Shown: positions 1 to 42,185 of the stretch, in pieces
Numbering within the stretch: the first letter of the stretch is position 1
Layout: each line of letters begins with the position of its first letter
Assembly: GCA_030591725.1 (NCBI GenBank)
Contig: JAUVAN010000003.1
Span: forward strand, 1 to 42,185
Direction of reading: 5' to 3'
DNA from: Deltaproteobacteria bacterium
GTDB taxonomy: Bacteria > Myxococcota_A > Polyangia > JAAYKL01
DNA: 42,185 bases
Notes under the pieces: generated by a model
Seen by the model: only the letters and a program-made list of their open reading frames with translations
Database searches by the model: none
Told to the model about the DNA's origin: nothing
Translations under genes and position numbers: made by a program

Positions 1-10
1 CGCCAAGTTT

Positions 11-1207
11 GTGCTCAACCTCAGGGGCAAGGACGGTAAACCGATAACCGGCGCCACCGCAACAGCGACGGTGTATCTGCCCGGTCCCTGGCCGGGCCAC
101 GACGTGGCTCTGGAGGTGGGTTCCAACCTGGCGTTGGTCAAGAAGCTCAAGCAGTCCAAGAGCATGGCGGCGGTAGATAGTGGATCCGTGGCCGACACGA
201 TACTCGGACAGATGTACTCAAAGAGTGCCTTTGAGCCGGGGCCGCAGAAGAAACTGACGTTGTCGCACGTGGGCAAGGGAGTCTATGAGGCGCAGCTCAA
301 GCTAGACCGGCCGGGGCCTCACAACATTGATGTCAGCGTGGGATTGGATCGCAAGAGCCTTCCGGGTGAGCGAGATTTCAAATTGAAGGCGCACATCGAC
401 AGAATAGGCGATATCTACTCGGCGGTGGATGCCAGGGCAGAGAAAGCGTTTGTCAAGAAGGCAGCGGGGGCTCGCCAGGCCTTTGGGCTCGAATTGCGAA
501 GACAACTCTCCGCGGGCTTCCTCCCCACGGTCAAGGATTCCGAGACCGGTGGGTATTTCATGAGCGGAGAGACAATCCGCCTGATGGTGCAGCCTGCGGG
601 CAAGGGAGACGTGCTTCTCGGGCCCGGCTGGGCAGACTCTATCCAGTTCGTCGCGCCCGGTGGCGAAGTGCTTCCGTGGCCTGTCGTCGACCTGGGGGAC
701 GGAGACTACTTGCTGGACTTCCAGCTCGACGCGACCGGCCCGAGATTCGACATGGGCAGCACGGCCATCGTTTCGGACCGGATGGTGTTGAGGCATGCGT
801 CAGGAGCGGACATCGGCGTGGCCGATCACACACTCCCGCTCAAGGGTTTCTCGGTGACGGTGCTTGGAATCAAGATGCCCATCGAAGTTCGGGCCCTGGT
901 GGGTAACCGGAGATCCGGAGAGGTTCACCTGATCACCTGTCGGTACGCTGAGAAGATCGTCACGAAGAACAAAGTCTGGTTGCACGATCTGAAGCAGGCC
1001 AAACGCCTGGGTTACGACACCTGCGAGCACTGCCTGCCGCTCATCTGCAATACGGATCCGAACCACATGGAGGCTCACAAGTTGTTCTGCTCGCACGTCC
1101 GGAGGATAAAGACATCCAACCGTATCGAGGTTCACAACTGGAGCCAGGCCGAGAAACTCGGATTCGACGGGTGTTTCCACTGCCTGAAAGATAAACACAC
1201 CAGGTAG
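11..1207 (+). CDS. Hypothetical secreted/surface protein with Ig-like (beta-sandwich) segments and two tandem C-terminal Ada-like zinc-binding modules; probably continues upstream of the window
   Basis: Long ORF in the strongest coding frame; 'GKPITGATATATVYLPGP' and 'GVYEAQLKLDRPGPHNIDVSV' look Ig-like; C-terminal repeats HLITC...GYDTCEHC and HKLFC...GFDGCFHC. The ORF opens at the window edge, so the true start is uncertain. Confidence 0.65.
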   Translation: MLNLRGKDGKPITGATATATVYLPGPWPGHDVALEVGSNLALVKKLKQSKSMAAVDSGSVADTILGQMYSKSAFEPGPQKKLTLSHVGKGVYEAQLKLDRPGPHNIDVSVGLDRKSLPGERDFKLKAHIDRIGDIYSAVDARAEKAFVKKAAGARQAFGLELRRQLSAGFLPTVKDSETGGYFMSGETIRLMVQPAGKGDVLLGPGWADSIQFVAPGGEVLPWPVVDLGDGDYLLDFQLDATGPRFDMGSTAIVSDRMVLRHASGADIGVADHTLPLKGFSVTVLGIKMPIEVRALVGNRRSGEVHLITCRYAEKIVTKNKVWLHDLKQAKRLGYDTCEHCLPLICNTDPNHMEAHKLFCSHVRRIKTSNRIEVHNWSQAEKLGFDGCFHCLKDKHTR

Positions 1208-1255
1208 GGAATCCTGTTTTCGCAATTGCGCGAAGATGAGTTATTCTCGTCAAAT

Positions 1256-2269
1256 ATGAGCACCCTGTCTGCCAGCGTAGCGAATGCCATCTTGAGGGCT
1301 ACTACTACGTCGAACGAAGAGTTCGAGCACGTAGCTGCCGAGATCGGGTTCGACTTGTCCGAGCTTCGCGATCCCGAAGCCCGCGTGAGCTACGATCAGT
1401 ATGTCTCCATATGGAACGAGGCCATCCATCGTACCGGCGACACGTACCTCGGGCTCCACGTGGCCGAGCGCGTGAACATGGACCAGCTCGGTGTGGTCTC
1501 TCAGGCTTGTCTGTTGTGCTCCAACCTCGGGCAGGCGCTGGATCTTTTACTGCGGTACAACCGCCTGACCAACGACGCGCTCGACGTTCATCTCGAGCAT
1601 ACCGACGACGAGGTGAGGCTCTCATTCAAACTCGCCTTTCCACCCTGGGCCGTGCCCCGCCCGGAGGCCGAGTTCGTCATGGCCGTGATATGCCATTCAA
1701 TCAGCCGTGTCCTTGGCAGGAAGATTTACCCGCTCGAGGTCCGTTTCAAGCACACGGAACCACCGGAGATAGGCGAGTACAAACGAGTATTCGGCAGTAA
1801 CCTCGTCTTTCGCCACCGGATCAATGAGCTGGTTTTTTCATCCACGCTTCTCGATGAGCCGAGCAGTAACTCCGATCCGGCGGCGTGCGCCGAAATGGAA
1901 AAGCGTTCGGCGGAGATGATCAAGAGGCTTCCTCCCGCTGATCCATTGATCGACAAACTGCGCAAGATGGTCTTCAACGCTCTGGGAATGGGCGACGTGT
2001 CAATGCAATCCATTGCGCGTCGAATGAATATCAGCGTCGACAAGCTGCGAAAGGAACTCACGACCCGGAGGACCTCCTTTCGATTCCTGGTCAACTCCAT
2101 CAAGCGGGATATCGCGCTCGTCTATCTGGAGGACCGGAGCTGGTCTCTGGCGGACGTGGCCTTTGTGCTCGGATTCTCTGATACGTCCTCTTTCAATCGG
2201 TCGTTTCGGGGATGGACAGGAGAGACGCCGACCGAGTATCGGAGGTTCTTCTTCGGGGATCCGGAATAG
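1256..2269 (+). CDS. AraC-family transcriptional regulator with arabinose-binding-like N-terminal domain (Arabinose_bd) and HTH_18
   Basis: C-terminal 'RRMNISVDKLRKELTTRRTSFRFLVNSIKRDIALVYLEDRSWSLADVAFVLGFSDTSSFNRSFRGWTGETPTEYRR' is a classic AraC HTH. ORF is open from 1226; ATG at 1256 is a plausible start. Confidence 0.9.
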   Translation: MSTLSASVANAILRATTTSNEEFEHVAAEIGFDLSELRDPEARVSYDQYVSIWNEAIHRTGDTYLGLHVAERVNMDQLGVVSQACLLCSNLGQALDLLLRYNRLTNDALDVHLEHTDDEVRLSFKLAFPPWAVPRPEAEFVMAVICHSISRVLGRKIYPLEVRFKHTEPPEIGEYKRVFGSNLVFRHRINELVFSSTLLDEPSSNSDPAACAEMEKRSAEMIKRLPPADPLIDKLRKMVFNALGMGDVSMQSIARRMNISVDKLRKELTTRRTSFRFLVNSIKRDIALVYLEDRSWSLADVAFVLGFSDTSSFNRSFRGWTGETPTEYRRFFFGDPE

Positions 2270-2271
2270 TC

Positions 2272-2982
2272 ATGCGAAAACCTGTACCAGCGGTGGCCGA
2301 AGAGAATGTTTCAGACATCCACGTGGTGATCGCCGCTTACAACGAGGAGCGATCGATAGGTGATGTGATCTCTCAATTGCGACGAGGTTACTCAAATGTG
2401 ATCGTCGTCGATGACGGATCGAGCGATGACACTTCAAAAAAAGCTCTGCAAGCCGGAGCCACTGTCCTGCGGCATGTAATCAATCGCGGTCAGGGGGCGG
2501 CGCTCCAGACGGGTATTACTTTCGCCCTGAGACGCGGAGCAAGGGTGCTGGTCACGTTCGATGCGGACGGACAGCATTCAGTGGAAGACATCCCGGCGAT
2601 GGTCGCGCCGATCCTCGACGGTCGTGCGCAGATAACTCTTGGATCTCGGTTCATCGAGGACTCGAGTTCCGTTCCCTTCGGACGCAGGGTTCTTCTGGGA
2701 GCTGCCGTGATTTTCACTCGCCTGACCTCGGGTATGCAGCTTACCGACAGTCACAACGGTTTTCGGGCGTTCTCCCGGGAGGCCGCGAAACAACTGGATA
2801 TCCGGCTCGACCGGATGGCCCACGCCAGCGAGATCATCGACCAGATCCGCCGCAGCCGGCTGCCTTATCTGGAGATTCCAGTCCACATCCGGTATACCGA
2901 GTACTCGATGGCCAAGGGACAGAGTTCGGCGAACGCCATCAAGGTGGCGGCAGACTATCTGATCAACAAGTTTATGGAATGA
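2272..2982 (+). CDS. Glycosyltransferase family 2, dolichyl/undecaprenyl-phosphate sugar transferase-like
   Basis: 'HVVIAAYNEERSIGDVISQL', 'VIVVDDGSSDDTS', 'VTFDADGQHSVEDIPAM', 'GSRFIE' motifs. ATG at 2272. Confidence 0.9.
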   Translation: MRKPVPAVAEENVSDIHVVIAAYNEERSIGDVISQLRRGYSNVIVVDDGSSDDTSKKALQAGATVLRHVINRGQGAALQTGITFALRRGARVLVTFDADGQHSVEDIPAMVAPILDGRAQITLGSRFIEDSSSVPFGRRVLLGAAVIFTRLTSGMQLTDSHNGFRAFSREAAKQLDIRLDRMAHASEIIDQIRRSRLPYLEIPVHIRYTEYSMAKGQSSANAIKVAADYLINKFME

Positions 2983-3353
2983 CAGCTTTTCAAATAATTG
3001 CCATATCATTTCTCGCGTTGCTGATCGCCTTCAGCACGTGGAAGATGATCCAGAAGAAGGCCCGAAAACGAGTCGCGCTCACATGGATTCTCTTGTGGGT
3101 CATTGCGCTGGCCGCTGTTCTTGTGCCCGATAAAATAACGGAGCTGGCTCATTTTCTGGGAATCAATCGCGGCGCCGATCTCATCCTCTATTGCTCCGTT
3201 CTCGCCGGCCTGGTGAGTTTCTTCTATCTTCTGACAAAGCAGCGGGCTACCCAACGTCAGATCACTTTATTGACCAGGCAACTCGCCATCAAGAACGCAG
3301 ACGACCCCACTGAGGACGTCAAGGAGGAGGGCGTTGACCCAGAAGGACGTTAG
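2979..3353 (+). CDS. DUF2304 family membrane protein
   Basis: Small protein with N-terminal TM helices and 'FLGINRGADLILYCSVLAGLVSFFYLL'; 4-nt overlap with the upstream GT2, a common DUF2304/GT2 pairing. Confidence 0.85.
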   Translation: MTAFQIIAISFLALLIAFSTWKMIQKKARKRVALTWILLWVIALAAVLVPDKITELAHFLGINRGADLILYCSVLAGLVSFFYLLTKQRATQRQITLLTRQLAIKNADDPTEDVKEEGVDPEGR

Positions 3354-4320
3354 CCTCGTGATCCCCGGTCGGGATTGCGAGAAGACCCTGGCCCAATGCC
3401 TGGAGTCAGTAGTCCCGCTTCTGAACGGGCCCCGCCTCAAGGAAATTATCTTTGTGGACGACGGATCGGTTGATAGCAGCGCTGAGATCGCCTCGAGATA
3501 TTCGGTTACCGTCTTGAAGGGTACCGGTTCCGGGCCCGGGGCCGCCAGGAATCTCGGATGGCGAGCTTGTAATACGCCCTTTGTGTGGTTCATCGATTCG
3601 GACTGTGTTGCCGAAGATGGGGCACTTGATATCCTGATGAATCATCTTGAAGATCCCACCGTTGCCGGTGTCGGCGGAAGTTACGGTAACATGCGGCCGG
3701 ATTCGCTATTGTCGTGCCTTATTCATGAGGAGATAGTCGCTCGTCACGCCAGGATGCCCGACCGGGTAAACTTTCTCGCCACCTTCAATGTAGTTTACAG
3801 GCGCAAGATCCTCGAAGACCTCGACGGTTTCAACGAGACCTTCATCAACGCCCAGGACGCGGAATTTTCTTTCCGTGTTCACCGGGCCGGCCACACATTG
3901 GCCTTCGACATCGCATCTCGGGTCAAGCATCACCACCCGGTTGCCCTTGCATCTTATCTTCGTACACAAAACCGTCAGGGTTATTGGCGAGCGCTATTGT
4001 ATGCTCACCACCCGAAAATGATGAAGGGGGACTCATACAGCGGTATGAGCGATCACATTCAGCCCGTGCTCACCATGCTTTCAATCGGAATGGCACCAAT
4101 AATTCTCCTCGGTCCCCTCGGCATGTTGCAGATCCCGTTGCTCTCGGCGCTGGCGCTCTCCCAGGTCCCGATGACCGCCAGACTCGTGGCCCAGACAGGG
4201 GATCCGAAGTTCCTGAGCTTCGCGGCGTTGAGCATGATACGCGCATATGCAAGAGGAGCTGGATTGGCCAGGGGCGGAGCGCAGGGATTGCTGACTCGAT
4301 TGCGGGGGAGGGCGAAATGA
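3334..4320 (+). CDS. Glycosyltransferase family 2
   Basis: 'VSLVIPGRDCEKTLAQCLESV', 'IIFVDDGSVDSSAEIA', 'GPGAARNLGWRACNTPFVWFIDSDC'; TTG start overlapping the DUF2304 gene. Confidence 0.88.
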   Translation: MTQKDVSLVIPGRDCEKTLAQCLESVVPLLNGPRLKEIIFVDDGSVDSSAEIASRYSVTVLKGTGSGPGAARNLGWRACNTPFVWFIDSDCVAEDGALDILMNHLEDPTVAGVGGSYGNMRPDSLLSCLIHEEIVARHARMPDRVNFLATFNVVYRRKILEDLDGFNETFINAQDAEFSFRVHRAGHTLAFDIASRVKHHHPVALASYLRTQNRQGYWRALLYAHHPKMMKGDSYSGMSDHIQPVLTMLSIGMAPIILLGPLGMLQIPLLSALALSQVPMTARLVAQTGDPKFLSFAALSMIRAYARGAGLARGGAQGLLTRLRGRAK

Positions 4321-4360
4321 AAACCCAAAGAGCCATCTATCAGCGACAACGAGGCGGCCG

Positions 4361-6025
4361 GTGACGGAAAAAATTGATCAGTTTCTGGACAGACGCTTCT
4401 ACTGGGTCATTGCTACTATCTGCGTGATCTACGCCGTGATCGAGATGATCTACGTGACCGGCCTCCCGCTGGTCATGGACGAGTTTCGGGGCGCCTGGGC
4501 CGTCACGCGTTTTTCGGAGGGGATCCCGTATCGCGACTTCATGCCGTACAAGACCATTCTCGGTTACTACATACAGCTCCCTGCGCTGATGCTCCCGGGC
4601 GACACCTGGTCAAAGCTGATGTACGTGAAGACAGAGATGACGGTCATCAACACCGTCGCCATTTTCTTTGCCTGTGTCCTCCTCGCTCGTCAATTTCGTA
4701 GAAGCGCCGTTGTCTTCGCCGCACTATTGATGGTCTTCGTTAGCACTTTTCTGGAACGATCCGGTGCCCTTCGAGTGGACATGCTCACTGCCTGGTTCGG
4801 CCTGTTCTCCTTGCTGTTTACCCTCGAGCGCCGGATGATCACGGCGGGCCTGCTGGTCTCGTTGAGCTTTCTCACTTCTCAAAAAGGCGTCTACTACGCC
4901 CTGGCTGCAGGGTCGGCCTTGTTCACGTACTGGCTTTTTTGCGATCGCACAAAAGAAACCTTCATCCAGATGGTCAAGTACGCCCTCGCGGCGATCATCC
5001 CTATCGCTATTTACTTTGGGGTTTTCGGCCTCGTCGGAAGGAGCATGGGCGGCACGGTAGATCAGGTGGTCGTTGCCAATAAGGCCGTCGCGCTCGAAAA
5101 CCTGTACGTGGAGGTCAAGCGGTACTGGTTTCAGACCGTGGAGCGAAACCCCCTCTTTTACGGCCTGACCGCGATCGCGGTCGGAAGATTGTTCGCCCGG
5201 CGCGCGGAAGGATTTGTGGAGTGGATCCTTTGTGTGTACGGAGCAGTTTTCATGGGCCTGTGCATCTGGCACCGGCAGCCCTGGCCGTACTTCTTCGTCA
5301 TGGTAATTCCCATCGGGTTTGTTCTCATCGCGTCGCTGCTGCACGGGGAGGCAAAAGAGCGCGGCTCTCTGTCAATCTCGTTTATGGTGATTATCCTCCT
5401 TGTGGGCGTGGCCTTCCCCCTGTGGAATCGAATGCCCGTGGTGCTCGAGCGGGGTAACGGAGCCCAGAAAAACACGGTCGTTGTGTCTGACTATATCCTT
5501 GGAGACAACGATCCAAGCCTGGACGGCATCAGCATGATGTTCAACAATCCTTCCCCCAAAGGAAAATTTGGGTGGCTGGACAGGGGAAAGCTGTGGAGCC
5601 TGAAGCGAACGCCGGTCGCCGAATCGATAAACACCATCGAGAAGAGATTTCCAAAGATAGTGATCATGAACTATCGCATCCGGTCGCTTCCCCGGGCTGT
5701 GTACAAGTACATCAGGAAGACCTACTGGCGACTGCACGGTAATGTGTTTATCTACAGTCCCATCATCAAGAGTGGTGTGTTAAAGATCAAGATCCGGTTC
5801 GACGGGACATACCGGGCGGTCAACTTCAAGGGGGGCTCGAGGACCGTGAAGATCGACGGCAAAGAGATCAAGCAAGGCGACCTCCTGTTTCTGGATGCGG
5901 GGAAGCACACCGTCGATTCCAACGTCAAGCTCCGTCTTCGCCTCGAGCCAGAGGGGTGGAGGAATGTAGCGGATCCCCTGTACGAGAGACAGAGTTCGAT
6001 TTTCGACAAGCCGTATCGGTATTGA
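4361..6025 (+). CDS. Multi-TM GT-C-like/polymerase-like membrane protein of the polysaccharide locus
   Basis: Many hydrophobic segments with an early 'PLVMDEFRGAWAVTRFSEGIPYRDFMPYKT' acidic loop typical of GT-C (GT39/ArnT-like) proteins; soluble C-terminal beta-rich tail. GTG start. Confidence 0.7.
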   Translation: MTEKIDQFLDRRFYWVIATICVIYAVIEMIYVTGLPLVMDEFRGAWAVTRFSEGIPYRDFMPYKTILGYYIQLPALMLPGDTWSKLMYVKTEMTVINTVAIFFACVLLARQFRRSAVVFAALLMVFVSTFLERSGALRVDMLTAWFGLFSLLFTLERRMITAGLLVSLSFLTSQKGVYYALAAGSALFTYWLFCDRTKETFIQMVKYALAAIIPIAIYFGVFGLVGRSMGGTVDQVVVANKAVALENLYVEVKRYWFQTVERNPLFYGLTAIAVGRLFARRAEGFVEWILCVYGAVFMGLCIWHRQPWPYFFVMVIPIGFVLIASLLHGEAKERGSLSISFMVIILLVGVAFPLWNRMPVVLERGNGAQKNTVVVSDYILGDNDPSLDGISMMFNNPSPKGKFGWLDRGKLWSLKRTPVAESINTIEKRFPKIVIMNYRIRSLPRAVYKYIRKTYWRLHGNVFIYSPIIKSGVLKIKIRFDGTYRAVNFKGGSRTVKIDGKEIKQGDLLFLDAGKHTVDSNVKLRLRLEPEGWRNVADPLYERQSSIFDKPYRY

Positions 6026-6065
6026 ATAGGATGAACAAGAAGGGATCCGATCGGCAGAGGTGACT

Positions 6066-7238
6066 ATGGCCAGAATAGCAATGGTGGTCAGCAATCGCCA
6101 CGACCCGGACGTTCGCGTCCAAAAAGAAGCGGCGACCCTGACGCGAGCCGGCCACAATGTAACGATTTACGCGTTCGACCGGGAGCACAACGCGTCCCGA
6201 CTTCCAGAAACAATGGATGGCGTACGGATCGAGCGTATCCAGGTGCGTGAAGCACCCATTGGCAATCTTCCCCTTACAATGATGGGGCTGGTCGAATTTC
6301 GAGCTGAAGTGAGAAGGCGCCTTTTGGCGAACCCAGTCCAGGTTGTTCACTGCCACGATCAGGACACCTGTGCCGTCGGCCTGTGGTGGAAACAAGAAGG
6401 CGCGGAAAAGAGCGGTCCTGGTTCACGAGGGTACTTCGTGTTCGACGCCCACGATCTGTACTGGACCTGGCTACTGATGCCCGATCCTAAATCGCTCTGG
6501 AGGAAATGCGGCGCACAGGTTCTCAAGGCCCAGGCATTCGGTTATGCAAGGGCGGCCGATCTCGTCATCACCGTCACCGAAGGCTCCTTGCGCCATCCCG
6601 GATTGGCGGAGGTTTTTCGCGGTTGGGGTATCGAGCCTGAGGTGATCTGGAATGCTCCTCATGTTCCCGAATCGGTCCCTGGATTGCCCGGGCGGTTCAC
6701 CGTTGGTTACATTGGATCGGTACGCGAGCCGGCGATGTTCAATTGGCTCATCTCGGCCATTGCAGCAATTCCAGCAAAAGAGCGTCCGGCGCTGTTCGTT
6801 GCCGGCGGCGGTGCGGCGGAATCCGTCGTGACAGAAAATCTGCAAACGGCCTCGGAGAAACTCGATTTCCCCCTGATAGTCACCGGGCGATTTTCACTGG
6901 ATGAACTCCCGTCCCTGATGGCGCAAACGAGCATCCAGTACTGCCTGTACCCACAAGACCGCGGGAATATCGCTCGCGCAATGCCAGTCAAACTACTCGA
7001 ATCCATCGCATACGGCCGACCCGTCATCGGCAATGCAGATACATTGATGGGGGAGTGGATCGAACGCAACAAGTGGGGATATCAAGTACCGCAAGCCGAT
7101 CCGGAAGCGCTTGCGAAGGCTATCCGGGCCGCTCAGGTTGGTCTTTCCCGTGGTGATTTCTCCGTATTGCGGGAGGCGCCACTCTGGAGTGACGAAGGAC
7201 AGAAGCTGGTAAGCGTTTATGAGCGTCTGTTGAAGTAA
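6066..7238 (+). CDS. Glycosyltransferase family 4
   Basis: 'ARIAMVVSNRHDPDVRVQKEAATLTRAGHNVTIYAFDR', 'VVHCHDQDTCAVG', 'FVFDAHDLY', C-terminal 'MPVKLLESIAYGRPVIGNADT'. GTG at 6060 or ATG at 6066. Confidence 0.88.
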   Translation: MARIAMVVSNRHDPDVRVQKEAATLTRAGHNVTIYAFDREHNASRLPETMDGVRIERIQVREAPIGNLPLTMMGLVEFRAEVRRRLLANPVQVVHCHDQDTCAVGLWWKQEGAEKSGPGSRGYFVFDAHDLYWTWLLMPDPKSLWRKCGAQVLKAQAFGYARAADLVITVTEGSLRHPGLAEVFRGWGIEPEVIWNAPHVPESVPGLPGRFTVGYIGSVREPAMFNWLISAIAAIPAKERPALFVAGGGAAESVVTENLQTASEKLDFPLIVTGRFSLDELPSLMAQTSIQYCLYPQDRGNIARAMPVKLLESIAYGRPVIGNADTLMGEWIERNKWGYQVPQADPEALAKAIRAAQVGLSRGDFSVLREAPLWSDEGQKLVSVYERLLK

Positions 7239-7281
7239 GGTCCGTTGTTTCGTCGGCCTTTTCACGCTATATCTTCAACCC

Positions 7282-8421
7282 ATGAGTTCGATGAAAAGAG
7301 TCGTCTCGTTTGTGTTGAACAATTTCACGAACGACAACAGGGTGCACAAGACTGCGAGGTCCCTCGCCGAAGCGGGTTATGACGTTACCGTCATGGCCCT
7401 GAAGCGGGGCGATGTCAAAGTCCGGGAAGAGATGGACGGCTTCAAGATTCGAAGAATCGAACTCATGTCCGATCTCCTTCCCGATGGAAAGATCTTCTCT
7501 GTTTTCAGACTTGCCGAGTTAGTAACAAAGACTTTCAATAACGGCGATAGGTTCGACATCTGCCACTGTAATGATTTCGAGCCAATGATTGTTGCGTCCC
7601 TGTGGAAAAAGCAAAATCCATCGCTGAAGATTGTCTACGATACTCACGAATACGCCCGGGAGAAGAACGGATTGAACGGGCTCAAGAAACTGTTTGTCAG
7701 GAGTGTCGAGCCCCTGTTGATCAAGAATGCAGACGAAGTGATCACGGTGAGCGAAGGCATAGCAACGGAATACAGGCGACTCTTCGGGCTCGAAAAAGTC
7801 AACGTGATCTACAATGCTCCTCACAAGGAGAAGACGAAGCGGCGGGACTTGCTTCAGAAGAACCTTGGTATCGGCCGGGAGAAAAAGATCTTTCTTTACC
7901 AGGGCGGGCTGGCGAAGGGACGCGGCGTCGAGCTGTTGATCAAGTCCTTTGAACGACTGCAGGAAACAAACGCCGTACTCGTCTTCATGGGTTACGGCGA
8001 TCTGATCACAAAAGTTCAGGAAGCCGCCGATAGAGAAACCAACATCTACTACCATCCGGTGGTACCGTACGACGAAATAGTGGCCCATACTTCCTCTGCA
8101 GATTTTGGTCTTCTTTCCGTGGAGAATGTTTGTCTCAGCTACTATTACTGCATGCCAAACAAGATGTTCGAATACATACATGCCCAAATTCCCATCATCA
8201 CCACCAACCTTCACGACTGTAAAAACCTGATAGAGGAAGAAAAGATCGGCCTGGTGATCCCCGAGTTCACAGTGGACAAAACTGTTGAAACCATTGAGGA
8301 AGCGCTCAAAATCGACACAGCACAGTTCGCTCCGGGTCTGCGTGCCGCAAAAGAGAAATTCCACTGGGCAATTGAAGAAAAAAAGTTGCTTGGCATATAT
8401 GCGCATCTGGAAAGTCGTTGA
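7282..8421 (+). CDS. Glycosyltransferase family 4
   Basis: 'NNFTNDNRVHKTARSLAEAGYDVTVMAL', 'DICHCNDFEPMIVA', 'IVYDTHEYARE', 'MPNKMFEYIHAQIPIITTNL'. Confidence 0.92.
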   Translation: MSSMKRVVSFVLNNFTNDNRVHKTARSLAEAGYDVTVMALKRGDVKVREEMDGFKIRRIELMSDLLPDGKIFSVFRLAELVTKTFNNGDRFDICHCNDFEPMIVASLWKKQNPSLKIVYDTHEYAREKNGLNGLKKLFVRSVEPLLIKNADEVITVSEGIATEYRRLFGLEKVNVIYNAPHKEKTKRRDLLQKNLGIGREKKIFLYQGGLAKGRGVELLIKSFERLQETNAVLVFMGYGDLITKVQEAADRETNIYYHPVVPYDEIVAHTSSADFGLLSVENVCLSYYYCMPNKMFEYIHAQIPIITTNLHDCKNLIEEEKIGLVIPEFTVDKTVETIEEALKIDTAQFAPGLRAAKEKFHWAIEEKKLLGIYAHLESR

Positions 8422-8458
8422 TAGTTGGCATGTCTCTTATAGTTACTAGAGTCATCAT

Positions 8459-10024
8459 TTGCCGGTCAGAAAATCCATGAGCAAGATTGTTATCAGTAAA
8501 AAGCTCGCTTTCATCAATTCCGCCAGCGCATTTTTCATTCGCGTCTTGAGCATATCTGTACTTGTCTGGCTGCAGAGATTTCTTCTCAGTACCATTGATG
8601 TTGACGAGTATAGTCTTCTTCCAGTCTTGACCTCCCTGATTGTATTTCTGCCCCTCTTTTCCGGCACTCTCACAAATGGCTTATCAAGATTCGTAATCGA
8701 AGCGTATGCAACGGGAGACAATCAACGCGTCACGCAGATTACTTCGTCGATGAGTTTGCTCATTTTTCCTTTTGGGTTGGTAATCCTTGTAGCGGGAGGG
8801 ATTTTCGCATGGAATGTCGGAAATATTCTGACCGTCAGTGAACACCTCATTCCCGATGCCCGTTTGATGATGTTCTTGATGGTAATATCGTTTGTCCTCA
8901 ATACCGTAATGACGCCATTTCTCACCGGTTTCCATGTCAAACAGAAATTCGTCGCTCTCAATCTGATTAAACTTGGCCAGGAGTTATTGAGATTTGCGTT
9001 GCTCTTTCTTCTTCTTTTTGGAATTGGACCCAAAGTACTCTGGCTGGTCGTCGCTTCTTTTATTGCCGACATTACGTCGCTCTGTGTGAAGGTTACCTAT
9101 TCGTATCGACTAGTTCCATCAATTCGTTTCCGTTTCAGTCAGAGGAACTGGTCTGTTGCAAAGGAGGTCTCTTCTTTCGGCGGTTGGAGCATTCTTGGGC
9201 AACTAGCTAATTTGATTCGCCTGAGTGCGAATCCGATTATTCTCAACAAACTCAGCACTGAACTTGAGGTGGCCTGTTTTCATCTGGGCTCGATGCCGAC
9301 AACTCAGATTAGCCAGTTTCTGACTGTCATTCAGCAGCCGTTGAATCCACAACTGACCGCGCTATATGCAATGAAACGCATGGACGACTTGCGTAAAGCA
9401 TACGTTCGTGTGAACCGTTATGCTCTATTGGTTGTGTTGCTGGTGGCTGTGCCTCTCATGGTTTTCGCGGACGAATTAGTCATTCTCTGGGTTGGCAGCA
9501 ATTACTCTGATGCTGCATTGGTGGCAATACTTGGACTCGCCGTTTTTCCAACGCTGTATGCCAATATGCTTATGGGCAATATCGTAATTGCTACCGGCAA
9601 AATACGACAGTTCGCCATATTTTCATTGCTAATCCAGATAGGGAATCTGTTGCTGACTCTCTATCTTGTGGGAGAACAGCATCTTGGCGCCGTGGGAGCA
9701 GCATTTTCCAATTTTGTTACCATGTCTTTCGTTTTTCCCGTTGTCATGATTCCAATTACATTGCGACTTATTGATCTGAAGCTCTCTCGGTTCTTGAGAG
9801 ATACGGTCATTCCCGGTTGGCTCCCAGGAATCGCAGCAGTGTTCGTTGCCCTATCACTCAAATACTTCTTACAACCCGACACAATATTGTGGTTGATTCT
9901 CTCTGGTGTTATTATTACGTCTGTATATGTGTTAACGGCACTGCGATTTTCTCTAACAGAAGAAGACCATAAGATGATAAATACCTTTTTGACTGAAACA
10001 CGTGCCAAAATTCCCTTTTTATAG
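8459..10024 (+). CDS. Oligosaccharide flippase (Wzx-like, MATE/MVF superfamily)
   Basis: 521 aa with about 12-14 hydrophobic segments, typical Wzx pattern ('...FSNFVTMSFVFPVVMIPITLR...'); sits in a GT cluster. TTG start, or an internal ATG at 8477. Confidence 0.85.
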   Translation: MPVRKSMSKIVISKKLAFINSASAFFIRVLSISVLVWLQRFLLSTIDVDEYSLLPVLTSLIVFLPLFSGTLTNGLSRFVIEAYATGDNQRVTQITSSMSLLIFPFGLVILVAGGIFAWNVGNILTVSEHLIPDARLMMFLMVISFVLNTVMTPFLTGFHVKQKFVALNLIKLGQELLRFALLFLLLFGIGPKVLWLVVASFIADITSLCVKVTYSYRLVPSIRFRFSQRNWSVAKEVSSFGGWSILGQLANLIRLSANPIILNKLSTELEVACFHLGSMPTTQISQFLTVIQQPLNPQLTALYAMKRMDDLRKAYVRVNRYALLVVLLVAVPLMVFADELVILWVGSNYSDAALVAILGLAVFPTLYANMLMGNIVIATGKIRQFAIFSLLIQIGNLLLTLYLVGEQHLGAVGAAFSNFVTMSFVFPVVMIPITLRLIDLKLSRFLRDTVIPGWLPGIAAVFVALSLKYFLQPDTILWLILSGVIITSVYVLTALRFSLTEEDHKMINTFLTETRAKIPFL

Positions 10025-10062
10025 GAACAGAATCAAGTGAAAAGGAAAGCGCGGTAAATGAA

Positions 10063-10923
10063 ATGATCATCGTTCGCTTATCTGGGGGACTCGGGAACCA
10101 GATGTTTCAGTATGCTGCTGGAAGGCGACTTTCTGTTGTTCATGGAACAGCGTTGAAGCTTGATCTATCCTGGTTTGATGATTGGGATGCCAGAACATTT
10201 TCACTGGAATGCTTCGACATGCAAATACAAATCGCAACCAGAGAAGAAGTAGCTGCATTTACAAAAAGGTCATTGTCGAAAAATATTCTGGAGAAACTCT
10301 CGGGAAAACCTCCTGTAACACGAGAGAAATTCTATCATTTTGATCCAAAGGTTTTGTCGCTGTCCGACAAAGAATATCTCGACGGATACTGGCAGAGCGA
10401 GCAGTACTTTTCAGGCGTATCTGACACAATACACGCAGATTATCAGTTCCGTTCGCCCGTTTCCGGCAGAAACAAGTATCTTCAAGAAAAGGTACTTGAT
10501 ACTCAATCTGTCAGTATACATGTCAGGCGCGGAGACTATGTTACTGATCCAAAGACAAACAAGAAGCATGGTACATGCAGCGTCGAATATTATAAAAAAT
10601 GCATTCAGGAATTGAACCAAACACTGTCAGAACCTGTTTACTACGTTTTCAGTGATGATCCCGTTTGGGCAAGAGAGAATCTTTCCGGTTTAATGGACAT
10701 GGCAGAATACATCGACCACAATAAAAATAAAAATGCCTTTAATGACATGCGATTGATGAGTCTCTGCAAACACAATATTGTTGCCAATAGCAGTTTTTCC
10801 TGGTGGGGCGCATGGCTTAATAGAAACAAAGACAAGATTGTCTATGCACCAGAGAATTGGTTTGCCCCCGAGGAAAATAGAGACACGAGAGATCTATTCC
10901 CGCCAGATTGGAACACAAGGTGA
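10063..10923 (+). CDS. Alpha-1,2-fucosyltransferase, GT11 family
   Basis: 'MIIVRLSGGLGNQMFQYAAGRRL', 'VSIHVRRGDYVTDP', 'YYVFSDDPVWARENL', 'NDMRLMSLCKHNIVANSSFSWWGAWLN' are GT11 signature motifs. Confidence 0.95.
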   Translation: MIIVRLSGGLGNQMFQYAAGRRLSVVHGTALKLDLSWFDDWDARTFSLECFDMQIQIATREEVAAFTKRSLSKNILEKLSGKPPVTREKFYHFDPKVLSLSDKEYLDGYWQSEQYFSGVSDTIHADYQFRSPVSGRNKYLQEKVLDTQSVSIHVRRGDYVTDPKTNKKHGTCSVEYYKKCIQELNQTLSEPVYYVFSDDPVWARENLSGLMDMAEYIDHNKNKNAFNDMRLMSLCKHNIVANSSFSWWGAWLNRNKDKIVYAPENWFAPEENRDTRDLFPPDWNTR

Positions 10924-10957
10924 TTGAAATGCCCGAGAAGAAAAACAGGAAGGGAAG

Positions 10958-11128
10958 ATGACCACGCCCCAAACGCCATTAGTCAGTGTTGTTATCACAA
11001 CATATAACAGGGCGGAAATGATTTGTGAATCTCTCGACTCCGTGCTGGAGCAGGACTTTGATTCATACGCAAGAATAATGGTTGCTTTTCGAAGAAGTTT
11101 CAAGATTCCTATGAATGGGATAAACTAG
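10958..11128 (+). pseudogene. Truncated N-terminal remnant of a GT2 glycosyltransferase (56 aa)
   Basis: Translation read by hand: MTTPQTPLVSVVITTYNRAEMICESLDSVLEQDFDSYARIMVAFRRSFKIPMNGIN*. The first ~37 aa are a GT2 N-terminus, then it diverges and stops. Preceded by AGGAAGGGA. Below the ORF-track size cutoff. Confidence 0.75.
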
Positions 11129-11129
11129 A

Positions 11130-11858
11130 ATGAGAGTTCGCAATATTATAGAGTCGCTGATGCCCAAGGTTGGAAGGGGTAACGAAGGCTTCCGTGAACG
11201 TTGGTTGGAAGAAGCCCTATTAAACATTCCTGACAACAGCAGGATTTTGGATGCCGGAGCTGGAACTCAACGGTATCGAAAATACTGCAGGCACTTGGAA
11301 TACGTTTCGCAGGATTTTGGGGAGTACGACGGAAAAGGTGATAATGCGGCGCTCCAAAAAGGGAAATTTGATTATGGAAAGTTGGACATTATCAGTGATA
11401 TTGTTTCAATTCCTGAACCAGATACATCTTTTGACGCAATAATGTGTATCGAGGTACTGGAACATTTGCCTGATCCTGTTCAGGCCATCAGGGAATTTAC
11501 CCGGTTACTCAAACCTAACGGGCATCTGATTCTTACGGCTCCATTCTGTTCATTTACCCATTTTGCCCCATATCATTTCGGTACCGGCTTCAATGAATAT
11601 TGGTATGAAAAACATCTGTTTGAAGACGATTATGTAAAAATAGACATGTGCAAGAATGGCAATTATTTCGAATTTCTGTCCCAGGAGATTCACAGAATTC
11701 CTTCCGTTTCAAGTCGTTATTCAAAAAGCAAGCCCAATCTGATTGAATCATTGAGTATTGTTGTTCTGCAAAGAATGCTCTTTCGTTTCAGCCAAAGAGA
11801 CCAGGGTTCTTCAGAGTTTTTGTGTTTTGGACATTGTATACATGCGAGAAAAACATGA
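11130..11858 (+). CDS. Class I SAM-dependent methyltransferase
   Basis: 'NSRILDAGAGTQRYRKYC', 'DAIMCIEVLEHLPDPVQAIREFTRLLKPNGHLILTAPF'. Confidence 0.9.
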   Translation: MRVRNIIESLMPKVGRGNEGFRERWLEEALLNIPDNSRILDAGAGTQRYRKYCRHLEYVSQDFGEYDGKGDNAALQKGKFDYGKLDIISDIVSIPEPDTSFDAIMCIEVLEHLPDPVQAIREFTRLLKPNGHLILTAPFCSFTHFAPYHFGTGFNEYWYEKHLFEDDYVKIDMCKNGNYFEFLSQEIHRIPSVSSRYSKSKPNLIESLSIVVLQRMLFRFSQRDQGSSEFLCFGHCIHARKT

Positions 11859-11877
11859 GAAATTGCGGGAGAATAAA

Positions 11878-12672
11878 ATGAAACGACAATTGCAAGGAGT
11901 AAAAAATATCTTGGTGATGTTCGGAGTAGACTTGGGCAAAATGCGAAGAACTTTGCGTGGTTTACCATCATACTATCGCGATTTGCGAATACTTAAAAGT
12001 CAGAGGTCATCGTCAATAGAGCAATTTCCGTTCAGAGAGCCATACCCTTGTCTTCACGATCGATATATGAAAAGTGGCGTAGCCAGTGGTCATTACTTTC
12101 ATCAGGATTTATTGGTGGCGAGAAGAATCTTTTTGAATCGTCCGAAAACTCATGTGGATATTGGATCAAGAATAGATGGTTTCGTTGCTCACGTCGCGTC
12201 ATTTCGGCAAATTGAGGTGCTCGATATACGTCCAATGTCGAGGAATATACCGAACATTAGTTTTACAAAAGCTGACCTTATGACGCCAATAGACGAAAAG
12301 TTGACGAATTACTGTGACTCGCTGTCATGCTTGCACGCGCTGGAACACTTTGGACTGGGGAGATACGGAGATCCTGTGAACAATGATGGCTACCTTATGG
12401 GATTGGATAATATGTGGAAGATACTGAAGAAGGGTGGAAGATTTTATTTTTCTGTCCCTATTGGTCCACAAAGGATAGAATTCAACGCTCACAGAGTATT
12501 TTCAGTTAGTTATTTGATGGAACAATTTTCTGGAAAATACAATATTGAACAGTTTTCATTTGTGGATGATAAAGGGGATTTGCATGAGAATGCAACGATC
12601 AATGGCGATGAAGCAGGAAATAGCTTTGGATGCAAGTACGGTTGCGGAATCTTTGAAATGACGAAAATATAG
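11878..12672 (+). CDS. DUF268 family protein (methyltransferase-like)
   Basis: 'THVDIGSRIDGFVAHVASF', 'CLHALEHFGLGRYGDPVNNDGYLMGLDNMWKILKKGGRFYFSVPIG' match DUF268. ATG at 11878 chosen over the earlier overlapping start. Confidence 0.88.
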   Translation: MKRQLQGVKNILVMFGVDLGKMRRTLRGLPSYYRDLRILKSQRSSSIEQFPFREPYPCLHDRYMKSGVASGHYFHQDLLVARRIFLNRPKTHVDIGSRIDGFVAHVASFRQIEVLDIRPMSRNIPNISFTKADLMTPIDEKLTNYCDSLSCLHALEHFGLGRYGDPVNNDGYLMGLDNMWKILKKGGRFYFSVPIGPQRIEFNAHRVFSVSYLMEQFSGKYNIEQFSFVDDKGDLHENATINGDEAGNSFGCKYGCGIFEMTKI

Positions 12673-12733
12673 ATATGGATAAAGGCAACAATCAACGGTT
12701 ATTGCGACATGATAGCTTGGGGAACGAAATAGA

Positions 12734-13537
12734 ATGATAGGGATGGCAAAAAGAATAGTCAGAAGAGTCCTCAAGAGAGCACTCAGGAAAGTGCCAGGAT
12801 ATCGTTACTTTGAGGATTATTGGAAAACATATAGATATCAAGTTCTAAGCGAAGATGAAAAACGCTGTGTCAAATTCTATCAACAGTTTGTCAGGGAAGG
12901 TGATCTGGTTTTCGATGTTGGCGCAAATATGGGAACAAGGACAAAGGTGTTTTTAAAGCTTGGCGCCAGAGTTGTAGCATTTGAACCACAAAAGGCATGC
13001 TCTGATTATCTCAAAACGGTTCTGAAAGAGGAAGACGGTTTTACCCTGGTTGAAGCTGCCCTGGGAGAAGAAGACGGGGAAGCAGAAATGCTCATTAGCA
13101 ACGCGCATACTATTTCTACACTTTCAGAAGACTGGGTGAAGGCAACCAGGGAAAGTAGTCGTTTCAATCAATACGAATGGAACAGGAAACAAGCAGTTCG
13201 CGTTACTACATTGGATAATGTCATCAAGAAATACGGAACGCCGTCTTTCATAAAAATAGACGTTGAAGGCTATGAGAACGAAGTTCTAAAAGGTTTGTCG
13301 ACTCCGATACAATGCATTTCAATTGAATTCGCTGCTGAAGTTATCGAAAATACCTATAAATGTATTGAACACCTGTCCTCACTCTCAACTGTGTCATTTC
13401 AATATTCAGAAGGCGAGTCCATGGAGTTTAGTCTTCCGACATGGGTTTCAAAAAAGGAAATGGAGAACATACTTGAAGAGGTAGCTGAAAAGAATAAATT
13501 GGCATGGGGGGATGTGTATATTGTCAAAAAAGGATGA
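12734..13537 (+). CDS. FkbM family methyltransferase
   Basis: 'DLVFDVGANMGTRTKVFLKLGARVVAFEPQ', 'PSFIKIDVEGYENEVLKGL'. Confidence 0.92.
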   Translation: MIGMAKRIVRRVLKRALRKVPGYRYFEDYWKTYRYQVLSEDEKRCVKFYQQFVREGDLVFDVGANMGTRTKVFLKLGARVVAFEPQKACSDYLKTVLKEEDGFTLVEAALGEEDGEAEMLISNAHTISTLSEDWVKATRESSRFNQYEWNRKQAVRVTTLDNVIKKYGTPSFIKIDVEGYENEVLKGLSTPIQCISIEFAAEVIENTYKCIEHLSSLSTVSFQYSEGESMEFSLPTWVSKKEMENILEEVAEKNKLAWGDVYIVKKG

Positions 13538-13539
13538 TC

Positions 13540-14334
13540 TCAAGCCGGCTTCTTGCACACCATTATTTCCGTCGTCGGACTCTCGCTCAATGAAAGCGCA
13601 AGAAACAACTCAAGAGGATATAGAAAACCGCCGATAACCAAACCGGCAAGCTCACTCCGTGAGATAATCTTGCTTGTAAATCGCCAAAAAGCCTTGAGAA
13701 ACACATTATTAGTGTCAACTGGCGCATTCATCAGGCAAAACATGGGGGAGCGATCAAGTATTTCAAACCCGCACCCAGTCAGGAAGTGTTCAATTGTATC
13801 AAGTTGCCTACAGACTTGATGCTTGGACACTATTGTTTCCGTGTGTAAGAAATTTTCAGAGAGAACAAAAAGTCCACCTGGTTTGAGCAGAGAATAGATA
13901 TTTTCAATAGCTTTCTGATACTGTTGGTCATCTATAATATGGAACAAAACGTCAAACGCAGAAATGACATCGAATCTGCGATTGGCGAGAGTTCTGGTAT
14001 CTCCTCCTATATCAACCTGGTAAAATTCATGCTCCGGATATTTTTGTTTCAAATTATCAACTGCTGTTTGGGTCAGATCAACACCGACAAGATTTCGGAC
14101 AGCAAGCTCTCTCCATCTCTCAATGTAAAATCCCGTTCCTGAACCTATATCCAGGACATCGACACTGCGAAAATTTAAGAGCGTTGCTTTCATCTTGCGA
14201 AGAAAAACGTTTCTCCGTACTTTATACAGCCAGGCATTGTAATGCTTTCCAAGTCCAATAAAACCAACCCCTTGCAAATCGAACTGGTTGGATAACCGGG
14301 ATTCCCAATAATCTTTCGTACTAGCAGTCTTCAT
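13540..14334 (-). CDS. Class I SAM-dependent methyltransferase
   Basis: 'DVLDIGSGTGFYIERWREL', 'FDVISAFDVLFHIIDDQQYQKAIENIYSLLKPGGLFVLSENF'. ORF open to 14352; ATG at 14334 (MKTASTKDYWESR) is typical. Confidence 0.9.
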   Translation of the reverse strand: MKTASTKDYWESRLSNQFDLQGVGFIGLGKHYNAWLYKVRRNVFLRKMKATLLNFRSVDVLDIGSGTGFYIERWRELAVRNLVGVDLTQTAVDNLKQKYPEHEFYQVDIGGDTRTLANRRFDVISAFDVLFHIIDDQQYQKAIENIYSLLKPGGLFVLSENFLHTETIVSKHQVCRQLDTIEHFLTGCGFEILDRSPMFCLMNAPVDTNNVFLKAFWRFTSKIISRSELAGLVIGGFLYPLELFLALSLSESPTTEIMVCKKPA

Positions 14335-15350
14335 ACATCCTCCTCCTGGCACGCCAAGCGTCGAAGCAAATCTTTAACGATTTTAACCACGATCAAAGGA
14401 TTTACGTAGCAAGCCAAAGCAATAACATCTAGGGTACGCCTACCATGCCCATCATCCTTTCGACGATAGGCCAAGCCGAGCAGCCTTTCGGAGACATAGT
14501 TGCGTATAAAACGCTTCTCGGCTAGTGATAAAGCACTATTATTCATACCAACCTGGTAAAGTTCGTAGACAAGAGAGGCTGCTTGATGCACTTTTCGCGC
14601 TGATCCACAGTTCTGTCCACAAACACATCGAACTACATCTACGGGCACATCTTCACCCAGGAATTCCGACATCATCGTGTGGAACGCCCTTACCCGGTTC
14701 TGCCGATGCTCCACCGAACGCACTTTCGTGATGTTCGACCGGTGTTGTCGTAGGTGAAGCAATACATCGGGCAAATTTGCCAAACGGGTTACAAGACTTA
14801 GTCGTCGCCATAGGTCATGATCTTGGGCGGTCAACATCTCAGTGCAATAATCGCCGACCTGCTTTACAACCTCTTGTCGCATCATCACCGTAGGGTGTGC
14901 AATAGGAGTGAACAGGCAAAGGCACCACCTCAGAACCTCGTGCGTTTCAGGTGGCTCCCACTTACGGGATATGTTGCCATGTTCGTCAATGATTTGTACG
15001 GCACTTCCTACAACTCCAATCTCGTGATGCATGTCTAGAAAGTGAACCTGTTTGGCTAGTCGCTGTGGTAGGCTTGTATCATCTGCATCCATACGCGCCA
15101 AATATGGAGATCGCACCAGTGACAGTCCACGGTTAAGTGAGCGAGTCAAACCAATGTTACATTCATTCTCGAAATAGCGAATGCGCGGATCATCATACAA
15201 TTGTACTACCTCGGCACTACGATCCGTCGAACCATCATTAATGACAATGAATTCAAAATCGTCAAACGTCTGCTGCAATATGGATTCAATTGCTTGACCA
15301 AGAAAGGCTTCTCCATTGTAAACCGGCATGAGAACACTAACTTGGGGCAT
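14331..15350 (-). CDS. Glycosyltransferase family 2
   Basis: 'PQVSVLMPVYNGEAFLGQAIESILQQTFDDFEFIVINDGSTDRSAEVV', 'YLARMDADDTSLPQRL'. Confidence 0.93.
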   Translation of the reverse strand: MPQVSVLMPVYNGEAFLGQAIESILQQTFDDFEFIVINDGSTDRSAEVVQLYDDPRIRYFENECNIGLTRSLNRGLSLVRSPYLARMDADDTSLPQRLAKQVHFLDMHHEIGVVGSAVQIIDEHGNISRKWEPPETHEVLRWCLCLFTPIAHPTVMMRQEVVKQVGDYCTEMLTAQDHDLWRRLSLVTRLANLPDVLLHLRQHRSNITKVRSVEHRQNRVRAFHTMMSEFLGEDVPVDVVRCVCGQNCGSARKVHQAASLVYELYQVGMNNSALSLAEKRFIRNYVSERLLGLAYRRKDDGHGRRTLDVIALACYVNPLIVVKIVKDLLRRLACQEEDV

Positions 15351-15353
15351 CTA

Positions 15354-15510
15354 GGAATTCTCCAGAACGATTTCGGTGAACAATGCTTGAAAACAGCACT
15401 GATAGGTGTGATCGCGCAGAGTACGAGCGTTGCCGACTTGGCGAATCTTTTCCGCTTCTGTCGAATATGCCAGATAAGACCATACTACATTCAGAAAATC
15501 GTGATGTGCC
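15354..15510 (-). pseudogene. C-terminal remnant of a CgeB/Glyco_trans_1_2-type glycosyltransferase
   Basis: Minus-strand reading 'HHDFLNVVWSYLAYSTEAEKIRQVGNARTLRDHTYQCCFQALFTEI' resembles the GT C-terminus pattern 'Y.L.....a.rIr..G..R.l.dHTY..RF..lf', with no upstream GT body. Confidence 0.5.
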
Positions 15511-15546
15511 GTAATTGACATCGACATTGAAAATCTCACCACCTGC

Positions 15547-16692
15547 CTAGCCCGTAGACTGGCATTTAAGAGCGCACTGGTAAAGATTCCCAAGATTCTC
15601 GACCAATCTCGCGGGTCCAAATCTGTCCAAACAACTCTCGCGAATTCGGGTGTCGTCATAGGAGTCGATATCTTTTTTCATCTTGGTCATCGCCGCCGCT
15701 AATGCATCGATGTCTCCCGCTGGCACCAGAACTCCTGATTCGTCATCAATTATATTATTCGGGCCGCCGCAAGCAGTCGCCACACAAGGCTTCCCACACG
15801 CCATCGCCTCGATGAGCACCACGCCAAACGTCTCGCCATGGCTGGACAGCACGAACGCATCGCAGGACTGCATTTGAGACAAGACCTCGTTTCTGCTCAG
15901 GTCGCCGAGAAAATGAACGCGCTTTTGAATTCCAAGTTCACAAGAGAGGTTTTTGAGATCATCAAGGAGCGTTCCACCTCCGCCGATAACCAACTCCACT
16001 TCGTCTTTGTCGGTGAAAGCTTTGGCGAAAGCTCGCAACAGGTCCTCGTGGCCCTTATTCTCTTTTAGCCAGCCTACATTCAGAAATTTAAAAGGGGTAC
16101 CCGCGCGTGAGTCGGCGGGGCGAAAAACGGGATCGACCATGTTTGGTACCCACTTCCATCCAGACGCACAGCGGCCCACCACCCGCTCAAGAACCTCACC
16201 TAGCGATGGGCTAACCACCGCCAAGCCAGCAGTTTTATCAAAAACTTTTCTTAAAATAGCCAAATGCCAAGGGGGTATTGCCGCACGTTCAAATACCGAG
16301 GCATGCTCCGTGATGACATACGGCACACCACAACGCGAAAATATCTGCAGCGCGGCCGGACCGGAGTAGATAGCGCTTTGCACGTGAATGACATCCGGTC
16401 TTCCGTGTCGGGCTTCGTACTCCCTGAACAATCGATAGAAACTCGCGGTCAACAAGACTAGATTCCAGATTTTGATCGTTATCGGTAGCGCTGGAATATA
16501 CCCGTAGATGGTCTCGATGCCGTCGTCATTATATCGCTCCACCCTTTTCTTGGTGCCCCTTTCCAGCTTCGAGGCAACCACACCGACTCTGAAACCGGCA
16601 TTTTTCAACGCGCGCGCTTGTTCGCGAAAGAAAATGCCATTGGTTGGCTGATCTGGATCGGGGTACCAGGATGGTAAAAAGAGAACATGCAT
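15547..16692 (-). CDS. Glycosyltransferase family 4
   Basis: 'FLPSWYPDPDQPTNGIFFREQARALKNAGFRVGVV', 'HVQSAIYSGPAALQIFSRCGVPYVITEH', 'VLSSHGETFGVVLIEAMACGKPCVATACGGPNNIIDDESGVLVPAGD'. Confidence 0.95.
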   Translation of the reverse strand: MHVLFLPSWYPDPDQPTNGIFFREQARALKNAGFRVGVVASKLERGTKKRVERYNDDGIETIYGYIPALPITIKIWNLVLLTASFYRLFREYEARHGRPDVIHVQSAIYSGPAALQIFSRCGVPYVITEHASVFERAAIPPWHLAILRKVFDKTAGLAVVSPSLGEVLERVVGRCASGWKWVPNMVDPVFRPADSRAGTPFKFLNVGWLKENKGHEDLLRAFAKAFTDKDEVELVIGGGGTLLDDLKNLSCELGIQKRVHFLGDLSRNEVLSQMQSCDAFVLSSHGETFGVVLIEAMACGKPCVATACGGPNNIIDDESGVLVPAGDIDALAAAMTKMKKDIDSYDDTRIRESCLDRFGPARLVENLGNLYQCALKCQSTG

Positions 16693-16807
16693 GAAGATCT
16701 AGTAGCACAACTGAATCGCCTGCCCAACCCGCCGGTGCGCTTCGGGTGAGTAGTTGTGTCCAGTCTCGACTATTTGTTTTTGTTCTTGTTTGAAGTTAAG
16801 TAGACGG

Positions 16808-17998
16808 ATGAGAAATCTCCTTTCATTTGCAAGAATGCTTGTTGTTGTAGCGCTTGGCCTTGTCGTGTTTTCGTCCCGAGCCGTGGCCCAGGAGGGAGGG
16901 GAAGAAGCCCCCACCACCGAAGATACACCACCTGCCGAAGAACCACCGCCCGCCGAAGAAGCGCCGCCTGCGGAAGAGGCTCAGCCTGCGGAGGAAGCTC
17001 CTGCTACGGAAGAGGAGCCGCCGGTCGAGGAAGAGCCACCGCTTGCGGAAGAACCGCCCCCCGAGGAGCCGCCGGTCGAGGAGGAAGAGCCGCCTGTGGA
17101 AGATCCCCCGTTATCCGAAGCGGCGATACTCGCCGCCGAGCGAGCGGCCAGGGCCAATGCGGCCGCTGCTGCCCCTTCGGTACCGCCTCCGTATGTTGAA
17201 CAACAGGCTGTCCCCCCGGAGGAACCCGCCGCGATCGATCCACCCAAGAAACCGGCTGCAATGCCGGATGAGGAGGAGGGGAAGGAAAAAGAAGAGGAGG
17301 AGGATATCTTCTCCTGGTTTTCGGTGGCTCCACAAGTGGGGTTCGCCTACTTCCCGGAGTCAAAATTCACGGTTGAGCAGTATGGCCGGACGGTAAATTT
17401 AACGGTGAAATCCCGAAAGGCCTTCGTTGGCAAAATCCACCTGGATCTGGGCGGAGATGGTATCGCGTTGGAGATCTCTCCGTTCCTGGCTTTGGAATCT
17501 GACGGCAGTGATTTTTCGAAACTCTCGGTCAACCCGGTGGCTGCTACGGGAGGGGTCGGAGGTGATTTCATAGCGGTAGGCGGCCAGCTCAGCCTGGTTT
17601 ACAGATTTGGAAGCGGGCCCTTCTTTCCGCACCTGGGACTGGGTTTCCACGGCGCCTACCTGATCAGCGACGCGATAGAATACGGCGCCGAGCTGTACGG
17701 GAGGATCCCTCTGGGTTTCACCTGGTATTTTGCCGAGCACGCTGCGCTCGTCATGGAGATAGGCTTTTTGTACGGGGTCACGGGCATCAAGGGCAAGGTG
17801 ACCATTGATATGAACTCGATCTATGAAGACTACGACATTGATCCCGATGACTTCGATCCCGACAATCCCCCGGCGGGTATGAGCGAGACAGAACTGGATG
17901 CCATGTTGCAGGGTCAGATCGAGAAGGAGCTGAACAAGGCGGTAAAGTTCGGCAAGGGATTCGGTTTCGACGCGCTCATCGGTATTCGTTTTCCCTGA
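16808..17998 (+). CDS. Secreted outer-membrane beta-barrel-like protein with long Pro/Glu-rich linker
   Basis: Signal peptide 'MRNLLSFARMLVVVALGLVVFSSRAVAQ', about 85 aa of EEPPPAEEAPP repeats, then alternating amphipathic strands 'GFAYFPESKFTVEQYGR...GLGFHGAYLISDAIEYGAELYGRIPLGFTWYF'. ATG at 16808. Confidence 0.75.
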   Translation: MRNLLSFARMLVVVALGLVVFSSRAVAQEGGEEAPTTEDTPPAEEPPPAEEAPPAEEAQPAEEAPATEEEPPVEEEPPLAEEPPPEEPPVEEEEPPVEDPPLSEAAILAAERAARANAAAAAPSVPPPYVEQQAVPPEEPAAIDPPKKPAAMPDEEEGKEKEEEEDIFSWFSVAPQVGFAYFPESKFTVEQYGRTVNLTVKSRKAFVGKIHLDLGGDGIALEISPFLALESDGSDFSKLSVNPVAATGGVGGDFIAVGGQLSLVYRFGSGPFFPHLGLGFHGAYLISDAIEYGAELYGRIPLGFTWYFAEHAALVMEIGFLYGVTGIKGKVTIDMNSIYEDYDIDPDDFDPDNPPAGMSETELDAMLQGQIEKELNKAVKFGKGFGFDALIGIRFP

Positions 17999-18010
17999 AT
18001 CAGCATTTTT

Positions 18011-19279
18011 TTATGCGCGAGCCCAGGGCTTCGCGATTACACCGGTTCTCACCAGCGCAAACAGGGCGAGGAGATTGCACGCGGTCGCGACGGCAATTAC
18101 GCCCCAGTTACCCTGTATGAACGGACCGATCTTCATCACCACATCGATGAGGATCAACCCCATGGAGGCGATGAGGTACCAACGAATAAGCCATGAGGTT
18201 CGTTCGCTCAAGGAGGCCTTGAAGATCAATTTGAATGCGGGCCCCAGCAGCCAGAGGTGAAGAAAAGGGTTCACCAGCAGGTTCTCGTTGTAGTGGGTGT
18301 CAAAGTGGGTGGTCGCGGTCCAGTACAGGAGGAGCATGAGTCCGCCCAGTCCGGCGATCAGCCCCCAGACGAGCAGGCCGAGCCCGGTCAGGCGCGCCGC
18401 GATCTTGCGTTTTCCAAGCGCGATGGGAAGAAGGAAACCGAGCGCCAGCAGTCCCAGGAGCACCGCCGGAATCGCGGTCTCGTAGGTCGGGGTGACCGAT
18501 TCGACGGCAGGCCCCTGTCTCTTCACGTCGACGCGCTTTCTTGAAACCAGGGGATGGTTGTCGGGACCGATACGGATCTCGTCCAGGTCCTGTGCCAGCA
18601 CCGAGGGAAGAAACTGCTCGTCCCATCGGGTTACCGGCTTGTCTATGGCCGGGCCCAGGGAATACACGATGATCGCGCAAGAAACCGGAAGTCCTTCGAG
18701 AGCATCCAGTGTCCAGTCCCGATATGTGCGCCCGGTGGGTTCCCGATCGTACTTCTTTTTTATTGCGCCCCCGATGGCATCGTCGATGATATCGCGGATC
18801 CTCGTGCAGCAGTTGTCGATGTAATGTCGGTATTCGTACTCGCGGTTTTCCGGCAGGGCGTTGGTGTCAAGTCGGTGAGCGACCTCCCGCGCCTGCTTGG
18901 GGGTCAAATCCAGGGTGCGCACGGTGACCTCGCGGTCGAAATACCGGTAGCGACCGACGATGCCCCTGTAGGTGGTCACCGACACCCAATAGATGAGGAA
19001 TCCCCGAGCGTACTTTATCTGAAGCTCCGGGTCGTTGAAGCTGAAGGTGCCGAAGTTGTAGACCTTCCTGGTCCTGCTCACCTTGTCGTCCACCATCAGG
19101 GCGATGTGCCCGAATCGGGCGAACAGATCCTCGCCCTTGCCCATGGTGAGCACCGAGATCTTGTACCTGTCTTCTGACTTGTCTGGTTGCGCTCTGCACA
19201 GTGCGGGGACAAGCGAAGCACAGGCAACAACGATTACTAGCAGTCCTCGAAACATGGATGTCATTCTAGGACGAAACAC
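18011..19279 (-). CDS. DUF4105 (LNB N-terminal periplasmic) domain protein with C-terminal TM helices
   Basis: 'KISVLTMGKGEDLFARFGHIALMVDD...YNFGTFSF', 'YRHYIDNCCTRIRDIIDDAIGGAIKK' match DUF4105 pattern; signal peptide and several TM segments in the C-terminal part. Confidence 0.85.
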   Translation of the reverse strand: MFRPRMTSMFRGLLVIVVACASLVPALCRAQPDKSEDRYKISVLTMGKGEDLFARFGHIALMVDDKVSRTRKVYNFGTFSFNDPELQIKYARGFLIYWVSVTTYRGIVGRYRYFDREVTVRTLDLTPKQAREVAHRLDTNALPENREYEYRHYIDNCCTRIRDIIDDAIGGAIKKKYDREPTGRTYRDWTLDALEGLPVSCAIIVYSLGPAIDKPVTRWDEQFLPSVLAQDLDEIRIGPDNHPLVSRKRVDVKRQGPAVESVTPTYETAIPAVLLGLLALGFLLPIALGKRKIAARLTGLGLLVWGLIAGLGGLMLLLYWTATTHFDTHYNENLLVNPFLHLWLLGPAFKLIFKASLSERTSWLIRWYLIASMGLILIDVVMKIGPFIQGNWGVIAVATACNLLALFALVRTGVIAKPWARA

Positions 19280-19369
19280 GGCTTTGGTATAGGTGTTCTG
19301 ATTCCGGTTTCGTTATTCATGGGATGATTGACGCTTGCCCACCGTCGCCCTTCGGGCTATGGCGGATGG

Positions 19370-20107
19370 ATGAGACGTTTCAAGAAGCCGGTGGTCGATA
19401 AGGTCGATCCTCGATACCCCGAATACGAGATTGCGCAAAAAAGCAGACGGGAATTCATGGTCCTTCTGGGGGGCGCGGGAGCGGCGAGCCTGCTGATGGG
19501 TTGCGGTTCAAAAAATGAGCCGTTGGCGGGAAAGGTCACTTCTCCTCACGGGAAACTCGACGGGACAGACGTTTCTGAAGGTGCCGACTCGGCGCTCCTG
19601 ATCGCAAAGGAACCCGGTGATGAGCCGTCTGATAGCCAGCGCAAGCCGTCTCCTCCGGGTATGCCGCCACGGCCCGAGCATCTGGAAGTGCTCCGTCTTC
19701 CGCCCAACGCTGTTTACATTGCCTCCTTCTCCGGGGGCGGCAGCATCTCCTTCGCCGTATGGATAGAACACGACAATCCCAACCTCAGACCGTTCGTTCA
19801 CAAGAACCTCGATACGATAGGAAAAGCATTCACTGACGTAATCTCAAGGGGGTTTCACGCCTCGGATTTCGATCATCCCCGGGGCGAGGCGAGCGCAACG
19901 CGGCGTTTGCAAGAAACACTTGAGAAGCTCTACACAGGCGAGACAGGCGAACCCGCGAGAATAGGGTACTTGCGGCTCGAGATAAAACGCAATGACGACA
20001 AGATACCGGTTCCCGGCGGAATCGTAGCCCCGGTCGAACCCGAACCGCGTCCACGCCCTCGAGGTGTACCCGTGCTCAGGCCCATCATCCCAAAGGGAGT
20101 CAAGTGA
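19370..20107 (+). CDS. Tat-signal lipoprotein-like protein 1, paralog set adjacent to radical SAM enzyme
   Basis: 'DPRYPEYEIAQKSRREFMVLLGGAGAASLLMGCG' (twin Arg plus lipobox-like LLMGC); core 'SISFAVWIEHDNPNLRPFVHKNLDTIGKAFTDVI...'; C-terminus 'EPEPRPRPRGVPVLRP'. ATG at 19370 preferred over 19328. Confidence 0.75.
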   Translation: MRRFKKPVVDKVDPRYPEYEIAQKSRREFMVLLGGAGAASLLMGCGSKNEPLAGKVTSPHGKLDGTDVSEGADSALLIAKEPGDEPSDSQRKPSPPGMPPRPEHLEVLRLPPNAVYIASFSGGGSISFAVWIEHDNPNLRPFVHKNLDTIGKAFTDVISRGFHASDFDHPRGEASATRRLQETLEKLYTGETGEPARIGYLRLEIKRNDDKIPVPGGIVAPVEPEPRPRPRGVPVLRPIIPKGVK

Positions 20108-20205
20108 TTGAACGCCGTTCCTGACGCGGTGCCGAATAATCACTGATCCTTTTATCGTTTCATTCGTCGAAAGAACCAGGGGCGGAAAACCCCCGGGGTA
20201 AAAAA

Positions 20206-20814
20206 ATGAAACGATCAAAAAATCCAGTCCGGGCATCGAGTAATCCAGCGTATCCAGAAGCCCGCGATGTATCCCACGTCAACCGCAGGAAGTTCATCTC
20301 GCTGCTCACGGCGGGAACAGCCTCCATTGCTGTCTTCGGCGCGGCGAAGGCCATTGGCGCGGCCCCTCACGATCCCCGTTTCGCGCCTCCTCCCCCGCCC
20401 CGGCCGTACGACCCGCCCGATCATCCGGTCCCTGGCGGGATGCGGCCTCCGGTCTTTGCCAACTACCGCTTACCTTCCCATGGGAGCTGGTCGACAATGA
20501 TGGATGACGGGCGTTACGTATCCTATGCCCTCTGGATCAAATACGACTACACCGAAGTGTTGAGATGCGTGAAGAACAGCAGTTCCGCCATCCAGAGTTA
20601 CCTCGGCGAGCTCGTGCGCAGATACCTGTACACTGAGAATATGTACAACCCCCGGCGTTTGAGAAAAGTCGAGCGGAAGATCCTGAAGAAGATCCGACGC
20701 CTCCTCCCGGATGTTCTCGACGACGACCTGTTGGGCGTGGAACTTGAAATACTTCGGGAAAAATACATTCAACCACTGGACGGCGATGTAGCCATCCCGC
20801 ACTATTTCGACTGA
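20206..20814 (+). CDS. Tat-signal protein 2, paralog set adjacent to radical SAM enzyme
   Basis: 'NPAYPEARDVSHVNRRKFISLLTAGTASIAVFGAAKAIGAA' Tat signal; Pro-rich segment; core 'YVSYALWIKYDYTEVLRCVKNSSSAIQSYLGELVRRYL...'. Confidence 0.75.
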   Translation: MKRSKNPVRASSNPAYPEARDVSHVNRRKFISLLTAGTASIAVFGAAKAIGAAPHDPRFAPPPPPRPYDPPDHPVPGGMRPPVFANYRLPSHGSWSTMMDDGRYVSYALWIKYDYTEVLRCVKNSSSAIQSYLGELVRRYLYTENMYNPRRLRKVERKILKKIRRLLPDVLDDDLLGVELEILREKYIQPLDGDVAIPHYFD

Positions 20815-21536
20815 TGGCACGTAACAAGAAACCTGCATTCGCGGTTGCGGAACCGACGTATCCCAGCGTCGAAGACGCCGGAATCAACCGCAGGCGTTTT
20901 CTCGCAATTCTGGCCGGCGGCGCGGCGGCCACCGCGATCTTCACCGGTTGCAAAAAGAATGAACACGAAAGGCTTCCCGGACAAGAACCGGTTCCCCGGC
21001 TGTCAGGAGTAGCGCCCAACCCGGATCCGCCGGTGGAGGTAATTCCGCGTGCGTTCGCAATTCCCAGGATAGTACTCCCCGGTCTCGTCGATCTGAGCAA
21101 CGACCTGAATGCCCCCCCGCCCAACATTACCGGCATGCAGGTGAATCTGCCCGATCGAACATCTACGGCATTCACCCTCTTCTTTTCGTGGGAGACTGAC
21201 GCAGATCGCGACCTGATTGTCCGCCGTGCCGATCTGCTCATGACGACGGCGAGCAATTACCTTTCGAGCAGCTGCAATCATCGCTCTGTCACCGATCCGG
21301 TTGGCATTACCGAGACCCGGAACGCCCTTCGGCCGCTGCTCCTGGACAAACTCGGGAGACCGGGGCGAATTTACTTCCTCGATATCCAGTTCGGGCGGGT
21401 GGCACGTGTAGACCATGTCATGGGTCGTACGCCCAGACCCAGACCCCGGCCCCGGCCCCGGCCGAGACCGAAACCGCGCCTGAATGGCAAGTCTGCGATG
21501 CCGTTGAACGTCAAGGACCCCTTCAAGGAACGTTGA
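20814..21536 (+). CDS. Tat-signal lipoprotein-like protein 3 with (PR)n C-terminal tract, paralog set adjacent to radical SAM enzyme
   Basis: 'EPTYPSVEDAGINRRRFLAILAGGAAATAIFTGC'; core 'STAFTLFFSWETDADRDLIVRRADLLMTTASNYLSS...GRIYFLDIQFGR'; tail 'RTPRPRPRPRPRPRPKPR'. TGATG overlap with both neighbours. Confidence 0.78.
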   Translation: MARNKKPAFAVAEPTYPSVEDAGINRRRFLAILAGGAAATAIFTGCKKNEHERLPGQEPVPRLSGVAPNPDPPVEVIPRAFAIPRIVLPGLVDLSNDLNAPPPNITGMQVNLPDRTSTAFTLFFSWETDADRDLIVRRADLLMTTASNYLSSSCNHRSVTDPVGITETRNALRPLLLDKLGRPGRIYFLDIQFGRVARVDHVMGRTPRPRPRPRPRPRPKPRLNGKSAMPLNVKDPFKER

Positions 21537-22630
21537 TGGACGTAACTCTTTTCCTGAATCATGCGTGCAATATGGCTTGCACATACTGCTACAACGGCAA
21601 CAAGTTTCATCGCCCCATGTCGGAAGAGATAATGCGAAAGGCCGTTGAGATGGCCTTCTTCGGGAAGGACGCGCGTGTCTCATTCTTCGGTGGCGAGCCG
21701 TTACTGGAGTGGGAAATGATGCAGCGGGCCATGGCCTACGCCCGCGATCTGGAGAAAAACAAATACGAGGGCAAGACCCCCGTGCGCTTCTCCATGACCA
21801 CCAATGGAACCCTGGTGTCAAGGGAGGTGCTCGAGATCCTGAAGAACGAACGCTTTCACCTCGTCTTCAGCCTCGACGGAAACCGCGAGTCACATGAGCG
21901 CACCCGATCCTTCGCGAACGGCGCCTCTTCGTATGATGTGATCGTGGAAAACCTGAAGCGCGCAGTCAAGGCCATTCCTTCGGTGGAGACAATAACGGTC
22001 ATCGATCCCCAAAACGCCGAGCTGATCCCTGAGTCGTTCGAATCGATAATGTCCCTCGGCGTGAAGAACCTGAACTTCTCCCTGAATTACGAAGCCGAAT
22101 GGACCGACGAGCAAGTGGCGACGCTCGAGCATTCTCTCGATCGGCTGGTGGATATCTATATCGCAAAATACCGTGAGGGTATCGACTTCGCGCTGGATCT
22201 GTTCGACTCCAAGGTGATCACCCACCTCAAGGGCGGATACGCCTGTCGAGATCGGTGCAAGTTTGGAAAGGAAGAACTCTGCGTTGCCCCCAGCGGCATG
22301 CTCTATCCCTGCGAGCGCCTGGTTGGAGAGGATACCCGTCATGACGTGACGATCGGAGACATCTGGAAGGGCCCCGATCTCCAGAAGGTTGTGGAGATGG
22401 GCAAACAAAAGGACGAGCCCGACGCCGAATGTGTGGACTGCAAGCTCCAGCACCGCTGTATGTTCTGGTGCGGCTGCGTCAACTACGCAACCACGGGCAA
22501 CGTGGGAGAGACGTCCGGTATCCTTTGCAAGCTCGAGCAGATGACCATCGCGGCTGCCGACAGGGCGGCGGGAACGCTCTTCAAGGAAGAAAACCCGATG
22601 TTTATCGGAAAGTTCTACTGCGCCACGTAG
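21536..22630 (+). CDS. Radical SAM/SPASM domain protein, putative peptide/protein-modifying maturase
   Basis: 'LFLNHACNMACTYCYNG' (CxxxCxxC), 'VSFFGGEPLLEWEMM' (GGEP), 'SMTTNGTL'; C-terminal SPASM-type cysteines 'CRDRCKFGKEELCVAPSGMLYPCERLVGE...ECVDCKLQHRCMFWCGC'. Confidence 0.93.
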   Translation: MDVTLFLNHACNMACTYCYNGNKFHRPMSEEIMRKAVEMAFFGKDARVSFFGGEPLLEWEMMQRAMAYARDLEKNKYEGKTPVRFSMTTNGTLVSREVLEILKNERFHLVFSLDGNRESHERTRSFANGASSYDVIVENLKRAVKAIPSVETITVIDPQNAELIPESFESIMSLGVKNLNFSLNYEAEWTDEQVATLEHSLDRLVDIYIAKYREGIDFALDLFDSKVITHLKGGYACRDRCKFGKEELCVAPSGMLYPCERLVGEDTRHDVTIGDIWKGPDLQKVVEMGKQKDEPDAECVDCKLQHRCMFWCGCVNYATTGNVGETSGILCKLEQMTIAAADRAAGTLFKEENPMFIGKFYCAT

Positions 22631-22696
22631 ACTGGTTTTTCAGGGGAAAATGGCAACCTGTAAGAAGTGCGGCGACCGCCGCTCAGGAACTTAACC

Positions 22697-22918
22697 TCAC
22701 GAGAATCCACCGCCTCCACCGCAAGATCCCCTCGGCGCGCCGCAGGCGGGAAGCGACCCGCCCGACGAGCCCATGGAGACGGCAAATGACGAGAGAACCC
22801 GCTCTACGTCGTGGGAACCGCACCCGGGGCATTCCACGTCTTTGTTATCTTTCGAGTTGCGGATCAACTCCTCGAACACGTCGCTGCATTTTGTGCATTT
22901 GAACTCGTACATGGGCAT
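22697..22918 (-). CDS. FmdB family zinc ribbon protein
   Basis: 'MPMYEFKCTKCSDVFEELIRNSKDNKDVECPGCGSHDVERVLSSFAV' is a typical FmdB/CxxC regulatory zinc ribbon. Confidence 0.93.
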   Translation of the reverse strand: MPMYEFKCTKCSDVFEELIRNSKDNKDVECPGCGSHDVERVLSSFAVSMGSSGGSLPACGAPRGSCGGGGGFS

Positions 22919-22939
22919 GGGAAGAACTCCTTTTTTTAC

Positions 22940-24490
22940 CTAGTCTGAAATCAGCGAACGTCCGGTCATTTCCTGAGGGACCGGCAAGTTCATGAGGTGG
23001 AGTATGGTGGGCGCCACATCCCGCAGGGAGCCGCCCGATCGAAGGGTTACCTCTTTATATCGATCATCCACCAGAATGAGGGGCACCGGATTGAGGGTAT
23101 GGGCCGTGTGGGGCTCCCTCGTGCGTTCGTCCAGCATCTGCTCGCTGTTTCCGTGATCGGCCGTCACCAGCATTGCTCCGCCCCTGGCCATGATCGCATC
23201 GCGCAGCCGACCGAGCTGGACATCTACGGTAGCTGCCGCCTCCACCGCCGCCGCGAGCACCCCCGTGTGTCCAACCATGTCCGGGTTGGCGAAGTTCACC
23301 AGGATGAAGTTGTCGTTGTGCTTCTCGATGCGGGCGATCACGGCGTCAGCCACCTTCGATGCGCTCATGTCCGGCGCCAGATCGTATGTGGCCACCTCCC
23401 TGGGGGATGGGATGAGCTGCCGTTCCTCGAGGGGAAAAGGCTCCTCTGCGCCGCCGTTGAAAAAGAATGTGACGTGGGCGTATTTCTCGGTTTCGGCGAA
23501 TCGGTATTGGTGGAGGTTCCGGTCGGCAATTACCCGGCCGAGGATGTTGCTCAGGGGGTGCGGCAAAAAGGCTGCGGGAAGGCCGAAGTCGGAACGGTAC
23601 TCGGTCATGCAGATATAGGTTGCGAGACTGGGGATTTCTTCACGGGGAAACTGCGTAAAATCCGCGTCCGTGAGCGCCATGGTGATCTCCCTGGCTCTGT
23701 CCGCCCGGAAGTTGAAGAAGAAAACACCGTCCCCGTCGACGATATTCCCCCTGGGCTCGCCGTCGTCGCCGACGATTATCCGAGGCTCGATGAACTCGTC
23801 CGACTGACCGGCCTCGTACGCAGCGGCCACCGCCTCATCGCTTGTGTTGTGCCGGGATCCTTTGCCTGAAACATGGGCATCGTATCCGCGCCTCACGCGA
23901 TCCCAGCGATTATCCCGATCCATGCTCCAGTAACGGCCCACCACGACGGCGATCTCAGCCTTGCCGAAGATTTTCTTCTCGATTTCTGCCAGGTAGTCGC
24001 GCGCCGAGTAAGGCGGCGTGTCGCGCCCGTCGGTCAGGGCGTGTAGAAATACCCGGATGCCGGCCCCGCTGAGAAGATCGATCAACGCGTAGAGGTGCTC
24101 GAGGGAACTGTGCACCCCGCCAGGGGAGCAGAGCCCCATCACGTGCGCCCGCCCGCCCGATGCCCTGATCTTTTCTATGGCATCCTGGAAGACGGGGTTA
24201 TTCGTAAAACTTCCGTCCTCGAGTGCGTCGTTGATGCGAGTGAGCTCCTGCTTCACCACGCGACCCGACCCCAGGTTGAGATGTCCCACCTCGGAGTTGC
24301 CCATCTGCCCGTCGTCCGGAAGGCCCACGGCCTTCCCGTGCGCCAGAAGGGCAGTGTGCGGTCGGCTGGACCAGAGATCGTCGAAGACGGGTGTCGCAGC
24401 CAGGGAGAGCGCATTATACGGCCCGGCCGGGGCCATCCCCCAGCCGTCCATGACAACCAGCAACACCGGGCTCGTACCTGTCTCGTTCAT
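22940..24490 (-). CDS. gpmI: 2,3-bisphosphoglycerate-independent phosphoglycerate mutase
   Basis: 'VLLVVMDGWG', 'GQMGNSEVGHLNLGSGRVVKQELTRI', 'HALTDGRDTPP', 'VTADHGNSEQM'. ATG at 24490. Confidence 0.97.
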   Translation of the reverse strand: MNETGTSPVLLVVMDGWGMAPAGPYNALSLAATPVFDDLWSSRPHTALLAHGKAVGLPDDGQMGNSEVGHLNLGSGRVVKQELTRINDALEDGSFTNNPVFQDAIEKIRASGGRAHVMGLCSPGGVHSSLEHLYALIDLLSGAGIRVFLHALTDGRDTPPYSARDYLAEIEKKIFGKAEIAVVVGRYWSMDRDNRWDRVRRGYDAHVSGKGSRHNTSDEAVAAAYEAGQSDEFIEPRIIVGDDGEPRGNIVDGDGVFFFNFRADRAREITMALTDADFTQFPREEIPSLATYICMTEYRSDFGLPAAFLPHPLSNILGRVIADRNLHQYRFAETEKYAHVTFFFNGGAEEPFPLEERQLIPSPREVATYDLAPDMSASKVADAVIARIEKHNDNFILVNFANPDMVGHTGVLAAAVEAAATVDVQLGRLRDAIMARGGAMLVTADHGNSEQMLDERTREPHTAHTLNPVPLILVDDRYKEVTLRSGGSLRDVAPTILHLMNLPVPQEMTGRSLISD

Positions 24491-24513
24491 GATTTGCTCC
24501 GAAATGCGAAACT

Positions 24514-24954
24514 CTATTTCTGGTATGGCACGTTTCTGATTATGCACAAGGCGCGATAGAGTTGTTCCATCAACATCAGGCGCGCCATCCGGTGTGGGAG
24601 GGTCATTTTCGAGAGTGCCAGGGTGAGCCCGGCGGCGTTCACCACATCGTCCGGCAGGCCGTCAGCTCCTCCTATTGAGAGCGTTACCTGGCGAAACCCC
24701 CTGTTCATCCATCCCGAGACGATCTTCGCAAACTGCCGGGAGTCGTGCTCCTCGCCCCGTTCGTCCAGCGCTACCAGGAGATCTCCCTTTTCGGCTTCCT
24801 TGAGCATTCTTGCGGCGATGCGGTCTTCGCGATCTTTCTTCAGGATGACCTCGTCCACGGGCAGGAACTTACGGCAGCGGGACGCATAGTCGGCCACCGC
24901 CGAGGCAAACGGATCGGATCGTTCTCTTCCGACGCTGACTATCTTGAGTTTCAC
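24514..24954 (-). CDS. rlmH: 23S rRNA (pseudouridine(1915)-N(3))-methyltransferase
   Basis: 'LLVALDERGEEHDSRQFAKIV', 'SIGGADGLPDDV', 'ALSKMTLPHRMARLMLMEQLYRA' signature. Confidence 0.95.
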   Translation of the reverse strand: MKLKIVSVGRERSDPFASAVADYASRCRKFLPVDEVILKKDREDRIAARMLKEAEKGDLLVALDERGEEHDSRQFAKIVSGWMNRGFRQVTLSIGGADGLPDDVVNAAGLTLALSKMTLPHRMARLMLMEQLYRALCIIRNVPYQK

Positions 24955-24960
24955 CCGGTT

Positions 24961-25320
24961 CTACCGGCTCTCGGCGACCCGCCGGATCGGCACCCTTACC
25001 GCGTCGATCCAGAGACCTTCCAGGTCGTAGAATCCGCGTGTCATATCCTCGAAGATATGGACCACGACTTCACCGTAATCCATGAGCACCCAATTGTTGT
25101 TCTCACGTCCTTCCACCCCGAGCGCCGTGACGCCCTCCTTCTTGAGAGTCGCCTCCACCTCCGAGGCGATGGCGTCCACCTGGCGATCCGTTCGCCCCGA
25201 GCAGATCACGATGTAGTCGGTGTAGTCCACCTTCTGCCCCACATCCATGATCTCCACTGATAGTGCTTGTTTTTCCAGCGCCGTATCGGCAATTTGAAGG
25301 GCCAATTCCTTTGCGTTCAA
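24961..25320 (-). CDS. rsfS: Ribosomal silencing factor
   Basis: 'DYTDYIVICSGRTDRQVDAIASEVE', 'WVLMDYGEVVVHIFEDMTRGFYDLEGLW'; adjacent to rlmH. Confidence 0.95.
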   Translation of the reverse strand: MNAKELALQIADTALEKQALSVEIMDVGQKVDYTDYIVICSGRTDRQVDAIASEVEATLKKEGVTALGVEGRENNNWVLMDYGEVVVHIFEDMTRGFYDLEGLWIDAVRVPIRRVAESR

Positions 25321-25330
25321 ACGTTACCTC

Positions 25331-26017
25331 CTACAGACCGAACTCGACCGCAACGAGGAACATGATGTTCATCGCCCGGATCGAGTCGTCGAATTCGTCG
25401 GGCATATCCTTGTATTCGTTGAGAACGTGCAGCGACCAGTACATTCCCGGCACGATGGAGATGGGTCCGACGGGGATGGCATACCCAACCCTTAACCGCG
25501 GTCCCATGTTGAAGCGTCGGAAATTGTCCCAGTCGTCTCCATCCCATTTGTGCTCGGTTTCGGTGTCCCCGGACTCTGATTTGCTCTTCCCCGTGAGGGC
25601 GAACGCAATCTCCCAGGCCGCGCCGATCTGCAGCCCTTTGATGTTCAGCATGACGCCCAGGGGAATGGTCAAGTAGGCGAACTTCAACCTGGTTTCGTAG
25701 TCGGCTTCGTAGCCCATTTCTTCTATGGTCCCCTCCTCGCGCGTTCCCTTCCCGACTATTCCCAGGCCGGCCTCCAGCGCCAGCAACGGCGTAAGATAGA
25801 AATCGAAATACGCGCCGCCGCCGCCCGCGAATCTGAACTTGGCGTCGTCGTAGTCTCCTACCTCATGGGCCATGCCCATCGTTACGTAGCCTCCGATTGC
25901 CATTGTTTTACCGTCATCCGGAACGTCGACGGTCAACACCGCCGTCTCCTGCGCCGAGGCGCTGGAACAGATGAGGCAGGTAGCAAGTGCGAGCCCGACT
26001 ATTGATGCTTTTTTCAT
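25331..26017 (-). CDS. Outer membrane beta-barrel-like protein
   Basis: Signal peptide 'MKKASIVGLALATCLICSSASAQ', then beta-barrel pattern 'GGGGAYFDFYLTPLLALEAGLGIVGKG...PLGVMLNIKGLQIGAAWEIAFALTG'. ATG at 26017. Confidence 0.75.
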   Translation of the reverse strand: MKKASIVGLALATCLICSSASAQETAVLTVDVPDDGKTMAIGGYVTMGMAHEVGDYDDAKFRFAGGGGAYFDFYLTPLLALEAGLGIVGKGTREEGTIEEMGYEADYETRLKFAYLTIPLGVMLNIKGLQIGAAWEIAFALTGKSKSESGDTETEHKWDGDDWDNFRRFNMGPRLRVGYAIPVGPISIVPGMYWSLHVLNEYKDMPDEFDDSIRAMNIMFLVAVEFGL

Positions 26018-26104
26018 AATTCCCTCCTGTCGACACCATGATGGCGTTGACGAAAAATGTGATACCATGTTTCCCTTTTCAAAAGAGAACACCAAGGAAG
26101 AGCC

Positions 26105-29056
26105 ATGAGTCAAGAGATGGAAAAAATTTGCGCGCGTTGTGGAGTGCCAGTTCAGTCCGGTGAGGATCTCTGCAAGGTGTGTGCCGCGGACGCCAGGTCC
26201 CGAACCTCCACCATGCCCTGCATTGCCTGCGGGGCGGCAAATCTTTCGAACGCCGTCGTGTGCGAGGCATGTGGAGCTCCGTTCCAGTCCCCGGGATCAT
26301 TGGGCGGGCAAGAGTCGGAGGAATTCGGGCACCAGAGCATGGGGATCAAGGGGCGCCGAGCGGAGTTGCAGGTGATCGAGGATTGCTTTGATCTTTGTCT
26401 GGAAAAGGGCTTCGTCGGCGGTTGCATCGTGGTGGGCGAGAGCGGTATGGGCGTCAGCACGCTACTCAATTCCCTGTGCGAACGGCTCAGCGGGCGCATG
26501 TCCGAGAATCGCATTTTTCACGTTCATTGCAGAAAGGATCAAGATCTCTTCGGTCCCATCCGCGGGGTTATCCGCCAGAGGTTGCAGGCGGCCGAGGGAG
26601 CCGACCCGGTGGCATCGCGGTTGCGGTTGGCGACGATGGTGGGAGAGGTGCTGGGCGCCGAGTCGGCTACGCTGGTGACGGAGACTGCCCACCTGCTGGG
26701 TTATCTGGCCAACATGCCGTTCCCGAACAGCCCGGTCCTTCAGGCCCTCGAATCCGATCAGGAGCTCCTGTTCAAGCGCGTGACAGAGGCCATCGTTCGT
26801 TTCCTCCAGAATGACGCCGTGGACGGACCCATCGCCCTGGTGCTCGACGGAATACACAGGACCACGCCGGAGTCCCGAAGATTCCACATGGAGATCCTGA
26901 ACGCTCTTGGACCGGTGCCTGTGATGGTGGTGATCGGCGGCAAGCCCGAGATCTGGGACATGACCGACAATCCCTCCGTGGTTCGTGTGAGGCTCGAGCC
27001 TCTCGACGACGACATCATGACCGGTCTGTTCAGGGAGTTCATGCCACTTCTGGATGATCCGCCGCAGGAGCTACTCGAGGCGGTCATCAACCGATCCGCC
27101 GGAAACCCCGGTTCCATGAAGCAGCTCTGTGCGCTTCTTCGGGAGTCCGGTGTCGTGGACACCACCACCGAGCCGTGGACCTCCGACGTGAGCAAGCTGA
27201 GCATGGCCGATATGCCGGTCAGTCTGATCGACGCGCTCAAGGCGAGAATGGAGCGGCTTGACCCGAGGGATCGTGCGGTCCTCAGGTACGCTTCCGTCAT
27301 TGGCGACGTGTTCTGGGACGAGGGTGTGACCTCTCTCACCCGGCAGCGGGTCAAGATGAAGGATGGGACCAGCGCCGCCCAGATATGGGCCGACGATTCC
27401 GACGGACTCGCGCTTTCATCGTCGCTCAATCGTCTGGTGGAGCGACTGTTCATCGTCGAGTTGCCCGATCGGGATATTTTCGGATCGATCAAGTACGCGT
27501 TTGCAAAGTCCGGCATACGGGAAGAGATCCTGAAAGACATGAAAGATGACGAGCGCCGGGCCCTGCACATTCTCGCCGCTCAGTGGCTCTCACACGTTAC
27601 GGAGAAAAACGGTCACCTCTTTTCATGGGATGAGGCCGTTCAATGGGAAGCTGCGGGCGAAAACCAACTGGCAGCCCAAGCCTACGCGCGCGCCGCCGGA
27701 TATGCTCGCTCGCGCTATCTGAACCAGAAGGCCATCAGGCTCTATCAGAAGGTCCTCGACCTTGCCGATGATCGAGATCGAATTCTCATCCTGGACACCC
27801 TCCACGATATGGGATCGGTGCAAGAACTGCTCGGGCAATACGAGGCCGCCGAACTGTATTATACCGAGATGCTGCGACACGCATGGATTCTGGTTCATCG
27901 AGGCAAGGCGGGTGCGGCCCTCAACAAAATCGGTCGCCTCTATCGGTCCCGTGGCGACGCCGCTGCCGCTCGGGCGTTCCTGGACAGGGGCATGTCGCTC
28001 TTCAAGGCCGCTGGTGACGCCAAGGGCGTGGCCGCATGCCTCGGGGATCTCGGCGAGCTGGCGCGACGGCAGGGCTCTTACGACCGCGCCTTCAAGCTGG
28101 TCACCCAGGCGCTCGAACTTCAGCGCAAAATGAACAACAAGCTCTCCGTCGCCGTTTGCCTTCACAGCCTAGGGCATATCGAGGCGGGACGTGCGTCGTA
28201 TGCTCAGGCGGGACGGTACCTGGAAGAGGCGTTCAACCTGAGGCGTGAGCAGGGCGATAAGGGAGGTATGGCCCACACCCTGTCGGCTCTGGCGATCGTG
28301 CACTTCAGCCGGGGAGATCTCGACAGCGCCATCGCCAGATGGGAGGCGGCCTTGAACCTGGCGCAAGAGGTCGGAGACCGCAGGATGCTGGCCATCGTGC
28401 ACAACAATCTCGGTGAGGCCCTGCGGGATCAGGGAAAACTCCAGGAGTCCATGAATCAGTTCAAGTCGTGCGAGGTTGTAGTAACCACCCTGGACGACCG
28501 GATCCTTCACTCGGAGGTATCGCGGAACATTGGGTTTCTTTCCCACAAGATGGGAGAGCTTGAATCCGCCAGGCTGCAGCTCGACAGGTCATTGATGCTG
28601 GCCCGTGAGGTAGGGGCCAGGGAACTCGAGGGCCTGGCACTGCGTGCCTCCGGAGAGTTGGCCGCAGAGACCATGTGGGATACCTCCAATCCAGAGGCAC
28701 AGGACGAGGCCGTGAGTTATTTCGACAAGGCCCTGGTCATCTTGCGGTCTACGGGAAATGAGTACGAGGTGGCGCGAACGCTGCATGCCTACGGAAATCG
28801 TCTGCTCGAGAAGGGTGACATGAGCGGGGGCAAGGAACTGCTGGAGCAGGCCGAGGGTATCTTTCAGAAAATCCAGTCCAAGACGGGTGACAAGGTATCG
28901 CGTACCATCAAGGAGATCATCTCCCCGCCTGCAAAACAATCGGCCCAAAAGAAGAGCAAGCTGGCGGGGGTCAAGTCGATGTTGACCGGGAAGAAGGCGA
29001 ATCCCTCCGTGGCAATCCCGGATATGACCGAAGATCTGGAGAGCAACGACGACTAG
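26105..29056 (+). CDS. STAND/AAA-type predicted ATPase with N-terminal double zinc ribbon and C-terminal TPR array
   Basis: 'CARCGVPVQSGEDLCKVC' and 'CIACGAANLSNAVVCEACGAPF' zinc ribbons; Walker A 'GESGMGVST'; 'IALVLDGIH' Walker B; multiple TPR-like helices ('AACLGDLGELARRQGSYDRAFKLVTQALEL'). Confidence 0.88.
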   Translation: MSQEMEKICARCGVPVQSGEDLCKVCAADARSRTSTMPCIACGAANLSNAVVCEACGAPFQSPGSLGGQESEEFGHQSMGIKGRRAELQVIEDCFDLCLEKGFVGGCIVVGESGMGVSTLLNSLCERLSGRMSENRIFHVHCRKDQDLFGPIRGVIRQRLQAAEGADPVASRLRLATMVGEVLGAESATLVTETAHLLGYLANMPFPNSPVLQALESDQELLFKRVTEAIVRFLQNDAVDGPIALVLDGIHRTTPESRRFHMEILNALGPVPVMVVIGGKPEIWDMTDNPSVVRVRLEPLDDDIMTGLFREFMPLLDDPPQELLEAVINRSAGNPGSMKQLCALLRESGVVDTTTEPWTSDVSKLSMADMPVSLIDALKARMERLDPRDRAVLRYASVIGDVFWDEGVTSLTRQRVKMKDGTSAAQIWADDSDGLALSSSLNRLVERLFIVELPDRDIFGSIKYAFAKSGIREEILKDMKDDERRALHILAAQWLSHVTEKNGHLFSWDEAVQWEAAGENQLAAQAYARAAGYARSRYLNQKAIRLYQKVLDLADDRDRILILDTLHDMGSVQELLGQYEAAELYYTEMLRHAWILVHRGKAGAALNKIGRLYRSRGDAAAARAFLDRGMSLFKAAGDAKGVAACLGDLGELARRQGSYDRAFKLVTQALELQRKMNNKLSVAVCLHSLGHIEAGRASYAQAGRYLEEAFNLRREQGDKGGMAHTLSALAIVHFSRGDLDSAIARWEAALNLAQEVGDRRMLAIVHNNLGEALRDQGKLQESMNQFKSCEVVVTTLDDRILHSEVSRNIGFLSHKMGELESARLQLDRSLMLAREVGARELEGLALRASGELAAETMWDTSNPEAQDEAVSYFDKALVILRSTGNEYEVARTLHAYGNRLLEKGDMSGGKELLEQAEGIFQKIQSKTGDKVSRTIKEIISPPAKQSAQKKSKLAGVKSMLTGKKANPSVAIPDMTEDLESNDD

Positions 29057-29073
29057 CGGGAGAAAGAAGCAAT

Positions 29074-29397
29074 ATGGACAAGCAAGACAAGAAGGTATCG
29101 AAAGGAAAAGAGGGCAAGCCCGTTCGGTTGCAGATCAAGGCATCCGACGATGTAGCCAAGGGCGTCTATTCAAACATGGTGCTCGTTCACAACAACGAGT
29201 TGGAGTTTGTAATGGATTTCGTTTTCATGGAGCCTCAGCGTCCACAGGGACACGTGGTGTCCAGAATTGTCACCAACCCCAAGGCCGCCAAGAAGCTACT
29301 CAAGGGTCTCAACGAACTCGTCCGGCGCTACGAGGAGAGGTTCGGGGAGATAGAGATTCCCGAGACCCCCGCCGGTCCGCAGGGAAGCTACCATTAG
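29074..29397 (+). CDS. DUF3467 domain-containing protein
   Basis: 'KGVYSNMVLVHNNELEFVMDFVFMEPQRPQGHVVSRIVTNPKAAKKLLKGLNELVRRYEERFG'. Confidence 0.9.
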   Translation: MDKQDKKVSKGKEGKPVRLQIKASDDVAKGVYSNMVLVHNNELEFVMDFVFMEPQRPQGHVVSRIVTNPKAAKKLLKGLNELVRRYEERFGEIEIPETPAGPQGSYH

Positions 29398-29455
29398 GTT
29401 CGGTTATCAGCTACGATTCGAGAGTAAACGATATCAACAGCGGGAATGATCTCTC

Positions 29456-29836
29456 ATGGCCAACGAACGACGAAGGTATCCGAGGTACGAAATCATTGCC
29501 CAGGTGACTATCAGAAGCGGGGGCGAGAACTACCTGATGGACGTCGGAAACATCAGCTGTTCCGGGGTGCTCATCTCTACGGACAACCTGGACAGCATTT
29601 CTTTTTTATATGAAGGCCAGAATCTGGAGATGGACCTGTTCACCACGGAGCATCTTGAAAACATCAAGGTGAAAGGCCGGGTTGTCCGTTTTGAATATGG
29701 CCAGGACGGCGCGAAGAAAAGTTTTGGTGTGGAGTTCGATAAGGCGACTGCGAAAGGCAACGTTGCGCTTCTTCGCCTGGTGAATCAAGCAGCCGAGTCG
29801 ATACATCCCCCACCGCTGCCCGGCAGCGGGCTTTAG
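29456..29836 (+). CDS. PilZ domain protein
   Basis: 'RRRYPRYEIIAQVTIRSGG...DVGNISCSGVLISTD...GRVVRFEYGQDGAKKSFGVEF' matches the PilZ pattern RxxxR...D.S..G. Confidence 0.85.
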   Translation: MANERRRYPRYEIIAQVTIRSGGENYLMDVGNISCSGVLISTDNLDSISFLYEGQNLEMDLFTTEHLENIKVKGRVVRFEYGQDGAKKSFGVEFDKATAKGNVALLRLVNQAAESIHPPPLPGSGL

Positions 29837-29867
29837 GAGCGCGCCCGACCAGGATTGGGAGACAGTC

Positions 29868-30407
29868 ATGATATTCAGATTAACGATACTTGCCATGTTA
29901 TTGCCGGCGGTGGTCGGCTGTGAGAATGACCTGCACGCGGCCCTCGACCAGGTTCGCGCCGCAGCGCCCAATGTCTGCAAGGACTATTGCGAGGACAAGC
30001 TGGCTTGCGAGTTCCCGGCCGCGCAAGGCGACGAGGAAGACATGGCGTTTGCCGCAGCCATTCGGCGGTGCACAATAAACTGCGCGTGGTACATGGACGA
30101 TGGCGCTTATGTTGTCGAGGTGGGCGATCCGACGGAGAAAAAGGCCTACGAAGATCACGTGACGGGCTCCATGCTCCGGGACATGCTCAAGTGTTCATTC
30201 TACGAGGGGGTTTTCCTTTGCACCGAGCAGGAAAATGGTGAAGATCTTCTCATGATCAATCCCCTCGTACAGTCCATGTGCATCGACGCGGACAACTGTC
30301 TCTCCCTGCTGGGAATCGACCAGGAGATGGAGTGGATGCCCTTCACCGATGGTGGAGGAGAATGCATCACTTCGGGGGATCAGATCATCGAATCGATGTT
30401 CTACTGA
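29868..30407 (+). CDS. Cys-rich putative lipoprotein
   Basis: 'MIFRLTILAMLLPAVVGCEN' lipobox-like; about 11 Cys (CKDYCEDKLACEF, CTINC, KCSFYEG, LCTEQ, MCIDADNC, ECIT). Confidence 0.65.
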   Translation: MIFRLTILAMLLPAVVGCENDLHAALDQVRAAAPNVCKDYCEDKLACEFPAAQGDEEDMAFAAAIRRCTINCAWYMDDGAYVVEVGDPTEKKAYEDHVTGSMLRDMLKCSFYEGVFLCTEQENGEDLLMINPLVQSMCIDADNCLSLLGIDQEMEWMPFTDGGGECITSGDQIIESMFY

Positions 30408-30416
30408 CGGGTTTGA

Positions 30417-31319
30417 TCAAACCTGCGATTTGAAGGGCTGCAAGACGAGCCAGGCTTTCATCTGTTCGCGGTAGATTTCCACCGGGACTTTTTCGATCTT
30501 TTCTACGAGCCCCAAATATCTCTTCTTGAGTTTTTCCGCTGTCTTTTTGAGTCTCTTGCAGGTTTTTCCCTTGCAGCTTGTCAATTTGATATCCTCAATG
30601 AGTCCGTCTCTCGTGGCGGTCTCCCAGCTCAGATCGATAGATCTACCCTGAGGGTGGATGGGTTTGCATTTCACTGCAAAGCCAAGGACATTGACCTCCA
30701 GCATGCAGCGGAACTTGTGGATCTCGTTGATCTCCTTGAGCATGGCGCTCAGGGATTCCACGGGTTCGAGCACGGCCGCAATCTCTTCGGATTTTGAGGC
30801 GACTTGCTCCCATGTCTTTGCCCGCTGCGCCACGACTTCAGGGTCCGCCCCCACCTTGAACGAGCCGATCACATCCATGGCCACCACGCAAGCCGCGCCC
30901 CTGGGATCGGACTCTATTCGTTCTTTCACCCAGTCGACCAGCGCGCCGCCGTCGGTCGACGCCCTCTCGACCATCGGTCCGAGAAGATCGGGTGGTACGC
31001 ATCGCCATTTGGAGAAGACATCCATCAGGGAGAGATCGCACTTCTCCTGAAATTCCTGCTCGTCGAGAACTCGAATAGCCTCGATCCGTGGCCAGACGTC
31101 GCCGGGTGTGTCGATGGGTCTCTTGCAGACGTGAATCGTCACGGGGCTCGATTCATCTTCTGTTGGGTCGCCGCTCGATTTGTCCGAGGAGGAGGTCTCC
31201 GTCGCTCCGGAGACGCCGTCCGGGCGTTGCGGCCTCGCGCCCGATTTCGATCCACCGCAATTTGTAGTTACCAGGGCAAAAGCCGCAAGTAGCAACGCGT
31301 AAAACCAGGTTCTTCCCAT
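30417..31319 (-). CDS. Hypothetical putative lipoprotein
   Basis: 'MGRTWFYALLLAAFALVTTNCGGSKSG' lipobox; coding frame continuous. ORF opens at 31373 but ATG at 31319 begins the signal peptide. Confidence 0.7.
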   Translation of the reverse strand: MGRTWFYALLLAAFALVTTNCGGSKSGARPQRPDGVSGATETSSSDKSSGDPTEDESSPVTIHVCKRPIDTPGDVWPRIEAIRVLDEQEFQEKCDLSLMDVFSKWRCVPPDLLGPMVERASTDGGALVDWVKERIESDPRGAACVVAMDVIGSFKVGADPEVVAQRAKTWEQVASKSEEIAAVLEPVESLSAMLKEINEIHKFRCMLEVNVLGFAVKCKPIHPQGRSIDLSWETATRDGLIEDIKLTSCKGKTCKRLKKTAEKLKKRYLGLVEKIEKVPVEIYREQMKAWLVLQPFKSQV

Positions 31320-31346
31320 CTTTCCTACCTCCGTTGTCTTTTCCCT

Positions 31347-31380
31347 GGGGGATTCTACCCGTAGCGTCGCCAAAGAAAAA
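31347..31380 (-). repeat. Partial third copy of the tRNA-Arg tail repeat
   Basis: 'GGGGATTCTACCCGTAGCGTCGCCAAAGAAAAA' matches GATTCGACCCGTAGCGTCGGC of the full copies. Confidence 0.65.
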
Positions 31381-31408
31381 GGGCACCTACGAAAAAACGT
31401 AAGTGCCC
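31376..31408 (-). terminator. Rho-independent terminator-like hairpin 3
   Basis: Minus strand GGGCACTTACG TTTTTT CGTAGGTGCCC followed by TTTTTC. Confidence 0.7.
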
Positions 31409-31419
31409 CAAATTATTCT

Positions 31420-31503
31420 GCGCGCCCGGAGAGATTCGACCCGTAGCGTCGGCGGAGTCAAAAGAGCAGTCAATGGGCTGAATCGCAGATGAGAAGAAAA
31501 AAG
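31420..31503 (-). repeat. tRNA-Arg tail repeat, copy 1 (degenerate tRNA 3' end plus conserved spacer)
   Basis: GCGCGCCCGGAGAGATTCGA-CCCGTAGCGTCGGCGGAGTC...CAGTCAATGGGCTGAATCGCAG...AGAAGAAAAAAGG; the first 20 nt are identical to the 3' end of the tRNA-Arg gene complement. Confidence 0.85.
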
Positions 31504-31529
31504 GGCCTTCCGATGATATTCGGAAGGCC
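31497..31529 (-). terminator. Rho-independent terminator-like hairpin 2
   Basis: Minus strand GGCCTTCCGAATATCATCGGAAGGCC followed by CTTTTTT. Confidence 0.8.
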
Positions 31530-31536
31530 TCAACAA

Positions 31537-31619
31537 GCGCGGCCGGAGCGATTCGACCCGTAGCGTCGGCGGAGTCTACAGAACAGTCAATGGGCTGAAT
31601 CGCAGGTAAGAAGAAAAAA
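31537..31619 (-). repeat. tRNA-Arg tail repeat, copy 2
   Basis: GCGCGGCCGGAGCGATTCGACCCGTAGCGTCGGCGGAGTCTACAGAACAGTCAATGGGCTGAATCGCAGGTAAGAAGAAAAAAG, near-identical to copy 1. Confidence 0.85.
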
Positions 31620-31645
31620 GGCCCCGCCGATAAATCGACGGGGCC
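31614..31645 (-). terminator. Rho-independent terminator downstream of tRNA-Arg
   Basis: Minus strand GGCCCCGTCGATTTATCGGCGGGGCC followed by TTTTTT. Confidence 0.85.
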
Positions 31646-31652
31646 TTTACAG

Positions 31653-31726
31653 CGCGCCCGGAGAGATTCGAACCCCCGACCCTCGGTTCCGTAGACCGAT
31701 GCTCTATCCAGCTGAGCTACGAGCGC
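31653..31726 (-). tRNA. tRNA-Arg (anticodon ACG)
   Basis: Minus strand GCGCTCG TA GCTC AGCTGGATA GAGC A TCGGT CTACGGA ACCGA GGGTC GGGGGTTCGAATCTCTC CGGGCGC G; complete cloverleaf by hand. Confidence 0.97.
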
Positions 31727-31758
31727 GGTTCTTACAAGTCCAAGTTTTCAAAAACCAG

Positions 31759-31844
31759 CGGAGAGGGAGGGATTCGAACCCTCGATACCTTGCGGTATAC
31801 ACGCTTAGCAGGCGCGCGCCTTCGACCGACTCGGCCACCTCCCC
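31759..31844 (-). tRNA. tRNA-Ser (anticodon GCT)
   Basis: Acceptor GGGGAGG/CCTCTCC, anticodon loop CTGCTAA, long variable arm, T-loop GGTTCGAATCC. Confidence 0.96.
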
Positions 31845-31872
31845 AGCGAAACAATCAAGTCGCCAAAGTTGG

Positions 31873-31957
31873 CGGAGGAGCAGGGATTCGAACCCCGGGA
31901 GCCTTGCGACTCAACGGTTTTCAAGACCGCCGCCTTCGACCACTCGGCCACTCCTCC
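31873..31957 (-). tRNA. tRNA-Ser (anticodon TGA)
   Basis: Acceptor GGAGGAG/CTCCTCC, anticodon loop CTTGAAA, long variable arm, T-loop GGTTCGAATCC. Confidence 0.96.
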
Positions 31958-32140
31958 AATTGCAAAAGATCAGACCCTCAATAAAAAGTCAGGGAGAGGT
32001 GTATAAAATCACAGTGGGTGGTTGTCAAGGTTGGGGAAGACCCCGCGCTCGCATATGCAATTCGTCTTTCTGGCTGTGGTAACGTACTAATTGCTATACA
32101 ATGAAAATCTTGATGCTTCATGCGTGGGAGTTGTAAGAAA

Positions 32141-32665
32141 ATGAAAACCAGAATGAAAATAACGACCTGGCTGGGCGCATTGATCATGTTGTTCGGATGT
32201 GGTGACGAGTTACCGGTCATTATCAACATTGCCGACGCCTCTGCAGACGCTGATATCGATGGCGACACGGATGGTGATACCGATGGCGACACGGATGGTG
32301 ATTCCGACGGTGACGGCGATTCGGATAACGACGCGGACGGTGATTCCGACGGTGACATGGATGGAGATTCCGACGGCGACAACGATGTTGATTCGGATAG
32401 CGACGTGGACGCTGACGCGGACAGTGATTCCGACAGCGATGCGGATACGGACGACGGGTATTCCTGCTCCGAGGCGCTTACGTGCATGGTCGGCGGCGAC
32501 AGTCTCTGGGACTGTCTGGCCGGCACCAGCAGCTCATCTTACGGCATCATGTGGGATCTGGGCCAGTGCCTGCTGATGTCCGGCTGCATGTCTGGTGATG
32601 ATCTCATGGGCTGCGCCATGTCCAATTGTTCGTCGGAGACAATGGCCTGCCTGGCCGATTCCTGA
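32141..32665 (+). CDS. Putative lipoprotein with Asp-rich ([11 protein letters not shown]) repeats and Cys-rich C-terminus
   Basis: '[23 protein letters not shown]' lipobox; about 75 aa of DGD/DSD repeats; C-terminal CxxxxxC pattern. ATG at 32141. Confidence 0.8.
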
Positions 32666-32667
32666 TC

Positions 32668-33609
32668 TTGGATTTCACCTCTCACAAGAAACTGTTGGAA
32701 GAGACAACCGGTCTGACTCTGGAAAAAGGCGTACCGTTACGTGGGTTCACCTCTTTTGGGATCGGTGGGCCGGCGGCGCTTTTTGCCGTGGTGGATTCTC
32801 CATACACGATGGGGAAACTGATCTCGACGGCGACGGACTGCGGTGTGGAGATTCTCATCCTCGGCGGTGGAACCAACCTGCTTGTGAGTGACGACGGCTT
32901 CGATGGTATCGCGGTTCATGCGTGTATTTTGGGAGTGGATCTGAGCGTGGATGGTGATCGAGTAACGGTCGGCGCCGGCGTTCCGGTGGCCGGACTGGTG
33001 GAGGATCTGATCGCAAGGGGAATCGGTGGGTTGGAGTTTGCCGCCGGGCTACCCGGTACGGTCGGGGGCGCCGTTGCAGGCAACGCCGGATGCTTTGGTG
33101 GAACGTTTGGGGAGAGGCTCGTGGGGGCGACTGTTGTGACCGGCAGGGGAGAGGTCGTGGAGGTGGATGATCCATCCTGGTTCGGGTTCGAGTATCGCAG
33201 GTCGAGTGTGTCTGTCCGACAGGCGGTGGTTACAAGCGCGACCTTCGCCGTGCGTCCGGATGATCGGTCCAGATTGCGTCGCGAGGCAGACGAGTACCTG
33301 CGCACCAGATGCGATCGACACCCCTCAAGAGAAATATTGACCGCCGGTTCCTACTTCAAGAACCTTGAACCGTCAGAGCCGGGGGGGCGTCGCACGGCCG
33401 CCGGAGCGCTGCTGGATCAGGTTGGCGCTCGGGAGATGTCCGTTGGGGATGCGGCGGTCTTCGAAAGACACGCAAACATCGTGATCAACCGCAAGAACGC
33501 CACCGCTGAAAATGTGCTCGAGCTTGCTGGACGAATGGCGGCGAGGGTGAAGAAGAAATTTGATGTCGAACTGGAGCCCGAGGTGCGTTTTGTTGGAAGA
33601 AGGGGCTAG
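32668..33609 (+). CDS. murB: UDP-N-acetylenolpyruvoylglucosamine reductase
   Basis: 'LRGFTSFGIGGPAALF', 'ILGGGTNLLVSDDGF', 'GLEFAAGLPGTVGGAVAGNAGCFGG', 'SAGSYFKN'-like 'TAGSYFKNLEP'. TTG at 32668 is a likely start. Confidence 0.95.
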   Translation: MDFTSHKKLLEETTGLTLEKGVPLRGFTSFGIGGPAALFAVVDSPYTMGKLISTATDCGVEILILGGGTNLLVSDDGFDGIAVHACILGVDLSVDGDRVTVGAGVPVAGLVEDLIARGIGGLEFAAGLPGTVGGAVAGNAGCFGGTFGERLVGATVVTGRGEVVEVDDPSWFGFEYRRSSVSVRQAVVTSATFAVRPDDRSRLRREADEYLRTRCDRHPSREILTAGSYFKNLEPSEPGGRRTAAGALLDQVGAREMSVGDAAVFERHANIVINRKNATAENVLELAGRMAARVKKKFDVELEPEVRFVGRRG

Positions 33610-33618
33610 GGACGGGGT

Positions 33619-34728
33619 CTAGAAGTCGATCCTGAAGAGCTGAGCTCCCATGAGCAGGAAGTCACCGCCGGAAACCGTTGCCTCACCGTTGATCTTCTGG
33701 AAGCTTCCGTTGGAGCTGCCGAGATCCGTGATGAAGTACTTGTCCCCATCCGCGTGGATGCGAAGGTGAATGCCGGAGACGTAGCCATCTTCAGGGAAGA
33801 TGATGTTGCCGCGCTCGCGACCGAGGATCACCCCATCGCCGCCTGCGGGGAAGGCGTTTCCGAGGCGTCCCTTGCCCACGATAAGGCTCAGGCGGCCCCA
33901 CAGGCCCTCCACGGGAGATCCCATCTTCTCGGTTCCGTCGGAGGAGGCCGAACCCCGGTCGATTGCCTCGAAGAGAATGAGCTCCTGACCGATCCGGAAG
34001 ATATCTCCGGAGCCAATTTCCCTCGATTCGTTGGGCATGATCTTGACGAAGACGCCGTTGAGGCTTCCCTCGTCTTTGACACTCACGTTCTTTCCGTCGG
34101 ACTTGAACACGGCGTGCCGTGGCGATAGATACGCGTCCGAGCCGAAGAACCCGCCCGCATCCCTGCCGACGGCCACTTCTGACGTGGGGATCTCCACTGT
34201 GCCACCCTCGGTTCCATCGGGCAGGATGAGCACGAGCTTGGCGGAGTCCTTGCCAAACGCGCCCACTGACACCGATGTTGGCGATACACCAGCCACTGTC
34301 GAACCGCAGGCTCCACAAAAAGCGAAGCCCGGAGAAATCATGGCGCCACAGCTGGCGCACTGTGTTCCTTCTGAGTCGCCGGCCGGCGCAGGGGCAGCAG
34401 CCGCGGGCTCGGGCTCGGGCGCAGGGGCAGCAGCTGCGGGCTCGGGCTCGGGCGCAGGGGCAGCCGCAGGTTCGGGCGCAGGGGCAGCCGCAGGTTCGGG
34501 CGCAGGGGCAGCCGCAGGTTCGGGCGTCTCGGCGACGGGTTGCGGGGTTACCGGTGCCGGGGCAGGCGCAGGAACGGGCATATTGCCCACTGCTGCAACA
34601 CCGGCCGGCGGCGTCGTGGTTGCGAGAGGCTTATCGTCGCCACCGGGGCGCGGAAGATCCGAACCACAACCAAGGCAGAACTTGTAGTGGTCCTGGTTTT
34701 CTTTTGAACATGTCGGACAGACAATCAC
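33619..34728 (-). CDS. Zinc-ribbon protein with Pro/Ala-rich linker and two tandem FHA domains
   Basis: 'CPTCSKENQDHYKFCLGCGSDLP', 'CASCGAMISPGFAFCGACGS'; FHA1 'VAVGRDAGGFFGSDAYLSPRHAVF...DEGSLNGVFV'; FHA2 'VILGRERGNIIFPEDGYVSGIHLRI...DLGSSNGSFQKI'. Confidence 0.93.
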   Translation of the reverse strand: MIVCPTCSKENQDHYKFCLGCGSDLPRPGGDDKPLATTTPPAGVAAVGNMPVPAPAPAPVTPQPVAETPEPAAAPAPEPAAAPAPEPAAAPAPEPEPAAAAPAPEPEPAAAAPAPAGDSEGTQCASCGAMISPGFAFCGACGSTVAGVSPTSVSVGAFGKDSAKLVLILPDGTEGGTVEIPTSEVAVGRDAGGFFGSDAYLSPRHAVFKSDGKNVSVKDEGSLNGVFVKIMPNESREIGSGDIFRIGQELILFEAIDRGSASSDGTEKMGSPVEGLWGRLSLIVGKGRLGNAFPAGGDGVILGRERGNIIFPEDGYVSGIHLRIHADGDKYFITDLGSSNGSFQKINGEATVSGGDFLLMGAQLFRIDF

Positions 34729-34741
34729 CTTGGACCTCCTT

Positions 34742-35779
34742 TTAGGTTATTTCGACCCTGAGAAGTTGACGACCCATGAAAATGTAGTTTCCATGTACCA
34801 ACTCGTATTCGTCCTCAATTTTGAAAAATGTGCCGTTCTTGCTGTCAAGATCGGTCAACATCAACTTTTCCTCGACTATCTCTACCTTGACGTGATTGCC
34901 CGAGATGTAGGGATCGTTTGGGAAGTTCATGTCGCAGCCTTCCCTTCCCAGGGTGATCACATTGTCTCTCGAGTGAACGACCATCCCGTCTCCGCCGCCC
35001 TCCAGGATCTGCACCAACCTGAAGCTGCTGTCGGTCCTCGGGCTGGCGAAGAAAAAGGTGCCGTCCGGTTCCGCATCATCATTGTAAGGCTCGATCGTAT
35101 CGATGCGGAAGACCTGCTCGCCTGCAAGGAAAGTGAATCCGGGCGTTGCCTCCGTCGTCCCCTTGAGGCCGATGAAAACTCCGTTCACGCTGCCCTCGTC
35201 CTTTACCTTGAGCTTGCCGTCGTCGTAGATGAAATTTGCATGGCGGGGAGAGAGCCACTTGTCCTCGGTGAAGAGGATGGGGCCGTCGGTCCTGCCCGCA
35301 ACGTGCTCGTTGGAGTTGAGATGGTAGGAAATGCCGTCCATCCCCTCTCCCTTGATCAAGATCAGCTTCGCCTTGCCCGGTGCTTGCATGTCGCCGAAGT
35401 ACTTCGCTTCCGATTCGGAAGGGACGCCCTCCACCGAAGTGCCGCACTTCCCGCAGAACTTGTGGCCGCCGGGCATGGGGCTGTAACACGACGGGCAGAT
35501 GAAATGGCGTGCTTGCTCCATTGGTTCTACCTCTGCTCCTTGTTGGGCCGCTCTGGGCGGCGATTCATTTTCTTCGATGCCGGTTTTTTCCGGCTCACTT
35601 TCGAGCGCTTCAGAAGACGGACCAACCTGAACAAGTTTCAGGTTGGAGGCGCAGTCTTCACATGCCGAGCAATCCACTGGATTCAGTAGATCACATTTCC
35701 CACATACAATGCCCGCAGTAACGGTCAACAGAAACGCTCTTTTTTTCAAATTCGAAAGATCATTCTGTTCGAAGATCAC
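34742..35779 (-). CDS. Zinc-ribbon protein with two tandem FHA domains
   Basis: 'CPSCYSPMPGGHKFCGKCGTS'; FHA1 'HVAGRTDGPILFTEDKWLSPRHANF...DEGSVNGVFI'; FHA2 'ITLGREGCDMNFPNDPYISGNHVKV...DLDSKNGTFFKI'. True start may be internal. Confidence 0.9.
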   Translation of the reverse strand: MIFEQNDLSNLKKRAFLLTVTAGIVCGKCDLLNPVDCSACEDCASNLKLVQVGPSSEALESEPEKTGIEENESPPRAAQQGAEVEPMEQARHFICPSCYSPMPGGHKFCGKCGTSVEGVPSESEAKYFGDMQAPGKAKLILIKGEGMDGISYHLNSNEHVAGRTDGPILFTEDKWLSPRHANFIYDDGKLKVKDEGSVNGVFIGLKGTTEATPGFTFLAGEQVFRIDTIEPYNDDAEPDGTFFFASPRTDSSFRLVQILEGGGDGMVVHSRDNVITLGREGCDMNFPNDPYISGNHVKVEIVEEKLMLTDLDSKNGTFFKIEDEYELVHGNYIFMGRQLLRVEIT

Positions 35780-35952
35780 CTGGTGGTCAACATCTTTCTC
35801 GCATGGGATTCACTGAACTAACCTACAGTAATTGCACGTCTAATCCCCACTCAACATGAAGGCCGATTGGTGCTCGCTTCAAGCCGTGTTATTGGTTATT
35901 GTCAATTAGCGTAGAGATAGCCGCTTATAATGAGAACCAACAAGGAGAAAGC

Positions 35953-36549
35953 ATGAAAATCGGCCTGTTCACAATGACGAGTTTACTTACTGCGGTATCG
36001 TCTCTCGCTCTTATGTCCTGCGGCGGCGCGGTCCCGACATCAACCACAACAGCCGGCACAACAGCGGGTTCTGCGGATACCACGTCCGATGTTGAACCTT
36101 CGAGTTCGAGCGGCAATCTTACGGATTTTGTTTTGAAGGACGTGAACGGTCGATCCCATGCCCTCACTGATTACCTTGGCGAAAAAGTCATCCTGATCAG
36201 TTTTTGGGCGACCTGGTGCGAGCCGTGTAAAAAAGAGATGGTTCAATTGCAGGCGCTCTTCGACGAGCACAAGGACTCGGGCCTCATGATCCTGTCCATA
36301 TCCATGGATGAACCCGAAACTCAGGGGGACGTCCGGACCTACATCAAACAACGCGGATACACTTTTCCGGTTCTGCTCGATACGGAAACGCAGGTCACAA
36401 ACCAGCTCAACCCGCGCCGCGCCGCCCCTTTCAGCCTGGTTATCGGAAAGGATGAGGTCATCACGTGGGAACACGAGGGATACGTACCCGGTGACGAGAA
36501 GGAGCTCGAGGAAGCGGTCCTCAAGGCATTGGGCTTGACGGCTCCCTAG
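35953..36549 (+). CDS. TlpA-like thioredoxin-fold lipoprotein
   Basis: 'MKIGLFTMTSLLTAVSSLALMSCGG' lipobox; 'VILISFWATWCEPCKKEMVQLQALFDEHKDSGLMILSISMDEP'. Confidence 0.92.
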   Translation: MKIGLFTMTSLLTAVSSLALMSCGGAVPTSTTTAGTTAGSADTTSDVEPSSSSGNLTDFVLKDVNGRSHALTDYLGEKVILISFWATWCEPCKKEMVQLQALFDEHKDSGLMILSISMDEPETQGDVRTYIKQRGYTFPVLLDTETQVTNQLNPRRAAPFSLVIGKDEVITWEHEGYVPGDEKELEEAVLKALGLTAP

Positions 36550-36561
36550 AGTATCCGGACT

Positions 36562-37587
36562 ATGGACCCGGTATCGCGATATATGGATGATGTGGGCAAC
36601 GGTACGGTCAGATGTCGTCTGTGCCCGCGAGGTTGCACGCCGGCGCCGGGCGCCTGGGGGGAGTGCCGAACCAGGTTCAACGATTCCGGTACTCTGAGGA
36701 TTTCCACCCATGGCCGTCTCCTGACCGTTGCGGTCGATCCCATCGAGAAGAAGCCTCTCAACCACTTTCGCCCCGGTAGCCTCACATTTTCGGTGGCAGC
36801 TGCGGGGTGTAACCTGGTCTGCCCCTTCTGTCAGAACCATTCCCTGTCCCAGAGCTTGGTGGACAATCCGGAGGTGGAGGGCAGGCCTGCGCGCGAGTGG
36901 AATCCGAAGGATGTGGTCGACGCCGCGATCGAGCACGGCTGCAAATCGATCTCGTTTACCTACTCCGAACCCATCCTCCTTCTGGAATTCGCCGATCTTG
37001 TGGCATCCATTGCCCGCGAGCGAAACATCCATATCGTTTTTGTGACCAATGGACAGGCCACCGAGGAGGCCGCGCGAGACATGGCCGGTTTCCTCGCGGC
37101 TGCGAATGTAGATCTAAAGTGTTTTGACAGGGACGATTATCGGCGCACTCTCGGGGGTAGCCTGGACGCCACGCTGGATACCATACGCATTCTGCGGGAG
37201 GCGGGTGTCTGGGTGGAGGTCACGACCCTTGTCGTACCCGGTTTCAACGACCGGGACGATCAACTCCGGTCGATCGCACAGTTTGTCGCGAGCGTGGGTT
37301 GTGGTATTCCGTGGCACGTGTCCAGGTTTCACCCGGCATACAGGTGGACGGACAGACCGGTGACTCCTCTCGGAACGCTAAACCGTGCAGCGGTCATCGG
37401 CCGATCTGCCGGTCTGGAGCACGTGTACACCGGCAACTTGCCCGGGCACGAAGGGGAAAAGACCCGATGTGCCCACTGTGAAACTGTATTGATAGATCGC
37501 GTGGGTTATCGCATAGATGTCGTGCAGACAGAGGGTGGTCGTTGCAAGACGTGCGGCGAGCCCATCAATGGAGTGGGGTTTCCATGA
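36562..37587 (+). CDS. amrS: AmmeMemoRadiSam system radical SAM enzyme
   Basis: 'VRCRLCPRGCTPAPGAWGECRTR', 'VDPIEKKPLNHFRPGSLTFSVAAAGCNLVCPFCQNHSLSQ', 'WHVSRFHPAYRWTDRPVTPLGTL'. Confidence 0.95.
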   Translation: MDPVSRYMDDVGNGTVRCRLCPRGCTPAPGAWGECRTRFNDSGTLRISTHGRLLTVAVDPIEKKPLNHFRPGSLTFSVAAAGCNLVCPFCQNHSLSQSLVDNPEVEGRPAREWNPKDVVDAAIEHGCKSISFTYSEPILLLEFADLVASIARERNIHIVFVTNGQATEEAARDMAGFLAAANVDLKCFDRDDYRRTLGGSLDATLDTIRILREAGVWVEVTTLVVPGFNDRDDQLRSIAQFVASVGCGIPWHVSRFHPAYRWTDRPVTPLGTLNRAAVIGRSAGLEHVYTGNLPGHEGEKTRCAHCETVLIDRVGYRIDVVQTEGGRCKTCGEPINGVGFP

Positions 37588-38306
37588 ATGAGCCGAAGAT
37601 CAGGATAGGGACCGTGGGATATCCGATTGCCAGGAAAAGGGTCCTCAAGCAGGTGGATGTGGTGGAGCTCACCGATGGCCGACAGATCCCGCCCGGGAAA
37701 GCGGCGGCGAAGCGGTGGAGGGCCAGCGCACCTGAACGAGTTGCCTTCACCATTCAGCTATCGCGCTATCTCATGGATCCATTGGAGGAAGGTGTTCCCA
37801 TGCCGGGTGAGCGTTCCGGCTATGGTGGGCTCAAGCTTTCAGATGAGAACCTGGGCCTGTGGAAGAAGGAGCTCGAGTTTGCGTCGGCTGTGGATGCGCT
37901 CGCCCTCGTGCTGATCACGCCCCCAACCCTGACCCCGGCGGCGATCAACAAGCGATTGATGACCGACTTCTTTGCCGGTGTGGAGCGCGCGCGCTTCAAA
38001 TTGATCTGGGAACCTCACGGCCCCTGGGAACCGGAACAGGCTGCCGAGTTCGCCCTGGAAAACGATCTTGTGCTTGCGGTTGATCCACTGCGCGACCCTG
38101 CGCCTGCGGGGCCGCTGGCCTACTTCAGGATGGGCCCGTTCGCTTCTCTGGGATCGAGGGTCGGCCTGTACGATCTCGAACGGATCATGGACGCGGGCGA
38201 GAGTTTCGACCGGACCATATGCGTGTTCGAGACGCCTCGCGCTTTCGATGACGCCCGGAACCTGAAAAAGGTGCTCTCAGGAGACGATAACGACATTGGC
38301 TTCTGA
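37584..38306 (+). CDS. DUF72 domain protein
   Basis: 'KIRIGTVGYPIARKRVLKQVDVVELTDG...KRWRASAPERVAFTIQLSRYLM', '...RFKLIWEPHGPWEP' resemble the DUF72/YecE TIM-barrel family; ATGA overlap with amrS. Confidence 0.8.
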   Translation: MNEPKIRIGTVGYPIARKRVLKQVDVVELTDGRQIPPGKAAAKRWRASAPERVAFTIQLSRYLMDPLEEGVPMPGERSGYGGLKLSDENLGLWKKELEFASAVDALALVLITPPTLTPAAINKRLMTDFFAGVERARFKLIWEPHGPWEPEQAAEFALENDLVLAVDPLRDPAPAGPLAYFRMGPFASLGSRVGLYDLERIMDAGESFDRTICVFETPRAFDDARNLKKVLSGDDNDIGF

Positions 38307-38602
38307 GAAGATCTCGGCGGTGGTGTTATTGGATCAGTATGGCGGCTGTAGCACACCGCGACGATCGAGTGTGGCGATTTATTCACACAAACAATAATAG
38401 CATCCAGGGGCCAATAACCCCCTCAAGTGCTGAAAAATACTACGAATAACTGCCAGAATCGAATTGCGGGAATTCATCCGTGCAGGCTTCGAAACGCTTG
38501 GCTCGGTTATTGCTGCCCTTTGGCAATTATGAGGCATCAGCGGCAACAAAACTATGTGGGCGTTTTTTGCGCACGGCATTTTGTGGTCACGGGGAGATCG
38601 AA

Positions 38603-39646
38603 ATGACTTTTCGAAGACTTGCGGTTTGTTTACTGGCTCTCGTCACCACCATCATCTTTTCGGGCACATTACTCGCGAAGGAGAGCGGCGCGAAGGCGTC
38701 GGAGAGGGAACGGGTGACGGTCTTTCCCTTTGTGGGTGTAAACGTGCCGCCGGGCCTCCTGACGGCGTCCGATGAGATTTTGATTTCCTCTCTCGTCGAG
38801 AGCGGCTTCATCGTCGCTGACTGGGAGCGTGGCCTGGACAAGGTCGGCGAGCTTTCGGAGGGGGAGGAGACCAGATTGACCTCGACGAGCAAATCCACAA
38901 TTGCGATGGAACTCGGGTGTCATGGATACGTGGACGGCAAGATGGTCAAGCTCGGCTCCAAGATTCGCGTGACCATCAACCTACGTAATTCGAATGGCGA
39001 TATCCTGCAGAGCAAGGTGATGGATGGTGAGACGGAGGACGATCTGGTCATCATCCTGGAGAGAATCGCCATCGCCTTCGCCCATGACGTGTCCGTTGAC
39101 GAAACACTCAATCTGGATAACGCCACCCGTGCGGAGACCACGCACAAGACCCAGCGATTTCGGCCGGAAAAGAATTTCGGTGTCATCATAGGGGAAACCT
39201 TCAGCGTGACGGATGCCATGGACCACTACACCATGTTCGCGTTCGACGTACGGCTCGAGCAGAAGGACGTCCTGGTAGAGCTGAGCGCCGGCTTTGGTGT
39301 CCACGGCGGCCAGGATCCGGCCGGGCATTTCTTTGCCGGAGTGGGAGTGGCCTACTACCTGAGTCACACCGGGATTTCACCGTATCTCGGCGCCGGGTTC
39401 GGTATCTTCCTGGGCGATCGCCTGAATATCGAGAAAGATGACGCTGTTGATGACTATGTTCCAGTCCATGAGGAAGATGACGACGACGAGTTTGGAGTAG
39501 GATTTGAGCTTTATCCGACTCTGGGCATCGAGTTTTTGAGAAACGCTTCCATGAGACTTCACCTGGAGATGAGGTACGGATTCAGCATCTCTCCGGACAC
39601 CGATCTGGGCCACGGCCCGGTGGTGGTGGCCGGCATTGCCTTCTAG
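38603..39646 (+). CDS. Secreted protein: N-terminal CsgG/FlgO/TolB-like domain plus beta-barrel-like C-terminus (paralog 1)
   Basis: Signal peptide 'MTFRRLAVCLLALVTTIIFSGTLLAK'; 'VTVFPFVGVNVPPGLLTASDEILISSLVESGFIVADWERG...GYVDGKMVKLGSKIRVTINLRNSNGDILQSKVMDGETEDDL'. Confidence 0.72.
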   Translation: MTFRRLAVCLLALVTTIIFSGTLLAKESGAKASERERVTVFPFVGVNVPPGLLTASDEILISSLVESGFIVADWERGLDKVGELSEGEETRLTSTSKSTIAMELGCHGYVDGKMVKLGSKIRVTINLRNSNGDILQSKVMDGETEDDLVIILERIAIAFAHDVSVDETLNLDNATRAETTHKTQRFRPEKNFGVIIGETFSVTDAMDHYTMFAFDVRLEQKDVLVELSAGFGVHGGQDPAGHFFAGVGVAYYLSHTGISPYLGAGFGIFLGDRLNIEKDDAVDDYVPVHEEDDDDEFGVGFELYPTLGIEFLRNASMRLHLEMRYGFSISPDTDLGHGPVVVAGIAF

Positions 39647-39677
39647 TCGCAAAAAGGACTGTAAAGGGGACCGGGCC

Positions 39678-41060
39678 ATGAAAAACAAGAGCACGATACT
39701 CTACCTGCTCCTGATCGCGACCCAGATCTCAATATCGCCCGAACTCGCGGCGAGCGATGACAAACAGGATCAAGAGAAAGCCAAACCCGAGGCGGTCGAA
39801 AAGGACGTGCAAACCAGGGTTGCCACCAGGATAGTCGCCTTTCCTCTCGAGGGAGTGAACGTTCTTCCCAGGGTTCTGGACGCGTCCAACGAGGTCTTGT
39901 GGATGTCTCTCACGGAAGAGGGGTACATAGTTGCTGACTGGGAGATGGGGTACAAGAGGGTCACCGGGTTTGACGCTCCTCCGCCTCCTCCGCCTCCTGC
40001 TCCAAAACCCGTCGAGCCCCGTCCCGCTTCGGTTATGGTTCCGATCGTACCCTACTATCCGGTTGTTCCGCAGGAGTCGGCGCCGTCCGTGCTCTCCGGC
40101 GGAGGCGTGGTGGATCACGCTTCACCACCGCCATCTCCAGGCGTGCAAACACCGCGAAATATTCACGAGCAACCCTCGGTCGTCGAGCAACCCTCGGTCG
40201 TCGAGCAACCCCCGGTCGTCGAGCAACCCTCGGTCGTCGAGCAACCCCCGGTCGTCAAGCAACCGGAACCGTTGACCTGGGTGGAGCCGGAGCCGGATCC
40301 GCCTCCCGCTCCGAAGCTCACGGCGGAGTTGAAAAGCCGGATCGCCAGGGAAATGGGGTGTGAAGAATACGTGGACGGAAAGCTGGTTCTGCTGGGATCC
40401 AAAATCCGCGTGACCGTCAAGATGAAGAACGCCGAGGGCGACATCCTGGACAGTAAGCAGATGGAAGCTCAAACCGAGGATGACCTGCACATCATCTTCA
40501 AACGCATCGCGAAGGCTCTGGTTCTTGGCATGACCATCGAGGAGACCCTGGATCTCGATAACGCGACGGTGGCCGAGGCCCATCAGATGGCGAACCGGTT
40601 CAGGCTCGAGAAGAATATGGGGCTCCTCATCGGGCAGTTCTTCTCTGTAAACGACAAGATGGCGCACCATACCTTCATCGCGTTCGACGGCCGTTTCGAG
40701 CTGAACGATGTGCTGATCGGCGTCAACGTGGGCATGGGGTTCACCGACACCTCAGAAACAGACACTCACCTCTTTTTGGACATTCTGGGCGGCTACTATC
40801 TGTCCCATACATCCTTTGCCCCCTACCTTGCCCTGGGCGTCGGTATAATGCTGGGCAACTTTCTGAGCATAGGGGACAACGATTCGGATGGATTGGAGTC
40901 CTTCAGGCAGATCGGCTTCCACGCTTTCCCGGCCTTTGGAATCGAGTTCATCAGAAATTCTCAGATGCGCGCTCATATCGACATCCGTTACGCCATCGTT
41001 GTAGGCCAGGACTCGGAGATCGGGCACGGTCCCATGATCACCGCCGGCCTCAATTTCTGA
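39678..41060 (+). CDS. Paralog 2 of the preceding gene, with Pro-rich insertion
   Basis: Shares 'EMGCEEYVDGKLVLLGSKIRVTVKMKNAEGDILDSKQMEAQTEDDLHIIFKRIAKAL...ETLDLDNAT'; inserted PPPPPPPAPKPVEPRP and VVEQPS repeats. Confidence 0.75.
   Translation: MKNKSTILYLLLIATQISISPELAASDDKQDQEKAKPEAVEKDVQTRVATRIVAFPLEGVNVLPRVLDASNEVLWMSLTEEGYIVADWEMGYKRVTGFDAPPPPPPPAPKPVEPRPASVMVPIVPYYPVVPQESAPSVLSGGGVVDHASPPPSPGVQTPRNIHEQPSVVEQPSVVEQPPVVEQPSVVEQPPVVKQPEPLTWVEPEPDPPPAPKLTAELKSRIAREMGCEEYVDGKLVLLGSKIRVTVKMKNAEGDILDSKQMEAQTEDDLHIIFKRIAKALVLGMTIEETLDLDNATVAEAHQMANRFRLEKNMGLLIGQFFSVNDKMAHHTFIAFDGRFELNDVLIGVNVGMGFTDTSETDTHLFLDILGGYYLSHTSFAPYLALGVGIMLGNFLSIGDNDSDGLESFRQIGFHAFPAFGIEFIRNSQMRAHIDIRYAIVVGQDSEIGHGPMITAGLNF
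40167..40256 (+). repeat. Five tandem 18-bp repeats encoding EQPS/PVV
   Basis: GAGCAACCCTCGGTCGTC repeated five times with T/C variation, plus a degenerate sixth start. Confidence 0.95.
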
Positions 41061-41108
41061 GAATTTTCTTCTTCGCTTTGGGTTCGCTCCCCATGTAACA
41101 TCAGACAA

Positions 41109-42011
41109 ATGAACGATATGTCGTCGGATCGAAAAACAGAATCGCTTGCCTCTCTGATCGTGATCACGGGACTCTCGGGGGCGGGCAAGTCCACCGCCAT
41201 GCGGGTGTTCGAGGATCTCGGATGCTACTGCGTGGATAACCTCCCTCCCGGACACATTCCGGACTTCTTCAATCTCTACGAGAGCAGCGGCTCGGCCGGA
41301 TCCAGTCTGGTGATCGCCAGCGACATGCGTTCCGGAGCCCTTTTCGACGATTTCGTCGAGACTCACAAGGCGCTGCACGAAGAGGGAATGGATCTCCAGG
41401 TTCTTTATCTCGACAGCTCCACGCACGTGCTCATCAACCGCTTCAATGAGGTAAGACGCACGCACCCGCTGCAACCCGACCTTTCCCTCAAGGAGGCCAT
41501 TGAGGAGGAGAGAAAGAGGTTGGAGCCCATTCGCGCCGTGGCGACACACGTTATCGACACGAGCGGACTCGATACCTCACAGCTTCGCGAGACGATCTTG
41601 CACACCATGGCGGGGGAAGACACCGGGAACGTGATTCGCCTCAAGTTCGTCAGCTTCGGATTCAAGTACGGGATCCCGAGGGACGCCGACTTCGTCCTGG
41701 ATGTCAGGTTTCTCCCCAACCCCTTTTACGTCCCGGAACTGCGGGTTCACACGGGGGAGGATCAGGACGTCTACAATTACGTAAGGTCGTGTGACGAGGC
41801 CGACGGTTTCTTCAGCCGGGCAGTGGAGATGCTGGGGGTGACCCTGCAGTCGTTTGTAGGGGTGGGCAAGCTCAACCTCAACGTGGGCGTCGGGTGTACC
41901 GGTGGGCGGCACAGAAGCGTGGCGTTTGCGCGCAGGCTTGCCGAGCACTTCGATAGCAGGGGGCATCGATCGACCGCGGTTCACAGGGACGCGGGCAAGC
42001 TCCAAAACTGA
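41109..42011 (+). CDS. rapZ: RNase adapter protein RapZ (YvcJ family nucleotide-binding protein)
   Basis: 'LIVITGLSGAGKSTAMRVFEDLGCYCVDNLPPGHIPDF', 'FVSFGFKYGIPRDADFVLDVRFLPNPFYVPELR', 'GVGCTGGRHRSVAFARRLAEHF'. Confidence 0.96.
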   Translation: MNDMSSDRKTESLASLIVITGLSGAGKSTAMRVFEDLGCYCVDNLPPGHIPDFFNLYESSGSAGSSLVIASDMRSGALFDDFVETHKALHEEGMDLQVLYLDSSTHVLINRFNEVRRTHPLQPDLSLKEAIEEERKRLEPIRAVATHVIDTSGLDTSQLRETILHTMAGEDTGNVIRLKFVSFGFKYGIPRDADFVLDVRFLPNPFYVPELRVHTGEDQDVYNYVRSCDEADGFFSRAVEMLGVTLQSFVGVGKLNLNVGVGCTGGRHRSVAFARRLAEHFDSRGHRSTAVHRDAGKLQN

Positions 42012-42101
42012 TCGTTTCTGTAATTTTCGGTGCCAGTCACTTTTTTTCTTTCATCGGACGAATTTTAGCAACTTTTCCTGCGAGCGACCGATTAAAGGAG
42101 T

Positions 42102-42185
42102 ATGGCGCGAAGAATCAGGGTCTGGAAGGAAAACGGAATGTATCACGCAACGCTCAATTGCGTGGACAGGATGTTTTTCTTGAAA
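42102..42185 (+). mobile_element. 5' end of a probable REP-associated tyrosine (Y1/IS200-like) transposase, truncated by the window edge
   Basis: Hand translation MARRIRVWKENGMYHATLNCVDRMFFLK..., resembling the TnpA_REP/Y1 N-terminus 'MARR.R.....YHVT.R...R..FL'; RBS AAAGGAG upstream. Only 28 codons visible. Confidence 0.6.

Follow-up and report, generated by a model that had tools for sequence, protein, structure and literature searches.

In the genome of a Deltaproteobacteria bacterium, three consecutive genes for small proteins with Tat signals stand directly ahead of a gene for a radical SAM/SPASM enzyme, which raises the question of whether the three proteins are substrates of this enzyme and, if so, how they are recognised and where they are modified. 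The window, i.e. the whole stretch of DNA analysed, comprises 42,185 nucleotides. Our analysis revealed that the locus very probably encodes a two-component RiPP-like maturase system, in which the recognition leader is embedded in the export signal peptide; the analysis shows the enzyme clade, its linkage to exported proteins, the leader, the motif and the predicted folds, whereas modification, recognition, site and chemistry are all inferred.

The four genes and the exported proteins

All four genes read as an earlier description based on the letters of the window alone (the sequence-only reading) had stated, and the TGATG overlaps that it reported for genes 2, 3 and the enzyme gene were located at 20812-20816 (genes 2/3) and 21534-21538 (gene 3/enzyme gene; Table 1). 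The four genes are considered real, because orthologues are present in two congeneric genomes, with low dN/dS values (about 0.28, 0.29 and 0.27 for proteins 1, 2 and 3, and about 0.06 for the enzyme). The promoter and terminator scan gave nothing beyond chance level.

Table 1. Genes, leader motifs and putative modified motifs of the locus, with positions in the window
Feature	Position	Strand	Description or basis
Substrate protein 1, 245 aa	19370..20107	+	P-R-Y-P leader, Tat signal, lipobox C45, FliL-like core (residues ~106-209, modelled), Pro/Arg-rich tail
Leader motif P-R-Y-P, protein 1 residues 14-17	19409..19420	+	conserved in leaders of several phyla
Putative modified motif LAGKVTSP, protein 1 residues 52-59	19523..19546	+	motif comparison
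Weaker motif copy LDGTDVSE, protein 1	19556..19579	+	3' of LAGKVTSP
Putative modified motif VPGGIVAP, protein 1 residues 214-221	20009..20032	+	directly after closing strand of FliL-like core
Substrate protein 2, 202 aa	20206..20814	+	P-A-Y-P leader and Tat signal; lipobox Cys absent; core related to that of protein 1
Leader motif P-A-Y-P, protein 2	20245..20256	+	paralogue alignment
Putative modified motif VPGGMRPP, protein 2 residues 75-82	20428..20451	+	motif comparison
Putative modified motif LDGDVAIP, protein 2 residues 191-198	20776..20799	+	near C-terminus; paralogue alignment
Substrate protein 3, 240 aa	20814..21536	+	P-T-Y-P leader, Tat signal, lipobox C46, diverged core of same kind
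Leader motif P-T-Y-P, protein 3	20853..20864	+	paralogue alignment
Putative modified motif LSGVAPNP, protein 3 residues 63-70	21000..21023	+	orthologues compared
Putative modified motif VMGRTPRP, protein 3 residues 202-209	21417..21440	+	paralogue alignment
Putative modified motif LNGKSAMP, protein 3 residues 223-230	21480..21503	+	motif comparison
Radical SAM/SPASM maturase, 364 aa	21536..22630	+	no N-terminal recognition domain; clade-specific helical C-terminus ~340-361

Proteins 1 and 2 are paralogous (BLASTP E = 2e-9 over 187 aa). BLASTP matched protein 3 to both at the N-terminus only, and profile comparison covered 98% of the length (E = 1.8e-13), with shallow profiles to which the common leader contributes. 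The sequence-only reading would have been refuted by three cores without homology, and BLASTP, profile comparison and alignment indicate that the cores are related. The core of protein 1 (pLDDT mostly 75-93) models as FliL-like in fold, the best matches of the predicted structure being the FliL crystal structures 6ahp, 6ahq and 7sgn (TM-score to target 0.70-0.80; E = 8e-4 for 6ahp); the likeness earlier seen by eye is thus backed by structure comparison for protein 1, and for proteins 2 and 3 by homology only. Lipidation had been suggested for all three proteins, but protein 2 has no lipobox Cys (its sole Cys is C121), so only proteins 1 and 3 look lipidated, and protein 2 looks soluble. The lipobox Cys is the only Cys of protein 1. 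No Pfam or NCBIfam family was matched by the substrates.

The enzyme and its clade

The CxxxCxxC motif of the enzyme corresponds to C11, C15 and C18, and eight further near-invariant Cys (C241, C259, C299, C302, C308, C312, C314 and C331) follow the SPASM arrangement. These radical SAM and SPASM Cys are invariant or nearly so over 41 homologues, which confirms the enzyme type first assigned. Both PF04055 (76 bits) and PF13186 (24.5 bits) were above the Pfam cut-off. In NCBIfam no family cut-off was reached, and every maturase family shown there was missed, including PapB (NF047865, 211 bits, cut-off 340), the CXXX maturase (TIGR04115, 158 bits, cut-off 350) and the SCIFF maturase (TIGR03974, 148 bits, cut-off 425), in agreement with the earlier statement that no named maturase class could be recognised. 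Its predicted fold matches CteB and anSME; among solved structures, the SCIFF maturase CteB (5why/5wgg) is the nearest. CteB carries an N-terminal recognition domain, whereas the window enzyme lacks one and starts straight with the radical SAM domain.

In the tree, the enzyme falls in a distinct clade (74 rows) that is split from the SCIFF and CXXX maturases with support 98 and occurs in at least seven phyla (Myxococcota, Verrucomicrobiota (Akkermansia), Planctomycetota, Lentisphaerota/Kiritimatiellota, Bacteroidota, Bacillota and Fibrobacterota). A simple identity as a sulfatase, SCIFF or PapB maturase was rejected on the basis of cut-offs, tree and substrate composition.

A leader before the signal peptide and its linkage to the enzyme

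Each of proteins 1-3 has P-x-Y-P at residues 14-17 and RR at residues 26-28; the Tyr-Pro and the RR are invariant in 13 FliL-like paralogues from four genomes, in an alignment not anchored on the motif. The leader P-x-Y-[P/A] is conserved across phyla directly ahead of a Tat or Sec signal and is the most conserved portion of the substrates. Beside many clade members, the partner is an exported protein with this leader, usually a lipoprotein: the leader was present in 32 of 66 non-redundant adjacent candidates and in 1 of 83 controls (Fisher p ~5e-13), and SCIFF-type loci gave only stray matches to the pattern. The sequence-only reading would also have failed if homologues of the enzyme were not linked to exported paralogues; they are linked to Tat or Sec proteins.

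The leader is not a mere feature of Tat signals in this lineage, because in the source genome P-x-Y-P occurs in the three window proteins and one other Tat lipoprotein and in none of about nine other Tat proteins. Tat export as the defining trait was rejected as well, because clostridial substrates and those of Akkermansia carry lipoprotein signals of the Sec type. The earlier view of Tat-linked substrates therefore holds for the linkage to exported proteins but not for Tat as the rule, signals outside Myxococcota being mostly of the Sec lipoprotein type. Comparison of the sequences supports two defining traits of the putative substrates, the P-x-Y-[P/A] leader ahead of the signal peptide and a Gly-centred core motif.

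Linkage over at least seven phyla to a common leader that is nearly absent in controls, together with the translational coupling through the TGATG overlaps in the window, makes it very improbable that Tat lipoproteins of a common signal type lie beside an unrelated radical SAM enzyme by chance. Such a fortuitous neighbourhood can appeal to the lack of direct biochemistry and to a substantial minority of clade members without an adjacent substrate. Of the 70 clade members examined in the tree, 28 have no neighbour that passes the leader filter, which also counts against the proposed system; some stand at contig ends, some have degenerate leaders, and in a Myxococcota subclade (e.g., loci L048/L059) the enzyme adjoins a MYXO-CTERM-like peptidase instead. 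Leader-bearing substrates in trans, several with the motif, are scattered in genomes G064 and G069, and one in the source genome, an OmpA-like lipoprotein, is likely a fourth substrate. The in-trans search was not exhaustive, and no enzyme for the G069 substrates was found in the incomplete assembly. Among the neighbours, no conserved third gene (protease, transporter or partner protein) was identified; the recurrent families that could be identified were substrates, with shadow frames and mixed groups left unresolved. The pairing of enzyme and substrate spans soil-type myxobacteria to gut Akkermansia and Clostridia.

A repeated Gly-centred motif

The exported part of the substrates repeats a motif, roughly hydrophobic-x-Gly-[D/E/G/K]-hydrophobic-x-x-Pro, with two or three copies in each window protein. 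In VPGGIVAP of protein 1, G216 is invariant and P221 nearly invariant in the alignment of 13 paralogues mentioned above; LDGDVA of protein 2 was found again in clostridial substrates, and the counterparts of LSGVAPNP in orthologues of protein 3 are LPGIMPHP and LPGVMPHP. The pattern [LIVMFYW][ADE]G[DEG] is enriched in substrates (43 observed vs 12.7+-3.6 in shuffles), and the density of the core motif is 0.84 per 100 aa in leader-bearing substrates vs 0.12 in control exported proteins. Gly is the most constant residue of the motif, which is short and degenerate; the search pattern itself fixes the Gly, except in the pattern-free alignments. Substrates of two loci (L044 and L045) are hardly more than a signal peptide plus five or six motif copies, and those of one Akkermansia locus (L082), which include a 48-aa precursor, have predicted mature lipopeptides of 17-18 residues. 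Locus L102 of the Ruminococcaceae strain KHP2 is another system with short substrates. The sequence-only reading had overlooked this repeated motif.

If the enzyme instead acted within the signal peptide, on the Tyr of P-x-Y-P or on a different residue there, the enrichment of the Gly motif, which is an independent finding, would be left unexplained. This reading draws on the leader being the best-conserved portion of the substrates and is quite improbable, the Tyr being N-terminal to the hydrophobic stretch, so that it would be discarded on cleavage.

No Cys and no W, F, Y or H occurs in the window motifs. Elsewhere, a minority of copies contain Cys, for example at motif position +7 (LAGDVTVCEPP, IDGDMPACQPGE) or +3 (a G-C-V variant). 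In one conserved substrate variant, the corresponding position holds no more than a related G-C-[V/M] motif, a point against the proposed model. The copies with Cys favour a rival reading, in which a thioether maturase of the ranthipeptide type (PapB/SCIFF-like) forms a Cys thioether and the present substrates are an odd subset. PapB is the closest curated family by score and CteB the closest solved structure, but the PapB cut-off is unmet, and most copies, including all those in the window, lack Cys, so we regard a thioether maturase as unlikely. Motifs without Cys or aromatics argue against thioether or cyclophane products as the general outcome.

Proposed mechanism

That the three proteins are substrates of the adjacent enzyme, as first proposed, is well supported by cross-genome linkage, leader and motif; the chemical modification itself is only inferred, and no modification was observed. 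The substrates would be exported proteins, mostly lipoproteins, whose signal peptide is extended at the N-terminus by a leader with P-x-Y-[P/A] at its end, and some may be encoded far from the enzyme gene. The enzyme probably recognises the leader in the cytoplasm, where its radical SAM cluster, aided by the SPASM auxiliary clusters, would modify Gly motifs in linkers and C-terminal tails. Export would follow modification, by Tat here, carrying the folded FliL-like domain, and by Sec in most other phyla. Signal peptidase would then cut the leader off, and the modified protein, protein 2 excepted, would stay lipid-anchored in the envelope. As the leader is lost with the signal peptide, no dedicated exporter or leader protease would be needed.

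Because the window motifs lack Cys and aromatics and Gly is most constant, the inferred reaction would most likely take place at aliphatic or backbone C-H bonds; the candidates, which we do not rank, are epimerisation, C-C/C-N/C-O bond formation and desaturation around Gly. For most copies, the usual SPASM reactions are incompatible with the motif, which makes unusual chemistry likely. It is quite possible, though we hold it only tentatively, that this is an undescribed widespread class with a new SPASM reaction on a Gly motif free of Cys and aromatics, perhaps at the alpha-carbon of the Gly.

Comparison with known systems

Like the present enzyme, PapB (NF047865) and CteB (TIGR03974) are radical SAM/SPASM enzymes with a substrate encoded nearby; the present substrates differ in being signal-peptide proteins with a motif generally without Cys, so that the Cys donor in a repeated core motif expected for PapB is missing from the window motifs and from most copies elsewhere. 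The CXXX-repeat system (TIGR04115/TIGR04116/TIGR04119), of which the source genome has a copy with a Tat-signal substrate (L215), likewise joins a SPASM maturase to a repeat-bearing substrate, but with Cys-based repeats and an extra CXXX maturase protein; proteins 1-3 have no CXXX repeats. TIGR04133/TIGR04134, which we take to be a radical SAM/SPASM enzyme paired with a putative lipoprotein, is a similar pairing. Membership was rejected, as the window enzyme is absent from the TIGR04133 matches of its own genome (E<=0.001), and the TIGR04134 model matched none of 13 substrates scanned. In three-residue cyclophane (triceptide) maturases, an aromatic residue starts the modified tripeptide, and the window motifs offer none.

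Bufferins and other MNIO-modified RiPPs have precursors with a cleavable Sec signal, some of lipoprotein type; long protein-like precursors occur, and modification is thought to precede export (PMC12452194). They differ in using an MNIO with a partner protein and Cys-centred motifs, and the word Tat is absent from the text of that paper (PMC12452194). In the Tvg system, the radical SAM enzyme TvgB similarly acts on repeated aliphatic-Gly motifs (TVGG) without Cys or aromatics, the product being cyclopropylglycine, but Val directly precedes Gly, whereas one residue stands between in the window motif, and the gene cluster differs by its peptidase/transporters (PMC9062424). No description of such an enzyme-substrate system was found in the open-access papers searched. 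We know of no described Tat-exported RiPP class. A Sec signal peptide is known from only a few RiPP precursors and has been called 'highly unusual' (PMC12452194). If the proposed model is right, a modification system that decorates envelope lipoproteins is shared by at least seven phyla of bacteria, with Akkermansia of the gut and Clostridia of the rumen among its carriers. The model yields specific predictions on the modified proteins, the residues concerned and the enzyme responsible, and substrates as short as those of Akkermansia simplify its testing.

Operon Structure and the Three Exported Proteins

The sequence-only reading had described three genes for small Tat-exported proteins followed by a radical SAM/SPASM enzyme gene, and these positions were borne out, as were the TGATG overlaps joining genes 2, 3 and the enzyme gene (see the table). 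All three small proteins have twin-Arg signals (RR at residues 26-28 with a Tat-type hydrophobic stretch), and P-x-Y-P lies at residues 14-17 exactly in each. The lipidation proposed for them fits only in part, since a lipobox-like Cys is present in protein 1 (C45) and protein 3 (C46) but not in protein 2. The operon is retained in two congeneric genomes, where substrate dN/dS is ~0.27-0.29 and that of the enzyme 0.06. The adjoining divergent gene encodes a membrane protein that we take to resemble the DUF4105 family; it does not stand out as a conserved neighbor at other loci of the clade (enzyme homologs grouping with P0004, the window enzyme). Elsewhere in the window, and unlinked to the enzyme, is a lipoprotein-like protein that has long Asp-Gly/Ser-Asp repeats followed by a short C-terminal part containing Cys.

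Location of the operon and of other features in the same genome
Feature	Sequence	Coordinates	Strand
Membrane protein	window	18011-19279	-
Protein 1	window	19370-20107	+
Protein 2	window	20206-20814	+
Protein 3	window	20814-21536	+
P0004	window	21536-22630	+
Asp-Gly/Ser-Asp repeat protein	window	32120-32665	
OmpA-like lipoprotein	L188 (C58)	2121-2831	
CXXX-type locus	L215	740-4568 (C409:6239-10067)	
ApyD-like locus	L216 (C394)	366-3391	

The similarity claimed for the three cores is clear for proteins 1 and 2, which are paralogs; protein 3 was joined to them by comparison of shallow profiles, but by BLASTP through its N-terminus only. The AlphaFold2 model of protein 1 (13 sequences) has a confident core at ~residues 106-209, and the remainder, including the motif-bearing tail, is of low confidence. 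The best PDB matches of this core were the FliL periplasmic domain, followed by stomatin/SPFH domains; for protein 1, the FliL-like core suspected by eye is supported at the level of predicted structure.

Leader Signature and Core Motif

Many clade members adjoin an exported protein with a MKIxPxKxYKKPLY[P/A]-like N-terminus immediately before the signal peptide, which in Myxococcota takes the form ...P-x-YP...RRxF. With a single detector run on all loci, 32 of the 66 non-redundant signal-peptide candidates next to an enzyme had this leader, against 1 of 83 controls (P ~5e-13, Fisher test). SCIFF-type loci gave only stray matches, and P-x-Y-P was absent from the other Tat proteins of the window's own genome (TIGR01409 matches), except one OmpA-like lipoprotein.

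The exported parts contain repeats such as LAGDVEQP, DEGILAGDIAQ, ELVLEGGAPVYEEP, DIVELDGDVAVV and LAGDVQIC, and a clostridial substrate has LDGDVAIEQTE, comparable with the C-terminal end of protein 2, LDGDVAIPHYFD. Among 54 non-redundant substrates, chosen mostly by leader and a few by eye, [LIVMFYW][ADE]G[DEG] occurred 43 times (12.7+-3.6 in composition-preserving shuffles), and motif density per 100 aa was 0.84 in leader-bearing substrates vs. 0.12 in control exported proteins. When 13 FliL-like paralogs were aligned without anchoring on the motif, only two spacer prolines and the motif Gly G216 were invariant outside the signal region, and the motif Pro P221 was nearly so.

The substrates fall into four types: (a) a linker with several motif copies (L042-L045 and the clostridial substrates); (b) a FliL-like domain whose last strand is followed by the motif (the window, L046 and probably, in trans, genomes G064 and G069); (c) a ~200-residue domain, present in several phyla, that has a conserved [FYV][LIV]SE[DES]EA stretch and, in the corresponding position, a related G-C-[V/M] motif; (d) Akkermansia lipopeptides of very small size, including two predicted mature parts of 17-18 residues at L082. 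Enzyme and substrate genes can be far apart: scattered P-x-Y-P-like Tat proteins number five in G064 and two in G069. The OmpA-like peptidoglycan-binding lipoprotein of the own genome, distant from the enzyme, has a P-S-Y-P Tat leader, is conserved in both congeners and is a probable fourth substrate. It carries LDGEPTKV, although this match to the motif could be due to chance.

The Enzyme and Its Distribution

P0004 matches both the Radical_SAM and SPASM domains, with the former right at its N-terminus, and its predicted structure (mean pLDDT 94) resembles CteB, anSME and ChlB. None of its best 25 NCBIfam models reached the cut-off; the top one was PapB (211 of 340 bits), also the strongest overall match for each of the 27 aligned clade members (best E 8e-72). 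Three radical SAM Cys and eight SPASM-region Cys are kept across 41 homologs, which also have in common a C-terminal extension where F356 and Y361 are near-invariant; SCIFF-type matches stop short of it.

Genomes of the same class yielded about 50 near-full-length P0004 homologs. The scan of named genomes placed clade members in Myxococcota, Akkermansia, Planctomycetota, Lentisphaerota/Kiritimatiellota, Bacteroidota, Lachnospiraceae, Oscillospiraceae and Fibrobacter; its lower-scoring matches, where tested, were SCIFF maturases far above their own cut-off and were used as controls. In the tree, 74 clade rows split from SCIFF and CXXX maturases (SH-aLRT 98). At two loci of one Myxococcota family (L048 and L059), a large peptidase-like protein bearing a MYXO-CTERM-like tail lies upstream of the enzyme homolog without any leader-bearing substrate; it is possibly a divergent substrate, or the linkage has been lost.

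Proposed Mechanism and Relation to Known Systems

The system is classed among radical SAM/SPASM-modified peptides and proteins. In the proposed scheme, the enzyme would recognize the leader and modify the Gly motifs in the cytoplasm, the modification itself being inferred; the substrate would then be exported via Tat or Sec, and signal peptidase would cut the leader off. Taken together, these steps would explain both why a constant N-terminal signature precedes the signal peptide and why no conserved transporter or protease was found near clade enzymes. The residues available in the window speak against a general product formed by Cys thioether, aromatic cyclophane, formylglycine or Tyr-based chemistry, which leaves the option of a radical reaction on aliphatic or backbone C-H bonds.

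The substrates fall outside all Pfam and NCBIfam models. The TIGR04133/TIGR04134 pair and the CXXX system embody a related idea but are different families. Signal-peptide precursors have a precedent in bufferins, which rely on a different enzyme family (PMC12452194), and TvgB is a radical SAM enzyme working on an aliphatic-Gly repeat (PMC9062424). The literature search, for which most subscription papers were out of reach, found no description of such a system.

Two other radical SAM loci were observed in the own genome. In L215, the genome's second radical SAM/Tat-substrate system, a Tat lipoprotein-like protein with an Asp-Thr linker and many Cys-x-x-x repeats comes first, and after it a CXXX-repeat maturase (517 bits, above cut-off) and a fused CXXX_matur/CXXX_rpt_assoc protein; this is the known CXXX system, here with a substrate exported by Tat. 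In L216, three tandem proteins adjoin a radical SAM protein that resembles ApyD but scores below cut-off. Two of the three show a weak, below-cut-off match to an NHLP-clan leader domain (Os1348 type), after which come a lipoprotein-type signal and an Asp-Thr linker, making this locus a candidate for another RiPP with a precursor exported as a lipoprotein.
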